A stretch of 64,000 nucleotides of DNA, from positions 62,001 through 126,000 of the forward strand of contig NZ_LWBP01000045.1 of assembly GCF_002078015.1 (NCBI RefSeq), given 5' to 3'. The position numbers were made by a program, and so were the translations under genes. Within the stretch, counting starts at the first letter, position 1. Each line of letters starts with the position of its first letter. The DNA comes from Niastella populi. Lineage in GTDB: Bacteria > Bacteroidota > Bacteroidia > Chitinophagales > Chitinophagaceae. Of the stretch, positions 1 to 64,000 are shown piece after piece. The notes under the pieces were generated by a model, which did not search any database, was not told the origin of the DNA, and was given only the letters and a program-made list of their open reading frames with translations.

Positions 1-2201
1 GGCTTGAATCGCTCAACCTGATCTCGACCAAAAAGATCCTTGAAAATGAAATGGAAGTATTGCAGTCGCGCACGCTGATAAAAGAAGTGGTGAACAACCT
101 GCAGCTTTACGCGCCTGTTTACGAAGATCGGAATATCAATTCGTGGATGGGATCGAATAAATTGTTGACAAAGGTTGGCGGCTGGTTTACGAAAAAGAAC
201 ATGTCGCCCGGCGGTTTGCCGGCTTACACCACGTCACCGGTGGTAGTTAAGGCAAAAAGCCCCGACAGCCTGCAGGAAACGAAAAAGGTGTTTTTCACTT
301 TTGACAGGCAGGAGCAGAAAGTGATCATTGGCGCCGACAGTTTCCCCATGAAAGAGTGGGTTGAAACGCCCTATGGTACGCTGCAGTTCCTGCCCAATAC
401 AAGAATAACTGACACAGCGTATGCACCCGCCGGAAACTTCTATTTTGCCTTGCAGAAACCTAAAAAGGCCATTTCAGATATCCAGAACCGGTTGGTGATC
501 GCTTCGGCCAGTAAATTGTCTTCCATCTTAAATCTTACCATTCGCGATGAAGTGCCTGAACGCGGCGAGGATATCTTAAATGAATTGCTGTCGGCCTACA
601 ACATTGCGATGCTGAAAGATAAAAATACCCTTGCGGCCAATACCCTGCGGTTTGTGGAAGACAGGTTGAACCACGTATCACGCGATCTCAGCAGTATAGA
701 ATCAAGGATTGAAAAATACAAAGCATCGCAGGAAGCGGTCAATGTTAGCGAACAGGGTAAACTGTTTCTCGAAAACGTAAGCGCCAATGACCAGAAGCTG
801 AGTGAGATCGATATGAAACTGGCGGTATTGGACCAGGTAGAAGGTTATGTAAAGCAAAAAGATAACAGTAGTGGCATTGTACCCTCAACATTGGGAGTAA
901 CCGATCCCGTGTTATCAAACCTGTTAGATAAATTATCGGAACTGGAACTGGAGTACGAGAAAAAGAAAACAACTACGGGCGAAGGCAATCCTTTGCTGTC
1001 GTCGGTAGCTGACCAGATCAATAAAATTAAACCGGGCATCCTGGAGAATATCCAGAGCCAGCGGCGCGGGTTGATAGCCAGTAAATCGAACCTGGCCAGC
1101 ACAAACAGTTCGTATACTAACGTTCTGCAAACCATTCCCAAAAAAGAACGTGACCTGATAGAGATCAGCCGCCAGCAAAGCACCATGCAAAGCATTTATG
1201 GCTTCCTGTTGCAAAAGAAAGAAGAAACAGCGCTGAGCTATGCCGCCAATGTTTCGGATAGCCGTGTGGTTGACCGCGCTTCTACAACGGTAGCGCCGGT
1301 TAGTCCGAAAATGCCGATCGTTTTTGCGGTTGCCATTATCGTTGCGATGGCAGCAGGGGTGGTATGGGTAACACTGAAAGAATTATTCAACCGCAGGATC
1401 ATGTACCGCCAGGATATAGAACGGCTTACCAGTCATCCTGTGATCGCAGAGATCTCCAATGATAAATCGAAGAACCCGATCGTTATCGGCGGAGTGAACA
1501 GCCGCTCCTTTGTTGCGGAACAATTCCGCAAACTGCGGATGTCGCTCAACTACCTTGGCGTTAACACTACCAATAAAAAAGTACTGATTACTTCAGGGAT
1601 CTCGGGCGAGGGTAAAAGTTTTATTGCCACCAACCTCGCATTGAGCATGGCCCTTACCGGTAAAAAAGTGGTGTTGCTCGAAATGGATCTGCATAGTCCG
1701 GCCATCAGCGAGCAGCTGAAAATAGCATCAGATGTGGGTATCTCCAGTTATTTGCTGGGCACCAGGGAACCGGAAGAGATCATCAGGCGCAGCGAAGTAA
1801 ACGACAACCTGTGGTTTATTCCTGCAGGTCCGCTGTCGGCCAACCCAACGGAATTATTGACCACCAGCCGGTTACAGGAGCTGCTTAACTACCTCGATGG
1901 CATCTTTGATTATATAATCATCGACACCGCGCCGGTAGGTCCGGTTACTGATGCATACATTATTTCGCCTTATTGCGATGCCACCTTATATGTGATCAGG
2001 CACAGGCATACGCCGAAAGTGCTTGTTGAACAGATAGATAAGAACAGCAAAGTGAATATCCTGAAGAATATGGCCATCGTATTCAATGGCATCAGGCCCC
2101 GTGGATTTGGCAAACATCACTATGGGTATGGTTATGGATATGGAGATGGGTATGCTTATCAGGAGAAAAGAAAAAAGAAGACCTCGTTTAAGCCTATATA
2201 A
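1..2201 (+). CDS. Wzc-type exopolysaccharide chain-length regulator / BY-kinase (5' partial)
   Basis: The reading frame is open through the left edge (in frame from base 3), so the true start lies outside the window and the ATG at 51 is internal. What is visible is the periplasmic Wzz/GNVR-like coiled-coil part, a transmembrane helix at about 1309-1370 (MPIVFAVAIIVAMAAGVVWV), then a cytoplasmic P-loop kinase: Walker A SGEGKS near 1602-1620, Walker A' LLEMDLHSP near 1671-1697, Walker B YIIIDTAP near 1912-1935. It ends in a tyrosine cluster (GYGYGYGDGYAY, about 2126-2160), the usual autophosphorylation tail of bacterial tyrosine kinases. The family controls polymer length and export at the inner membrane with the Wza channel. 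Its place at the head of the capsule genes agrees. Family assignment is secure; substrate is unknown. Confidence 0.93.
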   Translation, partial: LESLNLISTKKILENEMEVLQSRTLIKEVVNNLQLYAPVYEDRNINSWMGSNKLLTKVGGWFTKKNMSPGGLPAYTTSPVVVKAKSPDSLQETKKVFFTFDRQEQKVIIGADSFPMKEWVETPYGTLQFLPNTRITDTAYAPAGNFYFALQKPKKAISDIQNRLVIASASKLSSILNLTIRDEVPERGEDILNELLSAYNIAMLKDKNTLAANTLRFVEDRLNHVSRDLSSIESRIEKYKASQEAVNVSEQGKLFLENVSANDQKLSEIDMKLAVLDQVEGYVKQKDNSSGIVPSTLGVTDPVLSNLLDKLSELELEYEKKKTTTGEGNPLLSSVADQINKIKPGILENIQSQRRGLIASKSNLASTNSSYTNVLQTIPKKERDLIEISRQQSTMQSIYGFLLQKKEETALSYAANVSDSRVVDRASTTVAPVSPKMPIVFAVAIIVAMAAGVVWVTLKELFNRRIMYRQDIERLTSHPVIAEISNDKSKNPIVIGGVNSRSFVAEQFRKLRMSLNYLGVNTTNKKVLITSGISGEGKSFIATNLALSMALTGKKVVLLEMDLHSPAISEQLKIASDVGISSYLLGTREPEEIIRRSEVNDNLWFIPAGPLSANPTELLTTSRLQELLNYLDGIFDYIIIDTAPVGPVTDAYIISPYCDATLYVIRHRHTPKVLVEQIDKNSKVNILKNMAIVFNGIRPRGFGKHHYGYGYGYGDGYAYQEKRKKKTSFKPI

Positions 2202-2208
2202 ATAGTGT

Positions 2209-2239
2209 GTTGGTCATCCGCCGCCGGTGGATGACCAAC
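2209..2239 (+). terminator. Hairpin between the kinase gene and the antiterminator gene
   Basis: A perfect 11-bp stem (GTTGGTCATCC with GGATGACCAAC) and a 9-base GC-rich loop begins 8 bases after the kinase stop codon. No T-run follows, so it may be a 3'-end processing or pause hairpin rather than a classical terminator. It could also be part of the leader on which the next gene's NusG-like product acts (inference). Confidence 0.55.
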
Positions 2240-2358
2240 ACCTCAACACCACTTAAACCATTCAGACATATTGAGAATCAATCGCCGGTTTCAGGGTCCT
2301 GTAACCGACTTGGGCGAAGCCTTGCGTAGAAAAAATTATAAAAGAATAAATGATGCAT

Positions 2359-2907
2359 ATGGATACAAATAAGAAATGGTACGCGGTATATACGCGGCCA
2401 AGATGGGAAAAGAAGGTAGCCGATCTGCTGACTAAAAAGCGCATAGAAAATTATTGTCCGCTCAATAAAGTAGTTCGTCAATGGGCCGATAGAAAGAAAC
2501 TTGTTCTGGAACCATTATTTACATCCTATGTATTTGTACATGCAGAATCAATAGAACACCTGGCGATAAAGCAAACAGACGGGGTAATGAATTTTGTTTA
2601 CTGGTTAGGACAACCTGCTGTTATCCGTGATGAAGAAATAGACGCCATTAAACAGTTTCTCGATGAATATCGTAATGTGCAGCTGGAAAAGATCAACGTG
2701 AACATGCACGACCGGGTACGTATTTCAAGCGGCCCGTTAATGGCGCGCGAAGGCGATGTAATTGAAGTAAGAAACAAAACAGTGAAAGTGCAGTTGCCTT
2801 CATTGGGTTATGTAATGACGGCTGAAGTGGAAAAAGGCAATGTAGAAATAATACCTATTACAACTTCATACACCAATAACTACTTTTATAATGCACTATT
2901 CAGATAA
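2359..2907 (+). CDS. NusG/RfaH-family transcription antiterminator (UpxY-like)
   Basis: About 182 aa. The N-terminal NGN domain begins [16 protein letters not shown], the family signature, and the C-terminal third ([20 protein letters not shown]) is a KOW domain. Specialised NusG paralogs of this kind sit first in Bacteroidota capsule operons and stop premature termination within their own long operon (UpxY in Bacteroides). ATG codons also occur in frame at 2350 and 2353; 2359 gives the usual short N-terminus before WYAVYT. Its end overlaps the next gene start (2891) by 17 bases, indicating one transcript. Confidence 0.9.
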
Positions 2908-3880
2908 GATCTATGTAGCCGGTCACCGCGGCATGGTAGGCAGTGCCATTGTTAGAAAACTGGAAGCGGAGGGCTACAACAATATCATTACCCTTAGTTC
3001 ACGTGAACTCGATTTGCGTAATCAGCTGGCGGTAGCTGAATTTTTTGAAACGGAGCAACCGGGTTATGTTTTCCTGGCAGCTGCCAAAGTGGGCGGCATT
3101 GTAGCCAATAATACCTGGCGGGCCGATTTTCTTTACGATAACCTGATGATCGAAAGCAATATTATTCACCATGCGTATAAAAGCGGGGTGAAGAAACTGC
3201 TCTTTCTCGGTTCTTCCTGTATATATCCCAAGCTGGCGCCCCAACCGCTGAAAGAAGAATATTTATTGTCGGGGTTGCTGGAAACGACCAATGAGCCATA
3301 TGCCATTGCCAAGATAGCCGGCATAAAATTGTGTGAAGCCTATCGCGATCAGCATGGTTGCAATTTCATTTCGGCCATGCCTACCAACCTGTATGGGTAT
3401 AATGATAATTACGATCTGCAAAGCAGCCACGTGTTACCGGCCCTGTTGAGAAAATTTCATGAGGCCAGAGAGAACGGCGACCAGGAGGTAACCATTTGGG
3501 GAACGGGCGCACCCCTGCGTGAGTTCATGCATGCAGATGACCTGGCCGATGCCTGTTTATACCTGATGAAGCATTACAACGACCGGTCACCAATTAACGT
3601 AGGTGTTGGTGAAGACATCAGTATCATACAACTGGCCGAGATGATAAAGGCGCTGGTGGGTTTCAAAGGCCGTATTGTGCTCGATGCCACCAAACCCGAT
3701 GGAACGCCACGCAAGATCCTCGATGTGCGAAAACTGCATTCGCTGGGATGGCGCCATAAGATCTCTTTGCAGGAAGGATTACAGCAGGTATATGAAGAAT
3801 TTGTAACAATGCGAAATGCCGAAAGATCGGAGGCCAGTTCACCATTCACCATTGAGCATTCACCAAAATCAGTAGCATAA
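2891..3880 (+). CDS. fcl: GDP-L-fucose synthase
   Basis: 329-aa extended short-chain dehydrogenase that converts GDP-4-keto-6-deoxymannose to GDP-L-fucose by epimerisation and NADPH reduction. Seen: Rossmann motif GHRGMVGSA at residues 12-20, catalytic YAIAK near residue 137, and GSSCIYPK before it. The family is usually about 310-320 aa; the last 20 or so residues here (after [14 protein letters not shown]) are encoded by intergenic-type repeat words (TTCACCATTCACCATTG), so the C-terminus seems to have been extended by repeat spread. It overlaps the antiterminator gene and is followed 17 bases on by gmd, which makes its substrate. Confidence 0.95.
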
Positions 3881-3897
3881 ATATTTAAAAATCTCAG

Positions 3898-4995
3898 ATG
3901 AAAACAGCATTGATAACCGGGGTTAACGGCCAGGACGGCGCGTATCTGGCAGAATTACTATTGGAAAAAGGATATATGGTACATGGTATAAAAAGACGGT
4001 CGTCGCTGATCAATACCGATCGCATCGACCATTTGTACCAGGACCCGCATGAGAAAAATGTTCGTTTCAGGTTGCATTACGGCGATATGACCGATAGCAC
4101 CAACCTGATCCGCATTATACAGGAAACACAGCCTGATGAAATTTATAACCTCGCGGCCATGAGCCATGTGAAGGTGAGTTTCGACACACCCGAATATACC
4201 GCCAATGCCGATGGTATTGGAACGCTGCGCCTGCTGGAAGCGATCAGGATCCTGGGGCTGGAAAAGAAAACACGTATTTACCAGGCATCTACATCTGAAT
4301 TATACGGGCTTGTGCAGGAAGTGCCGCAAAAAGAAACAACGCCGTTCTATCCCCGAAGTCCATATGCTGTTGCTAAATTATATGCTTACTGGATCACGGT
4401 AAATTACCGGGAAGCCTATAACATGTACGCATGTAACGGCATCCTGTTCAATCACGAAAGCCCGTTGCGCGGTGAAACATTCGTAACCCGCAAAATTACC
4501 CGCGCCGTGGCTGCCATTGCACTGGGTTTGCAGGACTGCCTGTTCCTCGGTAACCTGAATGCACAGCGCGACTGGGGCCATGCAAAAGACTACGTGGAAG
4601 CTATGTGGCGTATGCTGCAACAGGATACCCCCGAGGATTTTGTAATTGCCACCGGTATTACTACCGAAGTGCGCGAATTCGTAAGAATGGCTTTTGGCGA
4701 ATTGGGAATTGAAATAGAGTTCCGTGGCGAAGGCGTGGAAGAGCGTGGTTATGTTGCTGCCTGTAACAATGAAAATTTCCAGGTTGAAACCGGTAAACAG
4801 GTAGTAGCGGTTGATGCGAATTATTTCCGCCCCACCGAGGTGGAATTACTGATAGGCGATGCTACAAAGGCCAGAACAAAACTGGGCTGGGAACCCAAAT
4901 ATGATCTGGGTATGCTCGTAAAAGAAATGGTGGAGAGCGATATCATAGAATTTGAAAAAGCAGGTAAAGTACAATTTGAACATTTGATCAGCTGA
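3898..4995 (+). CDS. gmd: GDP-mannose 4,6-dehydratase
   Basis: 365 aa, normal length. It catalyses the first step from GDP-mannose to GDP-L-fucose. Seen: N-terminal NADP motif [19 protein letters not shown], family motif KRRSS, YAVAK catalytic pair near residue 157, and [17 protein letters not shown], a strongly conserved block of this enzyme. Together with fcl this shows that the polymer carries L-fucose or a derivative. The order fcl then gmd is reversed from the metabolic order but common. Confidence 0.96.
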
Positions 4996-5100
4996 TGACA
5001 GTTCACAGTTCATAGTTCACAGTTCATAGTTCACAGTTCACAGTTCATAGTTCATAGTTCACAGTTTGCAGTTCACAGTTCACAGTTCAGCCTTTTTTAG
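4996..5100 (+). repeat. Short-word tandem repeat (ACAGTTC / ATAGTTC)
   Basis: Directly after the gmd stop codon, about ten drifting copies of a 9-10 base word (CACAGTTCAT-like) follow each other. A reverse-complement-like stretch (AACTGAACTGCTCACTGTT) closes the gap near 5154-5175, just before the next gene. The same word recurs in the 64-bp array at 21741-22590. No ORF or promoter is evident in the 207-base gap. Confidence 0.8.
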
Positions 5101-5202
5101 CAGATCGATTAAAGTGGAAATTTGAAAATTTTGACTGCCAATTGTCAACCGCCAACTGAACTGCTCACTGTTACCTAACACCAGAGTTTCAAAAAATAGC
5201 AT

Positions 5203-6528
5203 ATGAAGTCGCTAATGGTGGTATTGACCGCCGCAGCAATTTTGGTTTTCGTTGTTTTAGTTTTGCTCAGCCGGCAGCCAAGGCGTACATACCTGTTGTT
5301 CATGTTGTACGCCCTGCCGCTGATCGATTTTAAAATAACGCCCTGGCAATGGGGAAGCCTGACGGTATTCGATGGCATTTCCTATGTAATGCTTTTCTGG
5401 CGTTACAAGGATTTTCTGTCTATATATAAACCGAACCGGTTTTACTTTGGTGGTTTTTGTACGTTGATCTTGCTGTTGCTGCTGGGCAGCCTTACCTCTT
5501 CGTTCATTACCAATTCCCTGTTGACCCTTTTATCGGTGTTCCCGGTTTTCATTTATGCCCGCTTATTGATGGTGGAGTGTATCTATGACAAGCAGTTCAT
5601 CAATAAAATGATCAACGGGTTGAAGTTTGCCTGTTTGCTTTCCATGGCGTTTCTGGCGGTGCAAATGGTTATCGGGTTGCAGTTTCGCTTATATCCCGAG
5701 CTGAACCAGAATACGCTAGATAGCAATGGTATTCGCTTCCCGAGCTTCTTTCATGATTCGCAGAAGTTTGCCCAGTTCCTGGCCATGCTGAGCTTTTTGT
5801 TCCTGGTGAACAATAAAAATTTTAAGCGGCCGCAGATGAAGAACATCCTGCTCTTCCTGTCGGTAGTAGTGGCCATATTTTTAACCGGCGGGCGTTCGGC
5901 TTTCCTGGGCCTGAGTGCAGGGGTGTTTTTCCTGTTGCTGTTTGCCGGTGCGCAATACAAAAAATACATCATTGCCGGCTGTTTGGCCGGTGGTATCGTG
6001 ATCGCCTTCTTTTCACAATCACTGATCATGTTCAACCGCAATGATGATTTCAATAATTCATTCGATTTCAGGGCCACCATCTGGCGGGAGGCGTATGGGA
6101 TCTACGAAGACCATCCGTTCCTGGGTATCGGCATCGGTAATTATAAAGATTATGTATCGCGTTATGCGCAGGACCAGTACCTGGTGCTTGAAAATGAAAT
6201 CGTGTTCCTCGATCAGCCCGAGAACGGATATCTAAAAATACTTACCGAATTTGGAGGGCCGGCCTTTTTGGTGGTGTTCGCACTTATCATTGGTTCAATG
6301 GTGGGCGCATTCCGGGCCTGGCTTAAAAAACAAACCGACGGCCGGGTACTATTATTAATTGCGCCCATTCTCAGCTGGCTGGTTTCCTTTATATCGCTTT
6401 ACTCTATAACCGACCGAAGGAACCTGATCGTACTGGTATGCCTTTCTACATTCCTGATCTATTTATCAAATCGTTCAAAAATTGTTCATGAAGAACATGC
6501 TGATGCAGCGTACGGTGAGCCTGTTTAA
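5203..6528 (+). CDS. O-antigen ligase/polymerase-like membrane protein (Wzy-like)
   Basis: 441 aa, mostly hydrophobic, with about 10-12 predicted transmembrane helices and one larger periplasmic loop in the C-terminal half (FRATIWREAYGIYEDHPFLGIGIGNY), which matches the Wzy_C / O-antigen ligase pattern where a conserved H and G-rich turn follow RxxxW. Such proteins polymerise or ligate lipid-linked repeat units at the periplasmic face. Position between sugar-nucleotide genes and a Wzx flippase supports the polymerase role. The next gene starts inside its 3' end. Confidence 0.82.
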   Translation: MKSLMVVLTAAAILVFVVLVLLSRQPRRTYLLFMLYALPLIDFKITPWQWGSLTVFDGISYVMLFWRYKDFLSIYKPNRFYFGGFCTLILLLLLGSLTSSFITNSLLTLLSVFPVFIYARLLMVECIYDKQFINKMINGLKFACLLSMAFLAVQMVIGLQFRLYPELNQNTLDSNGIRFPSFFHDSQKFAQFLAMLSFLFLVNNKNFKRPQMKNILLFLSVVVAIFLTGGRSAFLGLSAGVFFLLLFAGAQYKKYIIAGCLAGGIVIAFFSQSLIMFNRNDDFNNSFDFRATIWREAYGIYEDHPFLGIGIGNYKDYVSRYAQDQYLVLENEIVFLDQPENGYLKILTEFGGPAFLVVFALIIGSMVGAFRAWLKKQTDGRVLLLIAPILSWLVSFISLYSITDRRNLIVLVCLSTFLIYLSNRSKIVHEEHADAAYGEPV

Positions 6529-7957
6529 ATCGCGTTTAATAAAAAACAGTTTCTGGGGCATTGCGGCCAATGGCCTGCAAAGTGTATTGCTCAGTTTGTT
6601 TTTTGTGATCATAGCACGTAAATATGCCACCGGTGAGTTTGCTTTTTTTCTTATCGCCAATACTATATATACATTCCTTGCGGCATTTTCAACGCTGGGC
6701 CTGGGCCAGTGGTTCACCCGCGAGCTGGTTGACGTAGAAGATAAACAGGAACTGGTAAGCCGGTTTGTGAAAATACAGTTGTACAGCGGTTGTTTCTTCT
6801 ATGTATGCAATATAGGTGTTGCCTTTTTGTTATACCAGGATACCCTGCTGCAATCGCTCATTGTGTTACTGGGCGTGAACATCATTTTCGATAATATCAT
6901 TTATGCCATTAAATCTTTGAATGTTGCGGAGTTCAACCAGAACAAGACGTTTATCATTCTCATCATTGATTCGGTATTGAAGTTTGCTATCGGTTGCTTG
7001 CTGTTTGTTTTTCCGTTTTCCATCATGACCTTATCGGTTCTGCTGATAGCGGTTCGGTTCATTACGCTTAACTTTTTCCTGAGCATTGGTTCATCAAAGA
7101 CGATCAGCCTGCGTTCATTATGGAATTACCCGCTGGCCTGGCATGAAGTGAAGAAGATCGTATTTGCCAACTGGCCCTTCATCATCATCGGCAGCGTATC
7201 GATCGCCTACTGGCGTATTTCAAATATCATTATCTCAAAAACATTACCGCTGGCCGATGTGGCTCATTTCGAGATCTCGTTCCGGGTTTTTTCCATAGCG
7301 CAGATCTTACCACTTATCGTATCCATGTCGGTTTTTCCGGCATTGGTACAGCAGTACAAAACCGGTGTGGTGCAGGATTTTAGAAATTATTTCAATAAAG
7401 TGTTCAATTACTACCTGCTGTTTGGCCTGTTCACATACACATTCATTTTCTCCTTTGCCGATACATTGATTCCCTGGTTGTTCGGCAGCGCCTATAATAA
7501 TACAGGCATGTACACGAAAGAAATGTTCTTAACGATCCTGATCTTTCCAACGGCCCTGTTGCAGGCCAATGCACTGGTGGCAATGAACATGGAGCGGGCC
7601 GATATGTGGTTCAATGTAACCAGCCTCATCCTGAATATAGTCTTTTGTTTTGCCGGTTTCCTGTTTATGAAAAATCTTACAACAGTAAACCTTGCCATAT
7701 TTTTCTCTTTCCTGGTATTTCATATTTGCCAGGATGCGCTGTTGGTACGAAAGGGAATAATAACAATTGCGCATGTGTTGAAATTTTATGTAATGACCGG
7801 TTTGCTGGCAGGGGCATATATTTTATTATCGTACAAACTGCCGCCCGTTGTATTGTTTACGGGTTACTGGCTGCTGCTGGGGCTTGCCTTTGTAAAATTC
7901 CCTGCTTCCAGTCTTCAGTTACCGGCCGCCCGAAAACCAGAAAATAGTTTACCATGA
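6488..7957 (+). CDS. Polysaccharide flippase (Wzx / MOP superfamily)
   Basis: About 489 aa with some 12-14 hydrophobic helices over the whole length and the MOP-type N-terminus (SFWGIAANGLQSVLLSLFFV). Wzx proteins move undecaprenyl-linked repeat units across the inner membrane. ATG at 6488 is the first in-frame ATG; 6497 and 6503 are alternatives. The start lies 41 bases inside the upstream gene, and the stop overlaps the next start (ATGA), so translation is probably coupled. Confidence 0.88.
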   Translation: MKNMLMQRTVSLFKSRLIKNSFWGIAANGLQSVLLSLFFVIIARKYATGEFAFFLIANTIYTFLAAFSTLGLGQWFTRELVDVEDKQELVSRFVKIQLYSGCFFYVCNIGVAFLLYQDTLLQSLIVLLGVNIIFDNIIYAIKSLNVAEFNQNKTFIILIIDSVLKFAIGCLLFVFPFSIMTLSVLLIAVRFITLNFFLSIGSSKTISLRSLWNYPLAWHEVKKIVFANWPFIIIGSVSIAYWRISNIIISKTLPLADVAHFEISFRVFSIAQILPLIVSMSVFPALVQQYKTGVVQDFRNYFNKVFNYYLLFGLFTYTFIFSFADTLIPWLFGSAYNNTGMYTKEMFLTILIFPTALLQANALVAMNMERADMWFNVTSLILNIVFCFAGFLFMKNLTTVNLAIFFSFLVFHICQDALLVRKGIITIAHVLKFYVMTGLLAGAYILLSYKLPPVVLFTGYWLLLGLAFVKFPASSLQLPAARKPENSLP

Positions 7958-9120
7958 CAGTTGTGTATTACATGCAGGTTTGCTTTTTGGATGTTACCAT
8001 CGAGCTGATGAACGTTTTAAAAAAACATGTACAGTTACATGTGCTGATAGAAGTGACGCCGCAGGGCAGGAACACGACTGTGCTCGATATCGATCGTTTT
8101 CCGGAAGGAAAAATGCTGGCAAAACCGGAAGAGGTATTGAAGAAACAAAGTTATGATCGACTGCAGCCTTATTTTGAAGGCGCGGCCAGTGTGCATTTTG
8201 TAATTCATTCGCACCCCACCGGTTTTTCATACACTACCCTGCAGGCTTCGCACAGTGTTTGGCGATATATAAAGCAGTTCAAACCCGATATTATACATTT
8301 TGAAACATTCGGTTTACGTGCATTTGGAATGTTACCGTATTTGCCCTCGTTTAAAAATGTGTGTATCACCATTCATGATCCTGTTCCCCATAGTGGGGAA
8401 GATAGCTGGAAGGTAGCGCTGCCCCGTACTTTTTTCTTCAACATGCCGGTGAAAAAGAAATTCCTGTTCTATTCGGAATTTGCGAAAAAGCAATTCGAGG
8501 ATCATTACAAAAGACGTAAGAATCAAAAGACGGTGTTGCAGATGAGCCCATACGGCTATCTGAAGAACCTGGTAAAGGAAGAAGAACCCGGTAATAAACA
8601 TATTTTATTCTTTGGCCGGCTATCGCAGTATAAAGGAATCGACGATCTGTTACAGGCTATGCCTGAAGTGTTCAGGGAGTTTCCAAATGAACAATTGATC
8701 ATTGCCGGTAAACGGCATCCGGGTTTTGAGATCAATGACAATTTCCTGAATACTTTCAAAAATAATATCACGCTCATAGAGAAACATATTCCCAACGAAG
8801 AACTGGCAACGCTGATAAAGCAGGCGAAGTTCATTGTTTGTCCGTATAAAGATGCCACACAAAGCGGTGTGCTGATGACCGCCTTTGGTTTAAATACACC
8901 GGCGGTCGCAACAAATGTTGGTTCATTTCCCGAATTCATACAGGATAATGTGAATGGTTTGCTCGTTCCGCCCAATGATCCCCAACAACTGGCGGAAGGT
9001 ATACGGTTTGCATTACGCAATGAGCATTACAAAACGTTAGCGCAAAACATTAAGAATTCCCAGGTTGAGGATTTGTGGAACAGGAATACGGAGATACTGC
9101 TTAACGCTTACGCGTCCTGA
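7954..9120 (+). CDS. Glycosyltransferase, GT-B fold (GT4-like)
   Basis: 388 aa. The C-terminal half has the GT4 nucleotide-sugar region: FGRLSQYKGIDDLLQAMPE, IAGK, then VCPYKDATQSGVLMTAFGLNTPAVATNVGSFPE, which resembles the EX7E block. It probably adds one sugar of the repeat unit on the cytoplasmic face; donor and acceptor cannot be read from sequence. Start overlaps the flippase stop by 4 bases (ATGA). Confidence 0.87.
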   Translation: MTVVYYMQVCFLDVTIELMNVLKKHVQLHVLIEVTPQGRNTTVLDIDRFPEGKMLAKPEEVLKKQSYDRLQPYFEGAASVHFVIHSHPTGFSYTTLQASHSVWRYIKQFKPDIIHFETFGLRAFGMLPYLPSFKNVCITIHDPVPHSGEDSWKVALPRTFFFNMPVKKKFLFYSEFAKKQFEDHYKRRKNQKTVLQMSPYGYLKNLVKEEEPGNKHILFFGRLSQYKGIDDLLQAMPEVFREFPNEQLIIAGKRHPGFEINDNFLNTFKNNITLIEKHIPNEELATLIKQAKFIVCPYKDATQSGVLMTAFGLNTPAVATNVGSFPEFIQDNVNGLLVPPNDPQQLAEGIRFALRNEHYKTLAQNIKNSQVEDLWNRNTEILLNAYAS

Positions 9121-9150
9121 TCAAATGAGAAATGAAAATGGGAATGCAGG

Positions 9151-9239
9151 AAACAGAAGAATATCGAATCCCGACGAAGCGCTGCCTGTCGGGATGCCGA
9201 CCGAAGCGTCGGCATGTTCAATTTTCAATGTCGAAGTAG
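9151..9239 (+). repeat. REP-like twin-hairpin element, copy 1
   Basis: An 89-base element nearly identical to 13229-13317. It holds two successive inverted repeats: CCCGAC...GTCGGG, then ATGCCGAC-cgaagc-GTCGGCAT with 8-bp arms. Both copies sit between genes of the capsule locus and share the flanking phrases AAACAGAAGAATAT and TTCAATTTTCAA. It is followed at 9285-9345 by a different word repeat (GTTTGCCGTTT / CGATTGCCGATT). The gap 9121-9383 contains no supported gene. Confidence 0.85.
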
Positions 9240-9383
9240 GGTAAGCGCTGGTATACAGGAAGCAGGGACGTGAATTAGTTGATCTTTCACGTTTGCCGTT
9301 TGCCGTTTCACGATTGCCGATTGCCGATTCACGATTCACAATCGATCTCATTAGGATAACTGCTGCAACAAAGCATCAATTTC

Positions 9384-10616
9384 ATGAAGAAAGTATTACT
9401 AAGTGCATATGCCTGCTCACCCATCAGGGGAAGTGAGCCGGGTAACGGATGGAGCTGGGCGCTAAACCTTGCCCTGCAGGGGTATGAGGTGTGGTGCCTT
9501 ACCAATGTAGAAGACAGAGAGGCGACCGAAAAGGAATTACAGGAGCTCGGGTTGCCGAACCTGAACATAGTATATGTAGAGTTGTCGTTGAACCTCGATA
9601 AAATGCTGCTGAACACTTCTTCCAAAACCATTTATCTGCATTACTATTTGTGGCGGAAGAAGGCAGCAGGAATTGCGCTGCAGTTGCATAAAAAAATGAA
9701 GTTCGATGTAGCCCATCATGTAACCTTCGGCAGTTTTCAGCAGGGCACATTCCTGTGGAAGTTAAAGAACACGCGGATCATTTTCGGTCCGGTTGGAGGC
9801 GGGCAGGAAGCCTTGCCGGCATTTAAAGAATATTTCGGCCCCGCCTGGAAGATAGAGCGCATCCGCAGCCTGATCTCGAAGTGGAGTATCAAATTCAGCA
9901 ATAATTTAAAGAATACCGTTACGCGTTCGCACCATATCCTTGTCACCAACCAGGATACGGCCAACATAGTGCAAAAGATAAGAACGGCGCAGTCGGACAA
10001 TGTGCACCTGATCCTCGACAATGCCATTCCGATCTCGATGCAGCATATGGAATACGTCGAGCGCAAACCGGGCAAACAACTCAACCTGCTTTGGGTTGGC
10101 CGCATGTTGCCCCGTAAAGGACTTAACCTGATATTACATGCTTTATCACTGGTGCCCGAAGATGTGGATTATACTTTTACGATAGTAGGCGGGGGTGAGC
10201 AATACCAGTTCCTGGAAGGATGGATAAAGCAATACAACCTCGATCCCGAACGGCTGCGCATCTTAGGGCAAATACCATTCAACGAAGTGGTACGCCACTA
10301 TAAACAGGCCGATGTGTTTATCTTCTGTTCGCTGCGCGATTCGTGCCCGGCCCAGTTGAACGAGGCCATGGCATTCGGGTTGCCCGTGATCACACTCGAT
10401 ATACACGGTTCTTCACTGGCGGTAAGCCATGAGTGCGGAATAAAAATAAAACCTACAACCAAAGAAAATACGGCGCAGGATATTGCAAAGGCTATAACGA
10501 AGATGTATAAAGATGTGGAGCTGAGAAATAAGTTTTCGCGCAATGCATATCAATACGCCAAAACAAATACGTGGGAACGTAAAGTACAATTAATAACCTC
10601 TCAATTCTACAATTAA
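9384..10616 (+). CDS. Glycosyltransferase, GT-B fold (GT4-like)
   Basis: 410 aa. N-terminus MKKVLLSAYACSPIRGSEPGNGW is typical of a GT4 subgroup in which a G-S-E-P loop binds the acceptor side. The donor side shows VGRMLPRKGLNLILHAL and LNEAMAFGLPVITLDIHG (EX7E-type). It presumably adds a sugar to the repeat unit. The stop codon TAA is directly followed by the ATG of the next gene. A gap with repeats precedes it, so it may depend on read-through from upstream. Confidence 0.88.
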   Translation: MKKVLLSAYACSPIRGSEPGNGWSWALNLALQGYEVWCLTNVEDREATEKELQELGLPNLNIVYVELSLNLDKMLLNTSSKTIYLHYYLWRKKAAGIALQLHKKMKFDVAHHVTFGSFQQGTFLWKLKNTRIIFGPVGGGQEALPAFKEYFGPAWKIERIRSLISKWSIKFSNNLKNTVTRSHHILVTNQDTANIVQKIRTAQSDNVHLILDNAIPISMQHMEYVERKPGKQLNLLWVGRMLPRKGLNLILHALSLVPEDVDYTFTIVGGGEQYQFLEGWIKQYNLDPERLRILGQIPFNEVVRHYKQADVFIFCSLRDSCPAQLNEAMAFGLPVITLDIHGSSLAVSHECGIKIKPTTKENTAQDIAKAITKMYKDVELRNKFSRNAYQYAKTNTWERKVQLITSQFYN

Positions 10617-11717
10617 ATGGCTCAGCGGATATTAGTGGGTGTTCCCCGGATACATCATGTTCTATTATCGCAGGACGAAATAGAGGGATTCAAAGAGCTG
10701 GGGTATAACTGCAGACCGGTTACTTATACGCTTAATGATGCTTCTGCCGGGAAGGTAAAAAAGGTATTCGGCGTAATAGCAAGGGCATTCAGGATGGTGA
10801 AGGCGCTCTATGCTTTCAGGCCGCATATCCTGTACCTCAATTCGCGGTTTGAACCGGCCGGCGGCACCCGTGACTTCATTACGTTAATGATCGTAAAGTT
10901 GTTTTACTACCGGAAGTTGAAAGTTGCCATAAAAACACATGGCTCTGATATTTCGCTGCTGGAAAGAACTTCCTTTTATTACAGGAAGGTGCTGATCCCT
11001 TTTTTAAGGAAAAATGTAGATGCCTGGTTCTTTCTTTCGTGCGAGGAAAAAGAAACGGTAAGGAAACTTGACCCCGTGATCGCCAATAAGATATTTGTTA
11101 CAGCCAATATCATTGACCCCGGCCGTTCGGTGGCCTCGGCGGCATTCAGGGCAAAATATGCATTGGAGGAACATAAGTTCAAGGTATTGTTTGCAGGCCG
11201 CATTGTACGGGAGAAAGGGGTTTTCGCGCTGCTGCAAAGCATTCCCCTGCTTTCGTGTAAAGATAACTGCCAGTTTGTTTTTGTAGGGGATGGCCCGCAC
11301 CTGCACGAGTTGAAACAACTGGCTGAAAAATTACAGTTAACGGCGCATACGCGTTTCCCGGGTTTTGTTCCCGATCATGAATGCGATCATTTTTATGCCA
11401 ATGCCGATATGCTGGCATTTCCTACGTATGATAATGAGGGTTTTCCGATGGCCCTGTTCAAATCGGTGGCCGCGGGTTTGCCTGTCATCACTACCCGCAT
11501 AAGGGCCGCCAAGGACCATTTAACAGCGCCGGATAATGTGTTGTGGGTTGATAAGGAGTCGGCTGAAAGCATAGCTACGGCGATAGCAACCTTATACAAT
11601 GATCATGCATTACGCCATGCAATGGCCGAGAATAACCGGCAGATCGCAAAACGGTTCACGCGCACGCAGGTATGCGCCGGTATGCATGAAGCCATGATGT
11701 CAATCAATCACTCATGA
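10617..11717 (+). CDS. Glycosyltransferase, GT-B fold (GT4-like)
   Basis: 366 aa. Donor-binding half contains FAGRIVREKGVFALLQSIPLL, VGDGPHLHELKQLAEKL and NEGFPMALFKSVAAGLPVITT, the standard GT4 pattern (EGFPMxLxE/K and G-L-P-V). The N-terminal half is the more variable acceptor domain. Zero-base spacing to the gene before and 4-base overlap with the gene after show translational coupling. Sugar specificity is unknown. Confidence 0.87.
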   Translation: MAQRILVGVPRIHHVLLSQDEIEGFKELGYNCRPVTYTLNDASAGKVKKVFGVIARAFRMVKALYAFRPHILYLNSRFEPAGGTRDFITLMIVKLFYYRKLKVAIKTHGSDISLLERTSFYYRKVLIPFLRKNVDAWFFLSCEEKETVRKLDPVIANKIFVTANIIDPGRSVASAAFRAKYALEEHKFKVLFAGRIVREKGVFALLQSIPLLSCKDNCQFVFVGDGPHLHELKQLAEKLQLTAHTRFPGFVPDHECDHFYANADMLAFPTYDNEGFPMALFKSVAAGLPVITTRIRAAKDHLTAPDNVLWVDKESAESIATAIATLYNDHALRHAMAENNRQIAKRFTRTQVCAGMHEAMMSINHS

Positions 11718-12424
11718 TCAATATAACCCGCGTTCCGATACTTCGGTATACGCTCAGGACCTTTAGCGCAATGCGAACGGCCATCAGGCCACGTACTGAG
11801 CCTTCATCCTTTACTTTTAAGACAGCTGTATTACTGCTCGTCAAAACAACCCGGAAAATAGTCAACATGGCGATACTTAATGTGATCAGGCGAATACGAG
11901 ACCTATTGCTGGTGAAAGTGCTGTACAGGCGCTATTCCATAGCAGCGGGTTTTCATGCCGGTTTACGGGTACGCATCTGGGGCAGGGATAAAGTGGTGAT
12001 AGGGCGTAACTTTTATATTGGCAGGGATTCCTTCATAGAAGCAGATGTAATGATCGGTGATAATGTAATGTTCGGGAACCGTGTGGCCATTATAGGACGC
12101 TACGATCATCATTACCAGTTACCCGGTGTGCCCATGCGCCTCGCCCCGCAAATACGCGATCCAAATTATAAATGGAAGGGGCTTGGTATGATAACTACCA
12201 TAGAAAACGATGTTTGGGTCGGTTATGGTTCAACCGTTATGGGCGGCATTACCATTGGTGAAGGAAGTATCATTGGCGCCGGTTCGCTGGTAACGAAAGA
12301 TGTGGAACCTTATTCAATATACGCAGGCGTTCCCGCCAGAAAGGTAAGGGACCGTTTCGATAACCCCCAGGACCTTCAAACCCATCTGAAACTGGTTCAA
12401 TCCAAATACTACGGTAAACTGTAA
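11714..12424 (+). CDS. Acyltransferase with left-handed beta-helix (hexapeptide repeats)
   Basis: 236 aa. From about residue 85 onward, hexapeptide repeats are clear (VIGRNFYIGRDSFIEADVMIGDNVMFGNRVAII, then VWVGYGSTVMGGITIGEGSIIGAGSLVTKDV), ending YAGVPARKV, the usual WbbJ/maltose-O-acetyltransferase ending. Probably O-acetylates a sugar of the polymer using acetyl-CoA. The first 60 or so residues, Arg/Thr-rich, are poorly matched to the family; a later start such as the Met near residue 53 (MAILNVIRRIRD) is possible. Confidence 0.85.
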   Translation: MINITRVPILRYTLRTFSAMRTAIRPRTEPSSFTFKTAVLLLVKTTRKIVNMAILNVIRRIRDLLLVKVLYRRYSIAAGFHAGLRVRIWGRDKVVIGRNFYIGRDSFIEADVMIGDNVMFGNRVAIIGRYDHHYQLPGVPMRLAPQIRDPNYKWKGLGMITTIENDVWVGYGSTVMGGITIGEGSIIGAGSLVTKDVEPYSIYAGVPARKVRDRFDNPQDLQTHLKLVQSKYYGKL

Positions 12425-12450
12425 AGTTCATTTCCAAAACACTTACTGGT

Positions 12451-13221
12451 ATGGAAACAAAAAGCATTATCAATTTCGGTATAACAACAGGTAATTATTC
12501 TTCGTTCGTAAATCAGATCGTTACGATGGCGAACCAGAAGGAAAGCGCCAATGTGTGCGTAGCCAACGTACATATGTTCATTGAAGCCTACAAAGACAAG
12601 TCGTTCAACAGTATCATCAACGATGCCACCATGGTAACGCCCGATGGCAAACCGCTTACCTGGGTGCTGCGTTATGTGTATGGTATCAGGCAGGACCGTG
12701 TAGCGGGTATGGACCTGTTGCCCGACCTGCTGCAGCAGATGATGCTGAAGAAATTGCCCGCGTTCTTTTATGGCGGTACGCCCGCTTTGCTCGAGAAAAC
12801 GGAGAATTACCTGAAGTATGCATATCCCGATCTGCCGGTTGCCGGCATGTACAGTCCGCCATTCAGGCCGGCCACCCGCGAGGAAGAAGATAAACTGGTT
12901 GAAAAAATAAACAGTTCAGGCGCTGCGGTTGTACTGGTGATCCTCGGCTGTCCCAAACAGGAGAAATGGATGGCATCGATGAAAGGAAGGATCAATGCCG
13001 TTATGATCGGGGTTGGCGGCGCACTGCCTGTAATGGTTGGTATGCAAAAGCGTGCGCCGGCCTGGTTGCAACATATGGGGCTCGAATGGTTGTACCGGCT
13101 GATGCAGGAACCACGCCGTTTGTTCAAACGTTACGTTGTTACCAATTCAATGTTCATATATCTCTTCTTTAAGAAGATATTCATGGTTCAGGGAGCGCGG
13201 AAATTAGAAATGAGAAATTGA
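12451..13221 (+). CDS. WecG/TagA/CpsF-family glycosyltransferase
   Basis: 256 aa, GT26 family. Seen: ANVHMFIEAYKD, TPDGKPLTWVLR with the conserved DG, RVAGMDLLPDLL, a glycine-rich GVGGALPVMVG and the terminal AP-W-Q-GLEWLYRL-EPRRLFKRY block that defines this family. Members transfer ManNAc, ManNAcA or glucose-type residues onto lipid-linked sugars early in repeat-unit assembly. Standing near the initiating transferase gene fits that role. Confidence 0.92.
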   Translation: METKSIINFGITTGNYSSFVNQIVTMANQKESANVCVANVHMFIEAYKDKSFNSIINDATMVTPDGKPLTWVLRYVYGIRQDRVAGMDLLPDLLQQMMLKKLPAFFYGGTPALLEKTENYLKYAYPDLPVAGMYSPPFRPATREEEDKLVEKINSSGAAVVLVILGCPKQEKWMASMKGRINAVMIGVGGALPVMVGMQKRAPAWLQHMGLEWLYRLMQEPRRLFKRYVVTNSMFIYLFFKKIFMVQGARKLEMRN

Positions 13222-13228
13222 ATACAGA

Positions 13229-13317
13229 AAACAGAAGAATATTGAATCCCGACGAAGCGCTGCCTGTCGGGATGCCGACCGAAGCGTCGGCATGTTCAAT
13301 TTTCAACGTCGAAGTGG
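13229..13317 (+). repeat. REP-like twin-hairpin element, copy 2
   Basis: Second copy of the element at 9151-9239, with only a few base differences (for example ATTGAAT for ATCGAAT, and CAACGTC for CAATGTC). The two hairpins are intact in both copies, so changes fall outside the stems. It is followed by a short word repeat around CTCGTCAACT up to the start of the next gene. Confidence 0.85.
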
Positions 13318-13386
13318 AAAACAGGACAAGCCCTGTCAACTCCTCGTTAACTCGTCAACTTTTTAACATGTCAACTATCAGAGGTT

Positions 13387-14778
13387 ATGAATAACAGATT
13401 CCTGCGCCACCTGCAGCTTACATTGCTGGCAATGGACCTGGTGGCTATCAATATAGTGTTTTTTATTGCCCGGTTCTTTTTTCAACGGGAAATGCTGATA
13501 GAGGCATATGTTGAGTATACCTATTTTGGTATATACCTCAATGTTGCCTGGCTGGTAGTTGCTTTATCGGGTAATGTATATCATGAGCGGAATATCTTTT
13601 CATTTGAGATGTTCGCCGGGCGCTCGACCCGCGCATTTTTGTATTTACTGCTCATGATCTGTGCGTTCCTGTTCTTTTCGCATTTCTTTATCATTTCGCG
13701 GTTGTTCATTGGCACCATTATCGTAGGTATTCCGTTGCTGCTTACGTGCAACCGTTTTCTGTACCTGGCCGTATATCATTACTTTAAAAAGAAAGATTTC
13801 TTTCATAGCAAAGTGGTGGTGCTGGGGTATAACGATCTTTCGCGTAAGCTGGTCGATTATCTGGAAGAAGATGGCGTAAATAAAGAAGTGGTGGGTTATT
13901 GCGAAGAGCTGGAAAATATTCATGAGTTATCGCGTTACCCCATTCTCGGTAATATCAAAGGGGCATTGGATGTGTGCAAACGGTATGGCGCAACGGAAAT
14001 ATATTCAACCATAGTGCCGGAGCAAAATCCCGGTATCTACCGCCTCATCAAAGCAGCCGATCAGAATTGTATCCGGTTCCGGATCGTTCCCGATATTGGC
14101 GCACTGGTAAAACGGCAGGTGTTTATCGATTACCTGAATGAGATCCCGGTGCTTTCGCTAAGGAAGGAACCGCTCGATGACCTGGGCAATAAGATCAAAA
14201 AACGCATCTTCGACATCGTGGTGAGCGGCCTGGTCACCATCTTCATACTTTCCTGGCTGATACCATTGATCGGCCTGCTAATAAAACTGGAGTCAAAAGG
14301 ACCGGTATTTTTCAGGCAACAACGGAGCGGACAGGACAACAAAAGCTTCTGGTGTTTGAAGTTCAGAAGTATGACGGTGAACGACAATGCGAACCTGGTG
14401 CAGGCCACGCGCAATGACGCGCGTATTACCAAACTCGGTAAATTCCTGCGGCGGACCAGCCTCGATGAATTTCCGCAGTTCCTGAACGTGTTGATGGGCG
14501 ATATGAGCATCGTTGGGCCGCGCCCGCACATGTTGAAACATACGGCCGACTATTCAAAGATCATCGATGAATATATGATCCGTCAGTTCCTGAAACCCGG
14601 TATTACCGGCTGGGCCCAGGTAAATGGGTTCAGAGGCGAAACAAAAACACTTGACCAGATGAAGAAACGTGTTGAGTACGACCTTTGGTATATGGAGAAC
14701 TGGAACCTGTGGCTCGATCTGAAGATCATGTTCCTGACGGTATTCAACACTATAAAAGGAGAAGAAAATGCATTCTGA
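13387..14778 (+). CDS. Undecaprenyl-phosphate sugar phosphotransferase (WcaJ/WbaP-like)
   Basis: 463 aa. It has an N-terminal multi-helix membrane region, a central Rossmann-like domain (VVVLGYNDLSRKLVDYL), and a C-terminal catalytic PHPT domain beginning KKRIFDIVVSG with KFRSM, RRTSLDEFPQFLNVLMGDMSIVGPRP and LKPGITGWAQVNG. The enzyme transfers a sugar-1-phosphate to undecaprenyl phosphate and so starts each repeat unit. The DEFPQ and GPRP motifs are intact. The next gene starts 11 bases inside its end. Confidence 0.95.
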   Translation: MNNRFLRHLQLTLLAMDLVAINIVFFIARFFFQREMLIEAYVEYTYFGIYLNVAWLVVALSGNVYHERNIFSFEMFAGRSTRAFLYLLLMICAFLFFSHFFIISRLFIGTIIVGIPLLLTCNRFLYLAVYHYFKKKDFFHSKVVVLGYNDLSRKLVDYLEEDGVNKEVVGYCEELENIHELSRYPILGNIKGALDVCKRYGATEIYSTIVPEQNPGIYRLIKAADQNCIRFRIVPDIGALVKRQVFIDYLNEIPVLSLRKEPLDDLGNKIKKRIFDIVVSGLVTIFILSWLIPLIGLLIKLESKGPVFFRQQRSGQDNKSFWCLKFRSMTVNDNANLVQATRNDARITKLGKFLRRTSLDEFPQFLNVLMGDMSIVGPRPHMLKHTADYSKIIDEYMIRQFLKPGITGWAQVNGFRGETKTLDQMKKRVEYDLWYMENWNLWLDLKIMFLTVFNTIKGEENAF

Positions 14779-15166
14779 GACAAACGTAAATGTGACTAAG
14801 GATAATAAGTATCGTTTTGAAGTATTTGGTAAAGTTTTTCTTTTTATCGTCATTCTCATAGCTACCGGAATATTTTGCGAATGGCCCAATTTTCATCCTG
14901 AAAATTATTTCGGCGGCGGATACCATTGGTGGCTCGATATGCTCTTTCATGGCGGTTATTATTTCGTGATCACTATATTGTTGTATACATTTTTCTGTAA
15001 GGGCCGATATAAATTCGTATTCTGGATAGCCGTTCTGTTATCATCCCTGCTTTTTGAAGTATTGCAGGGCTTTGTACCCGGCAGAACGTTATCGTTACTC
15101 GATATGACCAGTAATTTCCTGGGCATCTCGCTGGCTACGTTGATCTGTTCCCTTTTCTATAAATAA
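14768..15166 (+). CDS. VanZ-like small membrane protein
   Basis: 132 aa with three to four hydrophobic helices and the VanZ-type ending ISSLLFEVLQGFVPGRTLSLLDMTSNFLGISLA (E..Q.F.PGR..S..D...N..G), written here as separate blocks FEVLQ, PGRTLSLLDM and NFLGI. The family's biochemical role is unsettled; in Bacteroidota it often accompanies exopolysaccharide genes. The 11-base overlap with the phosphotransferase gene suggests coupled expression. Confidence 0.75.
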   Translation: MHSETNVNVTKDNKYRFEVFGKVFLFIVILIATGIFCEWPNFHPENYFGGGYHWWLDMLFHGGYYFVITILLYTFFCKGRYKFVFWIAVLLSSLLFEVLQGFVPGRTLSLLDMTSNFLGISLATLICSLFYK

Positions 15167-15311
15167 GCGTGTACGCTTGTGTATTCCTTATCCTATTATT
15201 TCCCACTACTACGATTGCCTGCCATACCGTAACCGGTAATTCCTTTCCCAACCGACCGCATACATTCAGCCGTTCAGCATCTGTTATTTTCACTGATAAA
15301 TATAAGTAACC

Positions 15312-15350
15312 TTAAAGTGTGCCACATCTTGGAGATGTGGCACACTTTAA
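15312..15350. terminator. Perfect 18-bp palindromic hairpin (GTGTGCCACA type)
   Basis: Arms 15312-15329 and 15333-15350 are perfectly complementary around a 3-base loop, without a clear T-run. The core TGTGCCACA...TGTGGCACA is shared with the hairpin at 57940-57972. It may act as a bidirectional terminator or be a dispersed REP-like element. The rest of the gap 15167-15370 shows nothing further. Confidence 0.7.
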
Positions 15351-15370
15351 TAAAAAACAACTTTATCTGA

Positions 15371-16477
15371 ATGAAGAGATCAAGGGTTCTTTTTATTGTG
15401 CAGCTTCCGCCGCCTATTCATGGCGTTACGGTAATGAATCAGTACACGATAGACAATCCCGGCTGGCGAACGAAGTATGATGTAAAGACGTTGCCGCTGC
15501 ATTTTGGTCAAACACTGGATGATATAGGCAAGATAACGCCGTCGAAATTGTTTCACCTGGTAGGATTTATTTTCAGGCTATGCCGCATTCTCATAACATT
15601 CAGGCCATCCCTCGTATATTTCACGATCGTGCCAACAGGAAAAATATTTTACCGGGATGCGCTGTTCACCATGCTGATAAAGATCTTCTGCCGGCGGATC
15701 GTATTTCATTTGCACAAGAGGGGGATTGAAGAAATGGCCGCCGGTTCGCGCCACAAACGCTGGCTGTTGCGGAAAACATTTAAAAATGTGGCATGCATCT
15801 GTTTGTCGCAGAAGTTGACGGCAGATATCCGTACGGTATATGAGCCGGAACCTTTTGTACTTCCTAATGGCATCGAGATCGTGAATAACGGGTTGATTGA
15901 ACGGCACAATACGCCGCCGCGCATCCTGTACCTGTCGAACCTGGTAAAAAGCAAGGGCATCGAAGTGTTCCTGCAAAGCCTCGCCGATCTGCATAAACAG
16001 GGTTGCCGTTTCCAGGCGAGGGTAGTGGGGGCGCCGGTTGATTATTCCATTGAACAAACAAAAGCATTTTGTGCCGGTGCGGGGATCGCCCACCTGGTTG
16101 ACGTAACCGGGCCAAAGTTCGGCAGGGATAAATTCTATGAACTGGAAAGGGCCGATATCTTCGTGCTTCCGTCCTTTACCGAATGCGTTCCATTATCGAT
16201 ACTGGAAGCCATGCAGTTTGGTTTGCCGGTAGTGGCTACCAGTGTGGGCGGCATTCCCGATATTTTGCAGGAAGGCGTAAACGGATTGCTGGTGCCGCCC
16301 GGCAGTTCAAAAGATCTGACGGTGCGGTTAAAACAGTTACTGGTTGATAAGGACCTTCGGTTGCAAATGGGCCTTAGCGCCCGGGAACGTTTCATGCAGA
16401 AATATACACTTTCAAAATTTTACGAAGGGTTGACCGGTATCTTTGAACAGGTATTGAAGGGGAAGATGCACATGTAA
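15371..16477 (+). CDS. Glycosyltransferase, GT4 family
   Basis: 368 aa. N-terminus has the acceptor-side motif [13 protein letters not shown]; the donor half shows [22 protein letters not shown] and [30 protein letters not shown], a full EX7E motif. It probably completes the set of repeat-unit glycosyltransferases. It is separated from the previous gene by 204 bases including a strong hairpin, so it may have its own promoter. Confidence 0.9.
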
Positions 16478-16541
16478 GAAAGTGGCGCTTCAGTGTTGGG
16501 GATTTACTATATTAGTGGCAGGAACAAATACCCGATACATC

Positions 16542-17396
16542 ATGAAGCTATATAAAACAGGCAAAGGAATACTGTTACAGTTTAAAGATGAATATTATGT
16601 ATTGCAGCACGACTGGGATAAACTGATCAACCGCGATAATTTATATTCATTTCTGCTGGAAGAATATTTAAATGGCAAAAAGGTTACCACCGAACAGGCG
16701 GAGGAATGGCGTAGTGAATATCTATTGCCGCCCATAGGTTCGCAGGAAGTATGGGCCGCCGGTGTTACCTATTTACGCAGCCGCGACGCGCGTATGGAAG
16801 AATCGAAAGATACCGGTGGCGCCGATTGTTATCAGCGGGTATATGAAGCCGAACGCCCCGAATTATTCTTTAAATCATTGCCGCATCGCGTAGTTGGCCA
16901 CCTGCAAACGGTGTACATCCGTAAAGATTCTGCCTGGGATGTGCCGGAGCCTGAACTGGCTTTATACATCAATGCCGCAGGCGTTATACAGGGATATACG
17001 ATAGGTAACGATATGAGCTCGCGAAGCATCGAGGGCGAGAACCCCCTGTATCTGCCGCAGGCCAAGGTGTACGACAAAAGCGCCGCATTGGGCCCATGCC
17101 TGTACGTTAGCGAACACCCCATCCCCGTTGATACGGGTATACATATGACCATTCATCGCAATTCGGTGAAAATGTATGAAGGGAATACGACCCTTAAACA
17201 AATGAAACGCCAGTTGCCTGAGCTTGTTTCCTACCTGTACCGCGAATGTGATTTTGCTACCGGTTGTTTCCTGATGACAGGTACCTGCCTGGTTCCACCC
17301 ACCGATTTCACTTTACAAAGCAACGACGAGGTTACCATCAGCATCGACGGCATTGGCACCATGGTTAATTACGTAGCAGTGAAGGGCGGGCGCTAA
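16542..17396 (+). CDS. Fumarylacetoacetate hydrolase (FAH) family protein
   Basis: 284 aa from the ATG at 16542 ([10 protein letters not shown]); an earlier in-frame start at 16482 is possible but adds 20 unlike residues. Metal ligands of the FAH fold are visible: E-x-E in [12 protein letters not shown] and D in [13 protein letters not shown], plus LGPCLYV and TGT near the end. The block [14 protein letters not shown] recalls FAH members annotated as 2-keto-3-deoxy sugar-acid dehydratases, so sugar-acid catabolism is a possible role; the reaction is not certain. It overlaps the convergent DoxX gene by 4 bases. Confidence 0.85.
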
Positions 17397-17815
17397 CGGA
17401 TACAGAAATACCATACCCATCCCATATATACCGGTTGAAAGAATAACCGCGAAATATTATAGAAGCTGGGCTTTATGGCCGCTACATAAATATTTGCAGG
17501 AAAAACGGCTAGCAGCAATAACAGCAACCCATATGCTCCCCAGGTGCGGGTGGCAGTAGACAGGACTAAAATGCCCAGGATGATCTCCGCCGCGCCGCTG
17601 AGATAATTCATTGCGTGCCGGTAAGGCCAGTGTGGCGGGATCATAGCTTCAATTTTTTCCGCTTTCGCAAAATGACTTATACCTACCAGTACAAACATTA
17701 CCATCAGTGCAAAGGCGCCTTTATCGTTAATGGTGGGCAGCCAGGCGCCGCCGGATAGGCGGCTGATTAAAAAGCCTGTTCCAAAAAAGAATAAAATGCC
17801 GGTCATGAATGCCAT
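17393..17815 (-). CDS. DoxX-like integral membrane protein
   Basis: 140 aa from the ATG at 17815; a GTG at 17887 would add 24 residues that do not look like the family. Four hydrophobic helices are visible with the connecting motif [37 protein letters not shown], a pattern seen in DoxX-family proteins, given here in pieces: FAKAEK, PPHWPY, SGAAEI. Function in this organism is unknown. It follows the Crp/Fnr regulator on the same strand, so the two may be one transcript. Confidence 0.75.
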
Positions 17816-17904
17816 ACGATATGATTGAGCATTCAAAATTGGCTTATATGTACGCCAAAAACAATAACCTGCGACAAAAATGCACACCGGTTTCTTAACA
17901 TAGG

Positions 17905-18486
17905 TTAACGTTTTTGAGCCAGTTTATTTCGTATGCGGCTGAGGCTGGGCGCCTGAATGCCAAGATAGGAGGCGATATAGTGCTGCGGCAGGCGCTCCAG
18001 GATATGCGGTTGTGTTTCCAGCAGTTCGATATACCTTTCTTCTGCTGTCTTCAATAACAGCGATTTGTACGAGTTCATGGCCACCAGGTAAACGTATTCT
18101 GCAATAAGGCGGCCGAATTTTTCATACTGCGCTCCCATTTTATACAGTGCCTGCATTTTATCATACGACAGGCAGAACACTTCACTGTCTTCCAGCGCTT
18201 CTACATTATTGGCCGCAGGTTTGCGGCTAAGAAAACTTTCATAATCACCGATCCATTGTCCCTCGAACATAAAATGACCCGTTTGTTCACGTTCTTTATA
18301 TGTAAAATACATCCTGAACGCACCTTTAAAAACCACCGCCATTTCACTGGCCACCTGGCCTTCCCGCACAAAGAATTCATGTTTGGCGATCGTGCGGTTT
18401 TCGAGGCGGCTGATAAAGGCGATCATCTCTTCCTCGCTCATCGCAGGCATAATACGTTGTAAGGATTGTTTGATGACGGTGAACAT
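17905..18486 (-). CDS. Crp/Fnr-family transcriptional regulator
   Basis: 193 aa. Residues 10-120 form the cyclic-nucleotide-binding-like beta roll (FFVREGQVASEMAVVFKGAFRMYF), followed by a dimer helix and a C-terminal HTH with LPQHYIASYLGIQAPSLSRIRNK. No Cys cluster for iron-sulfur binding is seen, so it is not an FNR-type oxygen sensor. This subgroup is abundant in Bacteroidota, usually without a known ligand. It is divergent from the BNR gene with only 33 bases between starts. Confidence 0.88.
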   Translation of the reverse strand: MFTVIKQSLQRIMPAMSEEEMIAFISRLENRTIAKHEFFVREGQVASEMAVVFKGAFRMYFTYKEREQTGHFMFEGQWIGDYESFLSRKPAANNVEALEDSEVFCLSYDKMQALYKMGAQYEKFGRLIAEYVYLVAMNSYKSLLLKTAEERYIELLETQPHILERLPQHYIASYLGIQAPSLSRIRNKLAQKR

Positions 18487-18519
18487 GGCCGCAAGTTACC
18501 TTTTTCCTTATCTTGCTAT

Positions 18520-19830
18520 ATGCACAAAATATTCACCGCATGCATCCTGCTGATAAGCGGAACAACGATTGCCCAAAACGACGTACGCATATCAACCGCC
18601 GGCAAAGGTTGGGCCGCCAATTCCGTCAATACCGTTATTTTCCGGCATAACTCCCTCACCAGTTATAAAAATACCCAATACATAGCCTATTACGATTCTA
18701 CCCAGCGGCTGGTGATCGGCAAACGCACCATCGGTTCTGCCAAATGGAAATTGCAGACAACCCCTTACAGCGGGAAAGCAACCGACGCGCACAATACCAT
18801 CAGCATAATTACCGATGGCGAAGGGTATCTGCATGTTTCGTGGGACCATCACAACAATGAATTGCGTTACGCCCGCAGTGTAAAACCGGGTTCATTAATG
18901 CTTACCGATAAATTACCAATGACGGGAAAGAAGGAAAGCAAGGTTACCTATCCCGAGTTTTACCGGCAGCCCGATGGCAACCTGTTGTTCCTGTACCGCG
19001 ATGGCGGCAGTGGCAATGGCAACCTGATGCTGAACCATTACGATACCAAAACAAAACAATGGACGCAACTGCAGAACGGCTGGATCAATGGCGAGCACCA
19101 GCGAAGCCCGTACTGGCAAATGACGATCGATAAAACCGGTACCATCCATATTTCATGGGTATGGCGCGAAAGCCCCGATGTGGCCAGCAATCACGATATG
19201 TGTTATGCGCGCTCGAAAGATGGCGGTCATACCTGGGAAAAGAGCACCGGTGAAAAATATACGCTGCCTATTACCGCTGCATCGGCAGAATATGCCTGCC
19301 GCATTCCGCAAAACCGCGAGCTGATAAACTCCACTTCCATGAGCACCGATGATGCGGGACGCCCGTTCATTGCAACTTACTGGCGCGATACCGCGGCCAG
19401 TGTTCCCCAATACAGAATGATATATAATGACGGGCAGCAATGGATTACGCAGCAGGTATCGGCCCGAACTACACCCTTCTCTTTATCGGGCGGGGGTACA
19501 AAACGCATTCCTATGTCGCGGCCGCAAATTGTAGTACGCAACAGTAACGGCGCCGTGCAGGCCATACTTATTTACCGCGATATGGAGCGGAATGAAAAGG
19601 TTACCCTGGCCATTTGTAAAGATATCGACCAGCGGCGCTGGGAGCTGAAAGACCTTACCGAAACATCTGTTGGCTTATGGGAACCCAGTTATGATAAAGA
19701 GATCTGGAAGAATAAACAGGAATTGCATTTGTTTGTTGAACGGGTTGAGCAGGGAGATGGGGAAACCACCAAAGCCATTCCGGCGCAGGATGTGCAGGTA
19801 GTGGAGTGGAAACCGGGGAGGGGAATGTGA
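18520..19830 (+). CDS. Secreted BNR-repeat (BNR_4-like) beta-propeller protein
   Basis: 436 aa from the ATG at 18520, which begins a signal peptide (MHKIFTACILLISGTTIAQ); the longer frame from 18466 would bury it. Repeated BNR/Asp-box-like strands (SKDGGHTWEKS, DGEGYLHVSWDHH, KTGTIHISWVWRE) point to a seven-bladed propeller of the BNR_4 type. Some members of this fold are polysaccharide lyases of families 24 and 25, so a role in glycan breakdown is possible; catalytic residues cannot be assigned with confidence. Divergent from a Crp/Fnr regulator that may control it. Confidence 0.75.
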   Translation: MHKIFTACILLISGTTIAQNDVRISTAGKGWAANSVNTVIFRHNSLTSYKNTQYIAYYDSTQRLVIGKRTIGSAKWKLQTTPYSGKATDAHNTISIITDGEGYLHVSWDHHNNELRYARSVKPGSLMLTDKLPMTGKKESKVTYPEFYRQPDGNLLFLYRDGGSGNGNLMLNHYDTKTKQWTQLQNGWINGEHQRSPYWQMTIDKTGTIHISWVWRESPDVASNHDMCYARSKDGGHTWEKSTGEKYTLPITAASAEYACRIPQNRELINSTSMSTDDAGRPFIATYWRDTAASVPQYRMIYNDGQQWITQQVSARTTPFSLSGGGTKRIPMSRPQIVVRNSNGAVQAILIYRDMERNEKVTLAICKDIDQRRWELKDLTETSVGLWEPSYDKEIWKNKQELHLFVERVEQGDGETTKAIPAQDVQVVEWKPGRGM

Positions 19831-19887
19831 TAATTTGATAATGTGATAATTTGATAATGGGGTAATGGGAATGTGAAAATTCGATAA
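19828..19887 (+). repeat. Short-word repeat (GTGATAATTTGATAAT)
   Basis: Starting at the stop codon of the BNR gene, the word GTGATAATTTGATAAT repeats with drift until the JAMM gene. The same word restarts right after the JAMM gene stop (20328-20375), so the two gaps flanking this small gene carry the same word in the same orientation. Confidence 0.75.
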
Positions 19888-19903
19888 ATAAAAAATATGT
19901 AAC

Positions 19904-20329
19904 ATGATCGTACTGGATAACGATGTACAGAAAATAATTGTGCAGCATGCCGTGGATACCTATCCCGATGAGTGTTGCGGTTTTTTATATGGCAATGAAG
20001 ACAGCAATGGCCGGCGGATCATATCGCTGGCGCGCGTGGTAAAGAATGCAAAGGACGGGGATAAAGGCAGGCGGTTCGAAATATCGCCACAGGATTATAT
20101 AGCGGCGGAAAAATATGCGGAAGAACAGCAACTGGAGTTGCTGGGGGTATATCATTCGCATCCCGATCATCCGGCTATTCCATCGGAGCATGATCGCGCG
20201 GCCGCGCAGCCGTTCTTTTCCTATCTCATTATATCGGTGAATAATAAGGAACCGGGCGCCATCAGGTCGTGGCGGTTGAATGATGACGGGCAGTTTGATG
20301 AAGAGAACAATCATTTGATCACAATGTAA
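19904..20329 (+). CDS. JAMM/Mov34 metallopeptidase (MPN domain)
   Basis: 141 aa, one MPN domain. The full zinc site is present: Glu23 (PDECCGFLYG), His84 and His86 (YHSHP), Ser94 and Asp97 (IPSEHD). Bacterial single-domain JAMM proteins cleave sulfur-carrier proteins or their conjugates at the C-terminal glycine (Mec-type). The next gene on the strand is an E1-like MoeB with rhodanese domain, supporting a role around a ThiS/MoaD-like carrier; no such carrier gene is seen in the window. Confidence 0.9.
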   Translation: MIVLDNDVQKIIVQHAVDTYPDECCGFLYGNEDSNGRRIISLARVVKNAKDGDKGRRFEISPQDYIAAEKYAEEQQLELLGVYHSHPDHPAIPSEHDRAAAQPFFSYLIISVNNKEPGAIRSWRLNDDGQFDEENNHLITM

Positions 20330-20470
20330 TAATGTGATAATTTGATAATGTGATAATTTGACAATGGGATAATGAAAGCGGGCAATCGGCTCTAAATCCG
20401 GGCGGCGCAGGCCGTAATGAGTTTGAACAATCGCGAGGCCATTCACGATTGCCGTTTGCCGATTCACGAC
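20328..20470 (+). repeat. Two adjoining word repeats
   Basis: 20328-20375 repeats the GTGATAATTTGATAAT word; 20430-20470 carries the unrelated CACGATTGCC / GTTTGCCGATTCACG word also seen near 9290-9345 and 37930-38010. No gene, promoter or strong hairpin was identified in the gap before the MoeB gene. Confidence 0.7.
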
Positions 20471-20508
20471 CTTAAACCTTATTGCTACAATCTTGTAATT
20501 ATCTTACT

Positions 20509-21666
20509 ATGAGCACGCAAGTAACATTCTCAAACGAAGAACTGGCACGGTACAACCGGCACATCATCATACCCGAATTTGGGCTGGCCGCGCAGCAAAA
20601 ACTAAAAGCAGCCAAAGTGCTGGTGGTTGGCAGTGGCGGCCTGGGTAGTCCGGTTTTGTTATACCTGGCTGCCGCCGGTATTGGCACCATTGGTATCGTT
20701 GACTTCGATGTGGTGGACGACAGCAACCTGCAACGCCAGGTGCTCTTCGGGGTAAATGAAATAGGCAAACCAAAAGTAGAAGCCGCCAAAGCACGCCTGC
20801 AGGCGCTGAACCCGCATATTGAGTTTGTGCTGTACAACACACAACTCACTTCGCAAAACGCTTTGGACATTATTAAAGATTACGATGTGGTGGCCGATGG
20901 CACCGATAATTTTCCCACCCGCTATCTCGTAAACGATGCCTGTGTGCTGCTGGGCAAACCGAACGTGTATGCCTCCATCTTCCAGTTTGAAGGGCAGGTT
21001 TCTGTTTTCAATTACCGCAGGGCCAACGGCGAGTTTGGACCAAACTACCGCGACCTGTATCCCACGCCGCCGCCACCGGGACTGGTGCCCAGTTGTGCGG
21101 AAGGTGGTGTGCTGGGCGTATTGCCCGGAATCATTGGCAGTTTGCAGGCACTGGAAGTAATAAAAGTGATAACGGGGGTAGGGGAGCCACTGGCTGGCCG
21201 CTTTTACATTTTCGACGCATTGAGTTTCGAGAGCCGCGTCTTCAATATTTCCCGCCGAGACGATAACCCGCTTAATGGTAAGAACCCCACTATAACCCGG
21301 CTGATCGATTATGAACAGTTCTGCGGTGTAAAGGCAGTAGAAAAGCCGGTAAAAGAAATTACGCCAAAGGAGCTGTACGAACTGCAGGTAAAAGGCGAGC
21401 CGTTTCAACTCATAGATGTTCGCGAGCCTTATGAGTACGATATAGTGAACATCGGCGCCGAATTGATACCGCTGGCTACTGTGGCTGAGCAGGCTGGAAA
21501 GGTCAGTAAAGATCAACCGGTGATCGTTCATTGCAAAATGGGCGGCCGCAGCGCCAAAGCCATTCGCGAACTGGAAGAAAAGTACGGGTTCACGAATTTG
21601 TATAATCTTAAAGGCGGTATTATCGCTTACATCGATGAAGTGAAACCTGAGCTGGTGAAGTATTGA
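20509..21666 (+). CDS. MoeB/ThiF-family adenylyltransferase with C-terminal rhodanese domain
   Basis: 385 aa from the ATG at 20509 (MSTQVTFSNEELARYNRHI); the earlier start at 20482 adds nine residues of no family likeness. Residues 1-270 are an E1-like domain: GSGGLGSPVLLYLAAAG for ATP, DFDVVDDSNLQRQ, DGTDNFPTR, and the PSCAEGGVLGVLPG block. Residues about 285-385 are rhodanese with active Cys in VHCKMGGRS. The enzyme activates the C-terminal glycine of a MoaD/ThiS-like carrier and can pass on sulfur. The first zinc CxxC pair of classical MoeB is not evident (YRDLYP in place of YRCLYP). Confidence 0.92.
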   Translation: MSTQVTFSNEELARYNRHIIIPEFGLAAQQKLKAAKVLVVGSGGLGSPVLLYLAAAGIGTIGIVDFDVVDDSNLQRQVLFGVNEIGKPKVEAAKARLQALNPHIEFVLYNTQLTSQNALDIIKDYDVVADGTDNFPTRYLVNDACVLLGKPNVYASIFQFEGQVSVFNYRRANGEFGPNYRDLYPTPPPPGLVPSCAEGGVLGVLPGIIGSLQALEVIKVITGVGEPLAGRFYIFDALSFESRVFNISRRDDNPLNGKNPTITRLIDYEQFCGVKAVEKPVKEITPKELYELQVKGEPFQLIDVREPYEYDIVNIGAELIPLATVAEQAGKVSKDQPVIVHCKMGGRSAKAIRELEEKYGFTNLYNLKGGIIAYIDEVKPELVKY

Positions 21667-21740
21667 ACCAGTTGGCAATGGGCAATAGGCAATTGGCAAA
21701 AAATACAAGGCAATTCACTAAATGGCTGCCCGCTTTGAGA

Positions 21741-22590
21741 ACTGGCAACCGGTACCCAATACCAGCGAGCCCCGCAATAAGGAACTGTGAACTGAGAACT
21801 AAGAACTGGCAACCGGTACCCAATACTAGCGAACCCCGCAATAAGGAACTGTGAACTGAGAACTAAGAACTGGCAACCGGTACCCAATACTAGCGAACCC
21901 CGCAATAAGGAACTGTGAACTGAGAACTAAGAACTGGCAACCGGTACCCAATACTAGCGAACCCCGCAATAAGGAACTGTGAACTGAGAACTAAGAACTG
22001 GCAACCGGTACCCAATACTAGCGAACCCCGCAATAAGGAACTGTGAACTGAGAACTAAGAACTGGCAACCGGTACCCAATACTAGCGAACCCCGCAATAA
22101 GGAACTGTGAACTGAGAACTAAGAACTGGCAACCGGTACCCAATACTAGCGAACCCCGCAATAAGGAACTGTGAACTGAGAACTAAGAACTGGCAACCGG
22201 TACCCAATACTAGCGAACCCCGCAATAAGGAACTGTGAACTGAGAACTAAGAACTGGCAACCGGTACCCAATACTAGCGAACCCCGCAATAAGGAACTGT
22301 GAACTGAGAACTGAGAACTGGCAACCGGTACCCAATACTAGCGAACCCCGCAATAAGGAACTGTGAACTGAGAACTGAGAACTGAATAACCGGTACCCAA
22401 TACTAGCGAGCCCCGCAATAAGGAACTGTGAACTAAGAACAGAGAACTGAATAACCGGTACCCAATAACAGCGAACCCCGCAATAAGGAACTGTGAACTG
22501 AGAACAGAGAACTGAATAACCGGTACCCAATACTAGCGAGCCCCGCAATAAGGAACTGTGAACTGAGAACTAAGAACTATGAACTGAATA
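21741..22590. repeat. 64-bp tandem repeat array, 13 units
   Basis: Units begin with ACTGGCAACCGGTACCCAAT at 21741, 21805, 21869, 21933, 21997, 22061, 22125, 22189, 22253 and 22317 (64 bp each) and, in a variant form starting ACTGAATAACCGGTACCC, at 22381, 22446 and 22511 (65 bp). Most inner units are identical. Each contains the palindrome GGTACC and the AGTTCACAG-type word on the opposite strand. The array fills the gap between two convergent genes. Period 64 is not a multiple of three, so the ORFs crossing it are not credible genes. 21667-21720 holds a further word repeat (GGCAATAGGCAATT). Confidence 0.97.
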
Positions 22591-22600
22591 ACTGAATAAC

Positions 22601-24163
22601 TTATTCTTCAACCGTTTTCCTTTTTCTCGCCAGAAATTTCTGCCTGATAACAATTTCCGTAGCCGGTATATTTTGCATTTTACTTTCCAGCCAGCTGACG
22701 ATGTCGAGGTAGGCAAAGGCGCGGGTTTCGAACCGGTTGGCCTTTAACTGCTTTAATTGTTCCAGCAGTTTGGCGAATTCCGGTTTCAACTGGCGCGGCG
22801 ATAAATGGAACGTTCTGCGCAAAAAGCGGAAGATCTCCTCTTCCACCACACTGAGGTTGCCCATTTTGGCCATAAACCGGTAAACCGATTTGAACAGGTA
22901 TTCAAGCAACTGGAAATTACCCAGTTCATAATGCGCTATCAGGTGCAGCAGGCGGCTGTAACATTGCAGGTCGGTGCGCAGGTCAACCTTCCAGTTGATG
23001 ATCTTATTGAGGTAATCGATGGCTTTTTCGTAATGGCCGCTGCCAAAGTACAGCGAAGCGATCTTATAGTAGAACACGAGGATGCGGTGCCGGTCGAGGT
23101 AGATCTCGTATTCCTTCAGCTTTTCTTCAATATACGGCACGAGCGTAAGTCCTTCGGTGAAGGTGCCCTCCATAAAATGTTTGTTGATCTTGCTTACGTT
23201 AAGGTAAACAAAGGTCTGTATGCGGTTATTATGGTTGTTCTCTACCAGGTCGCTTTGGGCAAAGGCCTCGAATTTTTCCAGTGCTTCTTTCAGTTTGGTA
23301 TAGTTCTGCAGATCGAAATGGGCGCCCATGAGGTTGTGCATCCCTTTGATGTAGTGGGCGGTTTCCACCTCTATCATAAAGGGTTCTTTTTCAAATAGTT
23401 CTACCCATTTTTGCGTATAGCGGTAGTACAACAGGAAATCCTGGCGTATGAAGGCGTACCAGCAATAGCTTTGATAGCGGTACAGCCGCTCATAAAAGCC
23501 CCTGGCTTCGTTAGCCCCGGGCGGGTAATGCTGGTCGAAGAACTGTTGAATTTCCTTCTCATCCTTCTCATTGCGGGCATGGCCGTGTTTTATGTACCAG
23601 CTGTAAAGCAGCAGCGACAAATTGCTCAGTTTGCTTACCATTACCAGCCGGCGGTTGGTTTCATCAACATCGCAAACAAGCTGTTCGGCGCGGTCGGTCA
23701 TACTGCGCGTAATGTGCAGGGCCTCAATCTTTTTCTCAAAAAAAAGCACCTGTAAAAGGTAGGTAACCTGGTTATTTACGCGGGCCAGCTCCTTCATGCG
23801 GTCGAGCATCTTCAGGCTTTGGTGGTACAACCCCTTGTTGTACAGGATGCGGGCATGGTCCATCATCTCATGCAGCTGAATATCGATGTTGTTCTCATTC
23901 TTTATGAGGCGTAAACTGCTGAGGATCTGTTTGTATAAATGGGCCTTTATGTTCGAAAGCTGTTGCTTTTTCAGGTCCCTGGTTTTGGTCAATAGTAAAT
24001 TCTCGTCGTAATTATCCATCTTATCGAGGGCGTCAAATAGCTGCACTATCTTCAGGTTCTCACTCGAAGAATTGCGTTGAACATACAGCTTAAAATTGCG
24101 CTTTTCCGACTTTTCCAACGACTTAATCAGTTGGAACAAGGCATCTGTAGAACGGTTGGGCAT
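22601..24163 (-). CDS. Conserved hypothetical all-helical (TPR-like) protein
   Basis: 520 aa, start MPNRSTDALFQLIKSLEKSEKRNF. No enzymatic motif is recognised. The sequence is rich in amphipathic helices in pairs about 34-40 residues apart (for example ILYNKGLYHQSLKMLDRMKEL and SLYFGSGHYEKAIDYLNKI), which resembles TPR/SEL-type scaffolds. No signal peptide or membrane segment, so it is probably cytoplasmic. It is transcribed alone, divergent from leuA; its stop codon lies 10 bases from the 64-bp array. Function unknown. Confidence 0.75.
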   Translation of the reverse strand: MPNRSTDALFQLIKSLEKSEKRNFKLYVQRNSSSENLKIVQLFDALDKMDNYDENLLLTKTRDLKKQQLSNIKAHLYKQILSSLRLIKNENNIDIQLHEMMDHARILYNKGLYHQSLKMLDRMKELARVNNQVTYLLQVLFFEKKIEALHITRSMTDRAEQLVCDVDETNRRLVMVSKLSNLSLLLYSWYIKHGHARNEKDEKEIQQFFDQHYPPGANEARGFYERLYRYQSYCWYAFIRQDFLLYYRYTQKWVELFEKEPFMIEVETAHYIKGMHNLMGAHFDLQNYTKLKEALEKFEAFAQSDLVENNHNNRIQTFVYLNVSKINKHFMEGTFTEGLTLVPYIEEKLKEYEIYLDRHRILVFYYKIASLYFGSGHYEKAIDYLNKIINWKVDLRTDLQCYSRLLHLIAHYELGNFQLLEYLFKSVYRFMAKMGNLSVVEEEIFRFLRRTFHLSPRQLKPEFAKLLEQLKQLKANRFETRAFAYLDIVSWLESKMQNIPATEIVIRQKFLARKRKTVEE

Positions 24164-24288
24164 CGTAATCGAAAATCATTAAAGTGCTTGACCAACAAGG
24201 GTTTTAGCCAGGCTGGCACTCTTTAAAGTATGTAAATTAGGTACAAATTTGGTTTTTGCAATTTAATAAACAGGAATAATTTCGGAGC

Positions 24289-24346
24289 AGCAGGTTGTTT
24301 TTCTCATTACTAGCAAGCAACATAAAATCGAACAGCCTGCTTTTTT
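24289..24346 (+). promoter_or_regulatory. Terminator-like hairpin in the leuA leader (possible attenuator)
   Basis: Arms AGCAGGTTGTT (24289-24299) and AACAGCCTGCT (24331-24341) pair over 11 positions with one G-U, followed directly by a T-run (24341-24346). It lies 32 bases before the leuA start, and no + strand gene lies upstream (the neighbour is divergent), so this terminator can only act on leuA's own transcript. A weak promoter match (TAATTTCG at 24277-24284) would start the RNA close to the hairpin. No Leu-rich leader peptide with a normal start codon was found; the sensing mechanism is unknown. Confidence 0.55.
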
Positions 24347-24377
24347 AATAAAATCCTACTTTATAGAGATAATACCT

Positions 24378-25541
24378 ATGCCAAAGAACAAAGTCTATAT
24401 TTTCGACACAACATTGCGCGACGGCGAACAGGTGCCAGGCTGTAAATTAAACACAAAAGAGAAGATAGAAATTGCTTTGGCCCTGGAAGAGCTGGGCGTA
24501 GATATCATCGAAGCCGGCTTTCCGATCTCATCTCCCGGCGACTTTAAGAGCGTGAGTGAAATTGGATCAGTGATCAAAAATGCAGTCATATGTGGTCTTA
24601 GCAGGGCAGTGCAAAAGGATATTGAAGTGGCGGCCGAGGCGTTAAAAACCGCCAAAAGGCGCCGGATCCACACCGGTATCGGAACTTCCGATTTCCATAT
24701 CAGATCGAAGTTCAACTCAACCCGCGAAGACATCCTTCAACGTGCGGCCCAGTGCGTTAAATGGGCGCGGAACTTTACCGATGACGTTGAATTTTATGCC
24801 GAAGATGCCGGCCGTACCGATAACGAGTACCTGGCGCGCGTAGTGGAAGCGGTGATTGCCGCCGGTGCTACAACGGTAAACATACCCGATACGACAGGTT
24901 ACTGCCTGCCGCATCAATATGGTGAGAAGATCGCCTACCTCATCAACAACGTGCCCAATATCGACAAAGCGGTGATCAGCTGCCATTGTCACAATGACCT
25001 CGGGCTGGCAACTGCCAACTCCATTGCCGGGGCCATGAACGGAGCACGCCAGATAGAGTGTACGATCAACGGTTTGGGCGAAAGAGCCGGTAACACCTCG
25101 CTCGAAGAAGTGGTGATGGTGATACAGCAACATCAAACCCTCGGTTTTTATACCGATATCAAAACACAACAACTGAACCCATTGAGCCGGCTGGTTTCCG
25201 ATACCATGCGGATGCCGGTTCAACCGAATAAAGCTATTGTAGGCGCCAATGCGTTTTCACATTCATCGGGTATTCACCAGGATGGATTCCTGAAAGATGC
25301 GCAAACCTACGAGATCATCAACCCCGAGCAGGTTGGTGCCGACGGAAGTAAAATTGTACTAACAGCGCGCAGCGGCCGCAGCGCGTTGGCCCACCGCTTT
25401 CACAAGCTGGGTTTTATGTTCAACCGCAATGATATTGACGTGTTGTACGATCAGTTCCTGAAAGTAGCCGACAGAAAGAAAGAAGTGGAAGATGAAGATC
25501 TGAAGGAGTTGGCTAACCAGTACCAGGCCGCCACAGTTTAG
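24378..25541 (+). CDS. leuA: 2-isopropylmalate synthase, short form
   Basis: 387 aa, against about 500-520 for the common LeuA. The TIM-barrel is complete: [12 protein letters not shown] at residues 10-21 (Val where Ser/Ala/Thr is usual), the metal site [12 protein letters not shown], and [13 protein letters not shown]; a short linker part follows ([15 protein letters not shown]). The C-terminal leucine-binding regulatory domain is absent, so feedback inhibition in the usual way is not expected (inference). Homocitrate or citramalate synthase activity is the alternative; leuB and ilv neighbours favour LeuA. Confidence 0.88.
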
Positions 25542-25579
25542 TGAGCAGTATTTTCTCATAATCATGTAGTTTTTGTTAC

Positions 25580-25606
25580 GCGTGGTGCGTCTGCACCACG
25601 CTTTTT
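25580..25606 (+). terminator. Intrinsic terminator after leuA
   Basis: Nine-base-pair stem GCGTGGTGC / GCACCACGC with loop GTCT (25580-25601) and a T-run, about 38 bases after the leuA stop codon. Confidence 0.85.
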
Positions 25607-26080
25607 ACCCCTTCCCCTAAAGGGGTAAAAGAAAAAGTAAAATGAATGAATGAAAAACTACGGTAAAACCGGCTTGAGCGGTAAGGTTTTAACACTGCCC
25701 TTTAGGGGTTAGGGGTAAAAAAGGAAAAGAATGAACGAATGTTCAAATAATGGTGATAAGTCGGGGTGCTCACGCCGCAGGGCCGGGCACGGGGGAGAAG
25801 GATTATTTGACTGGCATAATAACAAGCACATCGTACAAACGGTTTACGGTGGGCCATTTGTGTTATATGACAATAAACCTCAACAGGTAGTAGCACCTGC
25901 TAACTACTATGTTCCTACGCAAGATCAACAATTACCAATAAAAGAAAAGGGGAAGCGCACACAGCTGTTGAATGGTATTCCGGTTTCAGTCATGAACCGG
26001 TATATTTCACAACCATGTGCACGCCGGTGTATGAATGATGAGCGGCGACGGTTAAGTCCGCTGTTTTGAAACTACATTTT
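25607..26080 (+). other. Gap between leuA and leuB with inverted word repeat
   Basis: 25604-25632 (ACCCCTTCCCCTAAAGGGG) and 25700-25722 (CCCTTTAGGGGTTAGGGGT) form an inverted pair of a pyrimidine/purine word. From 25731 an open frame of 112 codons runs into the leuB region (MNECSNNGDKSG...), with no recognisable domain, many Arg/Asn residues and no promoter; it is judged doubtful. leuC and leuD, which often lie between leuA and leuB, are not here. Confidence 0.6.
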
Positions 26081-27196
26081 ATGGAAAAGAATATTGTTGT
26101 TATAGAAGGTGATGGCATTGGACCTGAAGTTACCCGACAGGCGGTTAAAGTATTGAATGCCGTTGCCGAGCAATTCGGTCATGAGTTCTTCTACCGGTAT
26201 TGTTTAATGGGTGCCGATGCTATCGATAAAACCGGCAACCCGCTGCCCGATGAAACCATTGAAGCCTGCCTTAACAGCGATGCAATATTATTTGGCGCTA
26301 TCGGCCATCCCAAATACGATAACGATCCTTCCGCCAAAGTGCGCCCCGAGCAGGGCCTGCTGAAACTGCGGAAAAGCTTACAATTGTTTGCCAACATTCG
26401 CCCTGTAATTACGTACCCCTCTTTGCAACATTTGTCTCCTTTAAAAGCACAGCAGTTGGAAGGAGTTGATTTTATAATCTTCAGAGAGCTCACCGGCGGC
26501 ATTTATTTCGGGAAGAAAGAATTGAGTGAAGACGGGAACCGCGCGGCTGACGACTGCGTATATACGCGCGCAGAAATTGAGCGTATCGCTCACCTGGCAT
26601 TTCAGTATGCACGGCAGCGCCGTAAAAAACTAACGTTGGTCGATAAGGCCAATGTATTGGAAACATCACGCCTGTGGCGTAAGGTGGTGCAGGAAATAGC
26701 GACGCAGTACGGCGATGTAAAAGTTGATTTCCTGTTTGTCGACAATGCCGCCATGCAACTGATCATTAACCCGAAACAATTCGATGTAGTGCTTACGGAG
26801 AATATGTTCGGTGATATTATCAGCGATGAAGCAAGTGTTATCAGCGGATCGCTGGGTTTGTTGCCATCGGCATCTGTTGGGTCGGGCGTAGCGCTGTTTG
26901 AACCTATTCACGGTTCTTACCCGCAAGCCGCCGGTAAAGACATCGCCAACCCGCTGGGATGTATCCTGTCTGCCGCCATGCTGCTCGATCATTTCGGGCT
27001 GGCCAAAGAAGCGGAAGCGATAAGGCTTGGTGTAGAATGGACACTGGTAAATGGTTTTGTAACAAAAGATATCGATCCTATCAATTTTTATTTCACTTCA
27101 ACCATCGGTGAACTGGTAAGCGATTTTGTTGCCAACCGTATTCCGGGTGGAGTGAACCAGGCAAATATAGAATTGAGAAAGTCGACGATAATATAG
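26081..27196 (+). CDS. leuB: 3-isopropylmalate dehydrogenase
   Basis: 371 aa from the ATG at 26081 (MEKNIVVIEGDGIGPEV); the frame extends to a TTG at 26066 but ATG is preferred. Seen: IEGDGIGPEV, the substrate loop GLLKLRKSLQLFANIRPV, RELTGGIYFG, DKANVLETSRLWR, and the Mg site NMFGDIISDEASVI. Oxidative decarboxylation of 3-isopropylmalate with NAD gives the leucine keto-acid precursor. The chain extends about 10 residues beyond typical LeuB. Confidence 0.96.
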   Translation: MEKNIVVIEGDGIGPEVTRQAVKVLNAVAEQFGHEFFYRYCLMGADAIDKTGNPLPDETIEACLNSDAILFGAIGHPKYDNDPSAKVRPEQGLLKLRKSLQLFANIRPVITYPSLQHLSPLKAQQLEGVDFIIFRELTGGIYFGKKELSEDGNRAADDCVYTRAEIERIAHLAFQYARQRRKKLTLVDKANVLETSRLWRKVVQEIATQYGDVKVDFLFVDNAAMQLIINPKQFDVVLTENMFGDIISDEASVISGSLGLLPSASVGSGVALFEPIHGSYPQAAGKDIANPLGCILSAAMLLDHFGLAKEAEAIRLGVEWTLVNGFVTKDIDPINFYFTSTIGELVSDFVANRIPGGVNQANIELRKSTII

Positions 27197-27235
27197 TTTT
27201 ATAACTAACTGAAGCGATGTTAGGTACGGAGGTTG

Positions 27236-27352
27236 ATTGCTGATTTTGCGATGTAGGGATTTTGAGATGTTGGATTATAGGATTTAGGATTTTAGATCTG
27301 TTTTGGTGCTGCCTACTGAGAAATCTCAAAATCGCGAAATCCCGAAATTGAC
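27236..27352. repeat. Inverted pair of word repeats (GGATTTTGAGAT type)
   Basis: 27239-27298 repeats GATTTTGCGAT / GGATTTTGAGAT / GGATTTAGGATTTTAG; 27320-27352 carries the reverse complement (AAATCTCAAAATCGCGAAATC). The two arms face each other about 20 bases apart and could form a long imperfect hairpin after leuB, possibly serving as a terminator. Confidence 0.75.
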
Positions 27353-27397
27353 AAAGCGGGTGAGGATCGGTAACAAAAATATTTAGAAAAAAAGCTC

Positions 27398-27427
27398 TTT
27401 AATATTCAAACGGCGGGCGTATATTTG
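27398..27427 (+). promoter_or_regulatory. Promoter of the ilv operon
   Basis: TATATTTG at 27420-27427 is an exact TAnnTTTG (-7) match of the Bacteroidota sigma-A promoter; TTTA at 27398-27401, 18 bases upstream, is an imperfect -33 TTTG. Transcription would start near 27434, about 14 bases before the leader peptide. Confidence 0.65.
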
Positions 27428-27447
27428 TGGAAACACGAAGTCCTCTT

Positions 27448-27549
27448 ATGCAAAAAAGCAGCATCAATAACATCATCTCTGTGGTAACCGCAATAATTAT
27501 TATTGTGGTGGTGGTGGTTATTCCTGCAACGCACGGAGGTGGAATCTAA
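27448..27549 (+). CDS. ilvL: ilv operon leader peptide, Ile/Val-rich (33 aa)
   Basis: ATG at 27448, stop TAA at 27547. The peptide begins MQKSSINNIISVVTA, continues with four Ile and five Val codons in a row plus another Ile (27493-27522), and ends PATHGGGI. Sixteen of 33 codons are Ile or Val. Such a run directly before a terminator and the ilvE-ilvA genes is the hallmark of ribosome-mediated attenuation, as in the enterobacterial ilv leader. The last codons contain GGAGGTGG (27535-27542), complementary to the terminator's left arm. It has no other likely function. Confidence 0.9.
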   Translation: MQKSSINNIISVVTAIIIIVVVVVIPATHGGGI

Positions 27550-27601
27550 CGTATACTAAATCAAAATAGAAACCCGCCTCCAACGAGGCGGGTTTTTTTT
27601 T
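27535..27601 (+). promoter_or_regulatory. ilv attenuator: terminator 27571-27601 and alternative antiterminator
   Basis: Terminator: 10-bp stem AACCCGCCTC / GAGGCGGGTT, loop CAAC, nine T's. Antiterminator: GGAGGTGG (27535-27542) pairs with CCGCCTCC (27574-27581) over 8 positions with one G-U, which removes the left arm of the terminator. A ribosome stalled on the Ile/Val run leaves GGAGGTGG free and allows read-through; a ribosome reaching the stop codon covers it and termination follows. The structures are read directly; the regulatory outcome is inferred from the known mechanism. Confidence 0.88.
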
Positions 27602-27766
27602 GTGCGGAAGTTTTAGCGAAGGCGGTAGTGAAAGGAGATCCGTACCGGGGGGGATAGGCGAATCGAATAGCCGGAATCAGAGGATTGAACATGAGTTTTG
27701 AACTCCGGCAACCCATTCACCATTGACCATTCACGCTCAAAACACCTTATTCTAAATAAATATCAA

Positions 27767-28663
27767 ATGGCTTACTATCATAACAATACGATCATTTATC
27801 TCAATGGCGCTTATGTAAAAGCGGCCGAGGCAACTACTGACTTCTTCGGTCAGTCGCTGCATTACGGTTATGCCGTTTTTGAAGGTATCAGATCGTACCA
27901 GACGGCCAGTGGCGAAACAAAGATCTTCAAGGCAACGGAACACTATGAGCGCCTTAAGCAGTCGGCACTTGCACTGAACATGCCCTACCACTGGGAACCC
28001 GATGAACTGATAGAGGCAACCTACGAGATATTGAGCCAGAACAATCTGCAGAATGCCTACATCAGGCCTGTAGTATATGCGCCTGCCAATATGAGCTTCA
28101 ACCCCAATAATGAATCATACATCATGATAGCGGCCTGGGAAATGGGCCTGTTCCTCGGAGAGAAATTACTGCGGGTAATGACCTCTTCGTTCCAACGGCC
28201 CAACCCGAAAGGTTTTCGCATAGAGGCCAAAGCCAGCGGTCATTATGTAAACTCTATATTAGCCAGCCAGGAAGCAAAAGCAAAAGGGTTCGATGAAGCG
28301 CTGCTGACCGATATGAACGGTTATGTGGCTGAAGGCCCCGGCGCCAACGTTTTCTTTGAAAAGAACGGTAAACTGTACACGCCGCCAACCGGCAATATCC
28401 TGCCCGGCATTACAAGGGCAACGGTAATGGAAATATGTAAAGAGTTGAACGTTCCGGTTGAAGAGCGTTTATTCACCACCGATGAATTGAAACAGGCCGA
28501 TTCCGCATTCTTTTGCGGCACGGCCGCAGAAGTGATAGGCTGGCAATCGTTCGATGAAGTAACGTTCCCCGCAAAGTGGGAAAACACCATCGGCCGCAGC
28601 ATTCAGCAGGCGTATAAGAACCGGGTTACAGAAGCGGCGAAAGGGGAATTGATTAAAAAATAG
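27767..28663 (+). CDS. ilvE: Branched-chain amino acid aminotransferase
   Basis: 298 aa from the ATG at 27767 (MAYYHNNTIIYLNGAYVKA); an upstream start at 27698 would translate intergenic repeat words (CACCATTGACCATTCACG). Fold-type IV PLP enzyme: YAVFEGIRSY, IRPVVYAP, catalytic Lys in EAKASGHYVNSILA, DMNGYVAEGPGANVF and PPTGNILPGITR. It performs the last step of Ile, Val and Leu synthesis with glutamate as donor. First structural gene after the attenuator. Confidence 0.95.
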   Translation: MAYYHNNTIIYLNGAYVKAAEATTDFFGQSLHYGYAVFEGIRSYQTASGETKIFKATEHYERLKQSALALNMPYHWEPDELIEATYEILSQNNLQNAYIRPVVYAPANMSFNPNNESYIMIAAWEMGLFLGEKLLRVMTSSFQRPNPKGFRIEAKASGHYVNSILASQEAKAKGFDEALLTDMNGYVAEGPGANVFFEKNGKLYTPPTGNILPGITRATVMEICKELNVPVEERLFTTDELKQADSAFFCGTAAEVIGWQSFDEVTFPAKWENTIGRSIQQAYKNRVTEAAKGELIKK

Positions 28664-28809
28664 AGTTTGTAGTTTGTCGTTTGGGGTTTGTGGCTGGCTC
28701 CCCGACATTCGCTAAGCTTATAGAATGGCAGGATTACGGGAATACAAATAACAACACACTAAATTACAGGTTGTTCGAAAAAATAAACGCTGAAGCATAA
28801 AGTAAACAA
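28664..28809 (+). repeat. Short word repeat between ilvE and ilvD
   Basis: 28664-28692 holds GTTTGTAGTTTGTCGTTTGGGGTTTGTGG, that is a GTTTG(T) word at about 8-base spacing. The rest of the 146-base gap has no evident terminator, so ilvD is likely read from the same transcript. Confidence 0.6.
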
Positions 28810-30495
28810 ATGGCTGAATTAAACAAGTATTCAAAAACGCTTACGCAGGATGAAACACAACCTGCCGCACAGGCCATGTTATATGGCATTGGTTTAACCG
28901 ATGAAGATCTGAAGAAAGCACAGGTAGGTATTGCCAGCATGGGTTACGATGGTAACACCTGTAACATGCACCTGAACGATCTGGCTAAAATTGTAAAGGA
29001 AGGTGTTTGGAGTAACGACCTGGTAGGGTTGATCTTCAATACCATTGGCGTAAGCGATGGCATGTCGAACGGAACCGACGGCATGCGCTATTCACTGGTA
29101 AGCCGCGATATCATTGCCGATTCAATTGAAGCGGTTTGCGGCGCCCAGTATTACGATGCGTTGATCACCATTCCCGGTTGCGATAAAAATATGCCTGGTT
29201 CGGTAATGGCAATGGGCCGTTTGAACCGCCCGTCGATAATGGTTTACGGCGGAACGATTGCCCCTGGTCATTATAAAGGCCAGGACCTGAATATAGTTTC
29301 TTCATTCGAGGCTTTGGGCCAGAAGATCGCCGGCCAGTTGAGCGATGCGGATTTCAAAGGCATTGTTATGAACAGCTGCCCCGGCGCCGGCGCCTGCGGC
29401 GGTATGTATACAGCCAACACCATGGCATCGGCCATTGAAGCGCTGGGTATGAGCCTGCCTTATTCTTCTTCCAACCCGGCCCTCAGCGAGGAAAAAAAGA
29501 AAGAATGTCTGGAAGCGGGTAAGGCTGTACGTAACCTGATGGAAAAAGATATCAAGCCCCGTGATATCATGACCCGCAAAGCCTTCGAGAATGCTATTAC
29601 CACCATTATGATCCTCGGTGGAAGCACCAATGCCGTTCTGCATTTACTCGCCATTGCTAAAAGCGTGGATGTTCCCTTAACACAGGACGATTTTCAGGCC
29701 ATCAGCAATAAGATCCCCATGCTGGCCGATTTCAAACCGAGCGGTAAATACCTGATGCAGGACCTGCACGAACATGGTGGTTTGCCTTCAGTGATGAAGT
29801 ACCTGTTACAAAAAGGACTGCTGCATGGTGATTGTTTAACGGTAACCGGTAAAACCCTGGCAGAGAACCTCGCCGCCGTTCCCGACCTCGACTTTAACAA
29901 GCAAAAGATCATTCTTCCCCTCGAGCATCCCATAAAAGCTACCGGTCACTTACAAATTCTTTACGGCAACCTCGCCGAAAAAGGCAGTGTGGCCAAGATC
30001 ACCGGTAAAGAAGGCGAACGTTTTGAAGGGCCCGCCCGGGTATTCGATGGCGAGTTTGAACTGATAGCCGGTATCCAAAGCAAAAAAGTACAACCGGGCG
30101 ATGTAGTGGTGATCCGCTACGTAGGGCCAAAAGGTGCACCGGGTATGCCTGAAATGCTGAAACCCACATCAGCCCTTATCGGTGCCGGTTTAGGGAAAAG
30201 CGTGGCGCTCATTACCGATGGCCGTTTCAGCGGCGGTACGCACGGTTTTGTTGTAGGCCACATTACCCCCGAAGCATACGACGGCGGTGGTATTGCCCTG
30301 GTAAAAGACGGTGACATCATCGAGCTGGATGCGGTTAAGAATACCATCAACCTGAAGATCAGTCCCGATGAACTGGCAAAACGCAAAGCAGCATGGAAGC
30401 AGCCGCCATTAAAAGTTAAAAAAGGAATTCTATATAAATACGCTAAGCAGGTAAAAGATGCCAGCGAAGGATGTGTAACCGATGAGATGGAATAA
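28810..30495 (+). CDS. ilvD: Dihydroxy-acid dehydratase
   Basis: 561 aa, normal length. Iron-sulfur cysteines are present in [26 protein letters not shown] and [18 protein letters not shown]; the C-terminal domain has [21 protein letters not shown]. It dehydrates dihydroxyvalerate/dihydroxy-3-methylvalerate to the keto-acids for Val and Ile. It stands in an unbroken run of ilv genes. Confidence 0.97.
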
Positions 30496-30564
30496 ACGAT
30501 GCCATTGGATCGGGCAACATAAGAACAGGAACTAAACCGACAATTGAATCACAAAAAAAAGTTT

Positions 30565-32310
30565 ATGAGTACAATCGAAAAGGCACCTGCCAAAGGAAAG
30601 ACGAAAGAGAAGCCAGCAGTAAAAAATATCAGCGGCTCGGTCGCAGTGTTGGAAGCATTCCTTGAAGAAGGTGTCAGTACCATCTTTGGGTATCCGGGTG
30701 GCGCTATCATGCCTATCTATGATGCGCTGTATGATTACCAGGAAAAACTGCGTCATATACTGGTGCGTCATGAACAGGGTGGCATACATGCCGCTCAGGG
30801 TTATGCGCGCTCATCGGGCGATGTGGGTGTGGTGTTTGCTACCAGCGGTCCCGGCGCCACCAACCTGGTAACGGGTTTGGCCGATGCCATGATAGATAGT
30901 ACACCGCTTGTGTGCATCACCGGTCAGGTGTTTGCCCATTTGCTGGGAACAGATGCGTTTCAGGAAACGGATGTGATCAATATAACTACGCCGGTTACCA
31001 AATGGAACTACCAGGTAACGGACGCTACCGAAATTCCTTCGGTGCTGGCAAAGGCATTTTACATTGCCCGCAGCGGCCGCCCCGGTCCCGTGTTGATCGA
31101 TATCACCAAGAACGCCCAGTTACAAAAGTTCGATTACGAAGGATATACAAAATGCGATCATGTGCGCAGCTACCGCCCGAAACCGATCGTACGTAAAGAG
31201 TACATTGCCGAAGCGGCGAAGCTGATCAATGAAGCAGAAAAACCGTTTGTGATCTTTGGTCAGGGCGTAATTCTCGGAAAAGCAGAACAGGAATTTATAA
31301 AGTTCATAGAAAAGGCCGGTATCCCCACCGCCTGGACCATTATGGGACTGAGCGCTATTCCTTCAGATCACCCGCTGAATGTGGGCATGCTGGGAATGCA
31401 CGGGAACTATGGTCCGAATGTATTGACCAATGAATGCGATGTATTGATTGCGATCGGTATGCGGTTCGACGACCGCGTTACCGGCCGCCTCGATAAATAT
31501 GCCAAACAGGCAAAAGTGATCCACCTCGATATCGATCCGGCCGAGGTTGACAAGAACGTAAAGTCAACAGTACCGGTTTGGGGCGATTGTAAAGAAACCC
31601 TGCCGTTGCTCACCGCACAGATAGAGCAGAAAGTGTATCCGCAGTGGTTGCAAAAGTTCAAAGACATGATGAAGGAAGAAGAGGATTCCTGCATTACGCC
31701 TGAACTGAACCCCACCAGCGATCAGCTGACCATGGGTGAAGTAATAAAAAACCTGAACGAACTGACCGGCGGCGATGCCATCATTGTAACCGACGTAGGC
31801 CAGCACCAGATGGTGGCCTGCCGGTATGCAAAATTCACGCAATCGAAAAGTAATGTTACTTCAGGCGGTTTGGGAACCATGGGCTTTGCCTTACCTGCAG
31901 CAATAGGTGCAAAAATGGGCGCGCCCGAAAGAACGACCGTTGCCATCATTGGCGATGGTGGTTTCCAGATGACCCTGCAGGAACTGGGAACAATTATGCA
32001 GTCGGAGATCGATGTAAAGATCCTGATCCTGAACAACCAGTTCCTTGGCATGGTGCGCCAGTGGCAGCAGCTCTTCCACGATAAACGCTATTCATTCGTG
32101 GATATAGCCAGCCCCGATTTTGTTCAGGTTGCCAAGGGGTATAACATTCCCGGACAAAGTGTTTCAAAGCGCGCCGACCTGAAAAAGGCATTGACCGAAA
32201 TGCTGAATACAAAAGGCGCTTACCTGCTTGAAGTAATGGTTGGCAAGGAGAACAATGTGTTCCCGATGGTGCCACAGGGTTGCAGTGTAGCGGAAATACG
32301 TTTAAAATAA
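30565..32310 (+). CDS. ilvB: Acetolactate synthase, catalytic subunit
   Basis: 581 aa from the ATG at 30565 (MSTIEKAPAKGKTKEK); the TTG at 30544 is a weaker candidate. TPP enzyme: FGYPGGAIMPIYDAL and the catalytic Glu in VRHEQGGIHAAQGYAR at the N-terminal PYR domain, SGPGATN, a central FAD/Rossmann domain (FDDRVTG), and the C-terminal PP domain with GDGGFQMTLQELGT...NN. It condenses pyruvate with pyruvate or 2-ketobutyrate. The regulatory subunit ilvN follows after one unrelated gene. Confidence 0.96.
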   Translation: MSTIEKAPAKGKTKEKPAVKNISGSVAVLEAFLEEGVSTIFGYPGGAIMPIYDALYDYQEKLRHILVRHEQGGIHAAQGYARSSGDVGVVFATSGPGATNLVTGLADAMIDSTPLVCITGQVFAHLLGTDAFQETDVINITTPVTKWNYQVTDATEIPSVLAKAFYIARSGRPGPVLIDITKNAQLQKFDYEGYTKCDHVRSYRPKPIVRKEYIAEAAKLINEAEKPFVIFGQGVILGKAEQEFIKFIEKAGIPTAWTIMGLSAIPSDHPLNVGMLGMHGNYGPNVLTNECDVLIAIGMRFDDRVTGRLDKYAKQAKVIHLDIDPAEVDKNVKSTVPVWGDCKETLPLLTAQIEQKVYPQWLQKFKDMMKEEEDSCITPELNPTSDQLTMGEVIKNLNELTGGDAIIVTDVGQHQMVACRYAKFTQSKSNVTSGGLGTMGFALPAAIGAKMGAPERTTVAIIGDGGFQMTLQELGTIMQSEIDVKILILNNQFLGMVRQWQQLFHDKRYSFVDIASPDFVQVAKGYNIPGQSVSKRADLKKALTEMLNTKGAYLLEVMVGKENNVFPMVPQGCSVAEIRLK

Positions 32311-32324
32311 AAAGCGAACAGCGA

Positions 32325-33098
32325 ATGGCTATCACAGAAAATACCTGGAATACTTCACTGTACGATAAAAAACATGATTTTGTTTTTAAGTACGGCGAAT
32401 ACCTGGTGCAGATGCTGACCCCACAGGAAGGCGAACGCATACTGGATATAGGCTGTGGTACCGGTTACCTTACCAACCTGATCGCCGCCTCGGGGGCATT
32501 TGTTACCGGCATGGATAACTCGATCGATATGATCGCCAAAGCACGTAATGAGTATCCGCACCTGCCATTCAGGCTGGCATCAGTAACCGATTTCGACTTT
32601 AATGAACCATTCGACGCCATGTTCTCCAATGCGGTACTGCACTGGGTAACCGAAAAAGAGCAGGCTGTTAAAAGCATGTACAACAACCTGAAGCCCGGCG
32701 GGCGGCTGGTGTTGGAAATGGGTGGAAAGGGAAATGTGGAAAAGATCACACATGCATTGAAACAGGCTTTGCAGAACCATGGTTACAAAGCGCAGGCAAA
32801 CCGCGAGATCTGGTATTTTCCTTCAGTAAGTGAATATACCGGGTTGCTTGAAAAGCAGGGGTTCAGGGTAACATACGCCGCTCATTATAATCGCGAAACG
32901 GAGTTGAAGGATACGCAGCAGGGCATTAAAGACTGGGTGCATATGTTTGGCGGTGCTTTTCTGGAAGGCGTTGACGCGAAAGCGAAAGAAGTCATTCTGG
33001 AAGAAGTACAGGATACATTACGGCAAACCCAGTTCAGAAATCAGAAATGGTATGCAGATTATAAAAGATTGCGCGTAGTGGCCATTAAAGAAAATTAA
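32325..33098 (+). CDS. Class I SAM-dependent methyltransferase
   Basis: 257 aa from the ATG at 32325 (MAITENTWNTSLYDKKHDF), 14 bases after the ilvB stop. SAM-binding motif I is ILDIGCGTGYLTNLIA, followed by GMDNSIDMIAKAR, FDAMFSNAVLHWV and LKPGGRLVLEMGGKGN. It resembles trans-aconitate/malonyl-ACP-type small-acid methyltransferases (LHWV motif), but the substrate is not readable. Its place between the two acetolactate synthase subunit genes, on the same strand without a terminator, suggests co-expression with the ilv operon. Confidence 0.85.
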   Translation: MAITENTWNTSLYDKKHDFVFKYGEYLVQMLTPQEGERILDIGCGTGYLTNLIAASGAFVTGMDNSIDMIAKARNEYPHLPFRLASVTDFDFNEPFDAMFSNAVLHWVTEKEQAVKSMYNNLKPGGRLVLEMGGKGNVEKITHALKQALQNHGYKAQANREIWYFPSVSEYTGLLEKQGFRVTYAAHYNRETELKDTQQGIKDWVHMFGGAFLEGVDAKAKEVILEEVQDTLRQTQFRNQKWYADYKRLRVVAIKEN

Positions 33099-33167
33099 AG
33101 TACAAACCGATATTTATCATTGGAAACCGTGTTGCGGTTAGTGGCACGGTTGATAATAAGTCACATC

Positions 33168-33755
33168 ATGAAACAGGAATTCACTGTAACGGTATATACT
33201 GAGAACCAGATCGGGTTGCTGAACCGGATCGCAATCATGTTCTCACGCCGTAAGATCAATATTGAAAGTTTGAACACTTCTCCTTCTGAAATAGAAGGCA
33301 TACACCGGTTTACCATTGTTATCAATGAACTGGAAGAAGTGGTGAAAAAGCTGGCCCGCCAGATAGAAAAACAGGTGGAAGTATTGAAAGCCTATTACAA
33401 TACCAATGATGAGATCGTTTGGCAGGAACTGGCTTTGTACAAAGTGCCTACCGATGAAATTGCAGAAAAAGTAAAGGTAGAGCGCCTGTTACGCGAGTAT
33501 GGCGCCCGCGCGGTGGTGATCAGAAAAGATTACACCGTGTTTGAAACAACCGGTCAGCGCGAGGAGATCAACAAACTGATAGCTGTACTGGAACCATACG
33601 GACTGATCGAGTTCGTACGCAGCGCCCGGGTTGCTATCATCAAGGCCAGCAGCGGTTTTCACAGCAAACTGAAAGAGTTTGAAAAACGCGAGCCAGGCGA
33701 AGAAGTGATAGAGAACGAATACCTGGGTCAGGGCGATCAGGTGTTTACGATGTAA
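33168..33755 (+). CDS. ilvN: Acetolactate synthase, regulatory subunit
   Basis: 195 aa from the ATG at 33168 (MKQEFTVTVYTENQIGLLNRIA); an earlier TTG at 33120 is less likely. The N-terminal ACT domain has the effector-loop pattern NQIGLLNRIAIMFSRRKINIESL, and a second ACT-like C-terminal domain carries LEPYGLIEFVRSARVAIIK, common to IlvN/IlvH. It binds valine and stabilises IlvB. About 30-40 residues longer than E. coli IlvH, with an acidic tail after KLKEFEKREPGEE. Confidence 0.93.
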   Translation: MKQEFTVTVYTENQIGLLNRIAIMFSRRKINIESLNTSPSEIEGIHRFTIVINELEEVVKKLARQIEKQVEVLKAYYNTNDEIVWQELALYKVPTDEIAEKVKVERLLREYGARAVVIRKDYTVFETTGQREEINKLIAVLEPYGLIEFVRSARVAIIKASSGFHSKLKEFEKREPGEEVIENEYLGQGDQVFTM

Positions 33756-33955
33756 AGGCAGAAGGCTAAATGCTAAAGGCAAAAGGCTGAAAGCTTAAGA
33801 CAGTTGCCCGCGTAAGCATGCCCGAATGTAGGGAGGCTGCGTTAAGCACAAAAGCAGAACGCGGAATGCAAATACAGGATTCCGGAAAATTATAAAACTT
33901 TCTAAAATTAGGGTTAAGCGTTAAGCCTTCAGCGTTTAGCGTTCGGCCTTAAAAA
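33756..33955. repeat. Inverted pair of word repeats (AAGGCTAAATGC type)
   Basis: 33755-33800 repeats AGGCAGAAGGCTAAATGCTAAAGGC-like words; 33912-33950 carries AAGCGTTAAGCCTTCAGCG, roughly the reverse complement. The gap of 227 bases before ilvC contains no gene; TTTAGGGTT near 33905 was noted but not called. Confidence 0.65.
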
Positions 33956-33982
33956 AACCAATAACAATAAACATTCTCAACA

Positions 33983-35050
33983 ATGGCAAAATTAAATTTC
34001 GGCGGGGTGGAAGAAAACGTAGTAACTCGTGATGAGTTCCCACTTGCCAAAGCGCAGCAGGTATTGAAAAATGAAACGGTAGCTGTGATCGGCTACGGCG
34101 TACAGGGACCGGGTCAGGCGCTGAACCAAAAAGACAATGGTATCAATGTAATAGTTGGTCAACGCAAAAATTCAAAAACCTGGGATAAAGCGGTGAAAGA
34201 TGGTTTTGTACCCGGCGAAACATTGTTCGAAATTGAAGAAGCATTACAACGCGGTACGATCATTTGCTACCTGTTGAGCGATGCTGCGCAAATTCAATTA
34301 TGGCCTACCGTTAAAAAACACCTGACTGCAGGTAAAGCATTATATTTCTCACATGGTTTCGGTATCACTTTCAACGAGCAAACCGGTATCGTTCCTCCCA
34401 AGGATGTAGACGTGTTCCTGGTTGCTCCTAAAGGTTCTGGTACTTCATTACGCCGTATGTTCCTGCAAGGCCGTGGCCTCAACAGCAGCTACGCTATTTT
34501 CCAGGATGCTACCGGTAAAGCAAAAGAAAGAGTAGTTGCTTTAGGTATTGCCGTTGGTAGCGGTTACCTGTTCGAAACTGATTTCAAAAAAGAAGTATAC
34601 AGCGATCTTACCGGCGAAAGAGGCACATTGATGGGTGCTATTCAGGGTATCTTCGCTGCTCAATACCAGGTATTGCGCAGTAAAGGTCATACTCCTTCCG
34701 AAGCTTTCAACGAAACTGTAGAAGAACTGACCCAGTCGCTGATGCCATTGGTTGCAGAAAATGGTATGGACTGGATGTACGCCAACTGTAGCACAACTGC
34801 ACAACGCGGCGCTCTGGACTGGTGGAAGAAATTCCGCGATGCTACATTGCCTGTGTTCAACGACCTGTATGAAAGCGTAGCAACCGGTAAAGAATCTCAA
34901 CGTTCTATCGACAGCAACAGCCAGGCAGATTACCGTGAGAAACTGGAAGCTGAGCTGAAAGAACTGCGTGAAAGCGAAATGTGGCAGGCTGGTAAAACAG
35001 TTCGCAGTCTTCGTCCTGAGAATCAAAAACCGGCCGAAGTAACGGCATAA
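33983..35050 (+). CDS. ilvC: Ketol-acid reductoisomerase (class I)
   Basis: 355 aa. NADPH-binding loop VIGYGVQGPGQALNQ, phosphate-contact GQRKNSKTW, substrate region FSHGFGITF and VAPKGSGTSLRRMF; Mg-binding SDLTGERGTLMGAIQGIF and VEELTQSLMPLV. Length fits class I plus a short C-terminal tail. It isomerises and reduces acetolactate/acetohydroxybutyrate. The gene visibly avoids rare codons (frequent CTG, GCT, GGT), as expected for an abundant enzyme. Confidence 0.96.
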   Translation: MAKLNFGGVEENVVTRDEFPLAKAQQVLKNETVAVIGYGVQGPGQALNQKDNGINVIVGQRKNSKTWDKAVKDGFVPGETLFEIEEALQRGTIICYLLSDAAQIQLWPTVKKHLTAGKALYFSHGFGITFNEQTGIVPPKDVDVFLVAPKGSGTSLRRMFLQGRGLNSSYAIFQDATGKAKERVVALGIAVGSGYLFETDFKKEVYSDLTGERGTLMGAIQGIFAAQYQVLRSKGHTPSEAFNETVEELTQSLMPLVAENGMDWMYANCSTTAQRGALDWWKKFRDATLPVFNDLYESVATGKESQRSIDSNSQADYREKLEAELKELRESEMWQAGKTVRSLRPENQKPAEVTA

Positions 35051-35275
35051 AGTCAATAGGCAATAGACAATAGGCAATAGACAAAAGAACGGGTGCGTAC
35101 CTCGCTGCAGGCGGGTTGTCGAAGTGCTGAAATGTGATTTGCCAATTGTCCATTGCCTATTGCCAATTAAGAAATTAGCCACCGGTTCACATTGAAGAAA
35201 CGTTCCGCAATTTGTATCTGGCGTTTGGCGTTCCGCGTTAAGCGTTCTGCATTAAGCGTTCTGCGTTTTCTGATA
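35051..35275. repeat. Inverted word-repeat element (GGCAATAGACAATA type)
   Basis: 35051-35086 repeats CAATAGGCAATAGACAATAGG; 35138-35169 carries CCAATTGTCCATTGCCTATTG, its reverse complement with drift. A second, unrelated word follows at 35220-35272 (GCGTTCTGCATTAAGCGTTC). The arms could fold into a long stem between ilvC and ilvA. Confidence 0.75.
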
Positions 35276-35318
35276 ACTAAAACAACGGTGGCTAATTTTT
35301 TTTTAACTCAAATCGAAT

Positions 35319-36575
35319 ATGAGTACAGTCACAAATACAAGGCCTGAGCTGGAATTTCATAAAGCGGCATTGCGGTTGAGGAAAGTGGTGCACAAAACAC
35401 CGCTGATGTACAATCACAATCTGTCGAAGAAGTACCAGTGCAGCGTGTATCTTAAGAGAGAGGATCTGCAGGTGGTACGTTCGTACAAACTGCGGGGCGC
35501 ATATAATATGATGAGCAGTTTGACCGCTGAGGAACTGCAGCACGGGGTGGTATGCGCCAGTGCAGGCAATCATGCACAGGGTTTTGCATACTCGTGCAAA
35601 AAGCTCAATGTGAAAGGGGTGGTTTTCATGCCTATCATAACACCTAACCAGAAGGTGAACCAAACGAAGATGTTTGGCGAAGAAAATATAGAGATCCAAC
35701 TGATCGGCGATACATTCGACGATTGTGCAGTTGCTGCAAAAAAGTTTACTGAAGAGAACGGCATGATCTTTATTCCGCCGTTCGATGATTACCGTATTAT
35801 TGAAGGGCAGGGTACTGTTGGCGTTGAGATCCTGGAAGAACAATCGGATGTCGATTATTTGTTCGTTCCCGTAGGCGGCGGCGGTTTAAGTGCAGGCGTA
35901 GGCTCGTATCTGAAAACATATTCACCTAAAACAAAAGTGATAGGCCTTGAGCCGGAAGGCGCTCCATCGATGTATGAAGCGTTGAAAGCCGGTTCGCCTG
36001 TAACGTTGAATGAAATAGATCGTTTTGTTGATGGGGCGGCTGTAAAAAGAGTAGGGGAGTTGACGTTCCCTATTTGTAAAGAGGTGTTGGATGATATGCA
36101 TCTTGTGGCGGAAGGAAAGATCTGTTCTACCATTTTGAAATTGTATAATGAAGATGCGATAGTGGTAGAACCTGCAGGTGCGTTATCGATAGCTGCGCTG
36201 GACGACTATGCCGATGTGATAAAAGGAAAGACAGTGGTATGCATTGTAAGCGGCAGTAACAATGATATCGATCGTATGCAGGAGATAAAGGAGCGAAGCC
36301 TGCAATACGAAGGATTGAAGCATTATTTCCTTATCAGGTTTGCACAAAGACCCGGTGCACTGAAAGAGTTTGTGAATCATGTGCTGGGACCGAATGATGA
36401 TATTACAAGGTTTGAGTACATGCAAAAGACGAATAAAGAATCGGGTCCGGCCCTGGTGGGTGTGGAGTTAAAGAAAAAAGAAGATTACGATATACTGTTG
36501 CAGAACATGCAACGTTATAACATAAACTATACGGCGTTGAACAAGAACGACACGCTGTTTGGGTATTTGGTATAG
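35319..36575 (+). CDS. ilvA: Threonine ammonia-lyase (biosynthetic, one ACT-like domain)
   Basis: 418 aa. PLP-binding Lys in VVRSYKLRGAYNMM, SAGNHAQGFAY, a glycine-rich VPVGGGGLSAGVG phosphate cup, and CIVSGSNND. After about residue 325 a single ACT-like domain follows (LIRFAQRPGALKEFVNHVLG), as in B. subtilis IlvA and unlike the two-domain enterobacterial form. It makes 2-ketobutyrate from threonine and so links the thr operon of this window to isoleucine. Confidence 0.95.
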   Translation: MSTVTNTRPELEFHKAALRLRKVVHKTPLMYNHNLSKKYQCSVYLKREDLQVVRSYKLRGAYNMMSSLTAEELQHGVVCASAGNHAQGFAYSCKKLNVKGVVFMPIITPNQKVNQTKMFGEENIEIQLIGDTFDDCAVAAKKFTEENGMIFIPPFDDYRIIEGQGTVGVEILEEQSDVDYLFVPVGGGGLSAGVGSYLKTYSPKTKVIGLEPEGAPSMYEALKAGSPVTLNEIDRFVDGAAVKRVGELTFPICKEVLDDMHLVAEGKICSTILKLYNEDAIVVEPAGALSIAALDDYADVIKGKTVVCIVSGSNNDIDRMQEIKERSLQYEGLKHYFLIRFAQRPGALKEFVNHVLGPNDDITRFEYMQKTNKESGPALVGVELKKKEDYDILLQNMQRYNINYTALNKNDTLFGYLV

Positions 36576-36602
36576 TAAACATTGTTATCTGTTTAAGTGG
36601 TG

Positions 36603-36631
36603 GCCTCTCCGGATACGGAGGGGCTTTTTTT
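36603..36631 (+). terminator. Intrinsic terminator after ilvA
   Basis: Stem GCCTCTCCG / CGGAGGGGC (one G-U) with loop GATA and seven T's, 28 bases after the ilvA stop codon. It closes the leu/ilv region. Confidence 0.92.
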
Positions 36632-36639
36632 GTGGAGAT

Positions 36640-36800
36640 GAAGAAAGGAAATACAGAACATCGAATGTTGAATGGCCAATGTAGAATGTTGAAGTGGAAT
36701 ACAGGGGAATGAGAAATGAAGAATGAAGAATGAGAAATGAGAAAGGGAATACAGAAGTAACGAATGTTGAATGTCGAATTTCAAATATTGAATGTTGAAG
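36640..36800 (+). repeat. Word repeat (GAATGTTGAATG / GAAATGAGAAATG)
   Basis: Drifting copies of ATCGAATGTTGAATGG and GAATGAAGAATGAGAAATG alternate over 160 bases. The same words flank the REP-like elements at 9151 and 13229 and form the inverted pair at 42850-42936. No gene is supported here. Confidence 0.7.
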
Positions 36801-36919
36801 AGAAGGCTATTACAAAGCTGTTTATTAAGAATGGTATGTTGTGGGTTATAAGCTGGGGTTGTGATGTCTAAATGGTGCGGCAATTTTGGCACATCGGCAA
36901 GTTATCGAATTGGCTAATT

Positions 36920-37606
36920 AAAAAAAGCCTCGCCGAAGCGAGGCCATTGTCATAATGTCTGACGGGTAGCTTTTTCACGGATACGGATCACGGAAGAGTT
37001 GCTATACTTTGGTTGCTTTACGATATGGTCTTTTCACAGATATTGGGCCGTCAATGTTCCTAAGGGCGGATCAAAACATGTATGAATCTACCTAACTTCT
37101 AATAGGTTAAATAAGTGCAAAGGGCGTTCTGATATTGGATCCTAACATGTTGGTTTTTTCCCCGGATATTGAACAATGCGTGTAATGAATTACACGGGAC
37201 GGCGAACATTGGATTTTTAACAGGCTTTTCCTACGGATACTGAAACTAACAGGGTCCATAGATACAAGGGGCCGGTATTGGATTTAAACAACACTGGTTT
37301 TTCACGGACATTGAAACTAATAGCGATTGAAATTGCACAAAGCGATATTGGATAATGAACATGAAACGGCTTTTCTACGGATAATGGAATACTTGCCCTG
37401 CATAACAAGGCTGGATATTCAAAGTAATTATTTCTGATTTTTATGAACGCTGATCATGGCAATGCGTCAATCGGGCATGGCATACGTTAATGATATATAT
37501 CGATGAGAACAATTGAAAGAAAACAGATAACTATGGCTGTTATACAATGGTTAGAATATTCGCAGAGTAGTTTTGAATTCGGTCGCTATCAGAATAACTG
37601 TATTTC
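36920..37606 (-). ncRNA. Candidate repetitive structured RNA, about 690 nt
   Basis: No credible ORF exists on either strand. On the minus strand a consensus promoter (37613-37644) lies upstream and an intrinsic terminator lies at the far end: stem GCCTCGC / GCGAGGC with a TTCG tetraloop and seven T's (36920-36944), which cannot work on the + strand. In between, about six degenerate units of 61-76 bases repeat; on the minus strand each has ATCCAATATCG, a variable middle of 20-27 bases, then GTTTCAATATCCGTGGAAAA. Starts of the latter block read on the + strand near 36970, 37030, 37152, 37223, 37298 and 37371. TTTCA and TGAAA can pair around the conserved loop. No known RNA family is recognised. 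That it is transcribed is inference. Confidence 0.5.
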
Positions 37607-37612
37607 GCGCTG

Positions 37613-37644
37613 CAAAGTTACATCGTATCAGCACATCAAACAAA
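37613..37644 (-). promoter_or_regulatory. Minus-strand promoter of the candidate RNA
   Basis: Read on the minus strand: TTTGTTTG (37637-37644), then TAACTTTG (37613-37620), an exact TAnnTTTG. Spacing from the first TTTG is 20 bases and from the second 16. Start of transcription expected near 37606, pointing to the terminator at 36944-36920. Confidence 0.55.
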
Positions 37645-38325
37645 CGTGTTTGGTATAAGTTATACACATTATAACCCCGCTTAACACACGAATAATATTC
37701 ATTTCTTAGCGCATCGATCATCGTTAGTTGCTGTATGATAACCATTTAACAAGTGTATTGTAATAAAATGCAGCAACTATCCCTCATAGTTGCAATATGG
37801 GAATCGTATTTTCTTGTTTTGGGAAAACAGGATAAGCATGGGTTGCAGAAAATGTTAAAATGAATGTTACAGAACATTCGTTAGTTTATAAACGTGTAAT
37901 TCCTGGTTCTGCCCAACCGGCGAACCCTTCACGATTGCCAATTGCCGATGCACGATTGAACCCTGCCGGCAGTTGTTCCCCCAACCTGCGCGCACCCTTC
38001 ACGATTGCCAATTGCCGATGCTCATTTGAGTCCGCTTGCCATTCGCCACCTGCCTCTGGCCATTCCGAACAATCTGAATTGGAATTTGTCTATTTAAGGG
38101 TATGCAATACGGGATTGTCATTTTGACACTAGTTCCTGCGGATTATATTACGGGGGTCATAAAATCTACTACAGGGTTATCGCTATTTTGAGAAAAAAAT
38201 TGCATAAAACACCGGTAAATACGACGTTTTTTTCGTAATTTCAATCGCTTGCTTGCTATGTAATTAAACGATTTTTACTGATTTCGACTTTTAATTGAAT
38301 ATTTTTCAAAAAACTATGCATTTCC
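37645..38325 (+). other. Non-coding region upstream of gltB
   Basis: No supported gene. It holds a hairpin with 9-bp arms TAGTTGCTG (37725-37733) and CAGCAACTA (37771-37779), and a direct repeat of CCCTTCACGATTGCCAATTG (37926 and 37988 regions) belonging to the CGATTGCC word family; the 88-codon ORF over that repeat is not credible. The last 200 bases are A/T-rich and probably contain the gltB promoter and leader, but no exact TAnnTTTG was found. Confidence 0.6.
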
Positions 38326-41300
38326 ATGGCAAGTAACCTGGGTTTATATCATCCTTCTTTTGAGCGTGATGCCTGCGGCATTGGATTCGTAGCCAGCATT
38401 AAGGGGCATAAAAGTCACCAGAACATCAGCGATGCTTTAACCATATTGGAAAATATGGAACATCGGGGTGCCTGCGGTTGTGAGAATAATACAGGCGACG
38501 GCGCCGGTATTATGATCCAAACTCCTCACGAGTTTTTCTTCGATGAGTGCATTAAGCTGGGTGTTCACCTGCCAGCCTTTGGCCGCTACGGCGTTGGGGT
38601 AATCTTCTTCCCCCGCGAGATCCGTTTGCGTGAAGAGTGTCGTGATATTTTCAATCGCGCTGCAGAAAAGTTAGGACTGGAAATTCTCGTTTACCGGAAG
38701 GTGCCTGTGAATCCGGATGGCATCGGCCCCTCAGCATTGAGTGTTGAGCCTGAGATGGAGCATGTGTTCATTGCCTGCCCCGATCATATCAATAACCCCG
38801 ATGACTTCGAACGGAAATTATTCCTGCTGCGCAACTACGCCAGCCATACCATCAACAACACGGTGAAAAAAGATGCGATCGGTTTTTATATCGCATCGCT
38901 CTCTTACAAAACCGTTGTTTACAAAGGACAATTGACCAGCGGTCAGGTTCGTCATTACTTCAACGACCTCACCAATAAAAGAATGGTTTCTGCCTTTGGC
39001 CTGGTACACTCCCGCTTCGCCACCAACACTTTCCCCAGCTGGAGACTGGCTCAGCCTTTCCGCTTCATTGCGCATAACGGCGAGATCAATACGCTGCAAG
39101 GTAACCTCAACTGGTTAAAGACCAGCGAGCATGGTTTTACCTCACCGTTCTTCACCACTCAGGAAATGGAAATGTTGCTGCCGATCGTTACGGCCAACCA
39201 GAGCGACTCTGCCTGTTTGGATAACATGATAGAACTGCTGGCGCTTACCGGCCGTTCACTCCCGCATGTAATGATGATGCTGATCCCCGAAGCATGGGAT
39301 GGCAACGATCATATGGACCCGCTGAAAAAAGCGTTCTACGAATACCACGCTTCCATCATGGAACCATGGGATGGTCCCGCTTCTATTTCATTCACAGATG
39401 GAAAAATTATCGGCGCTACCCTCGACAGGAACGGTTTGCGCCCATCGAGATATTGCGTTACAAACGATGACCGCGTAATCATGGCATCCGAAACCGGCGC
39501 CTTACCGGTCGACCCTGCCATCGTTGTAGAAAAAGGCCGTCTGCAACCCGGCAAAATGTTCGTGGTTGATATGGAACAGGGCCGTATTATCAGTGACGAA
39601 GAACTGAAAAACGATATCTGTTCACGTAAGCCTTATGGCGACTGGTTGAATCAATACAAGATCCGTTTGGAAGAACTGGATGAACCGCGTGTTGCATTCA
39701 CTCACCTGTCAGATTCATCGATCCTGAAATATCAGAAAGCTTTCGGTTATTCCACTGAAGATATCGATGATATCATTTCGCCCATGGCCGTTGACGGTAA
39801 AGAACCTATTGGTTCAATGGGTACCGATACGCCGCTGGCCGTACTGAGCGATCAGCCTCAACACATCTCTTCTTACTTCAAACAATTATTTGCACAGGTA
39901 ACCAACCCGCCCATCGATCCTATTCGCGAGCGCATGGTAATGAGCCTGGCAACCTTTGTTGGTAATAACGATAACTTACTGGAAGAAGATCCAAGACATT
40001 GCCATACCGTGGCATTGAAACATCCGATACTTACCAGCACCGAACTCGAAAAGCTGCGCAGTATCGATACCGGTATCTTCCAGGCCAAAACCCTGCAAAC
40101 ATATTTCAGGGCCGATGGCAAACCCGGTTCACTGAAAAAAGGCATCGACAGGCTTTGCCGTTATGCCGAGGATGCGGTACATGATGGATTCGAAGTGTTG
40201 ATCCTTTGCGATCGCGCGGTTGACTCGGATCACGCTGCCATTCCTTCCTTACTGGCAACAGCTGCCGTGCACCACTATCTTATTCGTAAAGGGTTGCGTG
40301 GTAAGGTAGGTATTGTTGTAGAAGCCGGCGATGTTTGGGAAGTACATCACTTCGCCTGTTTGTTAGGCTTTGGTGCTACCGCCATCAATCCATACCTGGC
40401 GCTGGCTACCATCCGCAACATGAAAGTGAACAACACCCTGCAAACTGAGCTCACCTGGGATCAGTTGCGCAAGAACTATATCAAAGCCGTTTGCGATGGT
40501 TTGTTGAAAGTGTTCTCCAAGATGGGTATTTCAACCCTGCAGTCATACCAGGGCGCCCAGATCTTCGAAATACTTGGTTTGAATAAAGAACTGGTTGACA
40601 AATGTTTCAGCGGAGCCGTTAGCCGTATTGAAGGCATCGGTTTAGATGAGCTGGCTAAAGAAGCGCTTGCCAAACACTGGTTTGCCTTCAGCCATAAGGA
40701 CATACCTGTTGACCGTTTGCCCGTTGGCGGTGTTTACCAATGGAAGCGGAAAGGGGAGTTTCACCTGTTCAACCCAACAACCATTCACCTGTTGCAGTAT
40801 GCAACAAGGATGAACGATTACAATACATTTAAGAAATACACCAAAGCGGTAAACGATCAGAGTGAGAAAGCGGCTACCCTGCGCAGCATGTTCCAGTTCA
40901 AGGTGAACAGGCCTGCTATCTCTATCGATGAGGTAGAACCGGCTGAAAGCATTTTGAAACGCTTTGCTACCGGGGCCATGAGCTTTGGTTCTATATCATG
41001 GGAAGCACACACCACACTGGCTATTGCCATGAACCGCATAGGCGCCAAGAGCAATACCGGTGAAGGTGGCGAAGATGAAGTGCGTTATACGCCGTTGCCT
41101 AACGGCGACAGTATGCGTAGCGCCATTAAACAGGTGGCCAGCGCACGCTTCGGTGTAACCAGCTATTATCTTACTGAGGCCGATGAACTGCAGATCAAAA
41201 TGGCACAGGGTGCAAAACCCGGTGAAGGTGGTCAGTTACCAGGTCACAAGGTCGATGAGTGGATCGGTAAAACCCGTCACTCTACACCTGGCGTAGGGTT

Positions 41301-42849
41301 AATTTCTCCGCCGCCGCACCACGATATCTATTCTATCGAAGATCTGGCTCAGCTGATCTTCGATCTGAAGAACTCGAACCGCGCTGCCCGCATCAACGTG
41401 AAGCTGGTATCAAAGGCCGGTGTTGGTACTATTGCAGCGGGTGTGGCAAAAGCCAAAGCCGATGTGATATTGATCGCAGGTATGGATGGCGGTACAGGTG
41501 CTTCGCCTATCAGTTCAATAAAACATGCCGGTTTACCATGGGAGTTAGGCCTTGCCGAAACCCATCAAACACTGGTAAAAAATAAATTACGCAGCCGGGT
41601 GATAGTACAGGCCGACGGTCAGATGAAAACAGGCCGCGATATCGCTATCGCCACTTTGTTAGGTGCAGAAGAGTGGGGTGTTGCAACGGCAGCCCTCGTT
41701 GTTGAAGGTTGTATCATGATGCGTAAATGTCACCTGAATACCTGCCCGGTAGGTGTTGCCACCCAGGACCCTGAACTGCGCAAGCGCTTCAACGGTAATG
41801 CCGATCATGTAGTGAACTTCTTCAAATTCATTGTACAGGACCTGCGTGAGATCATGGCTGAACTGGGCTTCCGTACCATTAATGAAATGGTTGGACAGGT
41901 TGACTGCCTCGAAATGCGTGAAGGCATTACACACTGGAAAACAAGCAAACTCGATCTGTCGCCCATATTGTACAAAGAGCCGGCTGCTGCTTACACCGGT
42001 TTGTACAAAATGGAAGAGCAGGATCATGGTATGGCAGATGTGCTCGACTGGAAACTGCTGGAGGCTGCAAAACCTGCGCTGGAAAAACAGGAGCGCATTT
42101 CGGCTTCGTTCGCGGTTAAGAATACCGACAGAACCATCGGCACCATATTATCGAACGAGATCTCGAAGAAATATAAAGCGGAAGGATTACCTGATGATAC
42201 CATTCACTTCAGTTTTAATGGTACGGCCGGACAAAGCTTTGGCGCTTTCAATACGAAAGGCGTAACGCTCGAGCTGGAAGGTGATGCCAACGACTATTTT
42301 GGTAAAGGATTGAGCGGCGCCAAACTGATCGTTTATCCGCCCAAACAGTCAAGCTTTGTACCTGAAGAGAACATCCTCATCGGTAACACGGCTTTCTATG
42401 GCGCAACCAGTGGTGAAGCGTACATAAGAGGTAAAGCCGGTGAACGTTTCGCGGTTCGTAACTCAGGCGCTGAAGTAGTAGTGGAAGGTACAGGCGATCA
42501 CGGTTGTGAATACATGACCGGTGGCCGCGTGGTGATCTTGGGTGCTACCGGCCGCAACTTTGCCGCGGGTATGAGTGGCGGTATCGCTTATGTATATGAT
42601 GTGAAAGGGCAGTTCGCCTCTATGTGCAATAAAGAAATGGTTGACCTCGATCCGGTAGATGCAGAAGATGCACAGGCGTTGAATGATATGATCACCCGCC
42701 ACTACGCATATACCGGCAGTACTGTAGCCCGTTTTGTGTTGGACGATTTCGAGAACCAGTTGAAGAACTTCATTAAAGTGTTTCCGAAAGATTACAAAAA
42801 AGCTTTACAGGAAAAGAGCAAGGTTAAACAGAGCGCCAAAAAGAAGTAA
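38326..42849 (+). CDS. gltB: Glutamate synthase, large subunit
   Basis: 1507 aa, full length. The class-II glutaminase nucleophile is Cys17 in [10 protein letters not shown], so the first 16 residues are a propeptide to be removed. Further: [12 protein letters not shown], the central domain, FMN domain with [10 protein letters not shown] and [11 protein letters not shown], the 3Fe-4S cysteines in [15 protein letters not shown], and the C-terminal GXGXG beta-helix domain ([23 protein letters not shown]). It makes two glutamate from glutamine and 2-oxoglutarate. gltD follows. Confidence 0.97.
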
Positions 42850-42936
42850 CATATCGAATATTGAATGATGAATGTTGAACATCGAAATGGTATTCACTTC
42901 GTCATTCAATATTGTAACATTCGATATTCAACTGTT
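42850..42936. repeat. Inverted word-repeat element (ATCGAATATTGAATG)
   Basis: 42852-42888 reads ATCGAATATTGAATGATGAATG..., 42903-42935 reads CATTCAATATTGTAACATTCGATATTCAAC; the arms are reverse complements with drift and only about 15 bases apart. It fills most of the gltB-gltD gap without an obvious terminator. Confidence 0.8.
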
Positions 42937-43001
42937 TAAATGTCGAATAAGCAACCAAAACATAATTCTTATTACGTAGAACTTAATAGAACTAAATCAA
43001 T

Positions 43002-44507
43002 ATGGGTAAACCAACGGGTTTTTTGGAGTTTACCAGGGAGTTGCCTGGTAAGAAACCAGTAGAGGAAAGGTTAAAAAATTACAATGAGTTCATTGAGCGG
43101 TATAGCGATGAAAAGCTGAACCAGCAATCGGCCCGTTGTATGAATTGTGGTGTTCCTTTTTGCCATAGCGGATGCCCGCTGGGTAATGTGATACCAGAGT
43201 TTAATGATGCGGTATACCGCAAAAGCTGGCAGGAGGCGTATGAAATTCTTGCCTCTACCAATAACTTTCCTGAGTTTACCGGCCGTATTTGTCCGGCCCC
43301 ATGCGAAAGCGCATGCGTACTGGGCATTAATCAACCGGCCATTACAATTGAAGAAATTGAAAAGCATATTATAGAAATAGCTTTCGATAAAGGATTTGTA
43401 AAACCACGTAAACCAAACGTACGCACCGGTAAAAAGGTAGCGGTTGTAGGTTCCGGTCCGGCCGGTTTGGCTGCCGCAGCGCAGTTGAACTATGCAGGGC
43501 ACACGGTAACCGTTTTCGAGCGCGACGATAAACCCGGCGGACTGTTACGTTATGGGATCCCTGATTTCAAACTCGAAAAATGGGTAATTGACAGAAGGAT
43601 CAAACTGATGGAAGAAGAGGGTGTTACTTTCCGCTGTCATGCCAACGTAGGCGAGAATGTACGCATCAACGACCTGCTGCGCGAGTACCATGCTATTGTA
43701 CTGGCTGGTGGTTCAACGGTTCCCCGCGATCTGAAGATCCCCGGCCGCGAACTGAAGGGTGTTTATTATGCCATGCAGTTCCTGAAACAGCAGAACAAAC
43801 GCAATGCCGGCCTCGATCCGCTGGCGCATGCAAATATCGAGAGCAATATTTTCAGCGAAAATTTATTGGCTACCAGTAAGAATGTAGTGGTGATAGGTGG
43901 TGGCGATACCGGCAGTGACTGTGTAGGTACCAGCAACCGGCACAAAGCCAAATCGGTTACCCAGTTTGAGCTGCTGCCAAAACCGCCCGATGGCCGTAAC
44001 GAGTTTATGCCATGGCCTACCTTCCCCATGATCCTGAAAACATCTACTTCGCACGAAGAGGGCGCCAACCGCCACTGGGCCATTGCCACAAAAGAATTCG
44101 TTGGTGACAAAAAGGGCAACCTGAAGGCTTTGAAAGTGGTTGATCTCGAGTGGAAGGTGACCGAGGACGGCAAACCTTCACAGTTTGTTGAAAAGCCAGG
44201 CTCCGAGCGGGAGATCCCCTGTGAGCTGGCGCTGCTGGCCATGGGCTTTGTTCATCCGCAACACGAAGGCCTGCTGAATGAACTGGGGGTTGACCTCGAC
44301 AGCCGTGGGAATGTGCGGGCTACCGAGAAAGAATACAAAACAAGCATAAACAAGATCTTCGTTGCCGGTGATATGCGCCGTGGGCAAAGTCTGGTGGTTT
44401 GGGCCATCAGCGAGGGCCGGGAATGCGCGCGTAAGGTAGACGAGTTCCTGAACGAGGGCGTATCTTTCCTCGAAAGCAAAGACCAGAATATAGTTTTAGC
44501 CATTTAA
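43002..44507 (+). CDS. gltD: Glutamate synthase, small subunit
   Basis: 501 aa. N-terminal 4Fe-4S cysteines: CMNCGVPFCHSGCPLGN and CPAPCESACVLG. FAD-binding VVGSGPAGLAAAAQLN with GGLLRYGIPDFKLEK, NADPH-binding VVIGGGDTGSDCVG, and the C-terminal FVAGDMRRGQSLVVWAI. It passes electrons from NADPH to GltB. The gene ends before a strong terminator. Confidence 0.97.
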   Translation: MGKPTGFLEFTRELPGKKPVEERLKNYNEFIERYSDEKLNQQSARCMNCGVPFCHSGCPLGNVIPEFNDAVYRKSWQEAYEILASTNNFPEFTGRICPAPCESACVLGINQPAITIEEIEKHIIEIAFDKGFVKPRKPNVRTGKKVAVVGSGPAGLAAAAQLNYAGHTVTVFERDDKPGGLLRYGIPDFKLEKWVIDRRIKLMEEEGVTFRCHANVGENVRINDLLREYHAIVLAGGSTVPRDLKIPGRELKGVYYAMQFLKQQNKRNAGLDPLAHANIESNIFSENLLATSKNVVVIGGGDTGSDCVGTSNRHKAKSVTQFELLPKPPDGRNEFMPWPTFPMILKTSTSHEEGANRHWAIATKEFVGDKKGNLKALKVVDLEWKVTEDGKPSQFVEKPGSEREIPCELALLAMGFVHPQHEGLLNELGVDLDSRGNVRATEKEYKTSINKIFVAGDMRRGQSLVVWAISEGRECARKVDEFLNEGVSFLESKDQNIVLAI

Positions 44508-44529
44508 ATATAGCAGGCACTTTTTTTGA

Positions 44530-44560
44530 AGCCATCCGCCGCCGCGGATGGCTTTTTTTT
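44530..44560 (+). terminator. Intrinsic terminator after gltD
   Basis: Perfect 10-bp stem AGCCATCCGC / GCGGATGGCT with loop CGCC, followed by eight T's, 23 bases after the gltD stop codon. Confidence 0.95.
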
Positions 44561-45014
44561 TGTTGAACCAACAATGCGGTAGGGGCATTGGGGGTTTGCG
44601 ATAAACACAGGTTTATACGAGGTGCCCCGTTAAGGGCGAGGCAATTTTCTTTTTAATGAATATAAATATAATTAATATGATGTTTTGACCACCCGGATTC
44701 ACCAATTTGAACGTATTGGGCTGAAAAAAGTGAGAAAAACTGATACTTTTAACAAATCGAATTAAAAAGGCCCGTATTTTTTGATGCTATCCAAAAAGGG
44801 TAGCTTTTTTTATTTTCAAAACGGGTATTTGTTTAAAGAATAGGGTAACAAGTAGTTATGACAATTAGAAAAGATAAATAAGATATGTATTATAAATAAT
44901 AAAATATATTAGATGTATCAGGTTTTATTTGAAAAAAATGATATTTTCGATTAGATATTATTAGATACAATATTTTAATAATATAATTACATCTAAACTA
45001 AAACAACGGAAACA
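44561..45014 (+). promoter_or_regulatory. Upstream region of amt with a second terminator-like hairpin
   Basis: GCTATCC-aaaaa-GGGTAGC followed by seven T's lies at 44786-44811, with no gene between it and the gltD terminator. It could end a short leader RNA (a TACTTTTA box lies near 44742) or be a remnant. From 44812 to 45014 the sequence is extremely A/T-rich and probably contains the amt promoter; no exact consensus was found. Confidence 0.55.
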
Positions 45015-46415
45015 ATGAAACTGTCATTCAAATCGGTTATGCCGTTCCTGGTCTTGGTAGTTCTGGCCCTGGCTGCCATGTTTATTACACCTGAAGCGGA
45101 TTTTGCTCCGGGCGCAACAGATACCCAGTATAGTGCAGCAGATATTGGCTGGGTACTGGTTTCAACGGCACTTGTATTTTTAATGACTCCTGGCCTCGCC
45201 TTCTTTTACGGCGGTATGGTGCATCGGAAAAACGTTATCTCCACAATGATCAAGAGTGTGGTGGCTGCCGGAGTGGTTGGTGTTTTGTGGATCGTCGTTG
45301 GCTTTAGTTTGAGCTTTGGCGAGTCTATCGGCGGATTTATCGGTAACCCTTCCACCTTTCTGTTCTTCAAAGGAGTGAAGTCGGGCGCCGCCTGGCCCGC
45401 TGCCGCAACGATTCCTCTCGGTTTGTTTGCCCTCTTTCAAATGATGTTCGCTATCATCACACCCGGTCTGGTTGTTGGTGCCGTAGCTGAACGCATTCGT
45501 TTTACTTCTTATATTTTATTCATCGTATTGTTCAGCTTACTGGTGTATGCACCTGTAGCACACTGGTCATGGCATCCGAAAGGCTTTTTGGCTGTAATGG
45601 GCGCATGGGATTTTGCAGGTGGTACTGTAGTGCATATTACAGCCGGTTGTGCGGCCCTCGCAGGCGCGCTGGTGCTGAAACGCAGAAAGTCGCACATCGA
45701 AATGAAGGAAACTCCGGCTGCGAACGTGCCTTATGTATTGATAGGTACCGGTTTGCTGTGGTTCGGCTGGTTCGGTTTTAATGCAGGTTCTGCTGTAGGT
45801 GCTTCCGGTTTGGCTGTAAATGCCTTTGGAACTACCAATACCGCTGCTGCTGCCGCTGGTTTGGCCTGGATGTTCTTCGATGTGGTAAAAGGTAAAAAAC
45901 CTTCTGTATTAGGTTTTTGTATCGGTGCCGTTGTAGGTCTGGTAGCCATTACCCCTGCAGCCGGTTTCGTAGGTATACCTCAAAGTATCATCATCGGTGT
46001 TGTTGGTGCGTTGATCTCTAACATCGCCGTAGGTATAAAACAAAAATCAAAACTCGACGATACGCTCGATGTATTCCCCTGTCACGGTTTGGGCGGTATA
46101 GTAGGTATGTTGCTTACCGGTGTATTCGCTAACCAGCTGGCGCATGGCATCGAGGGCGGTCCCCAGGGTTGGTTCTACGGTAACTTCCAATTCTTTTGGA
46201 TCCAATTCAAAGCGATGGCTATCGTAGTGTCATATAGCTTCACAGTTTCTTTCCTCATATTCAAATTCATCAACTTCATCCTGCCTTTACGTGTAACTGA
46301 AGAAGAAGAAGAGCTCGGTCTTGACGAAAGCCAGCATAACGAGAAATACGTGCAGGGAACACTGCTTGTAAATGGTGAGAATGGTAAACTCGTTGAAAAG
46401 CCTGTTGAGTTCTAG
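45015..46415 (+). CDS. amt: Ammonium transporter
   Basis: 466 aa. N-terminal hydrophobic signal-like segment, then 11 transmembrane helices. Pore residues: FFYGGMVHRKN, FQMMFAIITP, first pore His in GGTVVHITAGCAAL and second in VFPCHGLGGIVG; the central FGWFGFNAGSA is typical. The cytoplasmic tail is acidic (TEEEEELGLDES). It brings in ammonium for glutamine/glutamate synthesis next to gltBD. No P-II (glnK) gene is adjacent, unlike in many bacteria. Confidence 0.96.
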   Translation: MKLSFKSVMPFLVLVVLALAAMFITPEADFAPGATDTQYSAADIGWVLVSTALVFLMTPGLAFFYGGMVHRKNVISTMIKSVVAAGVVGVLWIVVGFSLSFGESIGGFIGNPSTFLFFKGVKSGAAWPAAATIPLGLFALFQMMFAIITPGLVVGAVAERIRFTSYILFIVLFSLLVYAPVAHWSWHPKGFLAVMGAWDFAGGTVVHITAGCAALAGALVLKRRKSHIEMKETPAANVPYVLIGTGLLWFGWFGFNAGSAVGASGLAVNAFGTTNTAAAAAGLAWMFFDVVKGKKPSVLGFCIGAVVGLVAITPAAGFVGIPQSIIIGVVGALISNIAVGIKQKSKLDDTLDVFPCHGLGGIVGMLLTGVFANQLAHGIEGGPQGWFYGNFQFFWIQFKAMAIVVSYSFTVSFLIFKFINFILPLRVTEEEEELGLDESQHNEKYVQGTLLVNGENGKLVEKPVEF

Positions 46416-46514
46416 CAAAAGAAAAAGGTACAGCTTTAATAAGAGGTAGAGCATCTGATCCATGCTCTACTCTATCACCGTACCCTTTTCATTAACACTT
46501 AAAATCTAACTGCA

Positions 46515-47585
46515 ATGTTAAGAAAAATTTCTTCATTGGCCATCATGAGCGTGGCCCTGGGTTCTTATGTTCAAGCTCAAGACTCTACGAAAAAAAGTGC
46601 CCTGAATATCACTGGTTCCGTTGACGCTTATTATCGTTACAATTTCCATAATGCCAAAGATTCCGGCTATCTGAATAATTACACCAGTTTCACCAATTCG
46701 CACAATTCATTCGAACTGGGGATGGCCTCTTTAAAGGCTGAATATACCATGGGAAAAGTGACTGGTGTTGTGGATCTGGGTTTTGGAAGAAGGGCGGATG
46801 AGTTCTCCTATACTGAAAACGGCAATGGAATGGCCACAGCCATCAAACAGGCTTATGTTTCAGTAGCCGCTACAGACAAATTGAAGTTCAGTATCGGTAA
46901 GTGGGCTACCCATATTGGTTATGAGCTGGTTGATGCCTATTTGAACCGTAACTACAGTATGTCGTACATGTTCTCGTACGGTCCTTTCTCTCATACAGGT
47001 ATTAAAGCTGAATATGCCGCCGGCAATTTTGGCTTTATGTTAGGGGTGGCCAATCCAACCGACTATGTAAGTGCCAGCTTTGGAAAGAAGATGGTATTGG
47101 CGCAGGTAAGTGCTGCAAGCGGCAGCGGAAATGTGAAGGCATTCCTGAATTACCAGGGCGGTAAGGATATCGCCTCAAATAACGTTAACCAGGTTGATTT
47201 AACCGTAACCGGAACCCTGAGCGATAAATTCAGCATTGGGTACAATGGTACCATGCAATCGTTCAAGGCCGATGGTAAAGATGATGGCGACTCATGGTGG
47301 GGATCTGCCGTTTACGTGAACGTAGATCCTTCAAAGGTGTTCGGTTTTACTTTACGCGGTGAGTATTTCGATGATAAAAAAGCGGTATCTGGCCTGGCTG
47401 CTTCAACCGGTGTTGGCACCAGCGTACTGGCTGCTACTTTATCGGGTAACATTCGGATCGATAACCTTACGATCATCCCCGAATTCAGGTTAGATAACTC
47501 GAAGGAGGCTATTTTCATGAAGAATCCGAACGAAGGCGTAAAAAGCACAGGCACGTTCCTGCTGGGAGCCACCTGGCATTTTTAA
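46515..47585 (+). CDS. Outer-membrane beta-barrel porin (BBP2-like) linked to Amt
   Basis: 356 aa. Signal peptide MLRKISSLAIMSVALGSYVQAQ, then alternating amphipathic strands and a final aromatic strand GTFLLGATWHF with terminal Phe, the outer-membrane insertion signal. Features such as YYRYNFHN near the N-terminus and SIGKWATHIGYEL match putative beta-barrel porin-2 proteins that accompany ammonium transporters in Bacteroidota. It may let ammonium or another nitrogen compound across the outer membrane (inference). Confidence 0.8.
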   Translation: MLRKISSLAIMSVALGSYVQAQDSTKKSALNITGSVDAYYRYNFHNAKDSGYLNNYTSFTNSHNSFELGMASLKAEYTMGKVTGVVDLGFGRRADEFSYTENGNGMATAIKQAYVSVAATDKLKFSIGKWATHIGYELVDAYLNRNYSMSYMFSYGPFSHTGIKAEYAAGNFGFMLGVANPTDYVSASFGKKMVLAQVSAASGSGNVKAFLNYQGGKDIASNNVNQVDLTVTGTLSDKFSIGYNGTMQSFKADGKDDGDSWWGSAVYVNVDPSKVFGFTLRGEYFDDKKAVSGLAASTGVGTSVLAATLSGNIRIDNLTIIPEFRLDNSKEAIFMKNPNEGVKSTGTFLLGATWHF

Positions 47586-47633
47586 CACACCGTTCCAGTC
47601 ATATCGTTGGTTTTAAATGATGTTTAAAACCGT

Positions 47634-47669
47634 GTTGACGGTTGGTGAATGGCAGTATCAACCGTCAAC
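47634..47669 (+). terminator. Hairpin 3' of the porin gene
   Basis: Perfect 11-bp arms GTTGACGGTTG and CAACCGTCAAC around a 14-base loop, 48 bases after the porin stop codon. No T-run; the stronger terminator follows at 47752. Confidence 0.55.
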
Positions 47670-47751
47670 TTCATAAAACTGAGTAACTTATTAAGCCGCT
47701 ACGCGATCGCGGTCCGTAACCAAAACTAACCGGCTTATCTTATTGCAATCC

Positions 47752-47788
47752 AAAAAAGGATATTTCCTGCCTGGAAATATCCTTTTTT
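47752..47788. terminator. Bidirectional-type intrinsic terminator
   Basis: Sixteen-bp stem with six A's on the left and six T's on the right around GGATATTTCC / GGAAATATCC and a 5-base loop. It ends the amt-porin transcript. Confidence 0.92.
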
Positions 47789-48186
47789 CTTGCCCTGACG
47801 GCAGACTGAGTATTACCAGATTGTAAACAAATCCAATTTTAAAGCATACCAAACAAATACAAACTGCAGGCTGAACTCACCGTTTGCCTGGGGTTGGTCT
47901 GGGCTTGGTCTGCGTTTGGTTTGGGCCAGGTCTGTGATTGAGTAAAGGCGGTTGTTGTAAAGAGGCGAGGGAGGTATTGTGAAAAACGGGGAGCAATGGC
48001 GCTTTGCCATAAAGGAAATAGTTATATTACAAATAATATTATATATTCCATAATTGACATGATGAAGCTAAAAAATGGTATTTTTGATCCTAGTTAAAGA
48101 TGTATGTTGGAATTAATACAATGATAATAGCGGATATTGGATATTTTATTACATTGTATTTTTCTTAATGTTTTAAATTGGTGGTT
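47789..48186 (+). other. Gap without supported gene
   Basis: Contains a drifting GGTCTGCGTTTGGTTTGGG / GGTCTGGGCTTGGTCTG word repeat at about 47884-47935, then A/T-rich sequence with no clear promoter or ORF. Confidence 0.5.
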
Positions 48187-48420
48187 ATGGGAGGTAAGCA
48201 TGTTGTACCCTTTCGGGTGTTCCGGGTTGATAATTGTGCTTTTGCGGTCGTCTTATTTGCCTGTACCATCGTTTTTGTAAGCCTTTCCATTTTACCTGCT
48301 CCACAACTAACTGCTTATTCAATCACTTCGTTAACCAGTATTGGCTGTATTCTTACAGGGATACCAGCTGCCGGTATTATACTGTTTGGGAAGAAGTGGC
48401 GGTTTGCCGGAAGCCGGTAA
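48187..48420 (+). CDS. Possible small membrane protein
   Basis: 77 aa from the ATG at 48187 (MGGKHVVPFRVFRVDNCAFAV). Two hydrophobic segments of about 20 residues (FAVVLFACTIVFVSLSI and ITSLTSIGCILTGIPAAGIIL) separated by a short polar turn, ending in a basic tail GKKWRFAGSR, giving a plausible two-helix topology. No family is recognised and the ORF is short, so it may be fortuitous. Confidence 0.35.
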   Translation: MGGKHVVPFRVFRVDNCAFAVVLFACTIVFVSLSILPAPQLTAYSITSLTSIGCILTGIPAAGIILFGKKWRFAGSR

Positions 48421-48885
48421 GAAATGATGTAACCCGGAAAGGAAAGTGGAAAATAACGTTCAAAAGGAACAACTGAAATAAATGTGATGAACAGAAAGCG
48501 GGGAGGAAGATATTACTGGTATACTAACGGTATAAATACACGATTGCTGCCTGCATACCGGCCTTGTTTTGAAAGTTACGTGTGGATTCGCAGGAGCCCG
48601 GTTTGCTTAAACGCGTTTATAAACCAGGTGTTTTATATTCAAAAAGTGACCAAAACTAACTAACGCTGTGCGGTATATAATGAAATAGTATTTAATGCTT
48701 TTTTTCATTACCGTTGTTTTAGTTATCAGAAAACGCATCCGTTTCGCCGGGTGCGTTTGTTTTTATGGTGAATGGTCAATGGTCAGTGGTGAATAGATGC
48801 ACGCATTTCCGATTTCGTAATTAATTGTAAACGGCGCGTATCGGGCGCAATTGATCATTCACGATTGACCATTGACCATTCTGCC
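48421..48885. other. Gap with terminator 48731-48764 and inverted word repeat 48765-48880
   Basis: AAACGCATCC / GGGTGCGTTT (one G-U) with an 8-base loop and a T-rich tail forms a terminator at 48731-48764. Immediately after, 48765-48794 repeats GGTGAATGGTCAATGGTCAGT and 48853-48880 carries its reverse complement (CACGATTGACCATTGACCATT). The latter abuts the stop codon of the minus-strand ppc gene. Confidence 0.75.
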
Positions 48886-51465
48886 TTAGGCGGAATTTCG
48901 TCCGGCATTGATGATCCCGAAGGAACTGCGGATCACCAGCTTTTCGAAGATCTCTTTATGTTGTGGCTGCGCCATTTGTTCTTCCATCTGGCGAATGCGT
49001 GTCATGGCGTATTGCTGAATTGTCGTAAGCGGTAATACGATACGCTCGCGCATTTGTATCGACAACTGTTCAACCGGGTAATCGGCCATCAGTTCGCTTT
49101 TACCCGACAATAAGAGTATATACCGTTGTGTTAGTTCGTATTCTTTATAGATCATGTTCCAGATCTCGCCATAACGCGGGTCCTGCGACAGGTGCTCGGT
49201 AAGGGGGAAGAAACATTTCTTCATCGCCATTTCGCAGTTATCCATCAACGTTTTGAAGAACAGCGAATGACGGTATACCTTCTTGATATCGTTCAGTTTG
49301 CCTTTCTTTTCCATGGCCTGCAATGCGGTGCCTACACCATAATAACCCGTTACGTTTTGTTTCAACTGGCTCCAGGCGCCAACGAATGGAATGGCCCGCA
49401 GGTCTTTCAGCGATAATTTTGAAGAAGAACCGCGCTTGGCCGGCCGGCTGCCGATATTCGTCTGGCTGTAAAACTTAAGCGGACTGATATGCGCCAGGTA
49501 CTCCAGGAAGTCGGGGTTGTTCTTTAATGCATTATATGCTTTCAAACCTTCTGCCGCCAGTTCGCCTACAATTTCTTCTTCATCTTTCGACAGTGTTTTA
49601 TCCTTATCGGCAAACACATCGTTCGAAATACCGGCGTTCAGTAATTGTTCTATATTGAACTGGGCCGAATCGATGGTTCCGAAGTTGGAGCTTACGGTTT
49701 GTCCCTGGATGGTTAACTGAATTTCCTTGTTTGAAATGTTGCTGCCCATAGAAGCGTAGAACTTATGGGTTTTACCACCGCCACGCGCCGGTGGACCGCC
49801 GCGGCCATCGAAGAAAACCACATCGATACCGTATTTGGCCGAGATGCTGGTTAGTTTTTCTTTGGCTTTGTAAATGCTCCAGTTGGCCATGAGATACCCG
49901 CCGTCTTTGGTGCCATCGGAGAAACCAAGCATTATGGTTTGGCGGTTGTTGCGTTTTTGCAGGTGTTTACGATATGTTTCATTTTCGTAAAGCTCCTGCA
50001 TGATGTCGGCCGCTTCCTGCAGATCGTCGATGGTTTCGAATAACGGAACGATATCGATAGTGAGATCTTCCGTTTTCCAGCCGCTCAGTTTGAACAGTCC
50101 GTATACCTCCAGCATATTCAGCGCGCTGTTGCACTGGCTGATGATGTAACGGCTGCAGCCTTCAACGCCATTGTATTGTTGAATTTCTTTAATGGCTTTG
50201 ATGGTGAGCAGGGTATCTTTTTCAATACCATCTTCAAATACATGCCCGCCGATATCGCCACTGGCCTTTGAAAGTAATTCCTTCTTTTGTTTTTCAGTAA
50301 GCGCTGAATAATTACGGGGAAGGATATCTGATTTGCTGGCTATTGCTTCCAGTACTTTATTGTGAATGCTGCTGTCTTGCCGAACATCGAGCGAAGCGAA
50401 GTGCAAACCAAACACGTGTACTTTATTAATGAGGCTGTCGACCAGGTGCTGGAATAGTCCATTGTGCTGGTAGATCAGTATTTCTCTTATTTTGTGCAGG
50501 GCGTCGAGCATGCCCTGTTTGCTTAGGTATGTTCTTTGGCCGGGGATGAAAATGTTTTCGTACAACTGTTTTTCAAGATCGGCCAAAATGGTGTCAACTC
50601 CTTTGAACGTGAGCCTTCTTTTCAACCGGCGCACTTCGAGGTAGTAGCATTTTATGATGCTGCCGCGCAGGGCATCGGCTACTTTCTGGGTGGTGTCGAC
50701 GGTAACAAAGGGATTGCCATCGCGGTCGCCGCCGGGCCAGAAGCCCATGGTGATAACGGGGTTGGTGTCCGGTATCATTTGCGGAAACTGGTTGTTGAGG
50801 AAAGTGATGATGCGGCCGGCCGCATTGTAAAACACATTTTCGAGGTACCAGATAAGGCTTACGGCCTCATCGTACGGCGTGGGTTTTTCCTTTTTGAAGA
50901 AAGGTGTTTTGCCCAACTGCTGCAGGTACATATTTATCTGGTTGGTATTATTATCGGCCAGTGCTTTCGACAGGTCGTTGATAATACCTAATACAGGTCC
51001 GGGATAGAACTGGGTAGGGTGGGCGGTAAGCACCAGGCGAATGGAGAAGTCTTCCAGCTTTTTAGCCAGTGCTTCCTGTTTGCCTTCCTGAATAACATCG
51101 GAGGCCAGGTATTTAAGGGTGCCGAGGCCATTGAAGTCGTTGATCTCTTTAAAGGAGGCATCTTCCAGGGCGTCGAATAAAACTACCTGCCGCTCAACGT
51201 ATTGAATAAAGCGGAATAACAGGTCGAGTTTATCCTGTTCTTTTGTGTAGGAGGTTTGCTTTTCAAAGAATTCTTCGATGATCTGTACCGGGCTCATCTT
51301 CTTTTTGAAACCCTCTTCACAATTATTTAATAACAGGGAAAGCAAAATACCGGTCTTTTCAATCCGGTGAAAAGGGAGCGAGGTAAACAGGCTGTTGTAG
51401 AGCTGAAATTTTATGCCTACGTAATTCTTGAATTGCTGCAGTCCTCTTGATGACTGGTGGTCCAT
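48886..51465 (-). CDS. ppc: Phosphoenolpyruvate carboxylase
   Basis: 859 aa from the ATG at 51465 (MDHQSSRGLQQFKNYVG); the frame opens at 51516 but those residues are hydrophobic and unlike the family. Catalytic His region VLTAHPTQ, WPGGDRDGNPFV, Lys/Asp block LGFSDGTKDGGYLMANW and glycine loop FFDGRGGPPARGGG (canonical FHGRGGxxGRGG, so the His and the middle residues differ). The C-terminus ends RNSA instead of RNTG. It makes oxaloacetate from PEP and bicarbonate for aspartate-family amino acids; thrABC is divergent next to it. Confidence 0.93.
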   Translation of the reverse strand: MDHQSSRGLQQFKNYVGIKFQLYNSLFTSLPFHRIEKTGILLSLLLNNCEEGFKKKMSPVQIIEEFFEKQTSYTKEQDKLDLLFRFIQYVERQVVLFDALEDASFKEINDFNGLGTLKYLASDVIQEGKQEALAKKLEDFSIRLVLTAHPTQFYPGPVLGIINDLSKALADNNTNQINMYLQQLGKTPFFKKEKPTPYDEAVSLIWYLENVFYNAAGRIITFLNNQFPQMIPDTNPVITMGFWPGGDRDGNPFVTVDTTQKVADALRGSIIKCYYLEVRRLKRRLTFKGVDTILADLEKQLYENIFIPGQRTYLSKQGMLDALHKIREILIYQHNGLFQHLVDSLINKVHVFGLHFASLDVRQDSSIHNKVLEAIASKSDILPRNYSALTEKQKKELLSKASGDIGGHVFEDGIEKDTLLTIKAIKEIQQYNGVEGCSRYIISQCNSALNMLEVYGLFKLSGWKTEDLTIDIVPLFETIDDLQEAADIMQELYENETYRKHLQKRNNRQTIMLGFSDGTKDGGYLMANWSIYKAKEKLTSISAKYGIDVVFFDGRGGPPARGGGKTHKFYASMGSNISNKEIQLTIQGQTVSSNFGTIDSAQFNIEQLLNAGISNDVFADKDKTLSKDEEEIVGELAAEGLKAYNALKNNPDFLEYLAHISPLKFYSQTNIGSRPAKRGSSSKLSLKDLRAIPFVGAWSQLKQNVTGYYGVGTALQAMEKKGKLNDIKKVYRHSLFFKTLMDNCEMAMKKCFFPLTEHLSQDPRYGEIWNMIYKEYELTQRYILLLSGKSELMADYPVEQLSIQMRERIVLPLTTIQQYAMTRIRQMEEQMAQPQHKEIFEKLVIRSSFGIINAGRNSA

Positions 51466-51687
51466 GTTTTTCAGTTTATGGCATTTAAATGCGAGTAAAA
51501 TAATAGCAAGCAGCAACGAAAATCGGGCAATGAAAGTACGTTGAAAAAATTGAATAGAAATACGTTCAGCCCATTTGTTTTGAATTATAACGCAAAAACC
51601 TTGTTGCTACCGGGTTACAGAAGGTCCTGAAATACAGGCACAGGCAAAAAAAATGAGAAACTAACAAATGTTATAGACTTTTCGCGT

Positions 51688-51797
51688 TATCTTTGGTTAT
51701 ATCAAATTAATCAGTGGTACTTTTCAATCATATCATTTCTTCTTCCACAACAGTAGCTTCATCGGCTACAACTACCACTATTACAACAACCCGTTAA
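51688..51797 (+). promoter_or_regulatory. thr operon promoter and leader
   Basis: TATCTTTG at 51688-51695 matches TAnnTTTG exactly; a clear -33 TTTG is missing. RNA would start near 51702, 12 bases before the leader peptide's GTG, the same spacing as in the ilv leader. At the leader's end ACAACCC-gttaa-GGGTTGT (51785-51803) forms a hairpin over the stop codon. It has no T-run, and GGGGTTTT downstream (near 51833) could compete for the AACCC arm. A classical terminator was not found. Confidence 0.6.
51714..51797 (+). CDS. thrL: thr operon leader peptide, Thr-rich (27 aa)
   Basis: GTG at 51714 (an in-frame TAA stands at 51708), stop TAA at 51795. The peptide runs MVLFNHIISSSTTVASSA and continues TTTTITTTR: nine Thr codons in the 27, seven of them within the last nine positions, with Ile also present. 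The pattern matches enterobacterial thrL and lies 124 bases before thrA, so it most likely senses threonyl-tRNA charging. Too short for ordinary gene finders. Confidence 0.8.
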   Translation: MVLFNHIISSSTTVASSATTTTITTTR

Positions 51798-51920
51798 GGG
51801 TTGTACATTTCCATATTACCACTGGGGTTTTACCTACCTTCATCCCGCAAAGCGGAACATACCAAGGATCAAGAAAGGCCGGGTTATTCAACTAATTTCA
51901 AATCAACTTAATTTCAGGTT

Positions 51921-54371
51921 ATGCAGGTTTTAAAGTTCGGCGGTACTTCAGTAGCAAATGCCGAAAACATGAATAAGGTCAGCAGCATTGTTCAACAGGC
52001 ACTGGCCCGTATTCCGCAGGGAAAAACGATTGTTGTTATATCGGCATTGGGCGGGGTTACCGATGTATTGTTACAGAGTGGAGGTTTGGCGGCAGCTGGG
52101 GATGAAAGTTATAAAGAACAATTACAAAAAGTAGAGCAGCGGCATCTCGAAGCCGTAAAGGCGCTGATACCGGTAACCCAGCAAAGCAGTGTACTAAGCT
52201 GGGTAAAACAACGCTGTAATGAAATAGAAGATATTTGTAATGGTGTATTCTTACTGGGCGAGTTAAGCGCCCGCACCAAAGACCGCATCGTAAGCTTCGG
52301 CGAATTGCTTTCCTCAAAAATTATTTCAGCCCGTTTAAATGCCCAGGGTGTTGAAAATATCTGGGCCGACTCGCGCGAACTGATCCGCACCGATTCGCAT
52401 TTTGGAAGTGCTGTGGTAGACTTTCCGGTTACCAATGCTCTTTGTAGTGATTTCTTTGCCGCTTCAACCGGCCGTTTATTTATAATGCCGGGTTTTGTTG
52501 CCGCCGACGGCAAGGGCAATACCACTACCTTAGGCCGCGGCGGTAGCGATTATACCGCTGCCATTATCGCCGGTGCGGTAAATGCGCAGTTGCTCGAAAT
52601 ATGGACCGATGTAAGCGGTATGATGACCGCCGACCCGCGGCTGGTGCCCAATGCGCGCATACTGCCTAATATCTCTTACCAGGAAGCCATGGAGCTGTCG
52701 CACTTTGGCGCCAAGGTAATATACCCGCCTACCATTCAGCCGGTAATGAGTAAGAACATTCCGGTATGGATAAAGAACACTTTTGCGCCTGAAGATCATG
52801 GTACGCTGATAGAGAATGATTCACATAAGAATGGAAATAATATTCGCGGTATTTCAAGCATCGGCAAAATTGCATTGCTCAGTTTAGAAGGAAGCGGAAT
52901 GGTTGGCATTCCCGGTTTCTCGCGCCGTTTATTCGAATCGCTTGCCAATGATTTTATAAACGTTATATTGATCACGCAGGGCTCTTCAGAGCATTCTATT
53001 TGTGTGGGCATCGACGAAGCGCTGGCCGATAAAGCCAAACTGGCGGTTGACAAAACATTCGCATATGAAATTGAAACCGGCCGCGTTGAACCATTACGGA
53101 TAGAAAAAGGCCTGGCGATTGTTGCCCTTGTAGGTGACAATATGAAAAGCCACCCGGGTATCAGTGGTAAAATGTTTGGCGCCATTGGCCGTAACGGGGT
53201 AAATGTACGCGCCATTGCACAAGGTTCTTCAGAAAGAAATATTTCAGCCGTGATCTCAGCAGCAGATGTTAAAAAAGCTATTAACGTATTACACGAAGAT
53301 TTTTTTGAAACTACCTATAAACAAATAAACCTTTTTGTTGCCGGTACCGGTAATGTAGGCAGCAAACTGCTGGCCCAGCTGAAACAGCAACAACAGTATT
53401 TGCAACAGAACATGCGTTTGCAGGTACGCATAGTAGGTATGGCCAACAGTAAGAAAATGGTGTTCAGTGATGAAGGCATCGATCTCGACAACTGGCGCGA
53501 TCACCTGCAGCAGGGCGAAGCCAGCGACCTGGGCAGGTTTGTTGAAACCGTACGGTCGAAGAACCTGCGCAACTCCGTTTTTGTAGATGTTACCGCCAAT
53601 GAAATGGTAGCGCAGGTATACGATCAGTTGCTGGCCAAAAGCATTTCGGTAGTAGCCTGTAATAAGGTGGCCTGTTCTTCTGCCTATGCTTATTATAAAA
53701 AGCTGAAAGACCTGGCGCGCGAATACAATGCTTTCTTCCTGTTCGAAACAAACGTAGGCGCCGGCCTGCCGGTAATAGGCACCCTGAACGACCTTATGCG
53801 CAGCGGCGATGTGGTAACCCGTATACAGGCGGTGCTCAGCGGTACCCTTAACTTCGTTTTCAACAATTACGATGGCTCCAGAAGTTTTGCACAGGTGGTG
53901 AAACAGGCGCAGGACGAAGGGTATACCGAACCCGATCCGCGGTTAGACCTGAGCGGTACCGATGTAATGCGCAAGATCATGATCCTGGCCCGCGAATCGG
54001 GCGAACGCCTCGATATGGAAGATATTACCAACAACAGCTTTATGCCCGCTTCATGTATGGTAGGCAGTGTGGAAGATTTTTATAAGGAAATGGAAAAACA
54101 GGAAGCGCATTTCAAAGCGATCTACCAGCAGGCGGCCGATGCAGGAAAGAAGCTGAAGTTTGTGGCGAAGTTCGAGAACGGGAAAGCTTCCGTTGGTTTA
54201 CAGCATGTTGATGCGCAAAGTGATTTTTATCACCTCTACGGAAAGGATAACGTGGTATTGTTCTATACCAACCGTTATCCCGATCAGCCGCTGGTGGTAA
54301 AAGGAGCGGGCGCCGGCGCCGAGGTAACCGCATCGGGTGTGTTTGCTGATATTATCCGCGCAGCACATTAG
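51921..54371 (+). CDS. thrA: Bifunctional aspartokinase / homoserine dehydrogenase
   Basis: 816 aa, as in E. coli ThrA. Residues 1-290: aspartokinase (LKFGGTSVANAENM, TLGRGGSDYTAAIIAGAV). About 310-460: two ACT domains (GMVGIPGFSRRLFESLAN, DNMKSHPGISGKMFGAIG) that bind threonine in the family. From about 465: homoserine dehydrogenase with GTGNVGSKLL, LFETNVGAGLPVIGTL and LSGTLNFVFN. It catalyses the first and third steps from aspartate. Likely controlled by the Thr-rich leader upstream and by feedback. Confidence 0.97.
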   Translation: MQVLKFGGTSVANAENMNKVSSIVQQALARIPQGKTIVVISALGGVTDVLLQSGGLAAAGDESYKEQLQKVEQRHLEAVKALIPVTQQSSVLSWVKQRCNEIEDICNGVFLLGELSARTKDRIVSFGELLSSKIISARLNAQGVENIWADSRELIRTDSHFGSAVVDFPVTNALCSDFFAASTGRLFIMPGFVAADGKGNTTTLGRGGSDYTAAIIAGAVNAQLLEIWTDVSGMMTADPRLVPNARILPNISYQEAMELSHFGAKVIYPPTIQPVMSKNIPVWIKNTFAPEDHGTLIENDSHKNGNNIRGISSIGKIALLSLEGSGMVGIPGFSRRLFESLANDFINVILITQGSSEHSICVGIDEALADKAKLAVDKTFAYEIETGRVEPLRIEKGLAIVALVGDNMKSHPGISGKMFGAIGRNGVNVRAIAQGSSERNISAVISAADVKKAINVLHEDFFETTYKQINLFVAGTGNVGSKLLAQLKQQQQYLQQNMRLQVRIVGMANSKKMVFSDEGIDLDNWRDHLQQGEASDLGRFVETVRSKNLRNSVFVDVTANEMVAQVYDQLLAKSISVVACNKVACSSAYAYYKKLKDLAREYNAFFLFETNVGAGLPVIGTLNDLMRSGDVVTRIQAVLSGTLNFVFNNYDGSRSFAQVVKQAQDEGYTEPDPRLDLSGTDVMRKIMILARESGERLDMEDITNNSFMPASCMVGSVEDFYKEMEKQEAHFKAIYQQAADAGKKLKFVAKFENGKASVGLQHVDAQSDFYHLYGKDNVVLFYTNRYPDQPLVVKGAGAGAEVTASGVFADIIRAAH

Positions 54372-54402
54372 TAATGTGATAATTCGATAATGTGATAATG
54401 GG
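54372..54402 (+). repeat. Word repeat (GTGATAATTCGATAAT)
   Basis: Immediately after the thrA stop: three drifting copies of TGTGATAAT. The same word lies at 19828-19887 and 20328-20375, about 34 kb away. The remaining gap to thrB shows nothing else. Confidence 0.65.
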
Positions 54403-54460
54403 AAAGGCAATAAAAGAATACAGACAGGACTATTGATTAAATTATGTTCAAAAGAATAAA

Positions 54461-55408
54461 ATGGCAAATGATATAAAAAGCCCTGGAAGTAGCGTACAGG
54501 TTTTGGCGCCGGCCACAGTGGCTAATCTGGTTTGCGGATTTGATGTGTTGGGTATGGCGTTGCAGCAACCACAGGATGTTATGACCGTAAGGCTAACGGA
54601 GAAACCCGGCATCTTTATACAAAAGGACGACGTTTATAACCTGCCGGTAGAGCCGGAAAAGAACGTAGCCGGTGCATCGCTGCTGGCATTGATGGAAGAA
54701 TGGAAAGCGCCCGTTGGTTTTGAAGTGAGCATCGACAAGCGCATAAAACCCGGCAGCGGGTTGGGGTCAAGCGCCGCCAGTTCGGCCGGTGCGGTGGTAG
54801 CCGCCAATCATTTGCTGGGAAGCCCGTTCACGAAAGAAGACCTGGTGCGTTTTGCCATGAATGGCGAAAAAGTAGCGTCGGGGGTAAAACACGCCGATAA
54901 TATTGCGCCCTGTATCTATGGCGGTATAACCCTTATCCGCTCCATTTTCCCGCTCGATATTGTACAACTTACCGCTCCGCCGATGTATGTAACGGTTGTG
55001 CATCCGCAGATAGAGGTGCGCACTTCCGATGCGCGGCAGATATTGCGGAAAGAAGTGCAGTTGAAAGCGGCTATTAAACAATGGGGCAATATTGCCGGTT
55101 TGGTTACGGGTTTTCTAAAGAATGATTATGATCTTATTGGCCGTTCGCTCGAAGATGTGATCATTGAACCGGTGCGCAGCATTCTTATACCCGGTTTCGA
55201 TGATGTGAAAAAAAGAAGCAAGGATGCCGGTGCATTGGGCGGCGGCATTTCCGGTTCTGGCCCCTCTATTTTTATGCTTAGCAAAGAAGAGTATGTAGCC
55301 AAAGGCGTAGAGGATGTGATGATAGATGTATACACAAGACTGGGAATAGAGTTTAAGACCTACGTCACTATGATCAATTACGAAGGAGCGAAATGCATAA
55401 TTAGCTAA
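54461..55408 (+). CDS. thrB: Homoserine kinase
   Basis: 315 aa GHMP kinase. ATP loop PGSGLGSSAASSAGAVVAAN at about residues 97-116, N-terminal VLAPATVANLVCGFDVLG and the C-terminal GGGISGSGPSIFML. It phosphorylates homoserine for ThrC. The final codons (ATT AGC TAA) belong to the repeat word ATTAGCTAATTAGCTAAT, so the stop codon is supplied by the intergenic element. Confidence 0.95.
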   Translation: MANDIKSPGSSVQVLAPATVANLVCGFDVLGMALQQPQDVMTVRLTEKPGIFIQKDDVYNLPVEPEKNVAGASLLALMEEWKAPVGFEVSIDKRIKPGSGLGSSAASSAGAVVAANHLLGSPFTKEDLVRFAMNGEKVASGVKHADNIAPCIYGGITLIRSIFPLDIVQLTAPPMYVTVVHPQIEVRTSDARQILRKEVQLKAAIKQWGNIAGLVTGFLKNDYDLIGRSLEDVIIEPVRSILIPGFDDVKKRSKDAGALGGGISGSGPSIFMLSKEEYVAKGVEDVMIDVYTRLGIEFKTYVTMINYEGAKCIIS

Positions 55409-55550
55409 TTAGCTAATATGCTAATGTGATAATGGAAAAGCAACACGAATAAGAATTTCGGGAATCCCAAACCTGGTTATAAACCTTGAAAAATCCCGAG
55501 CCTGCGTTCCCATTAGCAAATTAGCACATTAGCACATTATCACATTAACA
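55400..55550. repeat. Inverted word-repeat element between thrB and thrC
   Basis: Left arm 55400-55434 (ATTAGCTAATTAGCTAATAT, then GCTAATGTGATAATGG); right arm 55511-55549 (CATTAGCAAATTAGCACATT, then AGCACATTATCACATTAAC). The arms are reverse complements with drift. The left arm includes the thrB stop codon and the right arm ends right at the thrC start codon. The 76 bases between show no gene. Confidence 0.85.
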
Positions 55551-56852
55551 ATGAAATACTATAGTTTAAATAAACAATCTCCCGACGTAGATTTCAAGGA
55601 AGCTACCATAAAAGGACAGGCGCCTGACAAGGGATTGTATTTTCCGCATACCATTCCGGTACATGAGCAGTCGTTCTTCCGGAATATTGAACAATACAGT
55701 AATGAAGAAATTGCCTTCCGGCTTATACAACCCTATGTTGCCGGCACCATACCCGACGATGCCTTGCAGGGGATTGTAAAAGAAACCATCAACTTTCCCA
55801 TACCGCTGGTGCCTGTGAATGACGGCATTTACTCACTGGAACTTTTTCATGGGCCTACGCTGGCATTTAAAGATGTAGGCGCCCGTTTCATGAGCCGTTG
55901 CCTGGGTTATTTTGCACATGAGCGCAGCGAAAAAGTGGTGGTGCTGGTAGCAACCTCCGGCGATACCGGCGGTGCGGTTGCCCATGGCTTTTACGATGTG
56001 CCGGGCGTTGAAGTGGTGATCCTGTACCCATCGGGCAAAGTAAGCTCAGTACAGGAAAAACAACTCACCACATTAGGTAAAAATATTCATGCGCTGGAGG
56101 TAACCGGTACATTCGACGATTGCCAGCAAATGGTGAAACAGGCATTCGCCGATGAAGACCTTACTAAAAAGATCTTCCTTACTTCGGCTAACTCTATCAA
56201 CGTTGCACGCTGGCTGCCACAACAGTTCTATTATGTGCTGGCCTGGAAACAATGGGCCGATAAAACCAACCCGCCGGTAATTTCGGTGCCGAGCGGCAAT
56301 TTCGGAAATATCTGTGCAGGTTTGCTGGCGCATATTTCGGGTTTGCCGGTAAAACATTTTATTGCCGCCTGTAATGCCAATGCTGTTGTGCCTTCGTTTT
56401 TAGATAGTGGTGAGTATCAGCCTAAAAAAGCGGTAGCTACCATCTCCAATGCGATGGACGTTGGCAATCCCAGTAATTTTGTGCGTATTCTCGAACTGTT
56501 CCATCATAAACTGGGCGACCTGCGGAAGGTGCTTACCGGTTACAGCATTTCGGATGATGAAACAAGAGCTACCCTGAAAGAAGTATATCAGCAGCATAAA
56601 TACCTGCCCGATCCGCATGGCGCGGTAGGCTATCTGGCCCTGCAGCGTTATTTACAGCAGCACGCCGGCGATAAAGGTATGTTCCTCGAAACGGCCCATC
56701 CCGTGAAATTTTACGATGTGGTGGAGCCGGTTATCAACGAAACGGTGCCCGTGCCGGCCGCCATTGAAGAGCAGCTGAAACTTACCAAGAAAAGCAGCCT
56801 GATAGCGCCGGATTATGCCGCATTGAAAGATGATCTGCTTGGCAGGTACTAA
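55551..56852 (+). CDS. thrC: Threonine synthase
   Basis: 433 aa, class-II-like length. N-terminus MKYYSLNKQSPDVDFKEA, PLP Lys in GPTLAFKDVGARFMSR, ATSGDTGGAVAHGF, SANSINVARWLPQQFYY and VPSGNFGNICAG. It converts O-phosphohomoserine to threonine, the substrate of IlvA encoded 20 kb away. Third gene of the thr operon. Confidence 0.96.
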   Translation: MKYYSLNKQSPDVDFKEATIKGQAPDKGLYFPHTIPVHEQSFFRNIEQYSNEEIAFRLIQPYVAGTIPDDALQGIVKETINFPIPLVPVNDGIYSLELFHGPTLAFKDVGARFMSRCLGYFAHERSEKVVVLVATSGDTGGAVAHGFYDVPGVEVVILYPSGKVSSVQEKQLTTLGKNIHALEVTGTFDDCQQMVKQAFADEDLTKKIFLTSANSINVARWLPQQFYYVLAWKQWADKTNPPVISVPSGNFGNICAGLLAHISGLPVKHFIAACNANAVVPSFLDSGEYQPKKAVATISNAMDVGNPSNFVRILELFHHKLGDLRKVLTGYSISDDETRATLKEVYQQHKYLPDPHGAVGYLALQRYLQQHAGDKGMFLETAHPVKFYDVVEPVINETVPVPAAIEEQLKLTKKSSLIAPDYAALKDDLLGRY

Positions 56853-56982
56853 TTCCTTTATTTATAAGAGGTTAGTTTACACATGGGTAAGCGGTTGAAA
56901 ACGGTTGAAAAAAATTGTTAGTAGAACACTTTCTTTTGTAGGGAAAAGGTGCTTTTTTGTGTATCTAAAGCAACCTATCTAT

Positions 56983-57930
56983 ATGCAAAAGGCTCTTTTC
57001 CTGTTTATTGCCCTGATCGTATCGTGCGGGATCGTTCGTGCCAAAGACGAAGATTCCCTGACCAACCAACTGCTTAAGCAACTTAAGCAGTATGACTCTG
57101 TTAACAAAGCCATGAAATACCAGACCGGGTTGGTAAAACTGCCCAACGGTATTGCCCAGTTGAACGTGCCGAAAGGTTTCAAATACCTGAATGCCGAACA
57201 AAGTCAATTCATAATACATGACCTGTGGGGTAACCCCGCCCGCCCCGATGTGATCGGGATGTTGTTCCCCGAAAACGGCGGTCCGTATGCCGACAGTACC
57301 TATGCATTCATTATTTCGTATGATGAAACGGGTCATGTGGAAGATGAAGAAGCCAACAAGATCGATTATGATGAAATGATGAAGAACTGGCATACGGCAG
57401 AAAAACAAACCAACACCGAACGCATGAAACAGGGTTACCCTACTTTACATATTGTAGGCTGGGCGCAAAAACCTTATTACGATAAAAGCACCAAAGTATT
57501 GCACTGGGCGAAAGAGTTGCATTTTGGCGGTGAAGAAAGTAACACACTGAACTATGACATCCGCATCCTGGGCCGCAAGGGAATGTTGTCGATGAATGCG
57601 GTGGCCAATATGAGTGAATTAAGCCTGGTAAAACAAGACATCAGCAAAGTATTGGGTATAGCTGAATTCACCGCCGGAAACAAGTATTCAGATTTCGATT
57701 CCAATATCGATAAAATTGCCGTAGGCGGTATTGCTGCGGTGATTGGTGGTAAAGTGTTAGCCAAAGCGGGTATCCTGGCCGGTTTAGGCAAATTTCTGAA
57801 AATTATCATCCTTGGTATTGGCGCACTGATCGCCGGTATTATAAGATTCTTTAAAGGAAAGAAACAGGACGAGTCGTATACTACTTATGAGCCGGCGCCG
57901 CCCGCTGATAATTCAACACCAAACGCATAA
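56983..57930 (+). CDS. DUF2167-family membrane protein
   Basis: 315 aa from the ATG at 56983, which begins a signal peptide (MQKALFLFIALIVSCGIVRA); the frame is open from 56905 but those 26 residues would mask the signal. Family blocks: LPNGIAQLNVPKGFKYLNA, LWGNPA, GMLFPE, YDETGHVEDEEANKIDYDEM, GWAQKPYYD and LHWAKEL. A Gly/Ile-rich hydrophobic region near residues 265-305 (KIIILGIGALIAGIIRFFKGKK) is a probable membrane anchor. Function of the family is unknown. Confidence 0.85.
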   Translation: MQKALFLFIALIVSCGIVRAKDEDSLTNQLLKQLKQYDSVNKAMKYQTGLVKLPNGIAQLNVPKGFKYLNAEQSQFIIHDLWGNPARPDVIGMLFPENGGPYADSTYAFIISYDETGHVEDEEANKIDYDEMMKNWHTAEKQTNTERMKQGYPTLHIVGWAQKPYYDKSTKVLHWAKELHFGGEESNTLNYDIRILGRKGMLSMNAVANMSELSLVKQDISKVLGIAEFTAGNKYSDFDSNIDKIAVGGIAAVIGGKVLAKAGILAGLGKFLKIIILGIGALIAGIIRFFKGKKQDESYTTYEPAPPADNSTPNA

Positions 57931-57939
57931 TGTTATTAT

Positions 57940-57972
57940 AGGTGTGCCACACTTTGAAAGTGTGGCACACCT
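57940..57972. terminator. Palindromic hairpin between convergent genes (GTGTGCCACA type)
   Basis: AGGTGTGCCACAC / GTGTGGCACACCT form a 13-bp stem around TTTGAAA (up to 16 bp if the loop closes). It lies between the DUF2167 gene and the convergent hom gene and may stop transcription from both sides. It is related in sequence to 15312-15350. Confidence 0.75.
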
Positions 57973-57981
57973 TTCAAACTT

Positions 57982-59238
57982 TTAAACGATGCCGGCCAGC
58001 TCGAGGCTCTTCTTTTTTAATTTACGTACTTCCACATCTTCAATAACTGCTTCGGGCGAAAGAATGAGTGAGGTTTTATTTTCACGCCACCAGTCGTTTT
58101 GGGCCAGTTCGTTAAAGTGCAATACGCCAACCAGGTATTTACGGTCGGTTTCGGCATGCCACTCTTCGATCCACTCGAACTTCTCTTTTGGAATATATTT
58201 CCAGTCGTCGAAACTTACATATACACGAACGTAAAAGTCGTTGGTAAGTTCGTTGGGTGTATGGTGGTACAATTTCTTGTACTCGTATTTATATTGGTAA
58301 CGTAAAGCCGAGAGATCGCTCAATACGGCAGAAGCAGTGGGGAAGCTGCCGGCGCCTTTACCATAAAAGAATTGTTTATCGGCAAAACCGCTTTCTATAA
58401 CAACGCCATTGTATTCATTCTTTACGAATGCGAGATGGTCGTCGTGTTTAACGAATTGAGGTAATACAAATGCGGCTACTTTTCCATTTTCGAGTTTTTT
58501 GGCCTGGGCTACCAGTTTAATATCGTAATGTTTTTCAGTAGCAACTGACGCATCGCTTCCGTGAATGTTTTGAATACCGTTAAATACCAGGGCATCGGGT
58601 GGTATTACGATCCCGTAGGCGTGCGTGAGCAGGAAGTTCCATTTGTTGGCGGCATCAAAACCTTCTACATCGAGCGAAGGGTCTGATTCAGCAAAGCCCA
58701 GCTGCTGCGCCAGTAAGAGGGCCTGTTGAAAGTCGAGCCTGTCTTCAAACATTTTGGTAAGAATGAAGTTGGTTGAACCGTTAACGATGGCTTTTATGGA
58801 ATGTAACAGGTCGTTATCATAATATTCTTCGAGGTTGCGGATAACCGGTATGGAAGCACAGGCGGCTGCTTCGTACAGGAAGGAACGCTCGGTTGTTTTT
58901 TGCAGATCGAGTAATTCGGTTAAATGTTCGGCGATCATTTTTTTGCTGGCGCTCACCACATCTTTTCCGTTCTTCAGTGCGGTAGAAACTATTTCAAAAG
59001 CGGGTTCACTTTCATTGATCACCTCTACGATCACATTGATCTCGGGATCGTTCAGCAGTTCGTCTTTGTTTGTAGTGAACAATGCATCGGGCGCATTGCG
59101 TTTTTTTCCGGGGTTCTTTATACAGACCTTTTTAATAGAGGCTTTCAGTGAAGGGGTTTGTTGTAAAACTTTATAAAGACCTTCACCTACGACACCAAAA
59201 CCAAATAAACCAATTGTGAGTGACTTGTGTGCGTCCAT
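57982..59238 (-). CDS. hom: Homoserine dehydrogenase (stand-alone)
   Basis: 418 aa. NAD(P) motif LFGFGVVGEGLYKVL at the N-terminus, VEVINESEPAFE, SASKKMIAEH with catalytic Lys, YEAAACASIPVIR, IVNGSTNFILTKM and GKGAGSFPTASAVL. The last ~70 residues (NDFYVRVYVSFDDW...) may be a degenerate ACT domain. It duplicates the reaction of the ThrA C-terminal half. Location in the SAM-riboswitch unit with a transsulfuration enzyme points to methionine supply. Confidence 0.94.
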   Translation of the reverse strand: MDAHKSLTIGLFGFGVVGEGLYKVLQQTPSLKASIKKVCIKNPGKKRNAPDALFTTNKDELLNDPEINVIVEVINESEPAFEIVSTALKNGKDVVSASKKMIAEHLTELLDLQKTTERSFLYEAAACASIPVIRNLEEYYDNDLLHSIKAIVNGSTNFILTKMFEDRLDFQQALLLAQQLGFAESDPSLDVEGFDAANKWNFLLTHAYGIVIPPDALVFNGIQNIHGSDASVATEKHYDIKLVAQAKKLENGKVAAFVLPQFVKHDDHLAFVKNEYNGVVIESGFADKQFFYGKGAGSFPTASAVLSDLSALRYQYKYEYKKLYHHTPNELTNDFYVRVYVSFDDWKYIPKEKFEWIEEWHAETDRKYLVGVLHFNELAQNDWWRENKTSLILSPEAVIEDVEVRKLKKKSLELAGIV

Positions 59239-59352
59239 ACGATAAAATAATTTGCTAATGTGCTAATTTGCTGATGTGCTAATTAAAATACCTGCCGGTA
59301 TAACCGGTATTTTGTATTAATTTTTTAATTTTTCATTTCTCTGTTCTTCATT
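59239..59352. repeat. Word repeat (GCTAATGTGCTAATTT) upstream of hom
   Basis: 59250-59285 repeats TTTGCTAATGTGCTAATTTG, the word also used at 55511-55550; a second word (TTTTTCATTTCTC / TTCTTCATTTTACATTTCC) fills 59315-59352. No terminator is apparent, so hom can be read from the upstream riboswitch transcript. Confidence 0.65.
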
Positions 59353-59805
59353 TTACATTTCCACCGACCATTCATCTTCAACTATCTGCCAGTCGTTAAA
59401 CTGTTCTTTGCCGCCGCGGATCTTCCAGTCGGAATCGATGGTAAGTTTTGAACTGATGCCGCCGCGCGGGTTGCAGATCATTACCAGGCGCAACCTTGCA
59501 GGTTCGTACACGGCAACAAGATCATCATAGATTATGTTGATCAATCTTTCGTATGACACCACAATGTTGCGTAACTGGAAAACGTATTGTTTCAGCGATT
59601 TCAGTTCAATGATTTTTTTACCGGGGTAGAACGTGCAGTAAATGACTGCGAAATCGGGTTGTTCTTTTACACCCAGGAAGGTGAACTCCGGTATTTTGAT
59701 CTTGATCTCGTAGGCCTGTTCGCTTGGGTTAGGAATAGGTTTTAAAATACTACGGTCAATATCCCTGTATGTTTTAACAGGTTCCCGCGTAATTTGTTCA
59801 GACAT
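59353..59805 (-). CDS. QueF-like T-fold protein lacking the catalytic cysteine
   Basis: 150 aa, the length of a unimodular QueF (NADPH-dependent 7-cyano-7-deazaguanine reductase). Family blocks are plain: QPDFA at 49-53, ELKSLK at 67-72 with YVFQLRN after it, PRGGIS near 112-117. In QueF, EFTSVCPVTGQPDFA contains the nucleophilic Cys; here residues 40-53 read EFTFLGVKEQPDFA, one residue shorter, with no Cys. Asp51 is kept. Cys57 (IYCTFYP) is not at the nucleophile's place. It therefore probably does not reduce preQ0. It lies between a transsulfuration gene and hom. Confidence 0.8.
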   Translation of the reverse strand: MSEQITREPVKTYRDIDRSILKPIPNPSEQAYEIKIKIPEFTFLGVKEQPDFAVIYCTFYPGKKIIELKSLKQYVFQLRNIVVSYERLINIIYDDLVAVYEPARLRLVMICNPRGGISSKLTIDSDWKIRGGKEQFNDWQIVEDEWSVEM

Positions 59806-59854
59806 GTTTTTCCTGTTTTACAATTTGTTTTAAATGGCTATACTTTCCCTGCCC

Positions 59855-61039
59855 TTAACAAGGGACTGCTTTACTTTCAGTTGTTTCAATGATATTGGTT
59901 GTGCTTTCAAGGGCCTGTTGCAGGTCTTTTAACAGATCGGCTGCATCTTCAAGGCCTATGCTTAAGCGGATAAGGCTATCGGTAACACCGGCTGCATGGC
60001 GTTTTTCGGCCGGAATGGTCTTATGCGTCATGCTGGCTGGGTGGCTTACAAGGCTTTTGATACCACCGAGGCTTTCAGCCAGTTTGAACAGCTGCGTGCC
60101 GGTAACGAAGGCGGTGGCTGCATCAATACTATCCTGTTTCAGGGTGAAGGAAACAATGCCGCCGAATCCTTTGCTTTGTTTTTTGGCAATGGCATGGTTG
60201 GGATGATCTTTCAACCCGGGATAGTATACTTTATCAACAGCGGGATGGTGTTGCAGGAACTCCGCTATTTCCTGTGCGCTGCGGCAATGCTGTTGAATGC
60301 GCAGGTGTAAGGTTTCAATACCACGGATAACCAGCCAGCTGTCGAAGGGGGCCAGGATGGCGCCACACGCGTTCTGGTAGAACTTTATTTTATCGCCGAG
60401 CGCTTTGTCTTTGGTAACTACCAGGCCTGCTATAAGGTCGCTGTGACCACCGAGGTACTTGGTAGCAGAATGCACTACAATATCAGCACCCAGTGAAAGC
60501 GGTTGTTGTAATGCGGGTGAAGCAAAAGTGTTATCCACGCAAAGCAGGCTGTTGTTTGCTTTGGCTATTTTGGCAATGGCTTCAATATCCGAGATCTTTA
60601 GGGTTGGGTTGGTAGGTGTTTCGAGCCAGATGAGCTTTGTTTCAGGCGTAATGGCGTTGAACACTTTTTCAGGATCGCTGGTATCTACAAATTTGATGGT
60701 GATACCGAATTGCTGATATACCTGTGTAAATAACCGGTATGCGCCGCCGTAGATATCATCAACGGCCACTATTTCATCGCCGGGGCGTAATAATTTGGCA
60801 ATGGCGTCAATGGCGGCCAGTCCGCTCGAGAAGGCAATACCAACCTTACCGTTCTCGAGTTGTGCAATAAGGCTTTCGAGCGTAGCCCTTGTCGGGTTAC
60901 TGGTACGCGCATAATCGTATCCTTTGTTTACACCGGGCGCTTCCTGTACGAAGGTGCTTGTTTGATAAATGGGCACAGAGATGGCGCCGGTTAACGGATC
61001 GACAGGAATGCTGTGAATGAGTTGTGTTGTCGCTTGCAT
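59855..61039 (-). CDS. metB: PLP-dependent transsulfuration enzyme (cystathionine gamma-synthase-like)
   Basis: 394 aa from the Met at 61039 (MQATTQLIHSIPVDPLTGAI), which lines up with family starts; in-frame Mets at 61048 and 61060 and an opening at 61099 are alternatives, but 61064-61090 is a hairpin-forming stretch. Seen: PIYQTSTFVQ, YARTSNPTRATLE, FSSGLAAIDAI, DDIYGGAYRLF, and the PLP Lys in HSATKYLGGHSDLIAG. Cystathionine gamma-synthase, gamma-lyase and O-acyl-homoserine sulfhydrylase cannot be separated here; the SAM riboswitch favours methionine synthesis. Confidence 0.88.
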   Translation of the reverse strand: MQATTQLIHSIPVDPLTGAISVPIYQTSTFVQEAPGVNKGYDYARTSNPTRATLESLIAQLENGKVGIAFSSGLAAIDAIAKLLRPGDEIVAVDDIYGGAYRLFTQVYQQFGITIKFVDTSDPEKVFNAITPETKLIWLETPTNPTLKISDIEAIAKIAKANNSLLCVDNTFASPALQQPLSLGADIVVHSATKYLGGHSDLIAGLVVTKDKALGDKIKFYQNACGAILAPFDSWLVIRGIETLHLRIQQHCRSAQEIAEFLQHHPAVDKVYYPGLKDHPNHAIAKKQSKGFGGIVSFTLKQDSIDAATAFVTGTQLFKLAESLGGIKSLVSHPASMTHKTIPAEKRHAAGVTDSLIRLSIGLEDAADLLKDLQQALESTTNIIETTESKAVPC

Positions 61040-61291
61040 GATAAACATTTTTTTCTCCATTGCCGTCCCGATAGCTACCGGGAACGGTAAGCGGAGCATT
61101 GATAATTTGATTAAACAGTTGTACTATGACCGGTCTTTGTTATGAGACGATGTGCAGTACATGTGTTAGCGACAGCACTTATCAAGAGGAGTTCTTACTG
61201 GAGGAGACAATTTTATCTGCAGCGACCGGATACGTCCGATTTGCGATGCGGTCCTTTAACCTGCCGGTGGTTGGGCATGGTGCTGGACAAT

Positions 61292-61320
61292 AAAAAAGCT
61301 CTTCCGTAAGTCAGAAGAGC
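61292..61320 (-). terminator. Riboswitch-controlled terminator
   Basis: On the minus strand, GCTCTTC / GAAGAGC with loop TGACTTACG and a T-run. Bases TCTGACTTA of its left arm and loop (61307-61315) are perfectly complementary over nine bases to TAAGTCAGA (61360-61368) at the 3' edge of the SAM aptamer, which is the antiterminator. Confidence 0.93.
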
Positions 61321-61364
61321 CTTTCAATATGTTGTATTTCAGTATTGTAGAAGCTTTTATCTGA

Positions 61365-61482
61365 CTTATCTGTCCCGCCTTCCGCGGGATGGAGTTGGCA
61401 CCTTACAGCGGTTATATTGCAAACCAGCATGCAGGTTGTCAAGGCTTCATCGGGCCATTTCCCTCAGCCTTTCTTGATAAGC
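61365..61482 (-). ncRNA. SAM-I riboswitch aptamer (S-box)
   Basis: On the minus strand the 118-base aptamer shows the S-box order: P1 CTTATC, AAGAAAGGCTGAGGGA, ATGGCCCGATGAAGCC, a GGCAACC-like TTGACAACC, GGTGCCAACTCC, and closing GATAAG. The P1 3' strand shares bases with the antiterminator TAAGTCAGA, so SAM binding should release TCTGACTTA to form the terminator at 61292-61320, switching off metB and probably the QueF-like gene and hom. Identity rests on the conserved core; regulation follows the known mechanism. Confidence 0.96.
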
Positions 61483-61501
61483 GATGTATAAAGAACTGGT
61501 G

Positions 61502-61532
61502 CAAAGATAATGCTGGAAATTAATATTCCAAA
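61502..61532 (-). promoter_or_regulatory. Promoter of the met unit
   Basis: Minus strand: TTTG (61529-61532), 19 bases, then TATCTTTG (61502-61509), a complete match to the Bacteroidota consensus. Start expected near 61495, directly before the SAM-I aptamer. It points away from the beta-barrel genes. Confidence 0.8.
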
Positions 61533-61575
61533 TTTTCCTTTAATGGAAAATTTGTTTGGTGGGAGATACATAATG

Positions 61576-61607
61576 AAAAAGGCCTCCCCATCAGGAGAGG
61601 CCTTTTT
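61576..61607. terminator. Intrinsic terminator, usable on both strands
   Basis: Eleven-bp stem AAAAAGGCCTC / GAGGCCTTTTT with a 10-base loop. On the minus strand it ends the barrel gene whose stop codon is at 61663. Confidence 0.92.
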
Positions 61608-61662
61608 ATAAATCCAATTAAGATTTTTGTAAGGGTTACTTTCGATACAACAGGTTGATCTC

Positions 61663-62322
61663 TTAGAAACGGTATCCTACAGAGATGCCGAAGCCGGTAT
61701 TTTTAAGTTTGGTATCATCTGGTTTTTCACCCATAATTTTAGGGAACATGTTTGCCATACCCAGTTGAGCATTCAATTGGAAAGACAGTTTGCTGCTCAG
61801 TTCATAACCAACCAGCAGGTTTCCGCCAAAGTCAAGGCGTTTTTGGTACCATGCATCCATGCTTCCAAATTCCATTGCTTCTTTTTCATCGAGGTCATTG
61901 CTGAATTTGATATCAATGTCGTCACCATCACCTTTGATTTTACCACCTACAGCAATACCAACGTAGGGGCCGAAACCTAATAACAGTTTACCATCGCCTA
62001 ATGTAGGTTTGTACAGGAAATTGATAGGAACCTCAATATAAGACAGGTTCCATTTGCCATCGCCTTCATCGGCTTTAGCTCCCTTTGTGCTGAACAATAA
62101 ACCCGGCTGTAAATAAAACTCAGAAGCAACAGGAATCTCAGCATTTACACCGATATGAAAACCGGTTTTCATTTTTAAGTCGAGATCCTCGCCTCCGAAT
62201 TCACCATTGAGATTTTGGAAGTTAACACCAGCGCGTACGCCAAATGTTGTTTTGTCTTGTGCTTTTGAGGCTAAAGAAAGGGCGGTAGTTGCAAGTGCAA
62301 GCAACAGAACTTTTGATTTCAT
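61663..62322 (-). CDS. Outer-membrane beta-barrel protein (porin family), paralog 1
   Basis: 219 aa. Signal peptide MKSKVLLLALATTALSLASKAQ, then eight-stranded-barrel type sequence with FGVRAGVNFQNLNG, EVPINFLYKP, LLGFGPYVG and a terminal GFGISVGYRF ending in Phe. Same length as, and clearly homologous to, the gene at 62554-63213, so the pair arose by tandem duplication. The middle loop (DDIDIKFSNDLDEKEA) is acidic. Function unknown. Confidence 0.87.
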   Translation of the reverse strand: MKSKVLLLALATTALSLASKAQDKTTFGVRAGVNFQNLNGEFGGEDLDLKMKTGFHIGVNAEIPVASEFYLQPGLLFSTKGAKADEGDGKWNLSYIEVPINFLYKPTLGDGKLLLGFGPYVGIAVGGKIKGDGDDIDIKFSNDLDEKEAMEFGSMDAWYQKRLDFGGNLLVGYELSSKLSFQLNAQLGMANMFPKIMGEKPDDTKLKNTGFGISVGYRF

Positions 62323-62459
62323 AATAGATCTTTGGTTTTTAATGTAGTTAAAACGAATTTGGGTTTTTAAAAAAACGCTTAACTATCACGCAAATAAACG
62401 TAATAGTTCTTTGAAAATTGTATAGGAGTTAATACGTAAGTTGAAGATTGGCTGATAAA

Positions 62460-62484
62460 AGGTTGTCTCATGATAAGACAACCT
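62460..62484. terminator. Hairpin terminator between the two barrel genes
   Basis: AGGTTGTCT / AGACAACCT with a 7-base loop and TTTATT; lies 3' of the second barrel gene (stop at 62554), so each barrel gene is its own unit. Confidence 0.8.
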
Positions 62485-62553
62485 TTATTGTGTAGTTGTT
62501 ACGTATGTGCTTGCGATTGTACTGCAGAATTAATGTCACAACCGTATGTTTTG

Positions 62554-63213
62554 TTAGAACCTATAACCTAACGATAAACCAAAGCCGGTGTTCTTCCACT
62601 TTGATTTATCGTTGGTTAAACCATCTATGTCGGGATTGATTTTTAACATACCCAGCTGGGCATTCAATTGAGCTGAAAGCTTATTGGCAAATTCATAACC
62701 TACCAGTAAATTGCCACCTGCATCGATTCTTCTGGCATATACAGTATTGAGATCTGCTGCCTGTGATGCGGATATTTCATTTTCAAACTTCAGGTCTAAT
62801 TCTTTCCCATCATAATTCTTATAACTGCCGCCTATACCGAAAGCGACATAGGGGCCAACGCCAAGTAACAGTTTTCCTGCCCCTAACGCTGGCTTGTACA
62901 GGAAGTTGATGGGAACTTCAATATAAGAAAGGTTCCATTTTATATCTTCATCTTCTTTATCGACCGCGCCCTTTGTTGAAAACAAAACTCCTGGTTGCAA
63001 ATAAAAATCGGTAGCCACCGGTATTTCGGCATTGGCGCCGATATGAAAGCCTGTTTTTATTTTGTTTTCCAGGTCGTCATCATTATAATCCTTTCCATTA
63101 AGGTTCTGAAAATTTACACCTGCCCGAATACCGAATGTAGTCGTTTCCTGCGCCTGCGCGCCTAATGCTAACGCAGTAGTGGTCACAGCGAGTAGCAGTG
63201 TTTTTGCTTTCAT
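62554..63213 (-). CDS. Outer-membrane beta-barrel protein (porin family), paralog 2
   Basis: 219 aa. Signal peptide MKAKTLLLAVTTTALALGAQAQ; barrel strands FGIRAGVNFQNLNGKDY, YIEVPINFLYKPALGAGKLLLGVGPYV and terminal GFGLSLGYRF match paralog 1 closely, while the loops around residues 70-80 and 115-145 differ. This pattern, conserved strands and divergent surface loops, fits exposed loops under selection. Function unknown. Confidence 0.87.
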   Translation of the reverse strand: MKAKTLLLAVTTTALALGAQAQETTTFGIRAGVNFQNLNGKDYNDDDLENKIKTGFHIGANAEIPVATDFYLQPGVLFSTKGAVDKEDEDIKWNLSYIEVPINFLYKPALGAGKLLLGVGPYVAFGIGGSYKNYDGKELDLKFENEISASQAADLNTVYARRIDAGGNLLVGYEFANKLSAQLNAQLGMLKINPDIDGLTNDKSKWKNTGFGLSLGYRF

Positions 63214-63278
63214 GACTAAATAGTTGAAGGTTATAAATGTCGATTAACGGTGGCAATCCAGATCAAAGACGCAATTAC

Positions 63279-63953
63279 CTATTGGTTTGCTGCTTCTTTC
63301 TTCGCGTCTGCTTTCATTTTTTCGTTGGCAGTGATGAGGAAGTCGACACGGCGGTTTTGTGCGCGGCCATCTTCTGTTTCGTTTGTGGCTACAGGAGCGG
63401 TTTCGCCATAACCTTTAATTCTGATACGGCTGCTGGCAACCCCTTTACCACGTAAGAAAGCGGCTACGGAAGAAGCTCTTCTTTCAGACAGGCCCTGGTT
63501 GTATTCATCGGTACCTTTGCTATCGGTATGGCCCTGGATCTCGATATCGGTATCGGGATATGCTTTTAACACTTCAACCAGTTTGTTAAGGTTGGTTGAA
63601 GCTCCTGCTGAGAGATCGGAGCTGTTGAAACCGAACAATATTTTATCGCTGAACTCAACAACAATACCTTCGCCTACACGCTCAACTTTAGCGCCAGGTA
63701 CTTTGTTCTCGATCTCTTTGGCCTGTTTGTCCATTTTCCTTCCGATAACTGCACCGGTAACGCCACCTACAGTGGCGCCAATGATAGCACCCAATGCGGT
63801 ATTGCCCGCTGCTTTTCCTATTACCGCTCCAACGGCGCCACCGCCCGCGGTTCCGATAACTGCACCTTTTGTGGTTTTGTTCATGCTTTTGCAACCGGCC
63901 AGAATGATGGCGGCGGCGGCAACACTTGTAAGGGTTTTTTGGATTGATCTCAT
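63279..63953 (-). CDS. OmpA-family lipoprotein with glycine zipper
   Basis: 224 aa. Lipoprotein signal with lipobox LAGC (Cys21), a glycine-zipper segment at about residues 30-72 (GAVIGTAGGGAVGAVIGKAA), and a C-terminal OmpA domain: FGFNSSDLSAGASTNLNKL, peptidoglycan-binding GHTDSKGTDEYNQGLSERRA, and GYGETAPVATNETEDGRAQNRRV. It likely anchors the outer membrane to peptidoglycan. The start is near the window edge, with 47 bases upstream visible. Confidence 0.93.
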   Translation of the reverse strand: MRSIQKTLTSVAAAAIILAGCKSMNKTTKGAVIGTAGGGAVGAVIGKAAGNTALGAIIGATVGGVTGAVIGRKMDKQAKEIENKVPGAKVERVGEGIVVEFSDKILFGFNSSDLSAGASTNLNKLVEVLKAYPDTDIEIQGHTDSKGTDEYNQGLSERRASSVAAFLRGKGVASSRIRIKGYGETAPVATNETEDGRAQNRRVDFLITANEKMKADAKKEAANQ

Positions 63954-64000
63954 ATTATATTGTTTTAGTAAAGACCCGGTTTATAAACAGTCCACAGCTT

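Follow-up and report, generated by a model that had tools for sequence, protein, structure and literature searches.

A predicted repeat-bearing noncoding RNA gene upstream of gltB in Niastella populi and its multicopy relatives in the Chitinophagaceae

What occupies a stretch of roughly 690 nucleotides, devoid of any credible ORF, that lies between ilvA and gltB in Niastella populi? We approached this question in a window of 64,000 nt (the whole stretch of DNA analysed). The interval is flanked by ilvA, coding for threonine dehydratase (35319..36575, plus strand; Pfam PALP and Thr_dehydrat_C), which is convergent with the predicted RNA and lies downstream of it, and by the divergent gltB, coding for the large subunit of glutamate synthase (38326..42849, plus strand; GATase_2, Glu_synthase and GXGXG). 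The RNA gene itself (36920..37612, minus strand, ~690 nt) is delineated by a promoter, a terminator and the alignment of its orthologues in the genus; its 5' end, near 37612-37605, is placed from the promoter, and its 3' end is the T run of the terminator. An earlier sequence-only reading had proposed a Bacteroidota promoter on this strand, and one is indeed present (37613..37644): TTTG at 37644-37641 is followed by 20 nt and then by TAACTTTG at 37620-37613, giving the form TTTG-N20-TAACTTTG. The minus-strand-only terminator with a TTCG tetraloop, which that reading had also claimed, is likewise found as GGCCTCGC-TTCG-GCGAGGCT and a T run (36919..36945), with its stem at 36945-36926. The claim that the stretch lacks a credible ORF also stands: its longest ATG ORF of 50 aa lies near the shuffle mean of 45 aa, and across the ten orthologous RNAs the longest such ORFs (23-91 aa) set against shuffle means of 42-55 aa argue against a coding role.

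Upstream of the promoter lies a candidate control region (37645..37770, minus strand), in which blocks such as CTAACG...ATCA...CTAAG are well conserved by eye in the ten-genome alignment. The DNA around the gene holds several further elements: an imperfect inverted repeat (37711-37793; 26-nt arms, 73%) and a terminator-like hairpin on the minus strand (37793-37773), both upstream of the promoter; low-complexity degenerate repeats (GAATGTTGAATG..., GAATGAGAAATGA) at 36660-36800, between ilvA and the terminator; and, elsewhere in the window, a SAM riboswitch (61363-61483, minus strand; RF00162, 74.2 bits, E 1.5e-15).

DNA searches recovered the gltB RNA in all ten genomes of the genus, that of N. 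populi included, and in none of 49 genomes outside it in the draw of relatives. Its position between ilvA and gltB and its orientation are constant across the ten, with the G008 contig stopping within gltB. The sequence-only reading had staked its proposal on conservation of the signals in relatives, and here the outcome is favourable: the promoter box TAnnTTTGCAGCGC, with TTG 20 nt from it (TTG-N20-TAnnTTTG), occurs in 10/10 orthologues, as does a terminator hairpin with a T run, its stem letters differing by eye, and the blocks upstream of the promoter are also conserved. The number of repeat units varies among species. N. populi holds no further copy of the whole RNA (closest other match E 0.12), and plasmids gave no match. 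Judged by sequence, the genus is the Niastella/Longitalea group: over 2,744 nt a locus from one member is identical to Longitalea arenae SYSU D01084, and 5,174 nt of a Niastella yeongjuensis record match a locus of N. populi at 82.8% identity. Genome G005 (9,033,684 bases), on which several counts below were made, we take to be probably Niastella koreensis.

Searches against Rfam 15 at gathering thresholds, which the sequence-only reading, having recognised no known family, had recommended, returned nothing at the site (13 sub-threshold matches lie around it) and nothing in eight loci of relatives, and we found no description of this RNA family in the open-access literature. With its signals and synteny preserved in 10/10 genomes of the genus, the earlier proposal, that this is a repetitive RNA not yet described and equipped with a promoter and terminator of its own, is thus well supported, and the family of Chitinophagaceae RNAs set out below is apparently undescribed.

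The internal organization of the RNA is dominated by a repeated unit that reads, in the RNA sense, AAUCCAAUAUC...UUCAAUAUCCGnGGAAAAnCCA and comprises a block A (AATCCAATATC), a middle with a consensus of its own and a block B (TTCAATATCCGnGGAAAAnCCA). A sequence-only model built exclusively from units of gltB RNAs (R1) detects three full units on the minus strand, at 37295..37363 (block A AATCCAATATC and block B TTCAATATCCG..GAAAAACCA; 52.2 bits, E 2.4e-15), 37227..37293 (43.5 bits) and 37155..37224 (41.3 bits), followed by a partial unit of block A and middle at 37099..37146 (27.8 bits). To these may be added, on the same strand, a leading partial unit with block B TTCCATTATCCGTAGAAAAGCC (37370..37418, with a repeat copy at 37371-37389; 7.5 bits, E 0.21), a diverged block B, CCCAATATCTGTGAAAAGACCA, seen by eye at 37028..37049 (6.5 bits, E 0.43), and a further diverged block B seen by eye near 36970-36984. 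The earlier count of six units of ~72 bases holds loosely: six second-type blocks can be counted by eye, but R1 finds three full, one partial and two weak matches; and the unit middles, which had been called variable, carry a CCCTGTGCACTTTTTAACCTATTAG-like consensus by eye. Four copies of a 19-nt repeat are spaced at 71, 71 and 73 nt. Stripped to its essentials, the module common to this RNA and to the relatives described below is linear, about UCCAAUAUCC-N3..8-GAAAANCC, and the gltB RNA holds about ten such blocks by eye. Counted as ATCC-N1..12-AAAA-N0..2-CC, it occurs 3.40 times per RNA in the ten orthologues, as against 0.08 times in shuffled sequence. A weak R1 match elsewhere in the window (48108-48149, minus strand, E 0.0066), free of any listed ORF and containing AATATCCAATATCC, may be due to chance or may be a lone module.

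The sequence-only reading had further suggested that TTTCA and TGAAA close a hairpin that displays ATATCCG in its loop, a notion that finds no support. Over 30 units the proposed pairs form in 65.3% of cells, a value equalled or exceeded in 456 of 500 shuffles, and RNAalifold predicts 0 pairs over the same 30 units. For the 693-nt RNA as a whole, the predicted fold is no more stable than those of its shuffles (z 0.25), which likewise speaks against a strong global fold. With no gain over shuffles, no predicted pair and no support for the hairpin, the conserved blocks of the gltB RNA look like linear sequence in these models.

CRISPR and TIGR-Tas arrays also present conserved short blocks at intervals, and the blocks here, at intervals near 36 nt, resemble them in that respect. 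However, the stretches between the blocks are conserved between species and the blocks themselves diverge, as opposed to the near-identical repeats and unique spacers of a CRISPR array, which does not fit such an array; no CRISPR, TIGR or retron genes were recognised by eye among the listed ORF starts.

Relatives of this RNA came to light through R1, which gives strong multiple matches only within the genus and weak matches in 50 genomes outside it. The latter led to arrays of the module at other loci: of eight loci inspected by eye, four (L041, L042, L045, L047) were judged related and four (L040, L043, L044, L046) chance matches. The relatives include a second, 'short' class of RNA gene with a constant layout: a TAnnTTTG promoter, a 5' end CAGAAGUUGAUUGAU, modules of the type UCCAAUAUCC...GAAAANCC and then the segment CAAUAUCARUCAACUUC, which pairs with the 5' end to form an 11-bp terminal stem. 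Copies occur in all ten genomes of the genus. A covariance model of the class (R2; 18 sequences from alignment A2, with the G002 copy left out) matched 58 of 396 genomes from the order, every one of them a member of the family Chitinophagaceae, and these span 21 of 165 genera; in a class-wide draw it matched 4 of 395 genomes, again all Chitinophagaceae. Both scans used stricter filters. Genomes with matches hold 1-8 copies (eight in G077, seven in G135, five in G013 and three in N. populi). The bare 5' pattern of the class marks at least 118 stretches in named records, and of the 33 run through R2 29 matched, in Flavisolibacter, Ferruginibacter, Ginsengibacter, Terrimonas, Flavihumibacter, Longitalea, Pseudobacter, Cnuella, Flaviaesturariibacter, Niastella and others; the four stretches without a match belong to organisms outside the family (Borrelia, Belliella, Bacteroides and an actinobacterial bin).

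The terminal stem is well preserved: its 11 pairs are standard in 99.5% of cells over 119 distinct rows, as counted on an alignment fitted to the structure model, and fall to 13-50% when the partner is slid by 1-3 columns. Two pairs are changed on both sides, in four cells of the 119 rows; the 18 sequences of A2 keep every pair intact, with changes on one side only. In many copies the GATTGAT within the 5' strand of the stem has a possible second partner in a nearby ATCAATC, which suggests, from sequence, that this alternative pairing may act as a switch. The 3' ends are less uniform. A perfect hairpin with a T run lies 260-347 nt from the promoter in six of 11 copies checked, the same rule finding none in the other five, and in the genus the copy flanked by cbs and btuF closes with a strong hairpin that lacks a T run. 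At that locus (L108-L117) the hairpin, CCTCCTGCTAAA...TTTAGCAGGAGG, is conserved in the genus and has a similar counterpart in other genera.

Two lines of evidence indicate that the two classes share the repeated unit. First, R1, built solely from gltB-type units, scores 101 matches at E<=1 across 492 kb of sequence from loci with short-class copies or related arrays. Because some of these loci had themselves been found through R1 or a motif pattern, we repeated the count on 44 loci found by R2 (350 kb, 59 copies). Here R1 gives 61 matches, of which 51 overlap a short copy on its own strand, five lie within 250 nt 3' of one and five lie elsewhere, as compared with one match in control DNA, 400 kb taken as twenty stretches at even intervals from G005. 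Second, short-class RNAs (108 copies, the first 360 nt of each) average 1.85 modules, against 0.11 in shuffled sequence and 0.01 on the opposite strand. The N. populi genome combines the gltB RNA with three short copies that share its multi-site motif. A search with the motif pattern marked 141 of 394 genomes, as against 28 for the reversed pattern, and part of this excess is due to simple heptamer repeats.

Modules were also seen in other settings. At L088 (G404 C313, ~8633-8810, minus strand) a tandemly duplicated module array (TCCAATATCTAACGTCCAATATCCAAACAACC) has a different architecture, and at L101 (G184) and L104 (G109) modules lie shortly 3' of the stop codon of a gene that is similar in both. 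At L102 (G270 C1, ~575155, minus strand) an mRNA-like leader with the promoter TACTTTTG has a module that abuts the start codon (TATCCAATATCCAAACAAAGACTAAAATCCAATATC-ATG); judging from its letters, this leader is a possible target carrying the same module site.

The genomic neighborhoods of the short copies hint at signal-responsive control. Response-regulator genes lie within 2 kb of 31 of the 119 copies and are divergent from the RNA (on the opposite strand, upstream) in 29 of these 31; the same rule gave no hit at 640 points in 400 kb of one genome (G005, overlapping windows). A cbs-like gene, a gene for a periplasmic-binding (BtuF-like) protein, or both lie within this distance of 40 copies, an RRM gene of one, and 47 have none of the neighbors sought, these labels being assigned by narrow motif rules within 2 kb, where 36 of the 119 copies have less than 2 kb of sequence on one side. 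Two of the short copies in N. populi face two different regulators, both with a receiver and a GerE/LuxR domain, and three regulators beside module RNAs or arrays carry this domain pair. The third of them (tested on the G084 protein) has a related array just upstream of its gene in G084, G169, G232, G098 and G237, and in G098, G169 and G084, the three for which ORFs were listed, the regulator is followed by a large ORF that looks by eye like a histidine kinase. Module arrays just upstream of a LuxR-type response-regulator gene were noted at L094, L095, L098, L099 and L100, with a terminator-like hairpin between array and gene at L098, L099 and L100; these arrays are a third class, which lacks the terminal stem.

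The promoters of the short class match this picture in part. Among 108 of the 119 copies (11 were dropped for lack of TAnnTTTG at the model start or for too little upstream sequence), 81 have TTG exactly 20 nt upstream of the promoter box and 40 have a GCA..TGC element overlapping that TTG (1.3 in shuffles), while the palindromes CGTA-N2..6-TACG and GTAAWTAC lie upstream of 32 and 40 promoters, respectively (1.9 and 1.4 in shuffles), so that each type marks under half of the copies. The gltB-RNA promoters show neither GCA..TGC nor four of the five palindromic patterns (0/10 each), with TTACGA in 1/10; control of the gltB RNA, which R2 does not match, by the same regulators is therefore not indicated.

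CsrB/CsrC and RsmX/Y/Z titrate CsrA/RsmA under the control of the Gac two-component system, exposing GGA in hairpin loops, and GacA consists of a receiver and a GerE/LuxR domain. The RNAs described here resemble CsrB/RsmZ in that a genome holds several of them, each of which has a promoter of its own and carries one short motif many times over; short copies often have a LuxR-type (GerE) response-regulator gene as a neighbor, and some of these copies have palindromic elements upstream. They differ in the motif, AAUAUCC, which is linear and lacks conserved pairing as opposed to GGA in hairpin loops, and in having no CsrA gene (0/10 genomes), no Rfam match and a home in the phylum Bacteroidota. 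They may work like titration RNAs, yet they fail two defining tests of Csr/Rsm, GGA hairpins and CsrA. With this proviso, we posit that the ~690-nt RNA is a noncoding, long member of a Chitinophagaceae family of regulatory RNAs that may act by multi-site titration as CsrB/RsmZ do, a reading whose chances we judge to fall just short of even. A regulated promoter would switch the RNA on, its several unpaired modules would bind many copies of one post-transcriptional regulator, and the titration would free or block the targets of that regulator, as CsrB/RsmZ do through CsrA. Such a reading fits the many unpaired modules, the variable copy number, the several RNA genes per genome and the adjoining response regulators. 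The proposal of a multi-site decoy or scaffold RNA made by the sequence-only reading has gained strength from a multicopy family with the same unit often beside LuxR-type regulators, and, though conjectural, is still the best idea. More speculatively, GacA-like regulators might drive multicopy, multi-site RNAs that titrate an AAUAUCC-recognising protein, making up a Csr/Rsm-like circuit that evolved independently and without CsrA, with the gltB RNA as its nitrogen or amino-acid branch; this we regard as possible and rather doubtful.

The molecule bound would most likely be a protein, perhaps one of several RRM proteins. CsrA (PF02599) was found in none of the ten genomes of the genus, the profile matching in three of 14 control genomes, including E. 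coli; CsrA is therefore ruled out as the partner, which must differ from it. PMC12119571 sets Bacteroidota against bacteria equipped with Hfq, ProQ and CsrA, and ascribes KH, RRM and cold-shock proteins to the former instead. RRM matches number seven in N. populi and 12 in G005, and RRM proteins are perhaps candidate partners; two short copies of G077 are situated upstream of an RRM gene, at distances of ~0.9 and 2.4 kb and separated from it by another gene. The motif (CAATATC/AATATCC) is missing within 170 nt in all 22 RRM-gene leaders (30 loci tried, of which eight had no leader by the rule, and two of the 22 being the same gene), one of which holds ATCCAA, and it is likewise absent from the leader that precedes the RRM gene close to the G077 copies. 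There is thus no sign that RRM genes autoregulate through the motif, an idea against which the 22 leaders count. Many RRM-gene leaders (L190, L196, L202, L197, L194, L209, L211, L212 and others) share another conserved stretch, GTTAATTTGAGCCTCGCATTAGTATT..., which, to go by its sequence, is perhaps an autoregulatory element of these genes. The motif shows no clear enrichment upstream of the starts of 299 G005 genes (CAATATC five times in sense, none in antisense), so that no same-site regulon is visible in this sample, which covers ~4% of one genome and would miss a small regulon.

The strongest competitor to titration, less favoured and in our view unlikely, is that these are base-pairing sRNAs with repeated seeds, which would use their unpaired UCCAAUAUCC blocks to anneal to sites resembling GGAUAUUGGA, either across many mRNAs or on a single abundant RNA. 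The blocks are linear and conserved, as such seeds would be, and multicopy sRNAs of this type exist in the phylum: the FopS RNAs of Bacteroides, associated with RbpB, repress by pairing near start codons, and, at ~65-70 nt, combine a 5' seed that is single-stranded with a terminator hairpin, as described in PMC11697453. They share with our RNAs the phylum, the multicopy noncoding nature and a conserved unpaired stretch; ours, which span about 260-700 nt, hold numerous modules and lie beside other genes, are set apart from them by length and architecture. At 259 start regions of G005 the mean hybrid energies slightly favour block A and A+B over scrambled queries (-5.04 vs -4.61 and -9.17 vs -8.24 kcal/mol), and a few single genes score well. 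However, block B hardly exceeds its scrambled control (-9.23 vs -9.06), all three queries hybridise more strongly inside the same genes (-5.67, -11.47 and -10.63), and the complement of the motif is not enriched upstream of the 299 genes (GATATTG none in sense, five in antisense), all within the same ~4% of one genome. Neither motif count nor hybrid energy thus gives a clear signal of targets near start codons, and the closest other match to the gltB RNA in its own genome is the E 0.12 noted above. Among other sRNAs of the phylum, those of Flavobacterium psychrophilum, including Rfp18, resemble the gltB RNA as independent sRNAs conserved within a genus of Bacteroidota (PMC9723704); unlike the repeat-bearing RNAs here, Rfp18 is described as strongly structured, and the part of that article used here does not mention repeats.

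Distinctly less probable than base pairing is a scaffold or storage role, in which the repeats gather several protein copies into a particle, or a complex is guided or stored by the RNA. It would account for the regular 71, 71 and 73 nt spacing of the four repeat copies and for the terminal stem of the short class, which closes an open loop; yet the number of units varies by species and that of short copies from 1 to 8, which suggests dosage rather than a defined stoichiometry. We consider it very improbable that the repeats act as DNA, binding a protein that controls ilvA or gltB, with the transcript incidental. The same two flanking genes in 10/10 genomes and a unit without conserved base pairs would be in keeping with such an array, but a promoter and a terminator are conserved around the repeats, the modules of the short class are strand-specific relative to the promoter (1.85 per RNA; opposite strand, 0.01), and that class occupies other loci and has a pair-preserving stem. 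Least credible of all is functionless repetitive intergenic DNA akin to the degenerate heptamer-like repeats (CCAATATCTAATATC) seen between genes in some Chitinophagaceae genomes of genera g5 and g57, given that the gltB RNA is single-copy, fixed in place and furnished with conserved signals in 10/10 genomes, and that its ~72-nt unit is complex and common to RNAs with a conserved terminal stem.

Finally, the reading by titration bears on a phylum in which post-transcriptional control is little understood. The RNAs described here add a family missing from Rfam 15, and, as multicopy RNAs with one repeated putative binding module, they offer a handle by which both the regulator and the signal input might be fished out in a large family of environmental bacteria.
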